Assembly: GCA_023431055.1 (NCBI GenBank)
Contig: JAEYXX010000138.1
Span: forward strand, 1-47,093
DNA length: 47,093 nt
Direction: 5' to 3'
Origin: Pseudomonadota bacterium
Lineage (GTDB): Bacteria; Pseudomonadota; Gammaproteobacteria; Pseudomonadales; Pseudomonadaceae
The position numbers and the translations under genes are program-made. The notes under the pieces are model-generated. The model searched no databases. It had not been told where the DNA came from and saw nothing but the letters and a program-made list of their open reading frames with translations. This document shows positions 1-47,093 of the stretch, piece after piece; position 1 is the stretch's first letter, and each line of letters starts with the position of its first letter.

Positions 1-20
1 ACAGGAAGAGGAATAGCACA

Positions 21-815
21 ATGGGTTTTCTAACCGGTAAGCGCGTACTCATCGTTGGCGTTGCCAGCAAACTGTCCATCGCCTCGGGTATCGCCGCCGC
101 CATGCACCGCGAAGGTGCCGAGCTGGCTTTCACCTACCAGAACGAGAAGCTCAAGGGCCGCGTCGAAGAGTTCGCCGCCGGCTGGGGCTCCAGCGCTGAC
201 CTGTGCTTCCCTTGCGATGTGGCCAGCGACGAGGAAATCGCCGCCGTATTCGAAGCGCTGAGCAAGAAGTGGGACGGTCTGGACTGCATCGTCCACTCGG
301 TCGGCTTCGCCCCGGGCGACCAGCTCAATGGCGACTTCACCGAAGTGACCACCCGTGAAGGCTTCAAGATCGCCCACGACATCAGCGCCTACAGCTTCGT
401 CGCCCTGGCCAAGGCCGGTCGCGAGATGATGAAGGGCCGCAACGGCAGCCTGCTCACCCTCTCCTACCTGGGTGCCGAGCGCACCATGCCCAACTACAAC
501 GTCATGGGCATGGCCAAGGCCAGCCTGGAAGCTGGCGTGCGCTACCTGGCCGGCAGCCTCGGCCCGGAAGGCACCCGCGTCAACGCCATTTCCGCCGGCC
601 CGATCCGCACCCTGGCTGCCAGCGGCATCGCCAGCTTCCGCAAGATGCTGGCGGCCAACGAGAAGCAGACCCCGCTGCGTCGCAACGTCACCATCGAGGA
701 AGTCGGCAATGCCGGCGCCTTCCTCTGCTCTGACCTGGCCTCGGGCATCAGCGGCGAGATCATGTACGTCGACGGCGGCTTCAACACCACCGCCATGGGC
801 GCCATGGAAGACTAA
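21..815 (+). CDS. fabI: Enoyl-[acyl-carrier-protein] reductase (NADH)
   Basis: Last reductive step of the type II fatty-acid elongation cycle: reduces trans-2-enoyl-ACP with NADH in the cytoplasm. The 264-aa protein has the usual FabI length and an N-terminal Rossmann fold ([18 protein letters not shown], residues 6-23). The FabI active site is visible as Tyr149, Tyr159 and Lys166 (YNVMGMAK), matching Tyr146/Tyr156/Lys163 of E. coli with a three-residue offset. The ATG is preceded by a purine-rich ribosome site (AGGAAGAGGA, positions 2-11). It lies beyond ppiD, as in other Pseudomonas, but a PLD-family gene intervenes. Identity is secure. Confidence 0.97.
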
Positions 816-896
816 GTTGAGCTGACCCGGGCCTCGCACGCGCGACAGCAGGCGATGCCCGACACCTTCAGCACGGCGTGATCGTGGCTGAATCCA

Positions 897-930
897 CAAC
901 GCCGCACATTGCTCAGCAAGTGCGGCGTTG
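897..930 (+). terminator. Hairpin terminator after fabI
   Basis: A perfect 10-bp stem (CAACGCCGCA at 897-906 with TGCGGCGTTG at 921-930) encloses a loop that itself contains TTGC-TCA-GCAA. Only a short, interrupted T run (TCGTTT) follows. The position 80 nt after fabI and before the next start fits a transcription terminator, though the weak T tract leaves room for an RNA-stabilising role. Confidence 0.6.
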
Positions 931-1030
931 TCGTTTCCGGCGTTTAAACCGAACCGAAACGCCAACACGACTCGGCACGCTTCGACTTTGGCGTTGTCCT
1001 AGCTGGGAAGCCTGGAACCGAGATGGGTCA

Positions 1031-2578
1031 ATGATCCCGACGAACAAATGGCGAGCCTGCCTGATCTGCGCGCTATGCAGCCTGGTGCTCGGCTGCGCCC
1101 TGCCGCCGCTGGATGGCCGCACCGAGAGCCAGGCCTTCACCCAGGCCGAAACGGCCGATACCACGCTGGGGCAAGCCCTGGGCAGCGAACGCGACGCTCA
1201 CCCCGGCCTGTCCGGCATCCTCACGCTGGCGGCCGCCCGCGACGCCTTTGCCGCGCGCATGCTCCTGGTCGAAGCAGCCGAACGCAGCCTCGACATCCAG
1301 TATTACATCTGGCGCAACGACATTACCGGCACCCTGTTGCTCGATGCCCTGCTCAGAGCCGCCGAGCGCGGCGTCCGCGTCCGCCTGCTGCTGGATGACA
1401 ACGGCATCGCCGGCCTCGATCGAACCCTGAGCACACTCGACCGTCACCCCAACATCGAGGTGCGCCTGTTCAACCCCTTCTCCCTGCGAAAGGCCAAGGT
1501 GCTGGGTTATCTCACCCACTTCCCCCGCGCCAACCGGCGCATGCACAACAAGTCCTTCACCGTGGACAACCAGGCCACCATCATCGGTGGACGCAATATC
1601 GGCGACGAATACTTCGACGCCAGCGAGGGCGTGCTCTTCGCCGACCTCGACGTTCTGGCCATCGGCCCGGTCGTGGCCGATACCTCGGCCGATTTCGACC
1701 GCTACTGGGCCAGCGACTCCAGCTACCCGCTGGAGTTGATCGTGCCCGCCAGCCGGAACACTGCACAGCCCCTGCACGATCTCGCAGCTGAGCTTTCCAG
1801 CTCGCCTGCGGCCAGCGGTTACGTGAAGACCCTGCAGGAAAGCGAGTTCATCCAGCGCCTGCTGAACAAGAACCTGAGTTTCGAATGGAGCGAGACCATA
1901 CTGGTCAGCGATGATCCTGCCAAGGGCCTTGGCAAGGCCAGTGACGGTGAACTGCTGATCAGCCACCTGGGCGAAATGCTCGACATCCCCGAATCACGGG
2001 TCGACCTGGTCTCCCCCTACTTCGTCACCACGCAAACCGGCGTCGATATCTTTACCGGCCTGGTTCAGCGCGGTGTTGAAGTGCGCATCCTGACCAATGC
2101 GTTGGAAGCAACGGACGTGACACCCGTACACGCCGGCTACGCCAAACGCCGGCGCGCCCTGCTCGAAGGCGGCGTCAAACTCTATGAAATGCGTCTGGGT
2201 GCGGACGACGAAGGCCACCGGGAGAAAGCCGGCCCATTCGGCAGCTCCGGCTCGAGCCTGCACGCCAAGACCTTCGCCCTCGATGGCCAGCGAGTATTCA
2301 TCGGCTCATTCAACTTCGATCCACGCTCTGCCAGCCTCAATACGGAGATGGGTTTTCTTATCGAAAGCCCGACACTGGCGGCAGCGATCGGCCATGCCTT
2401 CGAAAGCGATATCCCGGCCAATGCCTACGAACTGCGCCTGGACGAACACGACCGAATCTACTGGCTGCAGCGCGTGGATGGTGAGCAAAAGCGATTCGAT
2501 AGCGAGCCCGGCACGGGACTGCTCAAACGCCTGGGCATTCATCTGCTTTCGTGGTTACCCATCGAATGGTTGTTATGA
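1031..2578 (+). CDS. Phospholipase D-family lipoprotein (cardiolipin synthase-like)
   Basis: A 515-aa phospholipase D-superfamily protein with two HKD motifs: H172-x-K174-x4-D179 (RMHNKSFTVD) and H411-x-K413-x4-D418 (SLHAKTFALD), each followed by the usual GG/GS-x-N-x-D segment. The superfamily catalyses phosphatidyl transfer or hydrolysis. The chosen ATG gives a lipoprotein signal peptide (basic start, hydrophobic core, lipobox LVLGC with Cys22), so the mature protein is probably membrane-anchored outside the cytoplasm. The reading frame stays open upstream to a GTG at 878, but that start would bury the signal peptide. The substrate cannot be told from sequence; cardiolipin synthesis is one option. 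Confidence 0.85.
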   Translation: MIPTNKWRACLICALCSLVLGCALPPLDGRTESQAFTQAETADTTLGQALGSERDAHPGLSGILTLAAARDAFAARMLLVEAAERSLDIQYYIWRNDITGTLLLDALLRAAERGVRVRLLLDDNGIAGLDRTLSTLDRHPNIEVRLFNPFSLRKAKVLGYLTHFPRANRRMHNKSFTVDNQATIIGGRNIGDEYFDASEGVLFADLDVLAIGPVVADTSADFDRYWASDSSYPLELIVPASRNTAQPLHDLAAELSSSPAASGYVKTLQESEFIQRLLNKNLSFEWSETILVSDDPAKGLGKASDGELLISHLGEMLDIPESRVDLVSPYFVTTQTGVDIFTGLVQRGVEVRILTNALEATDVTPVHAGYAKRRRALLEGGVKLYEMRLGADDEGHREKAGPFGSSGSSLHAKTFALDGQRVFIGSFNFDPRSASLNTEMGFLIESPTLAAAIGHAFESDIPANAYELRLDEHDRIYWLQRVDGEQKRFDSEPGTGLLKRLGIHLLSWLPIEWLL

Positions 2579-2587
2579 CCCATAAAT

Positions 2588-2616
2588 GAGAAAGCCCCGC
2601 ACCAGGCGGGGCTCTC
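2588..2616. terminator. Bidirectional terminator between PLD gene and ppiD
   Basis: AGCCCCGC (2593-2600) pairs with GCGGGGCT (2606-2613) around a 5-nt loop, with further GAG/CTC flanking complementarity. It lies between two convergent genes whose stop codons are about 55 nt apart, so it can serve both. T tracts are short on either side. Confidence 0.65.
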
Positions 2617-2632
2617 CAGTAGCGGGCAGCGA

Positions 2633-4480
2633 TCAGAACCGCTCGATGTCCGCCTTGGCTTCCAGCTGCTTGCGCAGCGCCGCGAAGTCCTGCTGGCCGG
2701 CGCGCGAGGCGAGGAAGTTGCGGTACATGGCAAGCTCTTCGTCCGCCAGCGCCTCTTCCGGCACGTTCACGCCCTCGAGACGCAGCACGACGTAGTCGCC
2801 ATTGTTCAGCGTCACACCGGCAAAGGTCGGCTCACCCGCCTTGGCAGGCTTGGGCATGCGGAACAGTGCCTGCAGTACCTTGGGCTCGACGCCATCCTGG
2901 CTGCGAGTCGCGGCCTCCTGGACCTGCCAGTTGGCAGTAGCTGCCTCGCCAGCCTCGGCGGCAGCCAGCTGCTTCTCACCTTCGGCCTTTGCGGCAGCTG
3001 CGGCGCGCTCCTGCTGCAGATGAGCGCGAATGCTCTCGGCAACCTGCTCCAGCGGCAACTGCTCGGGCTTGTTGTGCTCTTTCACACGCACGACCACCAC
3101 AGTGCTCGGGTCCAGCTCAATGGTCGAGCTGTTGGTACCGTCTTCCAGCACCTCGGGGCTGAATGCAGCCTGCAGTACCTGACGATTGGCGGTGATGCCG
3201 GTAGCGCCGCCTTCACGACCGAAGGCTTCGCTGGTCTTGACCTGGAGCCCCAGCTCTTGAGCCGGCTGAGCCAGATCCGATGCTTCGAACGCAGCGTCTT
3301 CCAGTTGCTTGGTGGCTTCGACGAAACGCTGTTCGACCTGCTGGGCCTTGAAGTCACGCGCCAGCTTGTCCCTGAGACTGTCGAAACTCGGCACTTCCGG
3401 GGCCTGAACCCCCAACAGCTTGATCAGGTGCCAGCCGAACTCGGTCTTCACCGGCTCGGACACCTGGCCCTGCTGCAGCGCATACAGCGCTTCCTCGAAG
3501 GCCGGGTCGTATACACCGGGACCGGCGTAGCCAAGATCACCACCGTCGGCGGCAGAGCCCGGATCCTGCGAGAACTCCTTGGCCAGCGCAGCGAAATCTT
3601 CGCCCGCATCGACACGCTTCTTGATCCCCTCGATCTTGCTGCGCGCGGCTTCGTCATCGCCCTCGATCAGAATGTGGGCAGCCTGACGCTGCTCGGCCAG
3701 GTTGGCGATTTCGCTCTCGTACAGTGGCTTGAGATCCTCATCGCTGACTTCGACCTGATCGAAGAAGCTGTCCTTGTCCAGCTGAACGTACTCCAGCACC
3801 ACCTGCTCGGGGCTCATGAACTCGCTGGCGTGCTCATCGTAGTAGGCCTGAACATCGCTGTCGCTCAGTTCGATCGCAGCCGGATCGGCCTTGATCGAGA
3901 GGCTGGCGAAATCGCGGGTCTGACGCTCGAGGTTGGCGAACGCACGCGCCTCCTGCTCGGTGACGAAGCTGCTGGCACCGATACCGGCACGCAGCTGGCC
4001 GATCAGCATTTCCTCTTCCAGCATCTGGCGGAACTGCAGGCGGGTGTAGCCCATCTGGCGGATGACCTGATCGAAGCGCGCAGCATCGAAGCGGCCATCT
4101 ACCTGGAATTCGGGGGTCTGCAGGATCACCTGATCCAGCGAGCCTTGCGAGAAGGCGAAATGAGCGTCGCCCGCCGCCTGCAGCAGCAGTTTGCGCTCGA
4201 TAAGGCCCTTGAGCGAAGCCTCGCGCAGCAGTTTGTCATCCAGCAGTGAGGCATCGAAATCGCGGCCCAGCTGCTGCAGCAGCTGACGGCGCTGCATCTC
4301 GACGGCCTGGTTGAGCTCATTGAGGGTAATGGTGTCACCGTTCACATCAGCCGCATTGTTGCGGTTGCTGGTACCTGTGACGATGGCTTCGAAACCGGTG
4401 AAGGCCATCAGCATCACGATGAGGCCGATGATGATTTTGGCAATCCAACCGCGTGAATTGTCCCTGATGTTTTGCAGCAT
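2633..4480 (-). CDS. ppiD: Periplasmic folding chaperone PpiD (SurA-N and parvulin domains)
   Basis: Membrane-anchored periplasmic chaperone that helps newly exported proteins fold near the SecYEG exit. The 615-aa protein begins MLQNIRDNSRG and has one N-terminal membrane helix (about residues 13-35, IIIGLIVMLMAFTGFEAIV). A SurA-N-like region follows, then a parvulin domain at roughly 262-357 (AAHILIEG ... FGWHLIKLLG). Homologues share the MLQNIRD start, so the ATG at 4480, with GGGGGAAGC ahead of it, is preferred over one ten codons upstream. PpiD parvulin domains are usually catalytically poor; activity cannot be judged here. hupB is immediately upstream, with a terminator between them. Confidence 0.93.
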   Translation of the reverse strand: MLQNIRDNSRGWIAKIIIGLIVMLMAFTGFEAIVTGTSNRNNAADVNGDTITLNELNQAVEMQRRQLLQQLGRDFDASLLDDKLLREASLKGLIERKLLLQAAGDAHFAFSQGSLDQVILQTPEFQVDGRFDAARFDQVIRQMGYTRLQFRQMLEEEMLIGQLRAGIGASSFVTEQEARAFANLERQTRDFASLSIKADPAAIELSDSDVQAYYDEHASEFMSPEQVVLEYVQLDKDSFFDQVEVSDEDLKPLYESEIANLAEQRQAAHILIEGDDEAARSKIEGIKKRVDAGEDFAALAKEFSQDPGSAADGGDLGYAGPGVYDPAFEEALYALQQGQVSEPVKTEFGWHLIKLLGVQAPEVPSFDSLRDKLARDFKAQQVEQRFVEATKQLEDAAFEASDLAQPAQELGLQVKTSEAFGREGGATGITANRQVLQAAFSPEVLEDGTNSSTIELDPSTVVVVRVKEHNKPEQLPLEQVAESIRAHLQQERAAAAAKAEGEKQLAAAEAGEAATANWQVQEAATRSQDGVEPKVLQALFRMPKPAKAGEPTFAGVTLNNGDYVVLRLEGVNVPEEALADEELAMYRNFLASRAGQQDFAALRKQLEAKADIERF

Positions 4481-4545
4481 GCTTCCCCCAGAACGACTGT
4501 ACAAAGTCACCAGCCGCGCAGTGTGGGTAATGTCCAGATAGAAGA

Positions 4546-4569
4546 AAGGCGCATCCTTGGATGCGCCTT
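4546..4569 (-). terminator. Terminator of hupB
   Basis: A perfect 11-bp inverted repeat (AAGGCGCATCC at 4546-4556, GGATGCGCCTT at 4559-4569), followed on the - strand by TTTCTTCTAT. It lies about 100 nt past the hupB stop and ahead of ppiD. Confidence 0.8.
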
Positions 4570-4674
4570 CTCGTAACGCGTTAAGCGGTCAGTGCAGAAA
4601 AGTCTCCGACTCCCTGCTCTGCCCCCTAACAGCCGCCAGACAGAGCCCGGCGGCGAGGCAAACCCGGAAGACGC

Positions 4675-4947
4675 TTAGTTGACGGCGTCTTTCAGAGCCT
4701 TGCCAGCTTTGAAGCCCGGGATCTTGGCAGCAGCGATGCTGATCGGCTTGCCGGTCTGCGGGTTGCGGCCAGTGCGAGCAGCACGCTCTTTGACAGCGAA
4801 GGTGCCGAAGCCAACCAGTACGACGGAATCACCAGCCTTCAGAGCGCCAGTGACGGATTCAATCACTGCATCCAGCGCGCGGCCAGCAACAGCTTTCGGG
4901 ATATCAGCAGATGCAGCGATAGCATCGATCAGTTCCGACTTGTTCAC
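4675..4947 (-). CDS. hupB: DNA-binding protein HU-beta
   Basis: Small nucleoid-associated protein that bends DNA as a dimer. The 90-aa length and sequence are typical of [13 protein letters not shown] at the start, the [18 protein letters not shown] signature (about residues 46-63) leading into the DNA-binding arm, and a C-terminal helix. The start codon is GTG, with GGGGA about 8 nt upstream. It stands alone between lon and ppiD, with its own promoter (see 5040-5069) and terminator (4546-4569), which fits high independent expression. Confidence 0.97.
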
Positions 4948-5039
4948 TCTAAGTCCCCTTATTTCTGTTGAGTTTGTTTCTTGATTTTTAGTGTAAGCAA
5001 AGCGGGTGCTGGATGGCCTGCCGACACAATAAAAGCCGC

Positions 5040-5069
5040 TTTATAACAAGGGCTCAAAAATTGTGTCAA
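5040..5069 (-). promoter_or_regulatory. Sigma70 promoter of hupB
   Basis: On the - strand a consensus -35 TTGACA (5064-5069) is followed after 17 or 18 nt by TTATAA or TATAAA (5046-5040). It lies just past the lon stop codon, with a leader of about 90 nt to hupB. Confidence 0.75.
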
Positions 5070-5082
5070 GGAAGCCCCCCGG

Positions 5083-7479
<2,397 letters not shown>

Positions 7480-7540
7480 GATTTCGGCTCAGCGGCGGCC
7501 ATAAGGCCGTAAACAGGCGGGATTACCCTTGGCTTTTAAG

Positions 7541-7567
7541 ATGGGGGTAGCTCCCGCAAAAAACAAG
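7541..7567 (-). promoter_or_regulatory. Probable sigma32 (heat-shock) promoter of lon
   Basis: On the - strand, CTTGTTT (7567-7561) and CCCCATCT (ending near 7539) are separated by about 15 nt. This resembles the RpoH consensus CTTGAA-N13-17-CCCCAT-T known from heat-shock genes. The distance to the lon ATG is about 60 nt. Confidence 0.65.
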
Positions 7568-7585
7568 CGCAATGTCCATAAAAGC

Positions 7586-7608
7586 GAAGGGGCCCAAAGG
7601 GCCCCTTC
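7586..7608 (-). terminator. Terminator of clpX
   Basis: A perfect 10-bp stem (GAAGGGGCCC at 7586-7595, GGGCCCCTTC at 7599-7608) with a 3-nt loop, followed on the - strand by GCTTTTATGG. It lies 20-40 nt past the clpX stop, upstream of the lon promoter. Confidence 0.75.
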
Positions 7609-7628
7609 TTTGCATCGTGTAACAGCCG

Positions 7629-8909
7629 TCAGGCGTCTGGCGCGGCCTTCGCCGGCGGCTCGCTGTTCTCGTAGATCAACAGCGGCTTGGAGGTGCCCTC
7701 AATGACGCTCTCGTCGATCACCACCTTGCTCACGTCCTGCTGGGACGGGATCTCGTACATGGTGTCGAGCAGAATGCCCTCGAGGATAGAACGGAGGCCA
7801 CGTGCACCGGTCTTGCGCTCCAGCGCCTTCTGCGCCACGGATTTCAGCGCATCGGAGCGGAACTCCAGGTCCACACCTTCCATCTCGAACAGCTTGGCGT
7901 ACTGCTTGGTCAGCGCGTTTTTCGGCTCGGTGAGTATCTGTACCAGAGCTGCTTCGTCCAACTCTTCCAGGGTCGCAATCACCGGCAGGCGACCGACGAA
8001 CTCGGGAATCAGGCCGAACTTGACCAGATCGTCCGGCTCGACTTCGCGCAGCGACTCGCCGATCTTCTTGCCTTCCTGCTTGCTGCGCACTTCCGCACCG
8101 AAACCGATGCCGCCCTTGGTGGAGCGCGCCTGGATGACCTTCTCCAGACCGGCGAATGCACCGCCGCAGATGAACAGGATGTTGCGCGTGTCGACCTGCA
8201 GGAATTCCTGCTGCGGATGCTTGCGCCCGCCTTGCGGAGGAACCGAGGCAACAGTACCTTCGATCAGCTTGAGCAGCGCCTGCTGCACGCCCTCGCCCGA
8301 TACGTCACGGGTGATGGACGGGTTGTCGGACTTGCGCGAGATCTTGTCGATTTCGTCGATGTAGACGATACCCATCTGGGCCTTCTCGACATCGTAATCG
8401 CACTTCTGCAACAGCTTTTGAATGATGTTCTCGACGTCCTCACCCACGTAACCGGCCTCGGTCAGGGTGGTGGCATCGGCAATGGTGAACGGCACGTTGA
8501 GCAGGCGCGCCAGCGTTTCGGCCAGCAGCGTCTTACCCGAACCGGTTGGACCGATCAGCAGGATATTGCTCTTGCCCAGCTCGACATCGTCTTTCTTGTC
8601 GCGCTGATTGAGACGCTTGTAGTGGTTGTACACCGCTACCGACAGCACCTTCTTGGCGCGCTCCTGGCCGATCACGTACTGATCGAGGATGGCGCTGATT
8701 TCCTTGGGTGCCGGGAGTTTGTGCGCGCTGCTCTCGGCCTGGGCTTCCTGCACCTCCTCGCGGATGATGTCGTTGCACAGGTCGACGCATTCGTCGCAGA
8801 TGAAGACGGAAGGACCGGCGATCAACTTGCGCACTTCGTGCTGGCTTTTGCCGCAGAAGGAGCAATAAAGCAGTTTGCCGTTGTCCTCACCGTTACGGGT
8901 GTCAGTCAT
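7629..8909 (-). CDS. clpX: ATP-dependent Clp protease ATP-binding subunit ClpX
   Basis: AAA+ unfoldase that recognises tagged substrates and feeds them to ClpP. The 426-aa protein has the N-terminal zinc-binding domain (Cys16, Cys19, Cys38, Cys41), Walker A GPTGSGKT at 120-127, Walker [11 protein letters not shown] and the conserved ENIIQKLLQ segment. The start [16 protein letters not shown] is chosen over one 15 codons upstream because it is the usual ClpX N-terminus. It lies about 107 nt downstream of clpP on the same strand, the standard clpP-clpX pairing. Confidence 0.97.
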
Positions 8910-9016
8910 TCGATCAATCCAATACGGTAGGCTTGAAACACAAGATGAAGGCAAATGCGGGCATTTTCAAGGGCGCAAGTCGCGTCAGTGAAGGATGCCC
9001 GCAGCCGGTACCTCAT

Positions 9017-9658
9017 CTAGACCGGCATTTGACGCTTTTCGTGGACGGCATCGACGATGCCGTACTCCACGGCGCGCGAAGCGCTCATGAAATTGTCGCG
9101 ATTGGTATCGCGCTCGATGGTCTCCAGGCTCTGACCGGTGTGATGAGCCAGCAGTTCGTTCAGACGCTCACGGATGAAGAGGATTTCCTTGGCATGGATC
9201 TCGATGTCCGAAGCCTGACCCTGGAAGCCGCCCAGCGGCTGGTGAATCATCACGCGCGAGTTCGGCAGGCAGAAACGCTTGCCCTTGGCGCCGCCAGCCA
9301 GCAGGAATGCACCCATGCTGCAGGCCTGGCCGATGCAGGTAGTGGAGACATCCGCCTTGATGAATTGCATGGTGTCGTAGATCGCCATGCCGGCAGTGAC
9401 CGAGCCACCCGGGGAGTTGATGTACAGGTGGATGTCCTTGTCCGGGTTCTCTGCTTCCAGGAACAGCAACTGGGCGCAGATCAGGTTGGCCATGTAGTCC
9501 TCGACCTGGCCGACCAGGAAGATCACACGCTCCTTGAGCAGGCGCGAGTAGATGTCATAGGCACGCTCGCCACGAGCGGACTGCTCGATGACCATCGGCA
9601 CCAGGCCGCCAGCGGCCTGGATTTCAGGCATGTTTTGCATAAAAGGATTGCGGGACAT
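9017..9658 (-). CDS. clpP: ATP-dependent Clp protease proteolytic subunit
   Basis: Serine peptidase forming the tetradecameric chamber used by ClpX and ClpA. At 213 aa it has normal length. The catalytic triad is Ser114 (GQACSMGAF), His139 (MIHQPLGG) and Asp188 (ERDTNRD), each three residues later than in E. coli because of a slightly longer propeptide. It is followed by clpX and preceded by tig with a terminator between, matching the conserved tig-clpP-clpX order. Confidence 0.97.
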
Positions 9659-9698
9659 GTCTTGCGCTCACTCCCTAATAGTCATGTCTCAAATACGC

Positions 9699-9724
9699 AT
9701 AAGCCAGCACTGAGGCTGGCTTAT
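9699..9724 (-). terminator. Terminator of tig
   Basis: A perfect 10-bp stem (ATAAGCCAGC at 9699-9708, GCTGGCTTAT at 9715-9724) with a 6-nt loop, about 30 nt past the tig stop. The T tract after it is poor (GCGTATTTGAG), so termination may be partial and some read-through into clpP possible. Confidence 0.6.
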
Positions 9725-9752
9725 GGTGGTGTACTCGAACGAGGTTGCCAGG

Positions 9753-11063
9753 TCAGTCGGCTTTAGGAGCTTCCGCCGGCTTGACTGCGTCTTCGTAGGA
9801 AACCGCTTTGTCGGTCACGTTGGCCTTCTGCAGAACAGTATCTACAACTTGCTCTTCCAGTACAACCGAACGCACTTCGTTCATCTGCTGGTCGTTCTTG
9901 TAATACCAGGCCACGACCTGCTCGGGCTCCTGATAAGCCGAAGCCATTTCTTCGATCAGCTCGCGCACGCGGGCTTCGTCAGGCTTCAGGTCGAACTGCT
10001 TGACCACCTCGGCGACGATCAGACCCAGCACCACGCGACGCTTGGCCTGCTCTTCGAACAGTTCGGCAGGCAGCTGGTCAGGCTTGATGTTGCCACCGAA
10101 CTGCTGAACGGCCTGCACGCGCAGACGGTTCACTTCGTTGCCGATCAGCGCCTTCGGCACTTCGACCGGGTTGGCAGCCAGCAGGCCGTCCATTACCTGA
10201 TTCTTGACCTTGGACTTGATGGCCTGACGCAGTTCGCGCTCCATGTTCTTGCGAACTTCGGCGCGGAAGCCTTCCAGACCGCCTTCCTTGATGCCGAACA
10301 GAGCGAAGAATTCGTCGTTCAGCTCAGGCAGTTGCGGGGCGGAAACGCTGTTGACGGTAACAGTGAACTCAGCGGTTTTGCCGGCCAGGTCGAGATTCTG
10401 GTAGTCCTCGGGGAAGGTCGGGTTGATCACGCGCTCTTCACCAGCCTTGGCGCCAACCAGGGCATCTTCGAAGCCCGGGATCATGCGGCCGGAGCCCAGT
10501 ACCAGCTGGGTGCCCTTGGCGCTGCCGCCAGCGAAGGCTTCGCCGTCGATCTTGCCGACGAAGTCGATGTTCAGCTGGTCGCCATTCTCGGCAGCACGCT
10601 CGACAGCCTCGAAACGGGTGTTCTGCTTGCGCAGGATGTCCAGCATGTTGTCGACGTCGCTGTCGGCCACGTCAGCCTGCAGACGCTCGATGGCGATGGA
10701 GTCGAAGCCGGTAACCTCGAACTCGGGGAATACTTCAAAAGTGGCGACGTATTCCAGGTCCTTGCCCTTCTCGAAGGACTTCGGCTCGACAGCCGGAGCA
10801 CCGGCCGGGTTCAGCTTCTGCTCGACCACGGCTTCGTAGAAGGTAGCCTGGATCAGGTCACCCAGCGCTTCCTGACGAGCGGCGTCTTCGTAACGCTGAC
10901 GGATAACGCTCATCGGCACCTTGCCAGGACGGAAGCCAGGAACCTTGGCACGACGGGCAGTCTGCTGCAGACGCTTGTTGACTTCGGTCTCGATGCGCTC
11001 GACGGGGACGCCGACGGTCATGCGGCGCTCAAGAGCAGAAGTGCTTTCAACAGAAACTTGCAT
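9753..11063 (-). CDS. tig: Trigger factor
   Basis: Ribosome-bound chaperone with peptidyl-prolyl isomerase activity that shields nascent chains. At 436 aa it has the usual three-part build: an N-terminal ribosome-binding domain with the signature GFRPGK (43-48), an FKBP-type PPIase domain (about 160-246, [14 protein letters not shown] onward), and a helical C-terminal chaperone domain. The start MQVSVEST is the family start; an in-frame ATG 21 codons upstream has no support. In the ancestral chromosome the tRNA-Leu gene would lie directly upstream; the prophage now separates them. Confidence 0.96.
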
Positions 11064-11089
11064 GGATATTCCTCGTTGCACAGACAAAA

Positions 11090-11105
11090 GCCGGCTCGAA
11101 CCGGC
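11090..11105 (-). terminator. Hairpin upstream of tig (tRNA operon terminator or leader hairpin)
   Basis: On the - strand GCCGG-TTCGAG-CCGGC is followed by TTTTG. In the uninterrupted chromosome it would close the tRNA-Arg/His/Leu transcript. It also lies between a candidate tig promoter and tig, so it could act in the tig leader. Integration has cut it off from the tRNA genes. Confidence 0.5.
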
Positions 11106-11124
11106 CCCGAATTCAAGGCCAAGC

Positions 11125-11153
11125 ATTCTAGAGGGTCAATATTAAGAAGTCAC
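11125..11153 (-). promoter_or_regulatory. Candidate tig promoter
   Basis: On the - strand GTGACT (11153-11148) and TAGAAT (11130-11125) are 17 nt apart. The site is on the host side of attL, so the prophage does not separate it from tig. The -35 is a weak match. Confidence 0.4.
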
Positions 11154-11189
11154 CCTAGAAGCAGGCGGCAATGCGGGGGGATTTGTAAG

Positions 11190-11216
11190 ATGGTGCGGAC
11201 GGAGAGACTCGAACTC
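11190..11216. other. attL core (27-bp direct repeat)
   Basis: Identical over 27 bp to 46419-46445, covering the CCA end, the acceptor 3' strand and most of the T arm of tRNA-Leu. Beyond it the left copy diverges from the tRNA, so this is the original chromosomal 3' end displaced by integration. Confidence 0.9.
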
Positions 11217-11286
11217 ACCACTACCCCCGCGAATAGCCTGGAGGCCTTGATTCACGTGATTGGTTGCGCGTGTGTGAGCGTGAATC

Positions 11287-11305
11287 TGTTCCCAGCTTGT
11301 TCCCA
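11287..11305 (+). repeat. TGTTCCCA direct repeats (candidate integrase arm sites)
   Basis: TGTTCCCA occurs at 11287-11294 and 11298-11305, one helical turn apart. The same octamer recurs near the other end at 46354-46361, with a related ATTCCCA at 46344-46350. Direct repeats flanking both att cores are what arm-type integrase sites look like; the assignment is inference. Confidence 0.45.
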
Positions 11306-11313
11306 TTGAGAAC
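11299..11313. promoter_or_regulatory. Quasi-palindromic operator-like site, copy 1
   Basis: GTTCCC-ATT-GAGAAC. Its reverse complement has the same two six-base arms as GTTCTC-GTT-GGGAAC at 34754-34768 beside the repressor gene. One protein binding both places would link the att region with the immunity region, as Cox does in P2. Confidence 0.45.
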
Positions 11314-11380
11314 GAGTATGCGAGCCCAACACAGCAGGGGGCGGGATTCTACACGGTTTTATGTTGAGGCAAAGGAAAAA

Positions 11381-11655
11381 GGTAATTTTGGTAATCTGGC
11401 CTGATGAGAACGGAGAAAGCCCAGCGTTTTCAATGGCTTATATCTGATTGGCAAAGGTAATAAATTGGTAATTACAAGGTTATGAGATTACCCAAAGCCG
11501 TAGTCAGAATGCCAAATCAGAAAAGCCTTTAAAAACAAGCACATACAAAAAAATTACCTTTACGATTACCAAAACTTACCCTTCAAGGTAATCGCGCAAG
11601 CCCAGTGATTTCGCGGGTTACAGCTCAGCCAGACCCCCTCATTACCGAAATTACC
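11381..11655. repeat. Inverted array of GGTAAT/ATTACC hexamers
   Basis: Ten copies in 275 bp. GGTAAT is at 11381, 11390, 11456, 11467 and 11587; ATTACC at 11487, 11553, 11565, 11641 and 11650. Most come in pairs 9-12 bp apart. The outer pairs mirror each other: 11381-11395 and the reverse complement of 11641-11655 agree at 14 of 15 bases (GGTAATTTYGGTAAT). The left side is mainly forward and the right side mainly reverse. Candidate roles are terminase or packaging binding (cosB-like), replication iterons, or a partition/tether site. Confidence 0.75.
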
Positions 11656-11835
11656 CTTTCTCGATACCCTCTCAACCTTACCGCCCAATACGCCCACCAG
11701 AACGCCTCTATAAGAGGGCATCGGTGCAGGGATTCGCAGGGTATTGCCGATGCCTGAACGCTGCATGTAGCCCCCAGCCTGGGCCGTCTGGCTCCCTGCG
11801 CGGGCATGCAGTAATTCCGACACGTTTAGCGGGCA

Positions 11836-11854
11836 GGCGTGGAGGGGGGAAGAC
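11836..11854. other. Candidate cos (cohesive end) site
   Basis: GGCGTGGAGGGGGGAAGAC closely resembles the P2 and 186 cohesive ends as I recall them (P2 GGCGAGGCGGGGAAAGCAC, 186 GGCGTGGCGGGGAAAGCAT). It lies about 110 bp beyond the portal stop, the position cos has relative to gene Q in P2-like phages. The P2 sequences are from memory and should be checked. Confidence 0.55.
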
Positions 11855-11908
11855 TGCGCGCGCCGGGTGCTGCTACCCCTGCCACCCCCTGGGCTGGCGA
11901 GCGGGCAC

Positions 11909-11932
11909 AAAAAAAGCCGCCCGTGGGCGGCT
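11909..11932 (-). terminator. Terminator of the terminase-portal operon
   Basis: AGCCGCCC (11915-11922) pairs with GGGCGGCT (11925-11932); on the - strand the stem is followed by a run of seven T. It ends the leftward late transcript about 30 nt past the portal stop. Confidence 0.85.
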
Positions 11933-11963
11933 GGTGCGTGGCTGGTGGTGCTGGTGGTGCTGA

Positions 11964-13025
11964 TCAGCTGTCAGTGGTGCCGGGGAGCCTGAACTCGTCG
12001 AAGCGGATGACCTCTTCGCCCAGCCACTCATTCACCTGCAGCAGCTTGGCCTGGATGGGCTCCAGTTCGTTCATGGCCCAGATGGCGGCGGCGTCTTTGA
12101 TCGAGCCGAAGCCCCCGGCGTTCTGCGGCACGATGCCCATCAGTTGTGGCGGAATGCGCAGCGCCGCGAGCAAGTCGTCACGGCTGATGTTCTTGATGGC
12201 GCCGAAATCGTCCTTGGCCGCCACTTCGCTGATCGGGATCAGCTGGATACCCTCTTTCTTACCACCAGGTGCGTACATGAACAGGTTGCGGAAGTTGCCC
12301 GGCCCTTTGCTGTTCTTCATCGCCTCGCGCAGATCGGTAACGAAGCTCTCGTCCTGCACGGCATCCGTCATGTACAGGATGAACCCGGCGTGACTGCCGT
12401 TCTGGTAGTACTTACGGCGGAACAGCGTGGCCGACTCATTCAGCAGCGCGCTCTGTAGCGCCGCCTTCCACTCTGGCAGCCCGTAAATCTCCTGGTTGAT
12501 ATCGGCCTCGCGCACATGGCCGACGCTGCCGGTCTTGAACTCGTGTTCATCCTTCCAGCCGCGCACCTGGTAGTAAGTCTCGAGATCCACGCCCCGGCGC
12601 ACATACTTGGCCAGCACCGGCTGCAGGCCCATCGCCTGGCGCAGCATGTTGTCCTTTTTCTCCAGATAGGCGTTGCCGCTCCAGCCGAAATCGGTGGCGA
12701 ACTGCTCAAAAGCCTGGCGGCTGAGCAGGCGGTGCGGCTTGAACGTCCGCACCAGCATATTGCGGCGGAAGTTCAGCCCCGACTGCAGGTAGACGCTAGC
12801 GGTAGTCGACCGCGCCAGGCCGTCCAGTGAGATAGGCGGCTCGTACCAACGGCCATTGGCCCAGCATTCCAGGTAGTCGAGCACCTCGCGCCCATCCAGC
12901 ACAGGCACCGGGTCGCCGAACGTAAAAGCCTGCGCGCCTGCAGCGCCCTGCCCGGTCAACACCTCGCCCTCAAGCGCCGGCTTGGCAACAGCAACCTGCT
13001 GGCCGCGACTCCGTTTTCTGCTCAT
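11964..13025 (-). CDS. Q: Phage portal protein (P2 gpQ family)
   Basis: The portal is the dodecameric ring at the capsid vertex through which DNA enters and leaves. The 353-aa length matches the P2 gpQ family. The protein has the family-typical central part (LSRQAFEQFATDFGWSGNAYLEKK) and a C-terminus rich in acidic residues. Its ATG directly follows the terminase stop codon with no gap, and both are transcribed leftward from the predicted P promoter, as in P2. A terminator follows. Confidence 0.92.
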   Translation of the reverse strand: MSRKRSRGQQVAVAKPALEGEVLTGQGAAGAQAFTFGDPVPVLDGREVLDYLECWANGRWYEPPISLDGLARSTTASVYLQSGLNFRRNMLVRTFKPHRLLSRQAFEQFATDFGWSGNAYLEKKDNMLRQAMGLQPVLAKYVRRGVDLETYYQVRGWKDEHEFKTGSVGHVREADINQEIYGLPEWKAALQSALLNESATLFRRKYYQNGSHAGFILYMTDAVQDESFVTDLREAMKNSKGPGNFRNLFMYAPGGKKEGIQLIPISEVAAKDDFGAIKNISRDDLLAALRIPPQLMGIVPQNAGGFGSIKDAAAIWAMNELEPIQAKLLQVNEWLGEEVIRFDEFRLPGTTDS

Positions 13026-14783
13026 CTAGCAAATCTCCATAATGGCCGTGTTCGAAGTCGTCTTGCCTTCGAGGGGCTCGTTGAACAGGGCATGGAACAG
13101 CGCCCAGGCCAGATCGGCATGGCCGGTCGCCTCGCTACGCCCTGCGGTGTAAGTGAAACTGCGGCCGCTGGCCGTCATCGTCTTGCGGATGGCCATGAGC
13201 GCCTGGGCGATATCCGTGGCGCCGGCGTCGAACTCCAGGCGCCCTTTACGCACCACGTCCCACGCCTTCATCACCAGCTGGGTTTTCACCTCGGGGCTGT
13301 AACTGAACGTGCGTACGTTCGGGAAGAACTGCCGCACCAGCTGCGCCACCCCGGTACCCATGCCCGTAGTGTCGATGCCGATATAAGTGACCCAATAGAT
13401 TTGCGTGAGCTGGCGGATTTTCTCGGCCTGCGCCTCGAAATCCATGCCCCGGAACTGGAAGCGATCAAGCACCCGGAACTTGCCACCCGGCACCGTCGGC
13501 GGGGCCAGCACCACCAGGCCGGCGCTGTCGCCGTTCTCGGCCGGGTCATAGCCCAGCCACACCTGGCGGTCGCCGAAGGGCCGCGCCGCGAAAGGCTTGA
13601 AGTCCGGCCAATCCCACGACTCCACCATGCACGGCTGCAGCATCGTCAGCGGGAAGATGCTGTCCCCGTCGTCGACGAACTGGCACATCATCAGGTTTTC
13701 GAAGGACGGCGCGTCGTACTCCATGCGCAGTTCTTCCAGGTCGAACAGATCGCACCCGCGCGCCTCGGCGTCCAGAATCGTCACAATCTGCCGCCACACC
13801 CTGTCCTCGCACAGCCGCCCCATCTGCAGAGCGTCGTGGCTCACATCCAGCTTGATATGCTGCGAAGTCGGGCGCCCTTTGTTGAACCGCTCGCCGGTCC
13901 AGTACACATAGGCCGGGTGCGCCATCGAGCTGGGCGTCGAGAAATACGTCTTGCGCCACCGCTTCTGCGACGCCATCCCCGACGCGACCTTGTTGATTTC
14001 CGGGAAGCCATGCACCCAGAAAAATTCGTCGAAGTAGAAGTTGCCCGACCGTCCCTGAGCTGTGCGGAAGTTGGTGCCCAAGAAGTGCAGCTCGGCGTTG
14101 TTCCACAACACGATGGGGTCGCCCGTCAGCTTCACCCCCAACACCTCATTCAAAAACGCCTGCATGTACGTCTTGAACTGGTGCGCCTGCGCCTTGCTGG
14201 CAGACAAGAAAATCTGATTGCGCCCCGTGGTGATCGCATCGATCAGCGCCTCACGGGCGAAATAGAACGTCGCGCCGATCTGCCGCGACTTGAGGATCAT
14301 CCGCGTGCGCTGGTTACCCGCGCGGTACCAATCGAGCTGATAGTCGAAACAGCTGTCGCGGAAGGCCTCAACCAGCGTCTCGATCTGCTCTTCGCTCAGC
14401 TCGTTGCGTACCGGCGCCTTCTTCGGCCCCTCGTTGCGCTTCTCGATGTTCGGGTTTAGGTCCGACTCCGTCCCGCCGCCCTGGTACTTCTGGATCCGCG
14501 CCTGCCGCTCAAGCTGGCGATGCAGCAGGTCAATTTCCTTGAAATCGCCGCTGGTCTTGCCGTCCTTCAGAATCAGCTGCACCAGCCGCGCTTCCAGCGC
14601 CCCGCCAATCCGCTCGACGTTATCCGCCCTATCCCACTCGTCGCGGCTCTTCCAGCTGTGGACCGTGCGCTCTTTCTCGCCCAGGTAATCGGCGATATCG
14701 GTGACGCGCCAACCCGTCCAGTACAAAAACTTGGCCTGGCGTCGGCTGTCGGTGAAGGGGGCGGGCTGAGCGATAGCATTCAT
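13026..14783 (-). CDS. P: Terminase large (ATPase) subunit (P2 gpP family)
   Basis: Packaging motor ATPase and nuclease. In the 585-aa protein a helix-turn-helix-like N-terminus (about 12-55, FLYWTGWRVTDIADYLGEKERTV) precedes a Walker A variant LKSRQIGAT (164-172), a Walker B FYFDEFFW (249-256) and a C-terminal RNase H-fold nuclease starting near LGYDPAENGDSAG (about 410). The ATG has no Shine-Dalgarno; the predicted -10 hexamer of its late promoter ends 8 nt upstream, so the mRNA should be leaderless or nearly so. The first five residues, MNAIA, are shared with gpV, whose upstream region is also alike. Confidence 0.92.
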   Translation of the reverse strand: MNAIAQPAPFTDSRRQAKFLYWTGWRVTDIADYLGEKERTVHSWKSRDEWDRADNVERIGGALEARLVQLILKDGKTSGDFKEIDLLHRQLERQARIQKYQGGGTESDLNPNIEKRNEGPKKAPVRNELSEEQIETLVEAFRDSCFDYQLDWYRAGNQRTRMILKSRQIGATFYFAREALIDAITTGRNQIFLSASKAQAHQFKTYMQAFLNEVLGVKLTGDPIVLWNNAELHFLGTNFRTAQGRSGNFYFDEFFWVHGFPEINKVASGMASQKRWRKTYFSTPSSMAHPAYVYWTGERFNKGRPTSQHIKLDVSHDALQMGRLCEDRVWRQIVTILDAEARGCDLFDLEELRMEYDAPSFENLMMCQFVDDGDSIFPLTMLQPCMVESWDWPDFKPFAARPFGDRQVWLGYDPAENGDSAGLVVLAPPTVPGGKFRVLDRFQFRGMDFEAQAEKIRQLTQIYWVTYIGIDTTGMGTGVAQLVRQFFPNVRTFSYSPEVKTQLVMKAWDVVRKGRLEFDAGATDIAQALMAIRKTMTASGRSFTYTAGRSEATGHADLAWALFHALFNEPLEGKTTSNTAIMEIC

Positions 14784-14790
14784 GGCGCCG

Positions 14791-14889
14791 ATGCTGCCGC
14801 CCGCGCGCGTGAGGCCCTACCGCCGCGTGTTGTAAAGCCACGCCCTACAACCTCGGCTCGTTGCCGCGCCCTGCCCAGCTGCCGACCAT
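14791..14889. promoter_or_regulatory. Divergent late promoters P_P and P_O sharing one Ogr-type palindrome
   Basis: GTTGTA (14829-14834), 11 nt, TACAAC (14846-14851). Rightward, 32 nt beyond the palindrome, is GACCAT (14884-14889). Leftward, also 32 nt beyond, is CAGCAT on the - strand (14796-14791). P2 Ogr activates promoters from a TGT/ACA dyad centred near -55, and both hexamers fall where a -10 should be. One palindrome thus appears to fire both the terminase/portal and the capsid operons. Confidence 0.8.
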
Positions 14890-14936
14890 GCCCTCAACGC
14901 AAAGGCCCCTGCCGCCTGCATTGAGGACACCCACTG

Positions 14937-15767
14937 ATGAAGCGCAAATTCAAATCCCGCTGGTTCCGCGTCGCCGTCGAAGGCGCCACCACTGACGGCC
15001 GCAATATCGAACGCAGCTGGATCGAGGACATGGCGGCCCAGTACAACCCCGACACCTACACAGCCCGTCTCAATTGCGAACACATCAAATGGCCGTGGCC
15101 GGGTGGCGAGTTCGGCGCCTACGGCTCAGTCCTGGCAGCCAAAGCCGAAGAAGTCGACATCAACGGCGAGAAGAAGCTCGCCCTGTTCGTCCAGATCGAG
15201 CCCAACGACGCCCTGCTCAAACTCAACAAAGACGGCCAGAAGCTGCACACCTCCGTCGAAGTGCAGCCCAAGTTCGCCGACACCGGCAAAGCCTACCTCG
15301 TTGGCCTGGCCATCACCGACAGCCCGGCCAGCCTGGGTACCGAGGCACTGCAGTTCAGCGCCCAGCACGGCACCCTGGCCAAACGCAAACAGCACGCCGA
15401 CAACCTCTTCACCGCTGCGCAAGAAGCCCTGATCGAGTTCGAAGAAGTCACCGACCAGCCCGACGAAAAGGTCGCAGGCCTGTTCACCCGCGTGGCTGCT
15501 GCGCTGGGCAAGTTCAAGGAAAAGGAAGGCAAGGACGCCGCCCTGTTCAACGAACTGGGGCAATCCGTAGAAGCCATTGCCGACCACGTGGCCGAGCAAG
15601 GCAAGGCATTCGCTACTGAGGCTGCTGCCCGCACCGCACTGCAGGCTGCACACGACAAGTTGTCCGCCGATTTCGCCGCCCTGGTCACCAAGCTCGGCCA
15701 ACAGCCGAGCGGCACCCAGCGCCCGCCAGTCACCGGCGGCGACGGCCAGATCAAAACCCAGTTCTGA
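14937..15767 (+). CDS. O: Capsid scaffolding protein and maturation protease (P2 gpO family)
   Basis: Scaffold for procapsid assembly that also cleaves capsid proteins and itself. In the 276-aa protein the N-terminal serine-protease triad is visible as Asp20, His49 (LNCEHIKW) and Ser106 (KLHTSVEVQP), aligned with Asp19/His48/Ser107 described for P2 gpO. The C-terminal half is helical and charged (EEVTDQPDEKVAGLF onward), as expected of the scaffold part. The ATG has GAGGA about 10 nt upstream. First gene of the rightward O operon. Confidence 0.92.
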   Translation: MKRKFKSRWFRVAVEGATTDGRNIERSWIEDMAAQYNPDTYTARLNCEHIKWPWPGGEFGAYGSVLAAKAEEVDINGEKKLALFVQIEPNDALLKLNKDGQKLHTSVEVQPKFADTGKAYLVGLAITDSPASLGTEALQFSAQHGTLAKRKQHADNLFTAAQEALIEFEEVTDQPDEKVAGLFTRVAAALGKFKEKEGKDAALFNELGQSVEAIADHVAEQGKAFATEAAARTALQAAHDKLSADFAALVTKLGQQPSGTQRPPVTGGDGQIKTQF

Positions 15768-15805
15768 GCCCAGCCTCACGCCCCCTTTAGCCCCGGAGAA
15801 CCCCC

Positions 15806-16888
15806 ATGCGTAACGAAACCCGCCTCGTCTTCACCGCCCTGGCAGCGCAAATCGCCCTGCTCAACGGCGTGGCCAGCGCCGAAGTCAAATTCAACGTATC
15901 GCCCAGCGTGCAACAGAAGCTGGAAACTGCGATGCAGGAATCCGACGCCTTCCTGCGCCAGATCAACCTGATTGCCGTCACCGAACAGGAAGGCGAAGCC
16001 CTGCTGCTCGGCGTAAACGGCCCGGTCGCCAGCCGCACCAACACCGGCGCCGGCGACCGCCGCACCCCGGCAAACGTGGCTGCCATGACCAAGGACAGCT
16101 ACAGCTGCAAGCAGACCAACTTCGACACTGCGTTCCCCTACGCCCTGCTCGACGCCTGGGCCAAGTTCCCCGACTTCCAGGTACGGCTGACCAATGCCAT
16201 CCTGCAGCGCCAGGCCCTCGACCGCATCATGATCGGCTTCAACGGTACCAGCGCCGCCGCCGCCACCAACCGCACCACCAACCCGCTGCTGCAAGACGTG
16301 AACATCGGCTGGCTGCAGAAGATCCGCACCGGCGCCGCCGACCGCGTGATCGACGAAGGCGCAACCGCCGGCAAGGTCACCGTAGGCCCGACCAAAACCA
16401 TCAAAGTGGCGGGTGTCGACACCGAAATCGGCGGCGACTACCAGACCCTCGACGGCCTGGTCTTCGACGCGGTGCAACTGCTCGACCCCTGGCACCGCAG
16501 CCGCCCCGACCTGGTCGTATTGGTCAGCCGTGACCTGATGCACGAAAAACTGCTCAAGGCCGTGGAAAAAGGCGCCGCCTCCAACGTCGAGGAAAACGCC
16601 GCCCAGGAAATCATGAGCCGCGCCCGCTTGGGCGGCCTGCCGGTCGTCGACGCGCCGTTCCTGCCCGCCGGCACCGTGCTGGTCACCTTCCTGAAAAACC
16701 TGTCCATCTACTGGCAGGAAGGAGCCCGCCGCCGCCACCTCAAGGACGAGCCCGAGTACGACCGCATTGCCGACTACCAATCGAGCAACGACGCCTACGT
16801 CATCGAAGACTTCGGCGCCGTCGCCCTGGTGGAAAACATCGAAGCCATGACCTACCCGGCCCCGACTGACGCACCTGTAGGGGGCTAA
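15806..16888 (+). CDS. N: Major capsid protein (P2 gpN family)
   Basis: Forms the icosahedral shell. The 360-aa length and sequence (RQINLIAVTEQEGEALLLG, YPALLDAWAKFPDFQ) fit the P2 gpN family. The N-terminal 30 or so residues, rich in Ala and Leu, are likely removed by gpO, as in P2. CGGAGAAC precedes the ATG. It sits between scaffold/protease and terminase small subunit, the standard order. Confidence 0.93.
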   Translation: MRNETRLVFTALAAQIALLNGVASAEVKFNVSPSVQQKLETAMQESDAFLRQINLIAVTEQEGEALLLGVNGPVASRTNTGAGDRRTPANVAAMTKDSYSCKQTNFDTAFPYALLDAWAKFPDFQVRLTNAILQRQALDRIMIGFNGTSAAAATNRTTNPLLQDVNIGWLQKIRTGAADRVIDEGATAGKVTVGPTKTIKVAGVDTEIGGDYQTLDGLVFDAVQLLDPWHRSRPDLVVLVSRDLMHEKLLKAVEKGAASNVEENAAQEIMSRARLGGLPVVDAPFLPAGTVLVTFLKNLSIYWQEGARRRHLKDEPEYDRIADYQSSNDAYVIEDFGAVALVENIEAMTYPAPTDAPVGG

Positions 16889-16892
16889 GGCC

Positions 16893-17600
16893 ATGCACCT
16901 GACCCTTGCCCAACGCACCCAGCAGCGCAAACGCGCTGCTGTGGCTGCCGCCAGCACCGCCGCCGACCAGCCCATGGCCGGCACCGGCGCCTACGAACTG
17001 CAAATGGCCCAGCTGCACCAGCACCACCAGCAGCTCAAAGGGATTCAGAGCACCCAGGGCAAAGAGGAACTCAAGGCCAAGCTGCTGCCGGACTACGCCC
17101 CCTACGTAGCCGGCGTACTCGCCGGCGGCCAGGGCGCCCAGGACGAAGTGCTCACCACCATCATGGTCTGGCGCTTCGACGCGGGTGACTACCTGGGCGG
17201 GCTGGAGATCGCCGCCTACGTGCTCAAGCACGGCCTCACCATGCCTGACCGCTTCGCCCGCACCACCGGCTGCCTGGTAGCCGAGGAAGTCGCCGAAGCC
17301 GCGCTCAAGGCCCTCAAGGCTGGCGGCACCTTCGATCTCGGCACCCTCGCCGAGGCCGACCGCCTCACCGCCGGGCAAGACATGCCGGACGAAGCGCGCG
17401 CCAAGCTCATGCTCGCCATTGGCCGCGTAGCTGCCGCGCAGGTCGACGCCAAGAACCCGAACCCCGCTGACGTTCACAGCCTGGAAGTGGCCCGCCACTT
17501 CCTCACCCGCGCCCTGGAGCTGCACGACAAATGCGGCGGCAAGCGCGACCTGGAGCTCGTCGACCGTCAGCTCAAAAAACACGTTGGCCAAGCCAACTAA
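16893..17600 (+). CDS. M: Terminase small (endonuclease) subunit (P2 gpM family)
   Basis: Recognises and cuts cos together with gpP. The 235-aa protein follows the major capsid gene after 4 nt. It has an N-terminal Gln/His-rich helix (QMAQLHQHHQQLKG), a conserved core (VLTTIMVWRFDAGDYLGGLEIAAYVLKHG) and a basic tail, as in gpM-family terminase subunits. The candidate cos it would cut is at 11836-11854. Confidence 0.9.
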   Translation: MHLTLAQRTQQRKRAAVAAASTAADQPMAGTGAYELQMAQLHQHHQQLKGIQSTQGKEELKAKLLPDYAPYVAGVLAGGQGAQDEVLTTIMVWRFDAGDYLGGLEIAAYVLKHGLTMPDRFARTTGCLVAEEVAEAALKALKAGGTFDLGTLAEADRLTAGQDMPDEARAKLMLAIGRVAAAQVDAKNPNPADVHSLEVARHFLTRALELHDKCGGKRDLELVDRQLKKHVGQAN

Positions 17601-17632
17601 CCGAGCCTTCCCCCGGCACCCCGGCGGCTCGG
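17601..17632 (+). repeat. Hairpin between M and L
   Basis: CCGAGCC (17601-17607) can pair with GGCTCGG (17626-17632), with an inner CCCCGG/CCGG segment. No T run follows, so it is more likely a processing or stability hairpin than a terminator. Confidence 0.4.
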
Positions 17633-17703
17633 GGCTGATCAGCAGGTAACTCCTTCCCGCGCTGTGACGCCCCGACCACCGCCGACCTATTCGAGCGGCC
17701 ACC

Positions 17704-18165
17704 ATGAGCGGATTCGTAGGCGGCGCCCCCGCGCAGCAATTCACCCTCACCAACGACGGCTTCTGGCCCGACATCGACGCCGACCACCTGCGCGAGCGTC
17801 AGCGCATCGGCAGCAACGTCACCAACGCCCGGCTGGAAGAAGCCGCCGTCGCCGCCATCATCAGCGTCAACCGCGAGCTCCGCACCCTCAAGCTGCGCTA
17901 CATGGCCCAGGGCGCCGAAACCCTGGCAGACGTGCCCGCCGACCAGATCCAGGACGAAAGCGAGCTCGTCCACATCTACCGCCGCGCCATCTACAGCACC
18001 GCCAGCGCCGAGGTACTCGAGCGCTACCGCACCTACTCCGCCACCAACTCCGGCGCCGCCAAGGGCGAGGAAGAAGAGCAAAGCGCCGACGACTACCGCC
18101 GCGACGCCCGCTTCGCGATCCGCGACCTGCTCGGCATCAGCCGCACAACCGTGGAGCTGCTCTGA
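17704..18165 (+). CDS. L: Head completion/stabilisation protein (P2 gpL family)
   Basis: Closes the portal vertex after packaging. The 153-aa length and position between M and X, with the MSGFVGGAP start and a largely helical body (AAVAAIISVNRELRTLKLRYMAQG), fit the gpL family. It overlaps the next gene by the TGATG stop/start arrangement, implying coupled translation. Confidence 0.88.
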   Translation: MSGFVGGAPAQQFTLTNDGFWPDIDADHLRERQRIGSNVTNARLEEAAVAAIISVNRELRTLKLRYMAQGAETLADVPADQIQDESELVHIYRRAIYSTASAEVLERYRTYSATNSGAAKGEEEEQSADDYRRDARFAIRDLLGISRTTVELL

Positions 18166-18374
18166 TGGACACCATCCGCACCGTCCAGGGCGACACCGTC
18201 GACGCCATCGTCTGGCGCTACTACGGCCGCACCGCCGGCCTGGTCGAGCGCGTGTTCGACGCCAACCCCGGCCTGGCCGACCTCGGCCCGGTACTGCCAA
18301 ACGGCACGCTGATCAACCTGCCCGCCGCCGCCCCGCAGGCCGAACAAACCCAGATGGTGAACCTATGGGACTGA
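18165..18374 (+). CDS. X: Tail protein X (LysM-like, P2 gpX family)
   Basis: A 69-aa LysM-type small tail protein (DTVDAIVWRYYGRTAGLVERVFDANPGLA ... LPNGTLINLP), the length of P2 gpX. It likely binds tail or baseplate parts. It overlaps L at its start by one base and the next gene at its end by 10 bases. Confidence 0.88.
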   Translation: MDTIRTVQGDTVDAIVWRYYGRTAGLVERVFDANPGLADLGPVLPNGTLINLPAAAPQAEQTQMVNLWD

Positions 18375-18850
18375 TCTACCTCGCCCTCTACAAAGGCAAG
18401 GGCCAACTGTTCAACACCCTCATTCGCGCCTGGACGGGCTCCATCTACAGCCATTGCGAAATTGTCATGCCTGACGGCCGCTGGCTCTCCGCCAGCGCCA
18501 TGGACGGCGGCGTGCGTGCCAAGCGCATCGAGCAAAAGCCCGAGCACTGGGAGCTGATCCCCGTGCCCTGGGCCAACGCCAAGTTGATCGAGAGCGTATT
18601 CGACCGCCACGAAGGCAAGGGCTACGACTGGGCGGGCATCTTCCTCAGCCAACTGCTCGGCAGCGGCCTGCACAGCGAACGCCGCATGTTCTGCAGCGAG
18701 TTCTGCGCCGTCGCCCTGGGCTTCCATGGCATCGGCCAGCGTTTCAGCCCTGTTCTCCTGGGCGAAACCGTCCAACGCATCAACCGCCTGCCGTTCGTGC
18801 AGCTCGCCCACTCCCTCAACGAGGGCCACCCGGATGCCACATATGCCTGA
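18365..18850 (+). CDS. Permuted papain-like (YiiX/NlpC-P60-like) cysteine hydrolase
   Basis: A 161-aa protein with motifs of the circularly permuted NlpC/P60 group: an early His-Cys-Glu (IYSHCEIVM, about 28-36) and a later Cys-Ser-Glu (MFCSEFCAVALG, about 108-119), where the Cys would be the nucleophile. Members cleave amide bonds, for example in peptidoglycan. It sits where P2 has nothing between X and the holin, at the head of the lysis genes, and overlaps X and the holin gene. A role in lysis, or in local wall digestion by the virion, is inference; no signal peptide is seen. Confidence 0.65.
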   Translation: MGLIYLALYKGKGQLFNTLIRAWTGSIYSHCEIVMPDGRWLSASAMDGGVRAKRIEQKPEHWELIPVPWANAKLIESVFDRHEGKGYDWAGIFLSQLLGSGLHSERRMFCSEFCAVALGFHGIGQRFSPVLLGETVQRINRLPFVQLAHSLNEGHPDATYA

Positions 18851-19157
18851 CCGTCCTGAAACCTGGGCCATGGTGCTCGCCTGGCTGGAACACCACCACC
18901 CACTGGTCTACGCCGCCGTGCTATCCGCCACGCTCGCTGCTGCTCGCCTCATCTACAACGGCGGCAGCATCCGCCGCGCGCTGGGTGAAGGCTTCATCTG
19001 CGGCCTCATCACCCTGGCGCTCAGCAATGGCCTGCCCCTGTTCGGCATACCGCCCGAAGTTGCCCCGTTCTTCGGCGGCATGGTCGGCCTGATCGGCGCC
19101 GACGGCGTGCGCGCCGGCCTCAACAGACTCGCAGCCCGCAAGGTAGATACCCTATGA
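18834..19157 (+). CDS. Phage holin
   Basis: A 107-aa membrane protein with three hydrophobic segments: about residues 20-40 (LVYAAVLSATLAAARLIY), 52-72 (GFICGLITLALSNGLPLFG) and 76-98 (APFFGGMVGLIGADGVRAGL). A charged C-terminus follows. It times release of the endolysin through the inner membrane. The start at 18834 has GAGGG 8 nt upstream; a second ATG three codons later is possible. It overlaps the hydrolase gene before it and the endolysin after it. Confidence 0.85.
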   Translation: MPHMPDRPETWAMVLAWLEHHHPLVYAAVLSATLAAARLIYNGGSIRRALGEGFICGLITLALSNGLPLFGIPPEVAPFFGGMVGLIGADGVRAGLNRLAARKVDTL

Positions 19158-20005
19158 ACAAGCCCGTCACCCTCCGCCACGGCGACAAGTCCCAGGCCGT
19201 CCAGCAACTGCAATGGGCGCTCAATGCCGCCGGTGCCAAACTGGTGCCGGACGGCCACTTCGGCGACGAAACCGAAAAAGCCGTCCGCGCCTATCAACTG
19301 AAAGTCGGCCTGGTGGCCGATGGCGTAGCGGGCGAGAAAACCCTCGCCGCGCTGGCCGGCGTCGACTGCTCGCGCCTGCTCAGCAATGCCACCCTGGTGG
19401 CCGCAGCCAAGCGCCTCGGCGTCGATCTGGCCACCGTGTACGCCGTCAACGAGGTGGAAAGCGCCGGCGCCGGCTTCCTCGCCAACGGCAAACCCAAGAT
19501 CCTGTTCGAACGCCACGTCATGCACGCCCGCCTGTGCCTGGTGCGCAATGAAGGTGACGACAGTGCCGCCCTGATCGCCCGTGCTGACAAGCTCGCCATC
19601 CAGCAACCCAACCTAGTCAACCGCAACCCGGGCGGCTATGCCGGCGGCACCGCCGAGCACCAGCGCCTGGCCAACGCCCGCTACATCGACGCGCTGGCCG
19701 CGAACGAATCCGCCAGCTGGGGCGCCTTCCAGATCATGGGCTACCACGCCACCAGCCTCGGCTATGCCAGCGTCGACGAGTTCATCACGCTCATGCACCG
19801 CAGCGAGGCCGACCAGTTCGAGGCCTTCGTCCGCTTCATCGAGAAGGATGCCGCCCTGCTCAAGGCGCTAAAGGCCAAAAAGTGGGCCGAGTTCGCCCGC
19901 CGCTACAACGGCCCGGCCTACGCCCGCAACCTGTACGACGTGAAGCTCGATCGCGCCTACCAGCGGCACGCCGAATGCGGCTGCGGCCAGAAGGTGGCGG
20001 CATGA
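19154..20005 (+). CDS. Endolysin: peptidoglycan-binding domain plus N-acetylmuramidase
   Basis: Cell-wall hydrolase that lyses the host at the end of infection. The 283-aa protein has an N-terminal PG_binding_1 domain (about 6-70, KSQAVQQLQWALNAAG ... ADGVAGEKTLAAL) and a C-terminal DUF3380-type muramidase domain (about 75-275), with a probable catalytic Glu102 in NEVESAGAGF. No signal peptide is present, so export needs the holin directly upstream. The ATG overlaps the holin stop (ATGA). Confidence 0.92.
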   Translation: MNKPVTLRHGDKSQAVQQLQWALNAAGAKLVPDGHFGDETEKAVRAYQLKVGLVADGVAGEKTLAALAGVDCSRLLSNATLVAAAKRLGVDLATVYAVNEVESAGAGFLANGKPKILFERHVMHARLCLVRNEGDDSAALIARADKLAIQQPNLVNRNPGGYAGGTAEHQRLANARYIDALAANESASWGAFQIMGYHATSLGYASVDEFITLMHRSEADQFEAFVRFIEKDAALLKALKAKKWAEFARRYNGPAYARNLYDVKLDRAYQRHAECGCGQKVAA

Positions 20006-20235
20006 AAGGCCAGCTCGTAGAAGGCCAGCCAACGCTGGCCCAACAGCTCAGAAAACTGGACATTCGCGACGGCGACTTCCTCTGCCTGCCGGAACACACC
20101 TCGCCCGAGCAGGTCCAGGACTTTCTGCACATGCTGGCCGAACTCCGCCCTGGTCAGCGCTTCGCGGTAGTCATCGGCGATATCCAGTCAATGGACGAAG
20201 CCGCCATGAACGCCGCCGGCTGGTACCGCAAATGA
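20002..20235 (+). CDS. Hypothetical protein in the lysis module
   Basis: A 77-aa protein starting MKGQLVEGQPTLAQQLRKLD; I do not recognise a family. It is soluble-looking, with alternating charged and hydrophobic residues (LPEHTSPEQVQDFLHMLAEL) and a hydrophobic strand (FAVVIGDI). Its ATG overlaps the endolysin stop, and its own stop overlaps the Rz start (ATGA at both ends), so it is translated within the lysis operon. Confidence 0.7.
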   Translation: MKGQLVEGQPTLAQQLRKLDIRDGDFLCLPEHTSPEQVQDFLHMLAELRPGQRFAVVIGDIQSMDEAAMNAAGWYRK

Positions 20236-20675
20236 CCACCCTGCGCCAATCCCTCTACGGCCTGGCCCTGCTCGGCGCCCTCGCCCTGCTGCTCTGGAGC
20301 ACCTACCAGCAGCATCAGGCCGCCGAGGCGCGGGCCGAGCGCGACGCCCAGGTCATCACCAACCTGCAGCAACGCAACATCCGCCAGGCCAACGCCATCA
20401 TCCGCATGGGTGGGGAGCTGGCCGCCCAGCGCGCAGCCCAACAGGGCCTGCAGCTCGCCCAGGCCGACGTGCGCCAACAGCACGCCGCCAGCCAGATCCA
20501 GAAACAGGAGATAAGCCGCAATGACCCGAGTTTTAGTGATTGGGGGCAGCAGCCTCTGCCTGCTGCTGCTCGCCGGCTGCATGAGCGCCCCGCCCTCACA
20601 GGAGCCAGTGGTTACCGTGCTTGGCTGTCCCGTCGTAACGCCATGCAGCCTGCTGCCAGCGGCGCCGCACAGTAA
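20232..20675 (+). CDS. Rz-like inner-membrane spanin (LysB)
   Basis: The inner-membrane half of the spanin complex, which fuses inner and outer membranes at lysis. The 147-aa protein has one N-terminal membrane helix (about 7-23, LYGLALLGALALLLWS) and a long periplasmic coiled coil rich in Gln, Ala and Arg (QQHQAAEARAERDAQ). Rz1 is nested across its 3' third in another frame, the classic spanin layout. Confidence 0.88.
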   Translation: MTTLRQSLYGLALLGALALLLWSTYQQHQAAEARAERDAQVITNLQQRNIRQANAIIRMGGELAAQRAAQQGLQLAQADVRQQHAASQIQKQEISRNDPSFSDWGQQPLPAAARRLHERPALTGASGYRAWLSRRNAMQPAASGAAQ

Positions 20676-20787
20676 CGGCGACCTCAGCGACGACAGCGAC
20701 TACCTGCTGTCCGCCTGGGCCGAATGCGCCGCCCAGGTCGACGCGGTTTACGAACACCAGCAGCAACAGCCGAAGGCCGACCCGTGA
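20521..20787 (+). CDS. Rz1-like outer-membrane spanin lipoprotein (LysC)
   Basis: An 88-aa lipoprotein with signal peptide MTRVLVIGGSSLCLLLLAGC (lipobox LLAGC, Cys20) and a Pro/Ser-rich start of the mature part. It overlaps Rz by 155 nt in a different frame and continues past it. It pairs with Rz in the periplasm. Confidence 0.88.
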   Translation: MTRVLVIGGSSLCLLLLAGCMSAPPSQEPVVTVLGCPVVTPCSLLPAAPHSNGDLSDDSDYLLSAWAECAAQVDAVYEHQQQQPKADP

Positions 20788-21197
20788 ACAAAGCCAACAG
20801 CCTCAAACAGCACCTGCTGACCGAAGTGCCCGAGCTGCGCGGCAACCCGGACAAACTGCTCGTCTTCATTGACCAGGGCCGTGCCCGCAGCACCATGGCC
20901 GCTGGCCTGTCATTCGAATACGGCTACACCCTCAACGTCATCCTCACCGACTTCGCCGGCCACCCGGATGCCGTAATCATCCCGGTCATCGCCTGGATGC
21001 AGGTCAACCAGCCCGACCTGATGCAGAACCTGGACAAAGCCAAGGACGCGATCCAGTTCGAAGCCGACATCCTCGCCAACGACCTGGTAGACATGTCCAT
21101 CACCCTGCCCCTCACCGAGCGCGTCATCGTCAAGCGTCAGCCAGACGGCGCCCTCGACATCACCCACGCCCTCGAGCCTCAGTTGAGCGACCTCTGA
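20784..21197 (+). CDS. R: Tail completion protein R (P2 gpR family)
   Basis: Completes the head-proximal end of the tail. The 137-aa protein starts at a GTG overlapping the Rz1 stop (GTGA). The sequence NKANSLKQHLLTEVPEL, RARSTMAAGLSFEYGYTLNVI and an acidic C-terminus is typical of gpR. The frame is open further upstream inside Rz1, but the GTG gives the expected family N-terminus. Confidence 0.9.
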   Translation: MNKANSLKQHLLTEVPELRGNPDKLLVFIDQGRARSTMAAGLSFEYGYTLNVILTDFAGHPDAVIIPVIAWMQVNQPDLMQNLDKAKDAIQFEADILANDLVDMSITLPLTERVIVKRQPDGALDITHALEPQLSDL

Positions 21198-21649
21198 TGG
21201 ACGAACTGCGCGCCCTGGAAGACTGGGCCGGCGCCCTGCTCGCCAAGCTGGAGCCCAAACAGCGCCGCCAGCTCAACCAGGACATCGCCCGCAAGCTGCG
21301 CCGCAGCCAACAGCAGCGCATCGCCGCCCAACGCAACCCGGACGGCACCCCCTACGCCCCGCGCAAGGCACGCCAGCCCCTGCGCAGCAAGCGCGGCCGC
21401 GTTAAACAGAAGATGTTCACCAAGCTGCGCCAGGCCCGTTACTTAAAGCTGCAGAGTGACGCCAGCAGCATCGCCCTTGGCTTCCTCGCCCGCACCGCCC
21501 GCCTGGCCCGCGTCCACCAGTACGGCCTGCGCGACCGCCCCGGCCGCAACTCTCCCGACGTCCAGTACAGCCGCCGCGAGCTACTCGGCTTCGCCTCGTC
21601 CGACCTCGAAATGATCCGCGACGAGCTGCTCGACCACCTCGCCCGCTAA
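21197..21649 (+). CDS. S: Tail completion protein S (P2 gpS family)
   Basis: Acts with gpR to join tail and head. The 150-aa protein has a strongly basic N-terminal half (QQQRIAAQRNPDGTPYAPRKARQPLRSKRGR), as in the gpS family. Its ATG overlaps the R stop by one base. Last gene of the O operon; no terminator is evident, but the next late promoter begins 7 nt after its stop. Confidence 0.9.
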   Translation: MDELRALEDWAGALLAKLEPKQRRQLNQDIARKLRRSQQQRIAAQRNPDGTPYAPRKARQPLRSKRGRVKQKMFTKLRQARYLKLQSDASSIALGFLARTARLARVHQYGLRDRPGRNSPDVQYSRRELLGFASSDLEMIRDELLDHLAR

Positions 21650-21655
21650 CTGCGT

Positions 21656-21716
21656 GTTGTAAACCCCGGCGCTACAACTCCCGCCCCGTGCATCACGCGC
21701 GCGTGGCAGTAACCAT
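21656..21716 (+). promoter_or_regulatory. Late promoter P_V
   Basis: GTTGTA (21656-21661), 11 nt, TACAAC (21673-21678), then 32 nt to AACCAT (21711-21716). The layout is identical to the other late promoters. Transcription should start at about 21723, which is the A of the gpV start codon, so the message is predicted to be leaderless. Confidence 0.8.
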
Positions 21717-21722
21717 CGGCGC

Positions 21723-22190
21723 ATGAACGCCATTGCCGAACTCCGCCGCCGCCTCGACAACATGATCCGCTCCGGCACCATCGCCGAAGTGGACCATGGC
21801 GACCCCGAGCAGGATCGCCAACCGTGCTGTCGTGTGAAAACCGGCAACATCACCACCGGCTGGCTGCCGTTCTTCACCGTCCGCGCGGGCAGCACCAACG
21901 AATGGAACCCCGTATCGGTCGGCGAACAATGCACCATCCTCAGCCCCTCCGGTGAGCTCGCCCAGGGCCAAGTGCTGGCCGGCCTTTACTCCGCAGCCAA
22001 CCCGCCCTGCAGCAACAACCCAGCCGTCCACAAAACCGAGTGGGCCAATGGCGACTACGTCGAGCACAACGCCGAAACCGGCGCCTACAGCCTAAAGCTC
22101 ACCGGTCACGTCCAGATCGACGCGGCCAGCCTCGACATCACCTGCAGCGGCGCCGTGAAGATCAACGGCGCCACCATCGACCTGAACTAG
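21723..22190 (+). CDS. V: Baseplate assembly protein V (spike, P2 gpV family)
   Basis: Forms the trimeric spike at the tail tip. The 155-aa protein starts MNAIAELRRRLDNMIRSGTIAEVD, matching the gpV N-terminus. It contains an OB-like part (VKTGNITTGWLPFF) and a C-terminal beta-repeat (GHVQIDAASLDITCSGAVKINGATIDL) expected to form a beta-helix. No Shine-Dalgarno precedes the ATG. The PAAR gene 9 nt downstream supplies the cap. Confidence 0.92.
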   Translation: MNAIAELRRRLDNMIRSGTIAEVDHGDPEQDRQPCCRVKTGNITTGWLPFFTVRAGSTNEWNPVSVGEQCTILSPSGELAQGQVLAGLYSAANPPCSNNPAVHKTEWANGDYVEHNAETGAYSLKLTGHVQIDAASLDITCSGAVKINGATIDLN

Positions 22191-22199
22191 GGGCCGCCC

Positions 22200-22493
22200 A
22201 TGCCTGCTGTCTCCCGCCTTGGCGACAACTGCACCGGTCACGGCTGCTGGCCACCGCGCCCCAGCACCGAGGCCAGCCCCAACGTGCGCGTCAACGGCAT
22301 TGCCGCCCACCGCCAGGGCGACGCCTGGGCCGCCCACACCTGCCCGACCATCCCCGAAACCCACGCCAGCGTGCTGGCAGCCGGCAGCACCACCGTGCGC
22401 GTCAACGGCAAGCAGCTCGCCCGCATCGGTGACCCCGTCGCCTGCGGCAGCGCCGTGGCCCAGGGCTCGGCCAACGTCTTCGCCGGGGGCTGA
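22200..22493 (+). CDS. PAAR-domain spike-tip protein
   Basis: A 97-aa PAAR protein that would cap the gpV spike to give a sharp metal-binding point. It has the family pattern of paired beta-hairpins (MPAVSRLGDNCTGHG, ASPNVRVNGIAAHRQGD, GSTTVRVNGKQLARIGDPV) and Cys/His residues (HTCP, CGSA) suited to metal binding. P2 itself lacks a separate PAAR gene at this place; many Pseudomonas relatives have one. Confidence 0.88.
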   Translation: MPAVSRLGDNCTGHGCWPPRPSTEASPNVRVNGIAAHRQGDAWAAHTCPTIPETHASVLAAGSTTVRVNGKQLARIGDPVACGSAVAQGSANVFAGG

Positions 22494-22495
22494 CA

Positions 22496-22840
22496 GTGAA
22501 CAGAATCACCGGCGGTTCCATCACCGAGCTGGACCACATCAAACAGTCGATTGGCGACATCCTCGGCACCCGCATCGGCACCCGCCTGGCTCGCCGCGAG
22601 TACGGCAGCCAAGTGCCGGACCTGATCGACCAACCCTTCCACGGCCCAACCACCCTGCGCCTGTACGCCGCCACTGCCATGGCCCTCATGCGCTGGGAGC
22701 CGCGCATTCGCATTACCCGCGTGCAACTGCAGCGCGGCAACGAAGCCAGCGCCGGCGTGCTGGATCTGGAAGCCACAAGAGTGGACACCAACGAAGCCAT
22801 CAACCTGCAAGTGCCCCTCGCACTGGGGGCCAGCGCATGA
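22496..22840 (+). CDS. W: Baseplate wedge protein W (gp25-like, P2 gpW family)
   Basis: A 114-aa gp25-family wedge protein (IGDILGTRIGTRLARREYGSQ is the characteristic stretch, about residues 16-36). The start is GTG, 2 nt after the PAAR stop. It overlaps J by ATGA. Confidence 0.9.
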   Translation: MNRITGGSITELDHIKQSIGDILGTRIGTRLARREYGSQVPDLIDQPFHGPTTLRLYAATAMALMRWEPRIRITRVQLQRGNEASAGVLDLEATRVDTNEAINLQVPLALGASA

Positions 22841-23742
22841 GCTTTACCCCCATCGACCTCAGCCGCCTGCCAGCCCCCAACGTGGTCGAAGTGCTGGACT
22901 ACGAAACCATCCTCGCCGAGCGCAAGGCCGAGCTCGTGGCCACCTTCCCACCCGCGGAACAAGCCACCATCGCCGCCCGCCTCGCCCTGGAATCCGAGCC
23001 GCTCACCAAACTGCTGCAGGAAAACGCCTACCGCGAACTGGTATGGCGGCAGCGCGTCAACGAAGCCGCGCTCGCCACCATGCTCGCCTTCGCCGAGCGT
23101 GAAGACCTGGAGCAAATAGCCGCCCGTTTCAACGTCGCCCGCCTGGTCATCACCCCGGCTGACCCGAACGCCGTGCCACCGGTACCGGCCGTAATGGAGA
23201 GCGACGACAGCCTGCGCGAGCGCACCCAAATGGCCATGGAAGGCCTCAGCACAGCCGGCCCGCGCAACAGCTACATCTTCCACGCCCGCAGCGCGGACGG
23301 CCGCGTGGCCGACGCCTGGGCACACAGCCCCAGCCCCGCCGAAGTGGTGCTCACCATTCAAAGCGCCCTGGGCGACGGCACTGCAGATGCTGAGCTGCTC
23401 GGCATCGTCGATATCTACGTCGGCGATGACGACCGCCGTCCAGTCGCCGACCGCGTCACCCTGCAAAGCGCCGAAGTGATCGAATTCGAGGTAGAGGCAG
23501 TTCTGCACCTCGACACCGTAGGCCCCGAGTCCGAACCCATCCGCGCCGCAGCGGAAGCCCGCCTCGCCGCGATGGTCAACCGCCGTCGCCGCCTGGGCTG
23601 GGAGGTCAACCGTTCCGGTCTGGATGCCGCCCTGCATATCGAGGGCGTCAAACGTGTGGACCTGCCTGGCTGGGTCGATATCGTCGCCACCCGCCAGCAG
23701 GCGCCGTTCTGCACCGGCTACAGCGTCACGGTGGCCGAATGA
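22837..23742 (+). CDS. J: Baseplate assembly protein J (P2 gpJ family)
   Basis: The 301-aa wedge component begins MSFTPIDLSRLPAPNVVEVLDYETILAERK, typical of gpJ, and matches the family in length. The frame is open far upstream across W in the track frame, but the ATG that overlaps the W stop gives the family start. It overlaps I by ATGA. Confidence 0.92.
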   Translation: MSFTPIDLSRLPAPNVVEVLDYETILAERKAELVATFPPAEQATIAARLALESEPLTKLLQENAYRELVWRQRVNEAALATMLAFAEREDLEQIAARFNVARLVITPADPNAVPPVPAVMESDDSLRERTQMAMEGLSTAGPRNSYIFHARSADGRVADAWAHSPSPAEVVLTIQSALGDGTADAELLGIVDIYVGDDDRRPVADRVTLQSAEVIEFEVEAVLHLDTVGPESEPIRAAAEARLAAMVNRRRRLGWEVNRSGLDAALHIEGVKRVDLPGWVDIVATRQQAPFCTGYSVTVAE

Positions 23743-24356
23743 CCACCTGCCTGCTGCCCGGCAACGCCACCGAGCTGGAGCGCAACGCCGCCCAGGCCCT
23801 GGCACAGATCCAGCGCGTACCGATTCCCCTGCGCGAACTCTGGAACCCGGACACCTGCCCCGTCGAGCTGCTGCCCTATCTCGCCTGGGCGTTCTCCGTT
23901 GATCGCTGGTCGCCGGCCTGGCCCGAAAGCGCCAAGCGTGCCGCCATCCGCGCCGCCTACTTCATCCACGCGCACAAGGGGACCATCGGCGCCCTGCGTC
24001 GCGTGGTCGAGCCGCTGGGTTACCTGATCGAGGTGCTGGAATGGTGGGAGGAAGTGCCCGCCGGCGTGCCCGGCACCTTCCGCCTGCTGATTGGCGTACT
24101 GGACACCGGCATCGACGAAGCCATGTACCAGGAGCTGACATTCCTGATCGACGACGCCAAGCCGGTCAGCCGCCACCTGATCGGCCTGGCCATCGGCCTG
24201 GAAGTGCGCGGCCGCACCTACATCGGCGCCGCAGCGGTCGATGGCGAAACCCTCACCGTTTACCCCTACTCCCCCGGCCCGATTGAAGTCAGCAGCCCCG
24301 CCGTGCTGCTCGGCGGCGCCGCCCACACCATCGACACCATGAGCATCTATCCATGA
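23739..24356 (+). CDS. I: Tail protein I (P2 gpI family)
   Basis: A 205-aa baseplate protein that links wedge and fibre. LPYLAWAFSVDRWSPAW (about 47-63), AHKGTIGALRRVVEPLG and the Pro-rich C-terminus are gpI hallmarks. It is translationally coupled to J upstream and H downstream by 4-base overlaps. Confidence 0.92.
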   Translation: MTTCLLPGNATELERNAAQALAQIQRVPIPLRELWNPDTCPVELLPYLAWAFSVDRWSPAWPESAKRAAIRAAYFIHAHKGTIGALRRVVEPLGYLIEVLEWWEEVPAGVPGTFRLLIGVLDTGIDEAMYQELTFLIDDAKPVSRHLIGLAIGLEVRGRTYIGAAAVDGETLTVYPYSPGPIEVSSPAVLLGGAAHTIDTMSIYP

Positions 24357-25879
24357 GCCAGACCTATTTCGCCATTCTCACTGATCGAGGCGAGGCCAAG
24401 CTCGCCAACGCCCAGGCACTGGGCACCCAGGTGCAGTACAGCCACATGGCCGTGGGCGATGGCAACGGCAACCTGCCCGTGCCCGACCGCCTGCAGCCCG
24501 CCCTGGTGCGCGAGCAGTACCGCGCCGGGCTGAATGAACTGAAAGTCGACCCGCTCAACGCCAGCCAGATCATTGCCGAGCTGGTCATTCCCGAGGGCGT
24601 GGGCGGCTGGTGGATTCGTGAAATGGGCATCTACGACGCCGATGGCGACTTGGTAGCCGTGGCCAACTGCCCGCCCAGCTACAAGCCGCTGCTGGCCGAA
24701 GGCTCTGGGCGCACCCAGGTGCTGCGTATGGTGCTCATCGTCTCCAGCACCGCCGCCGTGCAACTCAAGATTGACCCGTCGGTGGTGCTGGCCACTCGGG
24801 CCTACGCTGACAGCCTGATCGCGGTCCACATGGCTGCCGCCGATCCGCATCCCCAGTACACCACCGAGGCCGAAGTCGCCGCCCTGATCGCCGCCGAGAT
24901 GAACAGCCGCGACAGCAAGCAGAGCGTGCGCTACACCACCACCGGCAACATCAACCTCAGCGGCCTGGCCACCCAGGCGGGTGGCGACTGGCCCGCAGCA
25001 CTGACGGCGGGAGATCGGGTGCTGGTGAAGGATCAAGCAACCGGTGCCAACAATGGCCTCTATGTCGCCGCGGCCGGCGCGTGGGCGCGCGCGACCGATG
25101 CTGACGCATCCGCCGAAGTAACGCCGGGTATGCTCGTGACCATTGAAGAAGGCGCGACGCTCGCAGACACCGTCTGGGAACTCACCACCAACGGCCCCAT
25201 CGTGCTCGGTACCACCGCGCTCACCTTCGAGCTGACGGCCGCGCTGACCGCCACCCAGGCTGACGCCGAGGCAGGCACCAACAATGTCCGCCGCATGACC
25301 GCCCTGCGCGTGTTCCAGGCCATCCGTTCTGCCGCAGCGGTGGCCACCGAGGCTCTGCGCGGAGTGTTGCGAGTAGGGACTCAGGCGGAGGTCGACGCCG
25401 GCGCGCTGGATAACGTGGTGGTCACGCCATTGAAGCTAAAGGGCGTGCGCATGCGGCGCATCACCCGAGTGGCAAGCTCCGCGCTACAAACCATTTCTGG
25501 CGCTACCACTGGGCCAGTGGCATTCGCGCCGCTGAACGTGACGTTCGAGGCCGATGGTGGCCTCTACCTGATTCTGGCGAAGCTGAATTTGAACATGGAT
25601 TCAACTAGCTCCGCTGGCAATAACTACGTTGCCGCGAAGCTCCTCAGCGGGGCCGCTGTACTCGACGCTACAGCAAACAACATCGCCGGCAGCACATGGG
25701 TCAGCGCAACGTTTCCCTTGCAGTGGTCCGGCCCACTGTCCGGCACCGTCAATCTGTCGGTGACGTTCGAAAAAACCAGCACTGCCGGCGCTACTACGGT
25801 CAATGGCGACCGCGACAACAACACAAGCAACGACAGCGGCCAGCTGTCGTGCATTGAAGTCTATCGAATGGGGGCTTAA
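24353..25879 (+). CDS. H: Tail fibre protein (P2 gpH-like)
   Basis: The 508-aa receptor-binding fibre. The N-terminal 150 residues (MSQTYFAILTDRGEAKLANAQALG ... GGWWIREMGIYDADGDLVAVAN) are the conserved baseplate-attachment domain. A shaft with short repeats (ATDADASAEVTPGMLV, TQADAEAGTNNVRRMTALRVFQAIRSA) follows. The last 130 residues are Ser/Thr/Asn/Gly-rich and predicted beta (TISGATTGPVAFAPLNVTF), probably a jelly-roll tip. DNA of the tip (about 25480-25870) is less GC-rich and uses different codons from the rest, suggesting a swapped receptor domain. Confidence 0.9.
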   Translation: MSQTYFAILTDRGEAKLANAQALGTQVQYSHMAVGDGNGNLPVPDRLQPALVREQYRAGLNELKVDPLNASQIIAELVIPEGVGGWWIREMGIYDADGDLVAVANCPPSYKPLLAEGSGRTQVLRMVLIVSSTAAVQLKIDPSVVLATRAYADSLIAVHMAAADPHPQYTTEAEVAALIAAEMNSRDSKQSVRYTTTGNINLSGLATQAGGDWPAALTAGDRVLVKDQATGANNGLYVAAAGAWARATDADASAEVTPGMLVTIEEGATLADTVWELTTNGPIVLGTTALTFELTAALTATQADAEAGTNNVRRMTALRVFQAIRSAAAVATEALRGVLRVGTQAEVDAGALDNVVVTPLKLKGVRMRRITRVASSALQTISGATTGPVAFAPLNVTFEADGGLYLILAKLNLNMDSTSSAGNNYVAAKLLSGAAVLDATANNIAGSTWVSATFPLQWSGPLSGTVNLSVTFEKTSTAGATTVNGDRDNNTSNDSGQLSCIEVYRMGA

Positions 25880-25882
25880 GTC

Positions 25883-26458
25883 ATGCGCTACGTTGAGATC
25901 GACCCGGCCGCCATCGGCCCACAGCGCGTAATTCGGCTGATCGAGTGCGAAATCGCCCAGGAGGGGCCGCAGTTTATTGACGTCACCGAGCGGCCAGAAA
26001 TTGGTGCTGCGGCGTGGTATGACGCCCAACTGGGTGAGTTTGTAGATGCCCCCCCACCAGCCCCGCCAACCGCCGACGAACTCTGCCAGTCCATCGATAC
26101 CGCCGCCGACACCGCCCGCCGTGCAGTAGCAGGCGACCCCCTGCGCGCTGTCGAATACGACCGCGCCCGCCTGGCCGCCGAACAGTTCGCCGCTGCTGGC
26201 TACGAGGGCGAGGTGCCCGCCATGGTCGCCGCCTGGGCCATCAACGGCCGCACGCCGCAGCAGGCTGCTGACAGCATCCTCGCCGAGGCAGCGGCCTACA
26301 CCAACGCCCTGGAGCTGCTGCGCACCACCCGCCTGGCCGCGAAAGAGCAAGTCCGCACCCTGATGGCTGCCAACCAGGTCGAGCAAGCCCAACAGCTCAC
26401 CGACCAGACCATCGCCGCCATCGAAGCCGCCGTCGCCGGCATCGGCAACAACACCTGA
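25883..26458 (+). CDS. Tail fibre assembly/chaperone-like protein
   Basis: A 191-aa protein directly after the fibre gene, the place of the fibre chaperone in P2-like phages. The N-terminus (MRYVEIDPAAIGPQRVIRLIECE) is followed by a Pro-rich linker (DAPPPAPPTADE) and a long Ala-rich helical part. I assign the role mainly by position; the helical C-terminal half could equally be part of the fibre complex. A strong terminator follows. Confidence 0.65.
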   Translation: MRYVEIDPAAIGPQRVIRLIECEIAQEGPQFIDVTERPEIGAAAWYDAQLGEFVDAPPPAPPTADELCQSIDTAADTARRAVAGDPLRAVEYDRARLAAEQFAAAGYEGEVPAMVAAWAINGRTPQQAADSILAEAAAYTNALELLRTTRLAAKEQVRTLMAANQVEQAQQLTDQTIAAIEAAVAGIGNNT

Positions 26459-26481
26459 CCCGCACGCCTGCTGCACCGCTT

Positions 26482-26506
26482 GCCCCGCCCAGCGCGGGGC
26501 TTTTTT
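26482..26506 (+). terminator. Terminator of the V operon
   Basis: GCCCCGC (26482-26488), 5-nt loop, GCGGGGC (26494-26500), then six T. It ends the V-to-fibre transcript immediately before the F promoter. Confidence 0.92.
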
Positions 26507-26516
26507 ATGAGCGCGT

Positions 26517-26577
26517 GTTGTAGCTCACCGCCCTACAACCCCCGCCGCGTGCAGCAGCCACGCGCGCGCGGCAGCAT
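26517..26577 (+). promoter_or_regulatory. Late promoter P_F
   Basis: GTTGTA (26517-26522), 11 nt, TACAAC (26534-26539), 32 nt, CAGCAT (26572-26577). Start predicted near 26584, leaving about 35 nt of leader containing AGGAG before the sheath ATG. Confidence 0.8.
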
Positions 26578-26618
26578 CAAGGCTCACTGGATCACCGCAA
26601 GCCCAGGAGCTGCAGCCC

Positions 26619-27809
26619 ATGCCAACCGCATACCACCACGGCGTCCGCGTCATCGAAATCAACGAGGGCACCCGCCCTATTCGCACAATCTCCACCGCCG
26701 TGGTGGGTATGGTCTGCACTGGCAGCGATGCCGACGAAGCAACCTTCCCGCTCAACACCCCGGTGCTGCTCACCGACGTGCTCACCGCGTCCGGAAAAGG
26801 TGGCGAACAGGGCACCCTGGCGCGCAGCCTGGATGCCATCGCCGATAACGCCAGCCCGCTTACCGTCGTGGTACGCGTAGCGGATGGCGAGGGCGCAGAC
26901 GACGCCGCGAAACAGGCCGATCAGATCAGCAAGGTGGTTGGCGGCGTTACCGCCAACGGCCAATACACCGGCCTCAAAGCGTTGCTGGCAGCCAAGGCCA
27001 AGCTGGGGGTAACCCCGCGCATCCTCGGTTGCCCAGGCTTGGACGCCCTACCCGTCGCGCAAGAAATGGTCAGCATCGCCCAAGCCATGCGCGCCTTCGC
27101 CTATGCCAACGCCTGGAACTGCGCCACCAAGGAAGAAGCCGTCGCCTACCGGGAAAATTTCGGTGCCCGCGAACTCATGCTGCTCTGGCCAGACTTCTTG
27201 GAATGGAGCACCTCCGAGAACGCGACTGTAAACGCCCCGGCTGCCGCTCGCGCCCTTGGCCTGCGCGCCAAGCTGGACGAGCAAATCGGTTGGCACAAAA
27301 CACTGTCTAACATCCCCGTCAATGGCGTTACCGGCATCAGCAAGGACGTGTTTTGGGATCTGCAGAACCCAGCCACCGACGCCGGCTACCTCAACTCCAA
27401 CGAGGTAACCACTCTTATCCGCGAGGGCGGCTTCCGCTTCTGGGGTTCCCGCACCTGCAGCGATGACCCGCTGTTCGCCTTTGAAAGCGCCACCCGCACC
27501 GCTCACGTGCTGGCCGACACCATGGCCGAAGCTCACATGTGGGCAAGCGACAAGCCGCTCCACCCCTCTCTGGCGCGCGACATCGTCGAGGGCGTCAACG
27601 ACAAGTTCCGCGAGCTCACCCGCAACGGCTACATCATCGGCGGCGAATGCTGGTACGACGAGGCCGCGAACGATGGCACCACGCTGAAAGCCGGCAAGTT
27701 AGCAATCGACTACGACTACACCCCGGTGCCGCCACTGGAAGACCTCACCTTCCGCCAGCGCATCACTGATCGCTATTTCATGGACTTCGCCGCGCGCATC
27801 AACGCCTGA
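26619..27809 (+). CDS. FI: Contractile tail sheath protein (P2 gpFI family)
   Basis: The 396-aa sheath subunit whose contraction drives the tube through the envelope. MPTAYHHGVRVIEINEGTRPIRTISTAVVGMVCTG is the family start, and the C-terminal part (PLEDLTFRQRITDRYFMDFAARINA) matches the usual end. Shine-Dalgarno CAGGAG precedes the ATG. First gene of the F operon. Confidence 0.94.
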   Translation: MPTAYHHGVRVIEINEGTRPIRTISTAVVGMVCTGSDADEATFPLNTPVLLTDVLTASGKGGEQGTLARSLDAIADNASPLTVVVRVADGEGADDAAKQADQISKVVGGVTANGQYTGLKALLAAKAKLGVTPRILGCPGLDALPVAQEMVSIAQAMRAFAYANAWNCATKEEAVAYRENFGARELMLLWPDFLEWSTSENATVNAPAAARALGLRAKLDEQIGWHKTLSNIPVNGVTGISKDVFWDLQNPATDAGYLNSNEVTTLIREGGFRFWGSRTCSDDPLFAFESATRTAHVLADTMAEAHMWASDKPLHPSLARDIVEGVNDKFRELTRNGYIIGGECWYDEAANDGTTLKAGKLAIDYDYTPVPPLEDLTFRQRITDRYFMDFAARINA

Positions 27810-27839
27810 TCGGCCACCACTGCATAGGAGCGCCTGACC

Positions 27840-28355
27840 ATGGCCATGCCCCGCAAACTCAAGAACATGAACATGTTCAACGACGCCAACAGCTACCAAG
27901 GCGTTGCCAAAACCGTCACCCTGCCCGACCTGGCGCGCAAGATGGAGAGCTACCGCGCCGCTGGTATGGATGGCCCGGTAAAGGTCGACCTCGGCCACAG
28001 CGACGACGGCATCCAGGTGGAATGGACCCTGGGCGGGCTCGACCTCACTAGCATTCGTCAGTACGGCATCACCAACGCCAGCGGCGTTCCCCTGCGCTTC
28101 TCCGGCGCTTACCAGCGCGACGATGACGGCCCCGTCTCCGCCGTGGAAGTCATCATGCGTGGCCGCCACGAAAGCTACAGCTTCGGCGACGCCGAGCCAG
28201 GTGAAGACACCGAGCACACCATCACCACCACCTGCACCTACTACAAGCTGATCGTCGACGGCGTCGAAGAGATCGAAATCGACCTGCTTGGCATGGTCTT
28301 CAAGGTCGGCGGCGTCGACCGCCTCGCCGAGCAGCGCAAAGCCATCGGCCTGTAA
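27840..28355 (+). CDS. FII: Tail tube protein (P2 gpFII family)
   Basis: The 171-aa major tube subunit (MAMPRKLKNMNMFNDANSYQG is the family N-terminus). RBS TAGGAG lies 11 nt upstream. A strong hairpin follows it, before the chaperone gene. Confidence 0.94.
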   Translation: MAMPRKLKNMNMFNDANSYQGVAKTVTLPDLARKMESYRAAGMDGPVKVDLGHSDDGIQVEWTLGGLDLTSIRQYGITNASGVPLRFSGAYQRDDDGPVSAVEVIMRGRHESYSFGDAEPGEDTEHTITTTCTYYKLIVDGVEEIEIDLLGMVFKVGGVDRLAEQRKAIGL

Positions 28356-28377
28356 CCCGCATAACCCACCCCCGAAG

Positions 28378-28410
28378 CTGGCCACGGCGCACCCGCGCCG
28401 CTGGCCAGCG
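28378..28410 (+). repeat. Strong hairpin between tail tube and E genes
   Basis: GCTGGCCA-CGGCGC (28378-28391), ACCC loop, GCGCCG-C-TGGCCAGC (28396-28410), with one bulged C. No T run follows. It could protect the abundant FII message and limit read-through to the sparse E and T messages. Confidence 0.55.
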
Positions 28411-28433
28411 CCTAACACCGAAGGAGCCACCCC

Positions 28434-28766
28434 ATGACCAAAGCCACCCAGGGAGCCGAACAGGCCAAGAACCCCAATGAGGAAGTCGTAGAACTCGACA
28501 CCCCCATCGTCCGCGGCGAACAGAGCATCACCAGCCTGACCCTGCGCAAGCCTATGAGCGGCGAACTGCGCGGCGTGAAGCTCAACGACCTGATCAATAT
28601 GGACGTCCTCGCCCTGCGCACCGTGCTGCCCCGCATCACCACCCCGACCCTGACCGACCCCGAAATCGGGCGTATGGATCCCGCCGACCTGCTCGCCTGC
28701 GGCGTGGCGGTGACTGGTTTTTTGGTACAGAAGCGCTTCAAGGAGGAAGCCTCCCTTACCGCGTAG
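28434..28766 (+). CDS. E: Tail assembly chaperone E (P2 gpE family)
   Basis: A 110-aa product read in the zero frame. In P2-like and lambda-like phages the chaperone pair is made from one start by frameshifting, and both bind the tape measure. TTMTKATQG-type start aside, the core (RGEQSITSLTLRKPMSGELRGVKLNDL) fits the family. Near its end lies T-TTT-TTG (28718-28724) in slippery phase, allowing the extension described in the next entry. CGAAGGAG precedes the ATG. Confidence 0.88.
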   Translation: MTKATQGAEQAKNPNEEVVELDTPIVRGEQSITSLTLRKPMSGELRGVKLNDLINMDVLALRTVLPRITTPTLTDPEIGRMDPADLLACGVAVTGFLVQKRFKEEASLTA

Positions 28767-28906
28767 AAGACGCCATGGCCGACCTGGCCATCGTCTTTCA
28801 CTGGGGGCCATCGGAACTGGATCCGATGCCCCTTTCAGACCTCATGGCCTGGCGTGAACAGGCCCGCAAGCGAGTAGAAACGGATGGCGCGAAACCTAAA
28901 GCTTGA
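28434..28906 (+). CDS. Frameshift product E-E' (tail assembly chaperone extension)
   Basis: A -1 slip on T-TTT-TTG (28718-28724) moves ribosomes into a frame reading GTEALQGGSLPYRVEDAM and on through ADLAIVFHWGPSELDPM to a TGA at 28904-28906. The heptamer is the one used for E-E' in P2. The E' part overlaps the tape-measure start by 23 nt. A free-standing E' from the ATG at 28775 is possible but has no ribosome site. Frameshift inferred from sequence, not shown. Confidence 0.85.
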
Positions 28907-31433
28907 GGTGGTACTACAAGCGATAGACCGCGCCACCCGTCCGATCAAGGCCATTACCCAGGGCAGCGTTGGCCTCGGCCGCGCCCTGAAAGAATCCCGC
29001 GACCAGCTCAAAGTACTGCAGGCGCAACAGGGCGACATCAGCTCATGGCGCGCCATGCGCACCGCTGCCAAACAGACCGAAGACGCCCTCGGCGCCGCCC
29101 GCGAGCGTGTCAAAACGCTCGGCCAACAGATGCAGGCCACCGGCGTACCCACCCGGCAAATGACCCGCGACCTCAAGAGCGCAATCCGCGAGGCAACCAA
29201 CCTCAAGCGCGAGCACCAGCAGAACCAGATACAACTGCAGGGCATGCGCAGCAAGCTCGACGCCGCCGGCATCAGCACCCGTAACCTGAGCACGCATGAA
29301 CGCGACCTGCGCACCCGCATCGAGCAAACAAACCGCTCCATGGCCGAGCAGGAAAACCGGCTCAAGCGCGTCACCCGCCAGCAACAAAGTCTCGCCAAGG
29401 CCAAGCAGCAGTACGAGCGTTCCCAGCAGCTCGCCGGCAGCATGGCAGCAGGCGGCGCGGCAGGGCTGGCATCAGGTTACGCAATTGCCAGCCCACTGCA
29501 GGGCATCGTCAACGCCTTCGCGCCGGCTGAAAACGCCGCCACCCAGCTCCGCGTTTCAATGATGGAAAGCGATGGCAGCGTCTCCGCTGACTTTCAAAAA
29601 ATCACCGACCTGGCCACCCAGTTGGGCGACCGACTGCCGGGCACCACCGCTGACTTCCAAGAAATGATGACCATGCTGCGCCGGCAGGGCATCAGCGCTC
29701 GATCGATCCTCGGTGGCACGGGTGAAGCGGCTGCCTACCTGGGCGTACAGCTCCAGATGGGCGTCACAGCCGCGGCTGAGTTCGCGGCAAAAATGCAGGA
29801 CGCAACGCGCACCAGCGAAAAGGACATGATGAGCCTGATGGACACCATCCAGCGGGCCTATTACTCCGGCGTTGACCCAACCAACATGCTCCAGGGCTTC
29901 AGCAAGATCAGCCCCGTCATGAGCATCATCAATAAAGAGGGGCTAGAAGCCGCCAACATGCTTGCCCCGCTGTTGGTCATGATGGATCAGACCGGCATGG
30001 CGGGTGAGTCCGCGGGCAACGCCTTCCGCAAGGTGTTCCAGGGGGCGATGAACAACGACAAGATCCAGGATGTCTTGCAAGGGCTCAAGGCATCCAAAGG
30101 AATCAGCCTCGACCTTGACTTCACTGACGGTAAGGGTGAATTCGCCGGCATCGAAAACCTGTATGACCAACTCGACAAGTTAAAAGGCCTCACCACCCAG
30201 GATCGTCTCACTCTCATCAAAGACCTGTTCGGCGACGATGCCGAAACGTTGCAAGTGCTCAACACCCTCATGAGCAAGGGGGTGGCTGGCTACCAAGAAG
30301 TCGAAGCCAAAATGCAGGCCCAGGCTGACCTTCGCAAAAGAGTCAATGAACAGCTTGCCACGCTCACCAACACAATCGAGGCAGCGCAGGGCAGTTGGAG
30401 CAACGCGATGGCCGAAATCGGCGCTGCCGTTGCCCCTCAGCTCAAGGAAATCATCAACGGCCTCGGCAACGTCGCAGTGCGCATAAAGGACTGGGTAAAG
30501 GCCAACCCTGGTCTAACCACCACCCTATTCAAGGCGGCGGCTGGTCTGGCGCTGCTACTTACTGTCGGTGGCGCGCTTTCAGTGATGATCGCCTCTGTTC
30601 TCGGCCCGTTCGCCATGGTGCGCTACGGCCTTATGCTATTGGCTACCCAAGGCGCCACCGCCGTTGGTGCGCTCAAGGCCATCGGCACCGTGCTGCTGTG
30701 GATCGGGCGCCTGGCCATGGCCAACCCCATCGGCCTGCTGATCACCGCGCTGGTGGTCGGTGCCTACCTCATCTACAAGAACTGGGACGCCGTCAAAGCC
30801 TACTTCGCCAGCACCTGGGCAGAGATCCAGGCTGCATTCGCTGGCGGCATTGGTGGTATTGGCGCCCTGCTGCTCAACTGGTCGCCGCTGGGCCTTCTCT
30901 ACAAGGCCTTTGCCACCACGCTCAGCTACCTCGGCGTAGAGCTACCCTCCAAGTTCACCGACTTCGGCGGCATGCTCATGGATGGGCTGGTCAACGGCAT
31001 CAGCGCCGGCCTGGGCCGCGTGAAAAACGCCATCACCGGTGCCGGCTCCGCCACCATCGACTGGTTTAAGCAAAAACTCGGCATCCACAGCCCGTCCCGC
31101 GTGTTCGCCCAGCTCGGCGGCTTCACCATGGACGGCCTCACCCAAGGCCTGGCCGCTGGTGAAAGTGGCGTGCTCGGCCAGATCGCTCACACCGCCGACC
31201 AACTGAGCAGCAACAGCTTCGGCCCGGGCGGCATCACCTTCGACGGGCGCCCCGCGATCAGCAAGCGCAGCAGCCAGCCCGTCAGCAGTGCCGGCGACAC
31301 CATCAACATCACCATCAACGCCGCGCCCGGGCAGGATGCACAAGCCCTCGCCCGCGCCGTCGCCCAGGAGCTGGACAAACGCGAGCGCGCCAAAGGCGCC
31401 CGCCAGCGCTCGGCGCTGTACGACCAGGAGTAA
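28884..31433 (+). CDS. T: Tail tape measure protein (P2 gpT family)
   Basis: The 849-aa protein sets tail length and is ejected with the DNA. The N-terminal 190 residues are coiled coil with many Gln/Arg/Lys; then a TMP core (SVSADFQKITDLATQLGDRLPGT onward) and hydrophobic segments around 555-620 (AAGLALLLTVGGALSVMIASVLGPFAMV, VLLWIGRLAMANPIGLLITALVVGAYLIY) that could form membrane pores. The C-terminus has IDWFKQKLGIHSPSRVF, a common TMP motif. It is the longest tail gene, as expected. Confidence 0.93.
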   Translation: MARNLKLEVVLQAIDRATRPIKAITQGSVGLGRALKESRDQLKVLQAQQGDISSWRAMRTAAKQTEDALGAARERVKTLGQQMQATGVPTRQMTRDLKSAIREATNLKREHQQNQIQLQGMRSKLDAAGISTRNLSTHERDLRTRIEQTNRSMAEQENRLKRVTRQQQSLAKAKQQYERSQQLAGSMAAGGAAGLASGYAIASPLQGIVNAFAPAENAATQLRVSMMESDGSVSADFQKITDLATQLGDRLPGTTADFQEMMTMLRRQGISARSILGGTGEAAAYLGVQLQMGVTAAAEFAAKMQDATRTSEKDMMSLMDTIQRAYYSGVDPTNMLQGFSKISPVMSIINKEGLEAANMLAPLLVMMDQTGMAGESAGNAFRKVFQGAMNNDKIQDVLQGLKASKGISLDLDFTDGKGEFAGIENLYDQLDKLKGLTTQDRLTLIKDLFGDDAETLQVLNTLMSKGVAGYQEVEAKMQAQADLRKRVNEQLATLTNTIEAAQGSWSNAMAEIGAAVAPQLKEIINGLGNVAVRIKDWVKANPGLTTTLFKAAAGLALLLTVGGALSVMIASVLGPFAMVRYGLMLLATQGATAVGALKAIGTVLLWIGRLAMANPIGLLITALVVGAYLIYKNWDAVKAYFASTWAEIQAAFAGGIGGIGALLLNWSPLGLLYKAFATTLSYLGVELPSKFTDFGGMLMDGLVNGISAGLGRVKNAITGAGSATIDWFKQKLGIHSPSRVFAQLGGFTMDGLTQGLAAGESGVLGQIAHTADQLSSNSFGPGGITFDGRPAISKRSSQPVSSAGDTINITINAAPGQDAQALARAVAQELDKRERAKGARQRSALYDQE

Positions 31434-31439
31434 CAGCAC

Positions 31440-31880
31440 ATGATGATGGCCCTCGGCATGTTCGTATTCGGCATGCACACCGTCGCCTACCAGGAGTTCC
31501 AGCGCCAAAACGAATGGCGCCACGGCAGCACCAGCCGCATCGGCGCCCGCCCGGCACGCCAGTACCTCGGCCCCGGCGACGAGACCATCACCCTCCCCGG
31601 CGTCCTGCTGCCTGAAATCGCCGGTAGCACCATCAGCCTCGACACCCTGCGCGTCATGGCCGACACCGGCAAAGCCTGGCCGCTGATCGAGGGCACCGGC
31701 CGCATCTACGGCATCTACATCATCGAGAGCATGAGCGAGACCAAAACCTACTTCTTCAGCGACGGCGCCGCCCGCCGCATCGAGTTCAACCTCGTGCTCA
31801 AGCGCGTGGATGAAACCCGCGTCGACCTGCTCGGCTCGCTGATCGGCGCCGTGGGCGACGTACTGAGGCGCGTGCTGTGA
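31440..31880 (+). CDS. U: Tail protein U (P2 gpU family)
   Basis: A 146-aa tail-tip adaptor. Hydrophobic start (MMMALGMFVFGMHTVAYQEFQRQNEWRH) and the LPEIAGSTISLDTLR stretch are gpU-typical. It starts 6 nt after T and overlaps D through GTGA. Confidence 0.92.
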   Translation: MMMALGMFVFGMHTVAYQEFQRQNEWRHGSTSRIGARPARQYLGPGDETITLPGVLLPEIAGSTISLDTLRVMADTGKAWPLIEGTGRIYGIYIIESMSETKTYFFSDGAARRIEFNLVLKRVDETRVDLLGSLIGAVGDVLRRVL

Positions 31881-33139
31881 TCGGCCAGCTCACAAGCGCT
31901 GCCGGGCAAATCCTGCGCGAGCAAGCCGGCCAGGCCCAGGCCGCCCTCAACTACCCGCACCCCATCTGCCGCGTGGTGGTCGATGGCCGCGACATCACCG
32001 CCGACATCACCGCCCGCCTGGTCAGCATCAACCTCACCGACAATCGCGGCATGGAGGCCGACCAGCTCGACATTCAGCTGAGCGACCACGACGGCCAACT
32101 CGCCATTCCACCCAAGGGCGCAAGCATCCAGCTCTGGCTGGGCTGGAGTGATACCGGCCTGGTGGACAAAGGCACCTACAAGGTGGACGAGCTCGAGCAC
32201 AGCGGCGCGCCCGACGTGCTCAACATCCGCGCCCGCAGTGCAGACCTGCGCGAAGGCCTGGCCAAGAAGCGCGAGCGCAGCTGGCACGGCCAGACCATCG
32301 GCGCCATCCTCACCACCATCGCCCAGGAATACGGCCTCAAGCCCCTGGTGCAAGTCGCCCTCGCCGCCATCGGCCTGCCGCACCTCGATCAAGCCGGCGA
32401 ATCCGACCTCAACCTCATCACCCGCCTGGCCAGCGAACACGACGCCATCGCCTCGGTGAAGGCCGGGCGCCTGCTCTTCCTGCCCACCGGCGCCGCCACC
32501 ACCGCTAGCGGCCTACCCCTGCCGCACATCAGCCTGACCCGCGCAGACGGCGACCAGCACCGCTATTTGGACGCCAACCGCGACACCTACACCGGCGCCA
32601 AGGCCTACTACTACGAAGTCAACAGTGCGGAAAGGAAGGAAGCCATTGCAGGCTCCGGCGACAACCTCAAGGAACTGCGCCACACCTACACCGACCAAGC
32701 CAGCGCCCTGGCCGCAGCCCGGGCGGAATGGCAGCGCCTGCAGCGCGGCACCGCCACGCTCAGCTACACCCTCGCCAAAGGCCGGCCGGACCTGATCCCC
32801 GAACTGACCTACAGCCTCACCGGCATCAAACCCGAAATCAGCGCCATCATCTGGCTGGGCGGCAACGTGCAACACAGCTTCACCCCCGACGCCTACACCA
32901 CCAGCCTGGAACTCACCAGCCAACTACCAGACGATGACGAACTCACCAGCGACGCCGGCGAGCAATACACCGGCGTACTGGCCTGGTACCGGGACGAGAA
33001 GACGGGGGAACAGAAGAAGCTAACGGCGGGCGACCAGACCAACCCCAAGCGGCTGACGCATCTCTATGCCAGCAAGGCCAGCGCAGAGCGGGCGGTGAAG
33101 CGTGAGTGGGGGCGCATACAGCGCGGTGAGCAAGCATGA
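31877..33139 (+). CDS. D: Late control/baseplate hub protein D (P2 gpD family)
   Basis: The 420-aa hub protein (gp27/VgrG-like fold) at the tail tip. GTG start overlapping the U stop. PICRVVVDGRDITADITARLVSINLTDNRG is the family N-terminus, and the C-terminal region (AYLYASKASAERAVKREWGRI-like) ends in the expected basic helix. Last gene of the F operon; its stop is 8 nt from the convergent gene's stop with no terminator between. Confidence 0.93.
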   Translation: MIGQLTSAAGQILREQAGQAQAALNYPHPICRVVVDGRDITADITARLVSINLTDNRGMEADQLDIQLSDHDGQLAIPPKGASIQLWLGWSDTGLVDKGTYKVDELEHSGAPDVLNIRARSADLREGLAKKRERSWHGQTIGAILTTIAQEYGLKPLVQVALAAIGLPHLDQAGESDLNLITRLASEHDAIASVKAGRLLFLPTGAATTASGLPLPHISLTRADGDQHRYLDANRDTYTGAKAYYYEVNSAERKEAIAGSGDNLKELRHTYTDQASALAAARAEWQRLQRGTATLSYTLAKGRPDLIPELTYSLTGIKPEISAIIWLGGNVQHSFTPDAYTTSLELTSQLPDDDELTSDAGEQYTGVLAWYRDEKTGEQKKLTAGDQTNPKRLTHLYASKASAERAVKREWGRIQRGEQA

Positions 33140-33147
33140 TCAAGCAG

Positions 33148-33576
33148 CTACTGGCTCGACAAAAGCGATATCCCCGCGCCCAGTACCTGGGACACCAGCG
33201 CGCGCAGCCCTTCTCGCCCCTCAGTCGCAGCGGCGTCGCGCAGGCGCTCGCCAAACGAGCCGCCCAGACTGTCGGGGATCGCTTTCAGCAGTTCCAGCCC
33301 CTTGGCGGTAAGCACGGCGCCGGAAAAACCATTCACCTTGGTTCGCTCCAGCTCCTGGTAACGCAGGTATCCAGCCTCCGCCAACCAATCGACGGTGGCC
33401 GTAAAGAACTCTGTTTCAGCGCTTGCAAACAGTGCTCCGGTGAATTCGTCAACCAGCCAAGACTTCTCAACGAACTGATCCGGTATCAGCCGAATCGGCA
33501 GGGGAAACTCCGCGTAAAGCCTCGCCAGCACCTGACCCGTCAATTCATCAAACCGCTCAATATTGGAAGCCGTCAT
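33148..33576 (-). CDS. Hypothetical protein, cargo island
   Basis: 142 aa beginning MTASNIERFDELTGQVLARLY; I do not recognise a family. The middle (FFTATVDWLAEAGYLRYQ ... GAVLTAKGLELLKAI) reads like a winged-helix fold, so it may bind DNA or protein. GGAG lies 8 nt before the ATG. It is divergent from the next gene, and their start codons overlap in one CATG (33574-33577). It occupies the region between the last tail gene and the repressor where P2-like phages carry non-essential cargo; superinfection exclusion is one possibility. Confidence 0.65.
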   Translation of the reverse strand: MTASNIERFDELTGQVLARLYAEFPLPIRLIPDQFVEKSWLVDEFTGALFASAETEFFTATVDWLAEAGYLRYQELERTKVNGFSGAVLTAKGLELLKAIPDSLGGSFGERLRDAAATEGREGLRALVSQVLGAGISLLSSQ

Positions 33577-33826
33577 GATCACTCCAGAACTGCGTAAACA
33601 ACGGGAAGAAGAAGAGCAACTGAAGGAAATCATCCGCACAGGCATTGATATGCGGATGTCTGGGCAAATCGACAAAACCCGCGCCAAGGCTTACTGGCTG
33701 GCTCACCTGCCAAACCTGCCGCCCGAGGTAGTAGCCGAAGTGCTTGCCTACCACCTGCCAACCATTCAGGGCATCGAACACGCCCTGATGAAAAAACTGC
33801 TCAGTACCGCAAAAGCCCCGCACTAG
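33575..33826 (+). CDS. Hypothetical protein, cargo island
   Basis: 83 aa, MITPELRKQREEEEQLKEIIRTGIDMRMSG, with an acidic/basic helical N-terminus and TRAKAYWLAHLPNLPPEVVAEVLAYHLP after it. No family recognised. GGAAG sits just ahead of the ATG; an ATG four codons upstream (33563) has no ribosome site. Its stop codon is inside a strong terminator, which supports it being expressed as its own unit. Confidence 0.7.
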   Translation: MITPELRKQREEEEQLKEIIRTGIDMRMSGQIDKTRAKAYWLAHLPNLPPEVVAEVLAYHLPTIQGIEHALMKKLLSTAKAPH

Positions 33827-33841
33827 CGGGGCTTCTTCTTT
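33815..33841 (+). terminator. Terminator overlapping the end of the cargo gene
   Basis: GCCCCGC (33815-33821), ACTA loop, GCGGGGC (33826-33832), then TTCTTCTTTT. The stop codon TAG is in the loop. Read from the other strand it could also end the BRCT gene unit, helped by an A-rich left flank. Confidence 0.88.
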
Positions 33842-33875
33842 TAGCGCGGCGCATAAATACCTGCTCGTTTGGTCG

Positions 33876-34514
33876 CTAACCAAACATTGCCTGCTGCCAT
33901 TGCCCCTCACCGATGATCGCAATCGGCACTCCGGTTTCGCGCAGCTCTACAGCCCTCATGATCTTCAAGCCATAGCTGCTGTGCCGCCATTGCTCATTGC
34001 CAATGCTGCCGATGACCAGGTAGTGAGTTTTCTTGTTCACGCCGCCGCCGATCAGGCCGCCCCGCTCCTCAACAAGCTTCTGGCATTCCTTGCGCGGGCC
34101 GTAGGCCATGGTGCCGGTGAACACAAAGAGGCGCCCGTCCCAAACCAGTTCGGGCGCCGGCGAGTCGAGCGGCAGATCGTTGGCCGCCGCAAACGCGGTT
34201 TCGCTTCCGGCACGGGCCAGCTCAAGCCCACCGAAACGACGCAGAATGCCGAGCAGGTCGGCGGCTTCATCAGCGTCCAGCACCCCGTCCTGCAGCATAA
34301 GCGCCAGCCGCTGGTAAAGCAGGTTGATCACAGGGTCTTCCAGGTGGACCAGGTTAGCCTGCAACCAGGTCTGCAGGAACTTGGCCTCATCCAGGGTCAC
34401 TGCGCCATCAGCAACGATGCCAGCGGCTAACCCCGCAAGAGCATCAGCTGCGCGGCGATCCATGCGCGCCGAATTGAAGAAGCGGCTGTTTTCGAACTCA
34501 CCGTATAGGTCCAT
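33876..34514 (-). CDS. BRCT-domain protein with TerB-like N-terminus
   Basis: 212 aa. The C-terminal part (about residues 120-212, GRLFVFTGTMAYGPRKECQKLVEERGG ... KKTHYLVIG) is a BRCT domain like that of NAD-dependent DNA ligase, which binds phosphopeptides or DNA ends. The N-terminal 100 residues are helical (ADALAGLAAGIVADGAVTLDEAKFLQTWL), resembling TerB-type domains. It has no ligase core. The ATG at 34514 has AAGGGG about 9 nt upstream; a GTG three codons earlier overlaps the preceding stop. Its target in the lysogen is unknown. Confidence 0.8.
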   Translation of the reverse strand: MDLYGEFENSRFFNSARMDRRAADALAGLAAGIVADGAVTLDEAKFLQTWLQANLVHLEDPVINLLYQRLALMLQDGVLDADEAADLLGILRRFGGLELARAGSETAFAAANDLPLDSPAPELVWDGRLFVFTGTMAYGPRKECQKLVEERGGLIGGGVNKKTHYLVIGSIGNEQWRHSSYGLKIMRAVELRETGVPIAIIGEGQWQQAMFG

Positions 34515-34519
34515 CGCAA

Positions 34520-34738
34520 TCACCCCTTGCCCATACGCGAGCGGATCTCTTTCAGCGCCGTGCCTACGTCATCTACCGCGAAGCGAATCGCCTCCGGCTT
34601 CACGTAGAGCCCAGGCTTTTCGCCGCTGATAGTCATCATCGAGCTTTCCTTTCCTTGCATAACAGCAAGCAGCCTGTCGTAGCGCGCCTGCAGCTCAGCC
34701 AGCAAAGAGTTCACGTCTTTCGGAGCATGAATACCCAT
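34520..34738 (-). CDS. Hypothetical protein upstream of BRCT gene
   Basis: 72 aa, MGIHAPKDVNSLLAELQARYDRLLAVMQG then MMTISGEKPGLYVKPEAIRFAVDD. An N-terminal coiled-coil helix is likely; no family recognised. GGAGG lies before the ATG. It is co-directional with, and nearly abuts, the BRCT gene, so the two are probably one unit expressed in the lysogen behind the repressor gene. Confidence 0.7.
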   Translation of the reverse strand: MGIHAPKDVNSLLAELQARYDRLLAVMQGKESSMMTISGEKPGLYVKPEAIRFAVDDVGTALKEIRSRMGKG

Positions 34739-34753
34739 ACGACCTCCTTGTTT

Positions 34754-34768
34754 GTTCTCGTTGGGAAC
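34754..34768. promoter_or_regulatory. Quasi-palindromic operator-like site, copy 2
   Basis: GTTCTC-GTT-GGGAAC, in the 33-nt gap between the repressor gene and the cargo operon. Both arms are identical to those of the site at 11299-11313 (read on the other strand). It could let a phage regulator control the cargo genes. Confidence 0.45.
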
Positions 34769-34771
34769 AGA

Positions 34772-35188
34772 TCATGCCAGCCGTTTACCCGCTGCGACAA
34801 CGGCCTCCAGCTCCGTGAGGCGTTGTTCGAGGTTGCTCAGGCGTTTCTTTTCTTCAGCAGCGCGCTGTATTTCTCGCTGGGCGTCCTCGTCCAGCTCGCG
34901 CCATAGAGCCAGCAGGGCTTGCTCGCGGGGGCTTTCCGCGCCGCCTTGAGCAGCTGCCCCCTCCCCGTCACGGTGCATAGGGCCTTCGCCAGTCAACAGC
35001 CAGTCGAGGCTGGTGCCGTGAGCCTCGCAAAATTTTATGCATTCCCCATAAGGAACACTGTCTCGGCTTCGCCAGCCTGCAAGGGTCTGCCGGTTAACAG
35101 GCAAAGCCCTTGCTAAGGCGCTGTCAGTATCGACCCCTAAGAAATCCATCATGCGACGCAGCACGGCCTCTAACGAGTCTTTATGCAT
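34772..35188 (-). CDS. CI-like phage repressor (helix-turn-helix)
   Basis: 138 aa. The N-terminal domain (about 5-68) is a helix-turn-helix: LGVDTDSALARALPVNRQTLAGWRSRDSVPYGECIKFC, followed by GTSLDWLLTGEGP, the hallmark of Phage_CI_repr proteins. The C-terminal part is a coiled coil (LWRELDEDAQREIQRAAEEKKRLSNLEQRLTELE), likely for dimerisation; there is no RecA-stimulated peptidase domain, so induction would not be by self-cleavage. It is divergent from the early operon and should keep the lysogen stable. Confidence 0.85.
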   Translation of the reverse strand: MHKDSLEAVLRRMMDFLGVDTDSALARALPVNRQTLAGWRSRDSVPYGECIKFCEAHGTSLDWLLTGEGPMHRDGEGAAAQGGAESPREQALLALWRELDEDAQREIQRAAEEKKRLSNLEQRLTELEAVVAAGKRLA

Positions 35189-35205
35189 TTCAGCTAAAAA
35201 CCTTC

Positions 35206-35239
35206 TTGACTTATGTTTTTCGCATAACTACCTTATGCG
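35206..35239. promoter_or_regulatory. Early promoter and repressor operator
   Basis: A perfect inverted repeat CGCATAA-CTACC-TTATGCG (35221-35239) lies between the divergent repressor and early genes. A rightward -35 TTGACT (35206-35211) pairs with TACCTT (35229-35234) at 17 nt, so repressor bound to the palindrome would cover the -10. Half sites recur: TTATGTTTTTCGCATAA just left, and TTATGC at 35181-35186 near the repressor start. Confidence 0.65.
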
Positions 35240-35277
35240 CAATGAGTACAGATTAACTCCAAGAGAGTAGCCAAACC

Positions 35278-35601
35278 ATGATGGCCTTCTACAAAACCTA
35301 TGCCGCCCTTGTTAAGCACCTGCAAGCCGCCTACCCGTCCGGTACGGAGCTGTCCGCTGACCAGCACGAACTGCTGGGTAGCGCCGAGGCCTATCTGCCC
35401 ATTCTCGAAATGCAGTGTGACGCCGCCGCCAGCGTCTGCGGGGTGGCCGAGGACCTTGATCTACTGCTCGCTGATCCCGAACAGATTGCACGGCTGCTGG
35501 CCGGCTTACGGCCTGGCATCCGCGTGATCCTGGCGGGAGCTAGGGAAGTGGCGACATTCGCCGCTAACTCAGCCTCCCTGCTCAACGGCAACCGCCAATG
35601 A
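35278..35601 (+). CDS. Hypothetical early protein
   Basis: 107 aa, MMAFYKTYAALVKHLQAAYPSGTELSADQHELLGSAEAYLPILE, mainly helical, no family recognised. First gene of the rightward early operon, where P2 has cox. It lacks an evident helix-turn-helix, so Cox function is not supported by sequence. AGAGAGTAG precedes the ATG weakly. Overlaps the next gene by ATGA. Confidence 0.7.
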   Translation: MMAFYKTYAALVKHLQAAYPSGTELSADQHELLGSAEAYLPILEMQCDAAASVCGVAEDLDLLLADPEQIARLLAGLRPGIRVILAGAREVATFAANSASLLNGNRQ

Positions 35602-35846
35602 GGCACGCCATGAACTCGAATCAAATCCGCGCTCGCCTAATCGAGCAAGGCAGCAACTTCCGCCAGTTCGCCCTGGCCCACGGCTACGACCCGCGCACCG
35701 TCACGCAAACGGTGACGCGCTGGGCAGGCTCCCAGGAACTGCCCAACGGCCGTATCGCCTTCTCAATCATGCGCGACCTATCCAAACAGGTCGGCACCGA
35801 GCTGATCCCCGGCCTGCTCGCTCACCCCTTCGCCAACGCCAGCTGA
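35598..35846 (+). CDS. Small phage DNA-binding-like protein (BcepMu gp16-type)
   Basis: 82 aa. NSNQIRARLIEQGSNFRQFALAHGYDPRTVTQTVTRWAG resembles the BcepMu gp16-type phage family, a helix-turn-helix-like fold. As the second early gene it is a better candidate than its neighbour for a Cox/Cro-like regulator. The ATG overlapping the upstream stop is used; a second ATG four codons in is possible. Confidence 0.7.
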   Translation: MRHAMNSNQIRARLIEQGSNFRQFALAHGYDPRTVTQTVTRWAGSQELPNGRIAFSIMRDLSKQVGTELIPGLLAHPFANAS

Positions 35847-35883
35847 ACCTTAACTGCCAGCCCAGGCCACGAGGTACAAGAAA

Positions 35884-36360
35884 GTGCAACGCGAAATTCT
35901 TGCCAGCCGCCGCCGCGCGGTCATTGCCGCCGTCGGCGCCTTCCCCGGCGGGCGCGACTGCGCCGCCGCTCACTTGGGGCTGGACCTCAAGCGGTTCGAC
36001 AACCAGCTGTACGAGAACCCCGGTCATCGCCCGCTCTCGGACGAACAGGTGGCGCAACTGGAGCGCGTGGCCGGCACCACCCTGCTGGTGGACTACCTCT
36101 GCGCCCTGTACGGCGGCGTGTTCGTGCCCATGCCCGAGGCCAGCACGCTGGAAAACCTCGACCTCTACAGCCGCGCCCTGGCCACCGACGTGGCCGAAGG
36201 CAAGGTCAACCAGATCATCGCCCAAGCCCTGCACGATGGCCGCCTGGACGAAGCCGAGCTGGCCGAAATCGTCGCCGCCCACCGCCAACACATTGCCGCA
36301 CGCCACGCCGAAGTCGGCGCGGTCATCACCCTGCACCGCAAAGAAGGAGCCAAACCATGA
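35884..36360 (+). CDS. CII-family phage regulator
   Basis: 158 aa resembling the phage CII/CP76 family of P2-186-like phages: N-terminal helices with LGLDLKRFDNQLYENPGHRPLSDEQVAQLERVAGTTLLVDYLCALYG. In 186, CII activates the repressor promoter to favour lysogeny. Start GTG with GAGG upstream. It overlaps the antirepressor-like gene by ATGA. Confidence 0.8.
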   Translation: MQREILASRRRAVIAAVGAFPGGRDCAAAHLGLDLKRFDNQLYENPGHRPLSDEQVAQLERVAGTTLLVDYLCALYGGVFVPMPEASTLENLDLYSRALATDVAEGKVNQIIAQALHDGRLDEAELAEIVAAHRQHIAARHAEVGAVITLHRKEGAKP

Positions 36361-36896
36361 CCCAGCAACTGATTCCCGTATTCAACGGTGCCCTTGGCGA
36401 CCGCCAGCAACAGCTTTGCGATGCTCAGGATTTGCACACTTTCCTGAGCGTACAGACCCGTTTCAACGACTGGGTCGCGCGCCGCATCGAGCAATATGGC
36501 TTCATTGAAGGCGAGGACTTTTACTCATTCCTGAGTAAAAGTGAGGGTGGTCGCCCGAGTACGCAGTACCACCTCACCCTCGACACTGCCAAGGAATTGG
36601 CCATGGTCGAGAACAACGACCAGGGCCGCCAGGTGCGCCGCTATTTCATCGCCATGGAGCGTGAAGCGCGCGAGAGCCGTGGCGTGTCCTACCTCAGCGT
36701 TGCCCAGCAACTGGCCTTTCACCGCCAGGTGCCCAAGCTGCTCAGCCAGCTCAAGGCGGAAACCACGCCGGCCATCCGCGCCACCTTGCACGCACAGCTG
36801 GTGCAGCACTGCCACCTGCTGGCCTTGCCGGTGCCCGCCATCGACAGCGTGGGCCGCGCCAAGCCGGAAACCGGCGATCTGTTCCCGGCCAAGTGA
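36357..36896 (+). CDS. AntA/AntB-family antirepressor-like protein
   Basis: 179 aa. The N-terminal AntA/AntB domain (about 15-95) is clear: LCDAQDLHTFLSVQTRFNDWVARRIEQYGFIEGEDFYSF, then YHLTLDTAKELAMVENNDQGRQVRRYFIAMERE. Such proteins counter phage repressors. The C-terminal part lacks the usual large antirepressor domain and ends in a Pro-rich tail. Position between CII-like and Ogr-like genes suggests a switch to lytic growth. Confidence 0.85.
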   Translation: MTQQLIPVFNGALGDRQQQLCDAQDLHTFLSVQTRFNDWVARRIEQYGFIEGEDFYSFLSKSEGGRPSTQYHLTLDTAKELAMVENNDQGRQVRRYFIAMEREARESRGVSYLSVAQQLAFHRQVPKLLSQLKAETTPAIRATLHAQLVQHCHLLALPVPAIDSVGRAKPETGDLFPAK

Positions 36897-36918
36897 TCCC
36901 AGTACAGGAGCCGTCAGC

Positions 36919-37209
36919 ATGAAGCTCGCCGCCCGTAAATGCCCGGCGTGCCTCGGCGCGCTCTACATCCGCACCAGCCGCGAAGAAACCCCCTGTTTCA
37001 CCAGCATGTACTACCAATGCAGCAACGTGGTGTGTGGCGCGACGTTCAGCGGCACGCAAACCATCGACAAGCAGCTCAGCCCCTCGGGCATCGAGCGCCC
37101 ATTGATGCAACTGCCCATCGCCCCGGCCATGGAGCGCATGAAGGCCCTGCAGGCCATGCGCCCCGAATCGGACCAGCTCGACCTGCTCGATCAGGAGGCC
37201 ACCGCATGA
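36919..37209 (+). CDS. ogr: Ogr/Delta-family zinc-finger late transcription activator
   Basis: 96 aa. CPAC (residues 8-11 area) and CSNVVCGATF form the Cys4 zinc-finger pattern of P2 Ogr and P4 Delta (Ogr itself reads CPLC ... CQNVNCSATF). These bind the dyad upstream of late promoters and recruit RNA polymerase through the alpha subunit; four matching promoters exist in this prophage. CAGGAG precedes the ATG. P2 ogr follows gene D; here it lies in the early region. The C-terminal 45 residues extend past the finger. Confidence 0.88.
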   Translation: MKLAARKCPACLGALYIRTSREETPCFTSMYYQCSNVVCGATFSGTQTIDKQLSPSGIERPLMQLPIAPAMERMKALQAMRPESDQLDLLDQEATA

Positions 37210-37487
37210 ACATCGCCACCGACCAGCTGCCGCACGACTACCGCAGCCAGATGCAGGCCCAGGCCAAGGCGTACCTGCAGGCACACCGAGCCGAGCACTT
37301 GGGCGATGACGCCCAGCTGATCGAGCGCACCACCAGCCACCTGGTACATCAGTTCGACGTGCCGCTGTTCCTGGCGCCGCGCCTGGTAGAGCTGGCCATC
37401 ACCGAGCTGCGGCCTGGCTCTGGAACATGGTTCGGCATCGACCTGGCCAGCGGGCCGGACAGCCCAGGCCACCAGTACTTCACCTAA
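37206..37487 (+). CDS. Hypothetical early protein
   Basis: 93 aa, MNIATDQLPHDYRSQMQAQAKAYLQAHRAEHLGDDAQLIERTT, helical N-terminal half and a short C-terminal GTWFGIDLASGPDSPG segment. No family recognised. Overlaps the ogr stop by ATGA. Confidence 0.7.
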   Translation: MNIATDQLPHDYRSQMQAQAKAYLQAHRAEHLGDDAQLIERTTSHLVHQFDVPLFLAPRLVELAITELRPGSGTWFGIDLASGPDSPGHQYFT

Positions 37488-37560
37488 CCCAGCACCGCCC
37501 AACCCCTGCCCGCCTTGCGTGGGTAAGGGGAAGTTGCACCCAGCATTCGAGGTATGCGCC

Positions 37561-37794
37561 ATGCAAAACGCCGTCGAAATCCAGTTGCAAATGCCCAAGC
37601 CCGTGGCCGAGGCATGGCTGCTGACCCTGCGCGAGGAACTGCGCCAGGGCCTGCAGCTGCATTGGTACGCCGACCGTTACCGCACCGTGCCGGCTGGCCT
37701 GCGCACGGCTCGCATCCTCACCGACTACCCGGCCCTCGCCGGCCACAAACGCACCATCGGCGCGCTGAAAGCCGCGCTTACAGCCGCCCAGTAA
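37561..37794 (+). CDS. Hypothetical early protein
   Basis: 77 aa, MQNAVEIQLQMPKPVAEAWLLTLREELRQGLQLHWYADRYRTVPAGL, soluble and mostly helical. No family recognised. GAGGT is found 9 nt ahead of the ATG. A GC-rich hairpin (CCCCTGCCC/GGGTAAGGGG, about 37504-37530) lies in the gap before it. Confidence 0.7.
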   Translation: MQNAVEIQLQMPKPVAEAWLLTLREELRQGLQLHWYADRYRTVPAGLRTARILTDYPALAGHKRTIGALKAALTAAQ

Positions 37795-37805
37795 GGACTA
37801 GCACC

Positions 37806-38045
37806 ATGCCAACGCCCAACCACCCAGCCCTGCCCCTGTGCTGCCAACTGGCGGCACAGCCCGAGCGCACCTTGTTTGCGTTCTGGCTCGACGCCTTGCT
37901 CACTGATCCGGCGCGAGAGTTCCGCCGTAATGCTGAGTTGATCCTCAAAGGCATGCTCTGCGGCTACACCGAGATTGGTCTGATCGACAACAACCAGCGC
38001 AGGGCGATGAGCAATGAACTGACTGCCTTCGGAGCCACCGTATGA
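37806..38045 (+). CDS. Hypothetical early protein
   Basis: 79 aa, MPTPNHPALPLCCQLAAQPERTLFAFWLDALLTDPAREFRRNAELILKG. No family recognised. It is coupled to the primase-helicase gene by an ATGA overlap, which hints at a replication-related role, without direct evidence. Confidence 0.7.
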   Translation: MPTPNHPALPLCCQLAAQPERTLFAFWLDALLTDPAREFRRNAELILKGMLCGYTEIGLIDNNQRRAMSNELTAFGATV

Positions 38046-40897
38046 GCACCATGCACGCCTCCCTGCGCGACGACGTGCTCAAGCGCCTGCGCGACGAGTT
38101 CCCCGACCTCAAGCCCGTCCGTGGCACCAAATACATGCGCAAGGGCAAGTGCCCGGCCTGCGGCAAGCCGGAGCTGTACACCTTCACCGACTCGCCCTGG
38201 CTGCTGATCTGCGGCCGTGGCAAGTGCGGCGCGCAGTACCACGTCAAGGATCGTTACGACGATCTGTTCAACGACTGGAGCGAGCGCGTACCGTCCACCG
38301 ACCAGCAGCCCAACGCCACCGCCCGCGCCTACCTGGAGTTCGCCCGCGGCTTCCGCCTGGAGCTGATCGAGGGCTGGTTTACCCAGGAGAATTTCTGGTC
38401 CCGCGAGCTCAGCGCCGGCAGCGCCACCGTGCGTTTCCCGCTCACCAAGGGCGGCTACTGGGAAAGGTTGATCGACAGGCCCGAACGCTTCGGCAAGCAG
38501 AAGGCCCGCTTTGCCCCTGGCGCCAGCTACAAGGGCGTGTGGTGGTGCCCGCCCTCGATCGACCCGACCCAGGTCAGCGAGCTGCACATCGTCGAGGGCA
38601 TCTTCGACGCCATCGCCTTGCTGCATCACAACGTGCCGGCCGTCTCGGCCATGAGCTGCAACGCCTTCCCCGAGCAATCGCTGCGCGAGCTCAAGCAAGC
38701 CTGCGTCGACGCCGACCGCCGCCTGCCCACCCTGGTGTGGGCGCTGGACAACGAGCCAGTGGCGCGCAGCTACACCCGCAAGTGGGTGGCCCAGGCCCGC
38801 GCCATGGGCTTCACCTGCGAAGCCGCGCTGATCCCGCAGAAGGGCAAGAAGGTCGATTGGAACGACCTGCACCAGCGCTGGGCCTTTATCGACGACGCCG
38901 AACAGCGCGCCGAGCGCGTAGCCGCCGACCTGGACGAAGCCCGCTACCAGGGCGCCCTGCTGATCGCCGAGAACGCCAGCGAGAAAGGCTTGCTGATCTA
39001 CCAGCGCAACGAGTGGCGCGAGTTTCACTTCGGCTTCGACAACCGCATGTACTGGTGGTCGCTCGATATGGGCGAGTACAACAAGGCACGGCAGGCAATC
39101 GAGAGCGACGAGAACGGCGAACACCGCGAGCTGAGCAACGCGCAGATCCGTGAGAAGGCACTGCGCATGTCCAACAGCGTGGTGGAAATCGCCAACTGCT
39201 ACTTCGAGGCCTTGTACTTCCAGCGCAACGAGATTACCGACGAATCCTGGTACTACCTGCGCGTGGACTTCCCCCACGGCGCGCCGAGTGTGAAGAACAC
39301 CTTCACCGCCACCCACATCGCCGCCGCCAGCGAGTTCAAGAAGCGCCTGCTGGGCATGGCTGCCGGCGCCATGTACACCGGTACCGGCCAGCAGCTCGAA
39401 AAGATCATGAAGCTGCAGACCTACGGCATCAAAACCGTCGAGACGATTGATTTCGTCGGCTACAGCCGCGACCACGGCTGCTACGTGTTCGGCGATATCG
39501 CGGTGAGAGACGGCCAGGTCTACGAGGCCAACGCCGAGGACTATTTCGAGTTCGGCAAACTGCGCATCAAAACCCTGCAAAAGGGCGTCACCATCCGCCC
39601 CAGCCGCGACGCCAAGGCCTACAGCAGCGAGTGGTTCAAGCTGCTGTGGACGTGCTTCGGCGCTCAGGGCGCTGTGGCCCTGGTGTGGTTTTTCGGCTCG
39701 CTGTTCTGTGAGCAAATCCGCGCGCGCTGGCAGTCCTACCCCTTCCTGGAGGCAACGGGCGAGGCCGGCGCCGGTAAAACCACCCTGCTCAACCTGCTGT
39801 GGAAGTTGCTGGGCCGCGCCGGCTATGAAGGCTTCGACCCGATGAAGTCCACCAAAGCGGGCAGATCGCGCCTGATGGGCCAGGTGGCGGGCATGCCCGT
39901 GGTGTATCTGGAGGCCGACCGCCACAGCGACGATAAGCCCCACGCCAAGACTTTCGAGTGGGACGAGCTGAAAGACTTCTTCGGCGGCGGCACCCTGGCC
40001 ACCAAGGGCGTGAAAACAGCGGGCAACGAGACCTATGAGCCGCCCTTTCGCGGCACCATCGCCATCAGCCAGAACGCCGCCGTAGTCGCGCATGAAGCGA
40101 TCATGACGCGCATCTGCAAGCTGCATTTCGTGCGCCCCCAGGTCACGCCCGAGAGCCGCGCAGCGGCAGACAAACTCAACGCCCTGGACGGCGACATGCT
40201 CAGCCACTTCCTGCTGCTGGCCATCAAGGCCGAAGCCGGCGTGCTGGATGCCTTCGCCGAATACTTCCCCGGCTATGAATCGCGCCTGCGCCGCCTGCAC
40301 ACCCACTGCTGGCAGTGCGAAACGCCCTACGCCACGGCCAACGAAAGCCACGCCTGCCCCAGCTGCGGCAACACGCTGCGCGGCTACATCCGCGTCGAGC
40401 GCATCAGCAAGAACCACGCAATGCTGCTGGCCCTGCTGCACTGCCTGCGCCAGGTGGTGCCGATCAGCGACGCCCAGGTCAGCGCCACGCAACGGCAGAT
40501 CATCACCATGGCCCTGGAGCGCCAAGCCTCGATCAGCGCCGACCACCAGCACGTCGCCGAGTTCTGGGAAGTGTTCGACTTCCTGGAGGGCCTGGACGGC
40601 GAAGGCCCGGTGGTCAACCACAGCAACAAGCCCGAGACCGGCGAAATCGCCATCAACCTCAACGACTTCTACGAACGCGCCCAGGAGCACAAGCAAAAGC
40701 TGCCGGACATCAACGTGCTGCGCGACCTGCTCAAAGAAAGCCGCTCGCGCAAGTTCGTCGAGGCCAACGTCGCCGTGGCCAGCGCCGTGCGCAAGCACCA
40801 GGCCAGGCGCGCCAACCTCACCGTCTTCAAGTCCCCCACCGTCAAGTGCTGGATCTTCCAGCAGCAACCCACCGCTGGCTCGGCAAAGCCGGCATAA
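38042..40897 (+). CDS. Toprim primase-helicase fusion
   Basis: 951 aa replication protein. A zinc ribbon (Cys37, Cys40, Cys57, Cys62) opens a primase part; a toprim core follows (HIVEGIFDAIAL about 182-193, then WALDNE about 232-237). A P-loop ATPase of helicase type has Walker A GEAGAGKTT at 573-581 and Walker B MPVVYLEADRH. A second ribbon (Cys756, Cys759, Cys773, Cys776) sits in the C-terminal part. P2 gpA is instead a rolling-circle nickase; no HUH motif is seen here, so replication is probably by primed theta-type initiation. The last codons form the first CGGCAA hairpin. Confidence 0.85.
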   Translation: MSTMHASLRDDVLKRLRDEFPDLKPVRGTKYMRKGKCPACGKPELYTFTDSPWLLICGRGKCGAQYHVKDRYDDLFNDWSERVPSTDQQPNATARAYLEFARGFRLELIEGWFTQENFWSRELSAGSATVRFPLTKGGYWERLIDRPERFGKQKARFAPGASYKGVWWCPPSIDPTQVSELHIVEGIFDAIALLHHNVPAVSAMSCNAFPEQSLRELKQACVDADRRLPTLVWALDNEPVARSYTRKWVAQARAMGFTCEAALIPQKGKKVDWNDLHQRWAFIDDAEQRAERVAADLDEARYQGALLIAENASEKGLLIYQRNEWREFHFGFDNRMYWWSLDMGEYNKARQAIESDENGEHRELSNAQIREKALRMSNSVVEIANCYFEALYFQRNEITDESWYYLRVDFPHGAPSVKNTFTATHIAAASEFKKRLLGMAAGAMYTGTGQQLEKIMKLQTYGIKTVETIDFVGYSRDHGCYVFGDIAVRDGQVYEANAEDYFEFGKLRIKTLQKGVTIRPSRDAKAYSSEWFKLLWTCFGAQGAVALVWFFGSLFCEQIRARWQSYPFLEATGEAGAGKTTLLNLLWKLLGRAGYEGFDPMKSTKAGRSRLMGQVAGMPVVYLEADRHSDDKPHAKTFEWDELKDFFGGGTLATKGVKTAGNETYEPPFRGTIAISQNAAVVAHEAIMTRICKLHFVRPQVTPESRAAADKLNALDGDMLSHFLLLAIKAEAGVLDAFAEYFPGYESRLRRLHTHCWQCETPYATANESHACPSCGNTLRGYIRVERISKNHAMLLALLHCLRQVVPISDAQVSATQRQIITMALERQASISADHQHVAEFWEVFDFLEGLDGEGPVVNHSNKPETGEIAINLNDFYERAQEHKQKLPDINVLRDLLKESRSRKFVEANVAVASAVRKHQARRANLTVFKSPTVKCWIFQQQPTAGSAKPA

Positions 40898-40918
40898 CCC
40901 CGAAGGAGAACCACCATG
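40875..40918 (+). promoter_or_regulatory. CGGCAA hairpin/start element, copy 1
   Basis: CTGGCT (40875-40880), CGGCAA loop (40881-40886), AGCCGG (40887-40892), then the shared block CCGAAGGAGAACCACCATG ending in the start codon of the small membrane protein gene. The stem lies in the last codons of the primase-helicase gene. It is the weakest of the four stems (6 bp with one G-U). Confidence 0.65.
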
Positions 40919-41041
40919 CAAATCGACCACGAACCCCGCGTAGACAAGGCCATCACCCTGCTCGGCAGCGGCCTGGCGCTCGTTGCGCTGTTCACGCTGT
41001 GCAGCTTCGCCCCGGAAGCGCTGCTCGCCATCACCCACTGA
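40916..41041 (+). CDS. Small single-span membrane protein
   Basis: 41 aa, MQIDHEPRVDKAITLLGSGLALVALFTLCSFAPEALLAITH. One hydrophobic stretch (about 13-38). A short gene, but the ideal AAGGAG at 7 nt and the same leader as three other genes support it. Function unknown. Confidence 0.65.
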   Translation: MQIDHEPRVDKAITLLGSGLALVALFTLCSFAPEALLAITH

Positions 41042-41048
41042 CCCAACC

Positions 41049-41100
41049 GCCCAGGCGCGGCAACGCCTGGGCAACCCACCCCCGAAGGAGAACCACCATG
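41049..41100 (+). promoter_or_regulatory. CGGCAA hairpin/start element, copy 2
   Basis: GCCCAGGCG (41049-41057), CGGCAA loop (41058-41063), CGCCTGGGC (41064-41072): a perfect 9-bp stem. It is followed by AACCCACC and CCCGAAGGAGAACCACCATG ending at the ATG of the ATPase gene. Confidence 0.75.
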
Positions 41101-41922
41101 CAGAACACCAACCAAACCCCGAAATGGCTCGACCTGTTCATCACCGCGTTCGGCACCCAGGGCCTGATCGCCCTCGCCTGGTGGGCCGGTGCCTTCCACG
41201 CCCAGCGCGTCCGCGAACTGCAGGCCACCTACCCCATCCTGCAGATCACCGGCGGCGCCGGCGTGGGCAAGTCCACGCTGGTGGCCAACCTGTGGAAGAT
41301 GGCCGGCAGCGAGGGCGAGAGCCGCAACGCTGACAGCTGCAGCATGGGCGCCTTGCTCGCCTTCCTCGTCCGCGCCATCAATCGCCCCGTGGTGGTGGAA
41401 GAGAACAACCACGGCGGCGAGTGCTTCGATTGGGGAGTCCTGCGCCAGTGCTACGACGGAGCCGTGCTCCCCGTGCGCGTCAGCGGCACCGACGAAACGG
41501 TCAACACCTTCACCTTCCAGGGCGCGCTGGCATTCGTCGGCGGCGAAACCGAGGTGCTCAATCGCCGCATCGTGAATATCCACCTGGTGCGCCAACCGCG
41601 TACCGATGGCCACCGCTCCGCGGTCGATGCACTGCATGAACTGCCCATCACCGATATGTGCCAGTTCGTCGAGGCGGTGCGTATGAACCGCGAACAGGTG
41701 GTTTACCGCCTCGGCCACGTCCCGGCCTACGCCGAGAGCCTGCGCAAAGAGACGGCGCCAGGCCTGCACCACGGCATTGCCCGCAACCACGCACAGCTGC
41801 TCGCCCTGCTCGATCTGCTGGCCGACCTGTTCCACATCCCCGCCGACGCCCTGCACCACGCTCACACCGAGGTGTGCGGCATGGCCTGGGTGCATGCGGA
41901 TAGCAAGGGAGCGCAGGCATGA
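41098..41922 (+). CDS. P-loop ATPase, paralogue of the primase-helicase ATPase domain
   Basis: 274 aa. Walker A GGAGVGKST at 52-60, Walker B-like RPVVVEENN at 96-104. The first 70 residues align with the primase-helicase around its P-loop: both have FG-x-QG-x2-AL-x-W-x2-G, YP-x-L, TG-x-AG-x-GK-x-T-L and LWK in register. It therefore looks like a duplicated helicase domain that lost the primase part. It may form mixed rings with the large protein or regulate it. Confidence 0.75.
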   Translation: MQNTNQTPKWLDLFITAFGTQGLIALAWWAGAFHAQRVRELQATYPILQITGGAGVGKSTLVANLWKMAGSEGESRNADSCSMGALLAFLVRAINRPVVVEENNHGGECFDWGVLRQCYDGAVLPVRVSGTDETVNTFTFQGALAFVGGETEVLNRRIVNIHLVRQPRTDGHRSAVDALHELPITDMCQFVEAVRMNREQVVYRLGHVPAYAESLRKETAPGLHHGIARNHAQLLALLDLLADLFHIPADALHHAHTEVCGMAWVHADSKGAQA

Positions 41923-42233
41923 GCAACGAACTCACCTGCACCGTCACCGAGCGCGGCTTCCCCTACATCAGCTTTGAAGACCGCTACGGCGAAAGCTGCT
42001 CCCTGCAGATCAGCAGCCTGGCCGGCGAGCAAGTGCATTGCTGGTTTGGCGTCACCAACCCATCCGTCCAGGTCATGGAGCAAGGCAAGGGCTGGCAGCC
42101 CGTAGCACTGCCAAAAGGCGCCCTGATCAACAGCCGCATGCACCTGAGCCAGGACCAGGTGCGCGCCTTGCTGCCGCACCTGCAGGCCTTCGCAGAAACC
42201 GGCGAGTTCGCCTTCGACCCTCTCACCTGCTGA
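41919..42233 (+). CDS. Hypothetical early protein
   Basis: 104 aa, MSNELTCTVTERGFPYISFEDRYGESCSLQISSLAGEQVHCWFGV, mostly beta at the N-terminus and helical at the C-terminus (HLSQDQVRALLPHLQAFAETGEF). No family recognised. Translationally coupled to the ATPase gene by ATGA. Confidence 0.7.
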   Translation: MSNELTCTVTERGFPYISFEDRYGESCSLQISSLAGEQVHCWFGVTNPSVQVMEQGKGWQPVALPKGALINSRMHLSQDQVRALLPHLQAFAETGEFAFDPLTC

Positions 42234-42244
42234 CCCAACCCAGC

Positions 42245-42293
42245 CCCGCCGAGCGGCAACTCGGCGGGACTGCCCCGAAGGAGAACCACCATG
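42245..42293 (+). promoter_or_regulatory. CGGCAA hairpin/start element, copy 3
   Basis: CCCGCCGAG (42245-42253), CGGCAA loop (42254-42259), CTCGGCGGG (42260-42268): a perfect 9-bp stem of different sequence from copy 2, with the same loop. It is followed by ACTGCC and CCGAAGGAGAACCACCATG. Confidence 0.75.
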
Positions 42294-43250
42294 CACCTAC
42301 AACCCCACCACCGCTGGCCGCTACTGGCCATGGTCGCCGCCCTGGCGGGCGTCACGGCCACATCGGTGGCCATGGCCATCGCCGCGCTGATCGACGCGCC
42401 AGTGCTCGCCGCACTGTTCGCCGCCGCCGCCGTGGTGCTGGACCTGTTCAAGTACGCCGCCTGGCCGTTGGCCCTGATGCTGCTGGCAGCCCGCCGCACC
42501 CTGGCCGCGCTGCTGATGATGGCCAGCGCCCTGGCCCTGGGCGCCGTTTCCGGCTGGGCCACCTACGACCGGCTGATGACCTCGATCATCACCAGCCAGG
42601 CCGAGCACCAGGCGCACACAGAACAACGTCAGGCCGACCTGCTGGAGCTGCGCCAGGCCGACGCCGCCCGCATCGAGCAGCTCGACGCCGAAGCCGCCGC
42701 CGTCCATCACCAGGCCAACGCCCTGCGCGAACGCGGCATGGTCACCCGCGCCCTGGAGCTGGAGGCCGCCGCCCTCGCCCGCATCGACACCCTGCGCGCC
42801 ACCGCCCAGCAGCGCCGCGACAGCGCATCGCAAGAGCTCACCGCCCTGCGCAGCAAGCCGGCCAAGGCCGCAGGCCTACCCCAGGCGCTGGCCACCCTGC
42901 TGTGCATCGGCTTCGCCCTGGCGCTGGAGGTAGTGCCGGCGCTGATTCTCTGCGCGCTGCGCCCCGCACCCGTTACCGAAACCGCCCGCGCTACTGCACC
43001 GGCACGCCAGAAACACGCCGAGGAACGCACTCAGGAACAACCGGAAACCGAGCCGGAAACGCCAGCAGGCCCAGACCTGCCCGCCGAACTGCTGCAACTG
43101 ATCGCCCGCACCGAAAGCGGCGCCAAGCTGGCCGTGCGGCAGGTCGCGCGGGAATTGAGAATGGGCAGCGAGAGAACCACCCGACTGATGCAGCAGGCCA
43201 CAGAAGCGGGCCTGCTGAGCAAGACCGCCGCCGGCTACGTGGCGGCATAA
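42291..43250 (+). CDS. Membrane protein with coiled coil and winged-helix-like C-terminus
   Basis: 319 aa. Hydrophobic segments at about 9-32, 36-55, 60-66 and 71-89 are followed by a coiled coil (about 100-185, HQAHTEQRQADLLELRQADAARIEQL), another membrane span (about 197-218), a Pro/Glu-rich linker, and a C-terminal winged-helix-like piece (AVRQVARELRMGSERTTRLMQQATEAGLL). It could tether phage or host DNA to the inner membrane. No known family assigned. Confidence 0.7.
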   Translation: MHLQPHHRWPLLAMVAALAGVTATSVAMAIAALIDAPVLAALFAAAAVVLDLFKYAAWPLALMLLAARRTLAALLMMASALALGAVSGWATYDRLMTSIITSQAEHQAHTEQRQADLLELRQADAARIEQLDAEAAAVHHQANALRERGMVTRALELEAAALARIDTLRATAQQRRDSASQELTALRSKPAKAAGLPQALATLLCIGFALALEVVPALILCALRPAPVTETARATAPARQKHAEERTQEQPETEPETPAGPDLPAELLQLIARTESGAKLAVRQVARELRMGSERTTRLMQQATEAGLLSKTAAGYVAA

Positions 43251-43254
43251 AAAA

Positions 43255-43310
43255 GCCCCGGTGAGCGGCAACTCACCAGGGCCAACCAACCCCGAAGGAG
43301 AACCACCATG
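43255..43310 (+). promoter_or_regulatory. CGGCAA hairpin/start element, copy 4
   Basis: GCCCCGGTGAG (43255-43265), CGGCAA loop (43266-43271), CTCACCAGGGC (43272-43282): 6 bp, one C-A mismatch, then 4 bp. It is followed by CAACCAACC and CCGAAGGAGAACCACCATG. Confidence 0.75.
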
Positions 43311-44141
43311 CAAGCAGAACCCAAAGAAGTCAGCGTCGATAAGGCTAACACGCCAGCCGAACAAGCACTGCGCCCTGCAAATGGAAAAGCGCGACGCTTT
43401 CTCGTAAGGCTTAAAGACCTGAACGCGCTGGGCAGCCTCGCAGAGGGAGAACCCGGCGTCTGCCTTGTGCCAGCTGCTGACCATGACTACGTCCTGACAC
43501 AGCTTCTTGCAGAGCAACGTCGTAACCGCACCATGGCGCATGAGGCAAAGCCGAGTCGCGCAGATGCACTTGTGCCGTGCGGCGAATGCCACGAAGGCCT
43601 GCAGATGATCGACCCCTACGACGGCGGCACATTCATCACCTGCAGCCGCTGCAACGGGCGCGGCATGCTCACCACATGCCCTATGTGCTTCGGCGCAGTG
43701 CCGGCTGATCGAGCGCACCTGCTGGAAAGTGAGCAAGCCGCCAACCAGTGGACGAACAACAAACCGAACGAACCAGGTGCCTATTGGGTGCGCGGCTTCC
43801 GTATCGGGGAACCGGACTCCCGACCGGCTCTGGTCGAAGTGGCCATCAACGAAAACGGCACGTTGCTGTGCAACATGAACGACAGCAACACCAACGACGA
43901 CCTGCGCGAATGGTCATTCGTCGAAGACCTGGCCGAGCGCTTCGAGTGGCTCGGCCCGCTTGGCCTGACCGTCGCGGGGGAGGGTTCAACCAGAGAACGC
44001 GAGCTATCCCACGCACTTGACCTGGCAATTCGCTCGCTCGACCAGTTGGTCCCCTACCTGGGCAAGGTGCCGGCTGATGTTGGCTTGCTGAATGAAGCGC
44101 TGATGGCAGGTCGCAAGGCACTGCAAGGCGGTGCCGTATGA
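43308..44141 (+). CDS. Protein with DnaJ-like cysteine-rich zinc motif
   Basis: 277 aa. The middle (about 90-130) has three CxxC units, CGECHEG, CSRCNGRG and CPMCFG, like part of the DnaJ zinc centre. The N-terminus (about 30-70, RFLVRLKDLNALGSLAEGEPG) and the C-terminal helical part show no family I know; NKPNEPGAYWVRGFRIGEPDSRPALVEVAI resembles phage proteins of unknown role. AAGGAG at 7 nt before the ATG. Confidence 0.7.
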   Translation: MQAEPKEVSVDKANTPAEQALRPANGKARRFLVRLKDLNALGSLAEGEPGVCLVPAADHDYVLTQLLAEQRRNRTMAHEAKPSRADALVPCGECHEGLQMIDPYDGGTFITCSRCNGRGMLTTCPMCFGAVPADRAHLLESEQAANQWTNNKPNEPGAYWVRGFRIGEPDSRPALVEVAINENGTLLCNMNDSNTNDDLREWSFVEDLAERFEWLGPLGLTVAGEGSTRERELSHALDLAIRSLDQLVPYLGKVPADVGLLNEALMAGRKALQGGAV

Positions 44142-44413
44142 CCTGCGCAGGAACCAAGCTGCGGCAGCGCTTCCTGGAGCGCATGCAGCAAGTCGCTATC
44201 GGCGCCCAGCTGGAGCGCAAGGGCCGCGTGTGGCGGGTCATGAAGCAACAGCGCACCGAAACTGGCGTTGTGCTTCAGCTTCGCCATGGTCGCCACGACT
44301 TCCGCCTTTATGTCCCGGTGACCCTGGACGGCCCGGAGCTGTGGCACGCCGAGTTCCGCTCGAAAGCCCTGCCGCCAACTCAACGCGAGATGTTCGCCGG
44401 AGGTGTCCAATGA
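44138..44413 (+). CDS. Hypothetical early protein
   Basis: 91 aa, basic (MTCAGTKLRQRFLERMQQVAIGAQLERKGRVWRVMKQQR), with a beta-rich middle (GVVLQLRHGRHDFRLYVPVTLDG). No family recognised. Coupled to both neighbours by ATGA overlaps. Confidence 0.7.
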   Translation: MTCAGTKLRQRFLERMQQVAIGAQLERKGRVWRVMKQQRTETGVVLQLRHGRHDFRLYVPVTLDGPELWHAEFRSKALPPTQREMFAGGVQ

Positions 44414-44616
44414 CTCGCGCACGCCCAACCCTCGCCAGCCACCGCCTGGTGCTGCCCAACATCTGCGACATCTGCGGCCGCGCTCGCTCGGCCGGCAAGC
44501 ACGCCAAATGCAGCCGCATCCGCCAGCAAACCAAGCAGGCCGAGTGGGCCACATTCATGGCCGAACAAGCCGCCAAACGCCAAGCCAAACAGGAGCGCCG
44601 CCGCTATGGCCGTTGA
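44410..44616 (+). CDS. Small zinc-finger-like basic protein
   Basis: 68 aa. CDICGRARSAGKHAKCS (about 19-35) is a short treble-clef/zinc-ribbon-like motif; the rest is basic and helical (AAKRQAKQERRRYGR), suited to nucleic-acid binding. Overlaps the previous and the next gene. Confidence 0.7.
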   Translation: MTRARPTLASHRLVLPNICDICGRARSAGKHAKCSRIRQQTKQAEWATFMAEQAAKRQAKQERRRYGR

Positions 44617-44839
44617 AATCCGCTGCCGCTACGCCACCGGCACCTACGTGGCCACCGTCAAAGGCGAGAAGCGCACCGCCAGCAACACCATCAGCGCCCG
44701 CCACGCCGCCGAAGCCATGGCCGTCAAACTCGGCCTCGACCCGGCCCACCTGGTGGAGAAAGAACGCGACCTGATCGACCCGAAAGACCGCGTCGTCTTC
44801 ATCCATCCAGGAGAGCGGCAGGAGGTGGGCCATGGCTGA
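44606..44839 (+). CDS. Hypothetical early protein
   Basis: 77 aa, MAVEIRCRYATGTYVATVKGEKRTASNTISARHAAEAMAVKLG. A beta-hairpin then helix pattern like small double-stranded-RNA-binding-type folds (beta-beta-alpha), but I cannot assign it. CAGGAGCG precedes the ATG inside the upstream gene. Confidence 0.65.
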   Translation: MAVEIRCRYATGTYVATVKGEKRTASNTISARHAAEAMAVKLGLDPAHLVEKERDLIDPKDRVVFIHPGERQEVGHG

Positions 44840-45026
44840 CCAGGCCGACCGCCAGCACATGCACGAATGCGAGGCGCGCCACTGGCTGCGCCTCGGCTAC
44901 ACCACCGAGGCCATGGTCGACGAGCTGCGCGAGAAGATCACCACCAAGCGCGGCGCCGCTGCCGCCGAGCGGCTGATCGAGGAAATGCGCCGGCAGTGGC
45001 GGCGGCGTGGCGAATGGCTTACCTGA
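44832..45026 (+). CDS. Hypothetical early protein
   Basis: 64 aa, MADQADRQHMHECEARHWLRLGYTTEAMVDELREKITTKRG, helical and basic at the C-terminus (EEMRRQWRRRGEW). No family recognised. GGCAGGAGGT lies directly upstream of the ATG. Last of the small overlapping early genes before the integrase. Confidence 0.7.
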   Translation: MADQADRQHMHECEARHWLRLGYTTEAMVDELREKITTKRGAAAAERLIEEMRRQWRRRGEWLT

Positions 45027-45048
45027 CAAGAATCAGCCGCTGCAACTT

Positions 45049-45096
45049 CTCGGCCCCAATGTGGGCCGAGCTTATTTCCGGCCCATACACTGGGCC
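45049..45096 (+). promoter_or_regulatory. Tandem hairpins in the integrase leader
   Basis: CTCGGCCC (45049-45056)/GGGCCGAG (45063-45070), followed by CTTATTT, and GGCCCA (45080-45085)/TGGGCC (45091-45096), followed by TTTCGTT. Both sit in the 93-nt gap before the integrase, so the early transcript may be attenuated there. The GGCCC and GGGCC arms of the two could also pair with each other. Confidence 0.5.
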
Positions 45097-45119
45097 TTTC
45101 GTTGTGCCGGAGGGCGCAG

Positions 45120-46286
45120 ATGGCAAAGGGTGTAGAGGTACGCGGCAACCGCGTGCGTGTGTATTTCCGGTATCAGGGCGAACTGTGCCGCGAGCCGTTC
45201 AACGGCGACGCCACGCCCGAAAACATCGCCCAGGCCGAGCGCCTGGTCGGCATGATCGAGTACGAAATCAAGGCAGGCACATTCAGCTATGCCCGCCACT
45301 TCCCCGACTCGCCCAGGGTGAAAACCAACACCCTGGGCCACTACATGGACCTGTGGCTAGAGATCAAACGCAACGAAATGGCGCCGTCCGGCTTCCGCAC
45401 CTACAAGAGCAAGGTCGAGACGCACATCCGCCCGCGCTGGGGCGATGAACAGGCCGACGCCATCGACCACCTGCACCTGCAGGCGTGGGTGCACAAGACG
45501 CTGATGCCGTCCCTGCATAACCGCACCGTGCGCGAGATTGTCAGCCTGGTGAAACAGGTCTTCACCCTGTACCGCGCGCGCAACCGCTCGGCGCACGACC
45601 CGACCGAGGGCATCACCATCCGCCAGCCCGACCCGGACGAGGTCGACCCGTTCACCCGCGAGGAAATCGACGCAATCCTCAGCACGCCTACGGACAAGAT
45701 CCAGGAGCTGCTGCTCGCTCAGTTCATGCTGTGGACGGGGCCGAGGGTGTCCGAGGCCATCGCGCTGGCCTGGGAAGACGTCGACCTCAAGGCCGGCACG
45801 GTGAGGTTCCGCCGCGGCCAAGTGCGTGGCGTGTACAAGGTGACGAAGAACAGACGGTCAAACCGCGAGGTGCGCTTGCTCAAGCCTGCGCTCCAGGCGC
45901 TGCACGCGATGGCCATCCATACGCAGAAGCTCAAGCCGGTGGAAGTCGAAGTGCTCGACCGGGACAACAAGACCAGGAAGCGCCAAGCGCTGCGGTTCGT
46001 GTTCCATTGCACCAGCACGGGTGCAGCGCACAGCAGTTCCGACATGCTGCTCAAGGGATTCTGGCGCCCGCACCTGGCAGCAGCCGACGTGCGGTACCGG
46101 GGGCCGAACAACTGCCGCCACACCTACGCCAGCCAGCTGCTCACCACCGGCGCCGTCACGCTGCAGTGGCTCAAGGATCAGATGGGCCACACCACCATTG
46201 CCATGCTTGAACGCCATTACGGCAAGTACATCAGCAAGGACGGCCCGGACATGATCCCCTTGCTGGAGCACGCCCTAAAGCTCTGA
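45120..46286 (+). CDS. int: Tyrosine-family site-specific integrase
   Basis: 388 aa phage integrase. The N-terminal arm-binding part resembles DUF3596 (about 1-60, VRGNRVRVYFRYQGELCREPF), followed by a core-binding SAM-like domain (about 70-155) and the catalytic domain. Arg209 (TGPRVSEA), a Lys near 243, Arg333 (NNCRHTYASQL), His357 (MGHTTI) and Tyr367 (RHYGKY) fit the active site. The first His of the HxxR box is replaced by Asn330, which some integrases tolerate. The start at 45120 follows GGAGGG. It reads toward attR, 133 nt away. Confidence 0.93.
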   Translation: MAKGVEVRGNRVRVYFRYQGELCREPFNGDATPENIAQAERLVGMIEYEIKAGTFSYARHFPDSPRVKTNTLGHYMDLWLEIKRNEMAPSGFRTYKSKVETHIRPRWGDEQADAIDHLHLQAWVHKTLMPSLHNRTVREIVSLVKQVFTLYRARNRSAHDPTEGITIRQPDPDEVDPFTREEIDAILSTPTDKIQELLLAQFMLWTGPRVSEAIALAWEDVDLKAGTVRFRRGQVRGVYKVTKNRRSNREVRLLKPALQALHAMAIHTQKLKPVEVEVLDRDNKTRKRQALRFVFHCTSTGAAHSSSDMLLKGFWRPHLAAADVRYRGPNNCRHTYASQLLTTGAVTLQWLKDQMGHTTIAMLERHYGKYISKDGPDMIPLLEHALKL

Positions 46287-46305
46287 ATCCAGGCCCAGAA
46301 ACGAC

Positions 46306-46334
46306 AAAAGGCAGCCCTCGCAGGCTGCCTTTTT
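46306..46334 (+). terminator. Terminator of integrase gene
   Basis: AAAAGGCAGCC (46306-46316), 6-nt loop, GGCTGCCTTTT (46323-46333) with the T run built into the stem's end and one more T. It ends the rightward early transcript before attR and may also act leftward. Confidence 0.9.
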
Positions 46335-46353
46335 CGTACCACCATTCCCAAAG

Positions 46354-46361
46354 TGTTCCCA
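46354..46361 (+). repeat. TGTTCCCA near attR (candidate integrase arm site)
   Basis: The same octamer as in the left arm (11287, 11298), 58 bp from the att core, with ATTCCCA at 46344-46350 beside it. Confidence 0.4.
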
Positions 46362-46418
46362 AAACGCTCCCCTCTGAGAAGCGATCCGGCCACAACCCCC
46401 GGAAATACTGGCTTGTAC

Positions 46419-46445
46419 ATGGTGCGGACGGAGAGACTCGAACTC
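46419..46445. other. attR core (27-bp direct repeat)
   Basis: Identical to 11190-11216. The phage-supplied copy restores the CCA end, acceptor strand and T arm of tRNA-Leu, so the tRNA gene stays whole. Confidence 0.9.
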
Positions 46446-46504
46446 TCACACCTTGCGGCGCCAGAACCTAAATCTGGTGTGTCTACCAATTTCACCACGT
46501 CCGC
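46420..46504 (-). tRNA. tRNA-Leu (UAG)
   Basis: An 85-nt tRNA with encoded CCA. Acceptor GCGGACG pairs with CGTCCGC, the anticodon loop TTTAGGT gives UAG, and a class II variable arm follows. Its 3' end is the phage att core, the usual target for this kind of integrase. It is the last of three co-directional tRNA genes. Confidence 0.95.
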
Positions 46505-46560
46505 GTGGTTTGAAGCTTAAAACAAAAACGCCAGGCTTTTTGGCCTGGCGTTCTGGAATA

Positions 46561-46636
46561 TGGGGTGGACGATGGGAATCGAACCCACGACACCAGGAGC
46601 CACAATCCTGTGCTCTACCAACTGAGCTACGCCCAC
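46561..46636 (-). tRNA. tRNA-His (GUG)
   Basis: 76 nt with encoded CCA. Anticodon loop TTGTGGC gives GUG. The extra G at -1 typical of tRNA-His is encoded at 46637 and can pair with C73. Confidence 0.95.
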
Positions 46637-46674
46637 CATATTGCATTGCTTACTCAAATTGCCTGACCGCCAAA

Positions 46675-46751
46675 TGGCGCACCCGGCAGGACTCGAACCT
46701 GCGACCATCCGCTTAGAAGGCGGATGCTCTATCCAGCTGAGCTACGGGCGC
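46675..46751 (-). tRNA. tRNA-Arg (UCU)
   Basis: 77 nt with encoded CCA. Acceptor GCGCCCG/CGGGTGC pairs, anticodon loop CTTCTAA gives UCU. First tRNA of the operon. Confidence 0.95.
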
Positions 46752-46862
46752 TTATCCATCCGCCAGCGCAGACTTAGAAGCTTTCGACTCCGGCCTTGCC
46801 ACGAGAGCTTGGCTTTTGCCGTCTCACCCAGCGAGTGGCTGTTCCTGAGAAGCGGGGCGAAT

Positions 46863-46889
46863 GTTATAGACGCCCCCTGACCCCGTCAA
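46863..46889 (-). promoter_or_regulatory. Promoter of the tRNA operon
   Basis: On the - strand TTGACG (46889-46884) and TATAAC (46868-46863), 15 nt apart, with a GC-rich stretch (TTCGCCCCGC) after the -10, as in stringently controlled stable-RNA promoters. The spacing is slightly short. Confidence 0.6.
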
Positions 46890-47020
46890 CATAAATTTTC
46901 AAAAAAGTTCAGCGATATAAAGGAGTTACGCGAAATCGATGGCAGGCGCCTTTGCCCGAGTGAGCGCCCATGCGAGAATGCGCGTCCTTTTTTCATCCTT
47001 ATTAATGGTTAACCAGCGCA

Positions 47021-47093
47021 ATGACCGCACAACTGATCGACGGCAAGGCGATCGCCGCCAGCCTCCGCCAGCAGATTGCCCAACGTGTCGCCG
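47021..47093 (+). CDS. folD: FolD, methylenetetrahydrofolate dehydrogenase/cyclohydrolase (partial, 5' end)
   Basis: Only the first 24 codons are in the window: MTAQLIDGKAIAASLRQQIAQ, the usual FolD start. The bifunctional enzyme interconverts one-carbon tetrahydrofolate forms. folD beside the tRNA-Arg/His/Leu cluster and tig matches the Pseudomonas order. It is divergent from the tRNA operon. Confidence 0.88.
   Translation, partial: MTAQLIDGKAIAASLRQQIAQRVA

Follow-up and report, generated by a model that had tools for sequence, protein, structure and literature searches.

The closest described systems are found in T4-related phages and in mycobacteriophages. In the published account of the former (PMC3014915), the structured operators bound by gp43 and gp32 act at single genes, whereas RegA, a repressor of several genes, acts at sites without structure. 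The gp43 operator of T4 and RB69 is described there as a hairpin upstream of the start together with a sequence overlapping the ribosome site, in the phage replication region; its loop has -UAAC- in both phages and -UAAA- in RB49, and the operator is autoregulatory, serving gene 43 with a known ligand (PMC3014915). According to the same source, RegA is a phage-encoded translational repressor of many different mRNAs, whose sites are described as devoid of RNA structure and variable in sequence, and the T4 gene 32 leader, bound by gp32, combines a pseudoknot with A+U-rich repeats before a single gene (PMC3014915). In cluster K mycobacteriophages, the SAS and ESAS form a short many-copy repeat lying over the ribosome site of several gene families (PMC3203893). 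The SAS is reported to occur only in the genome half with the non-structural genes, to be conserved also at positions outside the rRNA pairing and, in about half of the cases, to have an inverted repeat just upstream; the arms of this repeat have consensus sequences, and its authors saw little support for hairpins and thought DNA-binding sites more likely (PMC3203893). Finally, csrA alleles have been reported in Pseudomonas plasmids and phages (PMC7366521).

The window analysed here, a 47,093-nucleotide stretch of DNA from a bacterium of the Pseudomonadaceae, carries four hairpins with a CGGCAA loop, each ahead of one and the same start block. This is what the original prediction had claimed, with a spacing of 16-24 nt, and the window contains exactly four such blocks. 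Indeed, AAGGAGAACCACCATG is present in exactly 4 copies, all on the + strand (40903, 41085, 42278 and 43295), two more sites resembling it with 3 mismatches, and the pattern CGGCAA-N8-38-AAGGAGAACCACC is found 4 times, versus 0 in each of 100 shuffles. The CGGCAA loops start at 40881, 41058, 42254 and 43266, are closed by 7 (one G-U), 9, 9 and 6 uninterrupted pairs, the two perfect 9-bp stems announced being those of hairpins 2 and 3, and end 16, 21, 18 and 23 nt before AAGGAG. A model trained on 59 elements, including the four copies of the window, re-finds these copies with E values of 8e-12 to 1e-14, the next match being no better than 0.07.

The cluster is directly preceded by a primase-helicase gene (38042..40897, + strand; Toprim_2, phrog_1139 DNA primase), which was the anchor used to collect related loci. 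Hairpin 1 (40874..40893, + strand) lies inside the 3′ end of this gene, which corrects the earlier description, as does its stem: the hairpin stands, and the arm given as CTGGCT is GCTGGCT, paired with AGCCGGC. The model matches it at 40872-40920 on the + strand (54.9 bits, E 7.8e-12; copy included in the model). Start block 1 (40903..40920, + strand), AAGGAGAACCACC-ATG-CA, opens a 41-aa protein (40916) that looks membrane-type by eye. Hairpin 2 (41049..41072, + strand), with arms GCCCAGGCG and CGCCTGGGC around CGGCAA (67 bits, E 1e-14; copy likewise in the model), precedes start block 2 (41085..41102, + strand) of a 274-aa ATPase (41098), which matches phrog_1139 (E 5.6e-38) and is likely a partial paralogue of the primase's helicase part. 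Hairpin 3 (42245..42268, + strand), with arms CCCGCCGAG and CTCGGCGGG around CGGCAA (61.9 bits, E 1.6e-13; also a model copy), is followed by start block 3 (42278..42295, + strand) of a 319-aa protein (42291) in which membrane and coiled-coil stretches seem recognisable by eye. Hairpin 4 (43260..43277, + strand), GGTGAG and CTCACC around CGGCAA (61.8 bits, E 1.7e-13; again included in the model), is followed by start block 4 (43295..43312, + strand) of a 277-aa protein (43308) with an N-terminal tag MQAEPKEVSVDKANT. The gene labels first proposed were loose: "ATPase" can be narrowed to a likely partial paralogue of the primase-helicase, and the zinc-motif protein of gene 4 has no PHROG match and a Pfam match only below threshold.

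In the predicted folds of the four leaders, hairpins 2-4 are present in the minimum-energy structure with pair probabilities of 0.97-1.0, a GCCC/GGGC helix lengthening the stem of hairpin 4 from below. Hairpin 1 is absent from it, a rival CGGC/GCCG hairpin being favoured, and its CGGCAA stem has a probability of about 0.26. The fold energy of leader 1 is no better than that of shuffles (z 0.77) and those of leaders 2-4 are moderately better (z -1.3 to -1.7). As these energies are only moderate with respect to shuffles, the strong evidence is comparative rather than energetic. The Shine-Dalgarno lies outside the hairpin. In the predicted ensembles it is only partly accessible (its six bases are unpaired with a mean probability of 0.58-0.66), its GG being mostly engaged in weak short helices; it is unpaired in all four centroid folds, though not in all four minimum-energy folds.

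The hairpin-block element reaches well beyond the window. Among relatives, it has a stem about 6-9 bp long, whose sequence is largely free, and a hexaloop C[G/T]GCAA; a spacer rich in C and A (49% C, 28% A, 17% G, 6% T), in most cases 4-20 nt long, then leads to the fixed block AAGGAGAANCNNC-ATG-CA. The loop, rightly called identical for the window's four copies, thus varies elsewhere between CGGCAA and CTGCAA. In the surroundings of 605 distinct Shine-Dalgarno-ATG sites, the hexaloops closed by at least 5 pairs were CGGCAA in 126 cases (out of 159 occurrences) and CTGCAA in 17 (out of 34), the next best reaching 5; when the first two loop bases were left free, they were CG or CT in 163/164 paired sites. 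Of 137 distinct AAGGAGAANCACCATG starts, 124 have the hairpin with at least 5 of its 6 pairs formed, 8 further ones have 4 of 6 pairs, 2 more show a loop that differs by a single base on a good stem, and 3 lack such a hairpin. The conserved part extends beyond the start codon, as the second codon is CAx in 138 of the 153 distinct elements versus 76 of the 249 other starts in primase-bearing loci.

When 298 genomes were sampled within the genus of one Pseudomonas genome, 33 carried the element. Of ten phage stretches in GenBank whose primase is related, 3 have it (Dobby, Sirocco and OQ658368); more distant phages have a last-slot hairpin with other loops. Dobby keeps loop and pairing with a different block, the opposite of a relative that would retain only the ribosome site. 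An exact-pattern search of species genomes gave 38 stretches, 0 of them with a stem of at least 4 pairs; the block alone is thus a ribosome site common to many bacteria. In keeping with the earlier view that no named element resembles it, no Rfam family corresponds: release 15 matches only three tRNAs in the whole window, and what scores best over the elements, NsiR1 on the - strand, stays under the curated score with 24.1 bits versus 39 needed.

Pairing is conserved as such, stem sequence is not. In a set of 67 distinct hairpins (window plus loci L080-L167), picked with no condition on pairing, the covariation score is 0.536 versus 0.138 when shuffled (0/500) and 0.04-0.14 when slid, 79.1% of the cells are paired versus 52.7% in shuffles, and two-sided changes occur at all nine stem pairs. 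Such changes are also seen within hairpins standing before one gene family, these hairpins having first been selected for 4 of 5 inner pairs. Leaders of one kind precede unrelated gene families, with many different protein domains downstream of the last slot, and block and loop are uniform within genomes; these features would suit gene-boundary repeats serving module exchange and kept alike by gene conversion. Repeats of this kind have no need for pairing, yet compensatory changes are abundant, so that the block is not simply a duplicated spacer, and the arms differ within each genome (0/58 uniform), against homogenisation. We consider such a linker improbable as the main explanation; it may be a role that the element plays in addition.

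The element is also strictly oriented. In 89 primase-bearing loci (1.06 Mb), searched on both strands and with no start-site condition, all 98/98 distinct C[G/T]GCAA hairpins are on the coding strand, before a ribosome site and a start (96 ATG, 2 GTG), and none lies away from starts or on the opposite strand. The element is thus a structured RNA tied to translation initiation, acting as RNA as originally proposed: its base pairing is conserved, it is strand-specific and it is joined to start sites. This location bears on two other possibilities. The clustering beside the primase gene and the conserved hairpin loop recall a site acting in single-stranded DNA, e.g. a priming site for the phage primase in lagging-strand synthesis; CTG is a primase trinucleotide and is contained in CTGCAA. 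However, a priming site gives no reason for coding-strand hairpins joined to ribosome site and start codon in 98/98 cases, and we strongly disfavour this idea, to which we give almost no credit. An antitermination site of the boxB type, or an intergenic terminator, is hardly more credible and in our opinion very improbable. In boxB, too, a conserved loop sits on variable stems, and a T run follows hairpin 4, but this run can only be read on the - strand; all copies are tied to a start site, and the presence of several copies in one operon is not typical of nut sites. Of the 13 terminator-like sites in 37900-46300, none corresponds to these hairpins on the + strand, where all four lack the combination of hairpin and T run that makes an intrinsic terminator on the transcribed strand.

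Copies are often several per phage (2-5), before different genes. In all 58/58 multi-copy loci, one loop, CGGCAA or CTGCAA, is used throughout, a single Shine-Dalgarno-to-ATG block is found in 51/58, and identical stem arms in 0/58; a second locus set has a single loop type in 76/77. Individual gene families occur with CGGCAA in certain genomes and with CTGCAA in different ones, and the primase tree implies about five G/T loop changes. Loop and ribosome site change together per genome, although the coupling is not strict, as AAGGAGAAGCACC occurs with both loops. The uniformity within genomes could come from whole-module exchange or inheritance, many loci being near copies. The sharing of one loop, and mostly of one block, by all copies of a genome, on differing stems, suggests that the specificity is read in trans and was switched several times. 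The uniformity also weighs against another explanation, in which the element is a passive initiation aid acting with no trans factor, by insulating the start from the coding RNA upstream, by marking a standby site beside the C/A-rich spacer, or by protecting or processing the message between genes. The spacer is indeed rich in C (49%) and A (28%), the Shine-Dalgarno is outside the hairpin and each start has one strong hairpin. But insulation or stabilisation calls for no specific loop, and here C[G/T]GCAA is nearly invariant and uniform per genome, as given above; we regard this explanation as unlikely, without dismissing it.

We favour, with moderate confidence, a multi-copy cis-acting translation-initiation element in the replication operon of P2-like Pseudomonas phages, i.e. 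an operator read in trans. A putative trans-acting factor, probably a protein, would recognise the loop together with the ribosome-site block; if one factor recognises both, the starts bearing the element would be controlled as one set. Since the Shine-Dalgarno is outside the hairpin, the hairpin need not block it. The factor might either repress by covering the Shine-Dalgarno, as gp43 of T4 does, or recruit or position the ribosome. A broader proposal, possible but tentative, is a phage RNA regulon in which one phage-encoded RNA-binding factor would read a loop-plus-ribosome-site code, code and factor being switched together several times and captured genes joining by acquiring the leader. 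The code variants observed are the loops CGGCAA or CTGCAA and blocks ending in ACCACC, AGCACC, AACGAC or GACACC.

Searches through gene families, gene trees, predicted structures and antisense copies did not find a trans-acting factor or binding partner. When 47 element-bearing loci were compared with 10 others, two early families besides the primase were present in 47/47 positives and also in 3/10 negatives, and are thus not specific. No conserved-gene tree matched the loop cleanly, with 3-6 changes in families of at least 25 loci; two smaller gene clusters showed 2 loop changes each, and one of these clusters is, judging by its position, an ORF of the tail region. Among conserved upstream proteins, the AlphaFold models of phrog_3967 and phrog_3461 (mean pLDDT 92.3 and 80.5) gave no match to PDB folds with E below 0.89, and a PDB sequence search with the phrog_3461 family gave one weak match (E 0.0052). 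In nine loci, no conspicuous antisense copy of the block was seen; the best candidate, a 13-mer with 2 mismatches in the window, is about at chance level by our own estimate. Kissing between loop and start (UGCA versus AUGCA) was rejected by reasoning, since the common CGGCAA loop breaks the pairing.

These results point to a shared translational control of several early genes, by one structured element placed before up to five genes per phage and changing as a unit within each genome. We found no description of it in the literature searched (including PMC3203893, PMC3014915, PMC7366521 and PMC2864571), as far as these sources, which include few subscription papers, were covered. It makes a testable claim, namely that Pseudomonas prophages of a widespread group have a reader acting in trans; the two loops and several blocks constitute a natural experiment for finding it. 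Furthermore, the leader marks early accessory genes of these phages, mostly of no known function.

How does the element compare with known systems? CsrA/RsmA sites also have a hairpin loop near the Shine-Dalgarno. However, they need GGA in the loop, and C[G/T]GCAA occupies 163/164 paired sites here; the Shine-Dalgarno AAGGA itself might act as a weak CsrA/RsmA site. Like the T4 gene 32 leader as described, the element places an unstructured leader between a structured part and the ribosome site, but the gene 32 leader has a pseudoknot and A+U-rich repeats and serves a single gene. RegA sites, in the account cited, differ from it by lacking the conserved structure and loop. With the SAS it shares a short multi-copy repeat at the ribosome site of various gene families; in contrast to the published SAS/ESAS, arm sequence is free here, non-uniform in 58/58 multi-copy loci, and pairing covaries, and the block consensus, AAGGAGAANCNNC, departs from GGGATAGGAGCCC when the two consensus sequences are compared. 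With the gp43 operator it shares the phage replication region and a conserved-loop hairpin followed by a sequence over the ribosome site, but it often occurs in 2-5 copies before different genes, has the loop C[G/T]GCAA and, unlike that autoregulatory operator, has no copy in the window ahead of the primase's own start. As far as these systems are described in the sources cited, the element thus works most like the T4 gp43 operator and finds its closest described feature in the SAS of cluster K mycobacteriophages, while differing from both in important respects.

The prophage early region at the right end of the window encodes a CII-like regulator, an AntA-type antirepressor, a primase-helicase (38042-40897, phrog_1139) and a tyrosine integrase, beside whose gene lie three tRNA genes on the minus strand (46423-46751); this tRNA/integrase side is likely the attachment side of the prophage. 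Judged by the primase, the nearest named relatives are Pseudomonas aeruginosa phages, e.g. Dobby (Peduoviridae, Citexvirus), at 59%. Downstream of the primase gene, four starts share an identical AAGGAGAACCACC-ATG block with a CGGCAA hairpin ahead of each (plus strand, 40874-43312), so that all four copies of the original prediction, with their common Shine-Dalgarno/start block, are indeed present. The gene at 41919, which lies amid them, has no such leader. The ATPase gene following the second element (41098-41922) matches the helicase part of the phrog_1139 family (positions 505-777, E 5.6e-38), and therefore looks, from its sequence, like a partial duplicate of the neighbouring primase gene. 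On the minus strand, a T run comes directly after hairpin 4 (43254-43283), which tops the list of terminator-like sites in the region (13 found, where shuffled sequence gives 8.9) and may terminate transcripts arriving from the opposite direction.

Viral-contig loci were fetched by their primase (53-97% identical; 80 of the 333 stretches encoding a relative), and ten GenBank phage stretches with primase relatives, Dobby and nine more, were added. With at least 5/6 inner pairs and a Shine-Dalgarno-ATG as criteria, 71 of 91 loci (the window and the relatives L080-L167, L016 and L032) carry at least one element, as do three of the ten GenBank stretches (Dobby, Sirocco and OQ658368). A genome search with the full-element model (E 1e-5), in which 19-29 candidates were scored per genome and absence is not firm, matched at least 33 of 298 genomes in a sample of the genus of G001 (Pseudomonas sp., the genome holding locus L067), at least 3 of 194 in an order sample and at least 1 of 274 in a class sample. 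These samples overlap (G164 is in the class and order samples, G333 in the order and genus samples). Two to five matches were found in 26 of the 33 genus-sample genomes.

The proposal that pairing is kept while stem sequence varies, the element acting as RNA, was borne out across the relatives. Every C[G/T]GCAA with a Shine-Dalgarno-ATG 6-45 nt further on was taken from the window and L080-L167, pairing not being required, which yields 67 distinct 24-nt hairpins from 113 sites, chance sites included. Among these 67, 79.1% of cells are paired (shuffles: 52.7%). Their covariation score of 0.536, against 0.138 for shuffles, was reached by 0/500 shuffles in a test inflated by relatedness. Sliding the partner by 1-3 columns, a control that retains relatedness, gives scores of 0.04-0.14. 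The second stem pair is C-G in 31 hairpins, A-U in 17, G-C in 11 and U-A in 2. Nine pairs show two-sided change, a measure that alone tells little, since 98/500 shuffles reach the same count. We regard it as practically certain that the hairpin belongs to a conserved RNA element which takes part in translation initiation.

The hairpin is also closely tied to start sites. A scan of 1,064,493 bases on both strands, made without any start-site condition (C[G/T]GCAA, at least 6 Watson-Crick pairs), returned 98 distinct hairpins, all 98 on the coding strand; downstream stand 89 standard Shine-Dalgarno sequences with ATG, 7 variant sites with ATG (e.g. CGGAGAAGCACCATG or AAGGAAAAGCACCATG) and 2 Shine-Dalgarno sequences with GTG (L109, L128). 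Seen from the start sites, 137 distinct AAGGAGAANCACCATG starts include 124 whose hairpin has 5/6 pairs or more; eight of the other 13 have 4/6 pairs, two combine a good stem with a one-base loop variant (CGGCTA, CGGCGA), and three (L085, L101, L113) have no hairpin. The second codon is CAx in 138/153 distinct elements vs 76/249 other starts in primase-bearing loci, a control that may include degenerate elements, and this over-representation indicates that the conserved region extends into the gene. Chance, a plain ribosome site, a terminator and a DNA priming site are each excluded or strongly disfavoured as explanations, and so is recent duplication, the recently duplicated spacer raised as an alternative in the original prediction.

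The loop, predicted to be an identical CGGCAA, is so in the four window copies; this does not extend to the relatives, where CTGCAA also occurs. Near 605 distinct Shine-Dalgarno-ATG sites, hexaloops closed by at least 5 pairs are CGGCAA in 126 cases and CTGCAA in 17, any other occurring at most 5 times. When only GCAA and one block version were fixed, at least 215 distinct sites were found (117 of 120 stretches returned), and among the paired sites listed, at least 164, the first two loop bases are CG in 97, CT in 66 and CA in 1. In some leaders (L093, L095, L119, L133) a second CGGCAA overlaps or directly succeeds the 3' arm.

The gene after the final element (43308 in the window) has features of its own. 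Six loci where the element is absent or nearly so carry a single hairpin of a second type ahead of this last-slot gene (L097 at 9185, L098 at 9165, L108 at 9635, L118 at 9193, L161 at 8104 and L164 at 8994). It occurs once per locus, with a GAGGAG/CTCCCC inner stem containing an A-C mismatch, outer pairs that covary by eye, and loops other than C[G/T]GCAA (TTCGTAC, TTGCAC, TTACAG, TAGCCG); AGGCTACCAC lies downstream in five of the six, L108 being without it. Phages phi3 and UFJF_PfPro have this second type. The same inner stem is found in some multi-copy phages with a CTGCAA or CGGCAA loop, so the last-slot hairpin may predate the C[G/T]GCAA loop. In locus L146 such a loop caps an 8-bp stem, and the ribosome site there is of a quite different sequence. 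The last-slot protein begins with a tag, MQ(A/V)..PxEVSxxKATT or a variant (43308-43352 in the window; 40 distinct examples in the fetched loci), joined to many different domains (26-277 aa). The DNA at tag codons ~12-15 is conserved (AGGCTACCAC), with GCT as the Ala codon in 40/40. AGGCTA[C/A]CAC, searched on both strands, occurs exactly once in 52/89 loci and twice in none, and is also present in phages lacking the C[G/T]GCAA loop. This arrangement resembles a junction between cassettes or a slot for tagged cargo.

Each of the 58 multi-element loci has one loop, 51 have one block and none has all arms alike; many of these loci are near copies, so they are not 58 independent cases, and module exchange or inheritance may account for the loop uniformity. 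In a second collection, whose contigs are partly shared with the first, 76/77 loci have a single loop type. Individual gene families occur with CGGCAA in some genomes and with CTGCAA in others (32 vs 14 in the last-slot family, 9 vs 4 in the ATPase family, for example). On a fast primase tree of 47 loci the G/T label changes about 5 times, and the T label against all other rows, element-less loci included, requires at least 8 gains or losses (85 rows). Stems that diverge while loop and ribosome site change together would be the pattern expected of a shared reader.

In the window leaders the Shine-Dalgarno lies outside the hairpin, behind a C/A-rich spacer. It is unpaired in all four centroid folds; in minimum-energy folds some of its bases, chiefly GG, enter short, weak helices. 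The mean ensemble probability that its six bases are unpaired is 0.58-0.66. The hairpin alone would thus not necessarily block the start, and on and off states are not distinguished by the folds. Gene-family content (47 element-bearing and 10 other loci), loop vs gene trees, antisense copies of the block (nine loci) and AlphaFold models of two conserved proteins compared with the PDB did not reveal a reader. We consider it fairly probable, by analogy, that a trans-acting factor recognises the element, and it may either raise or lower translation; that this factor is phage-encoded is a more tentative suggestion. As described in PMC3014915, the T4 gp43 operator shares with our element a conserved-loop hairpin plus a fixed sequence over the ribosome site, an arrangement which favours a trans-acting reader.
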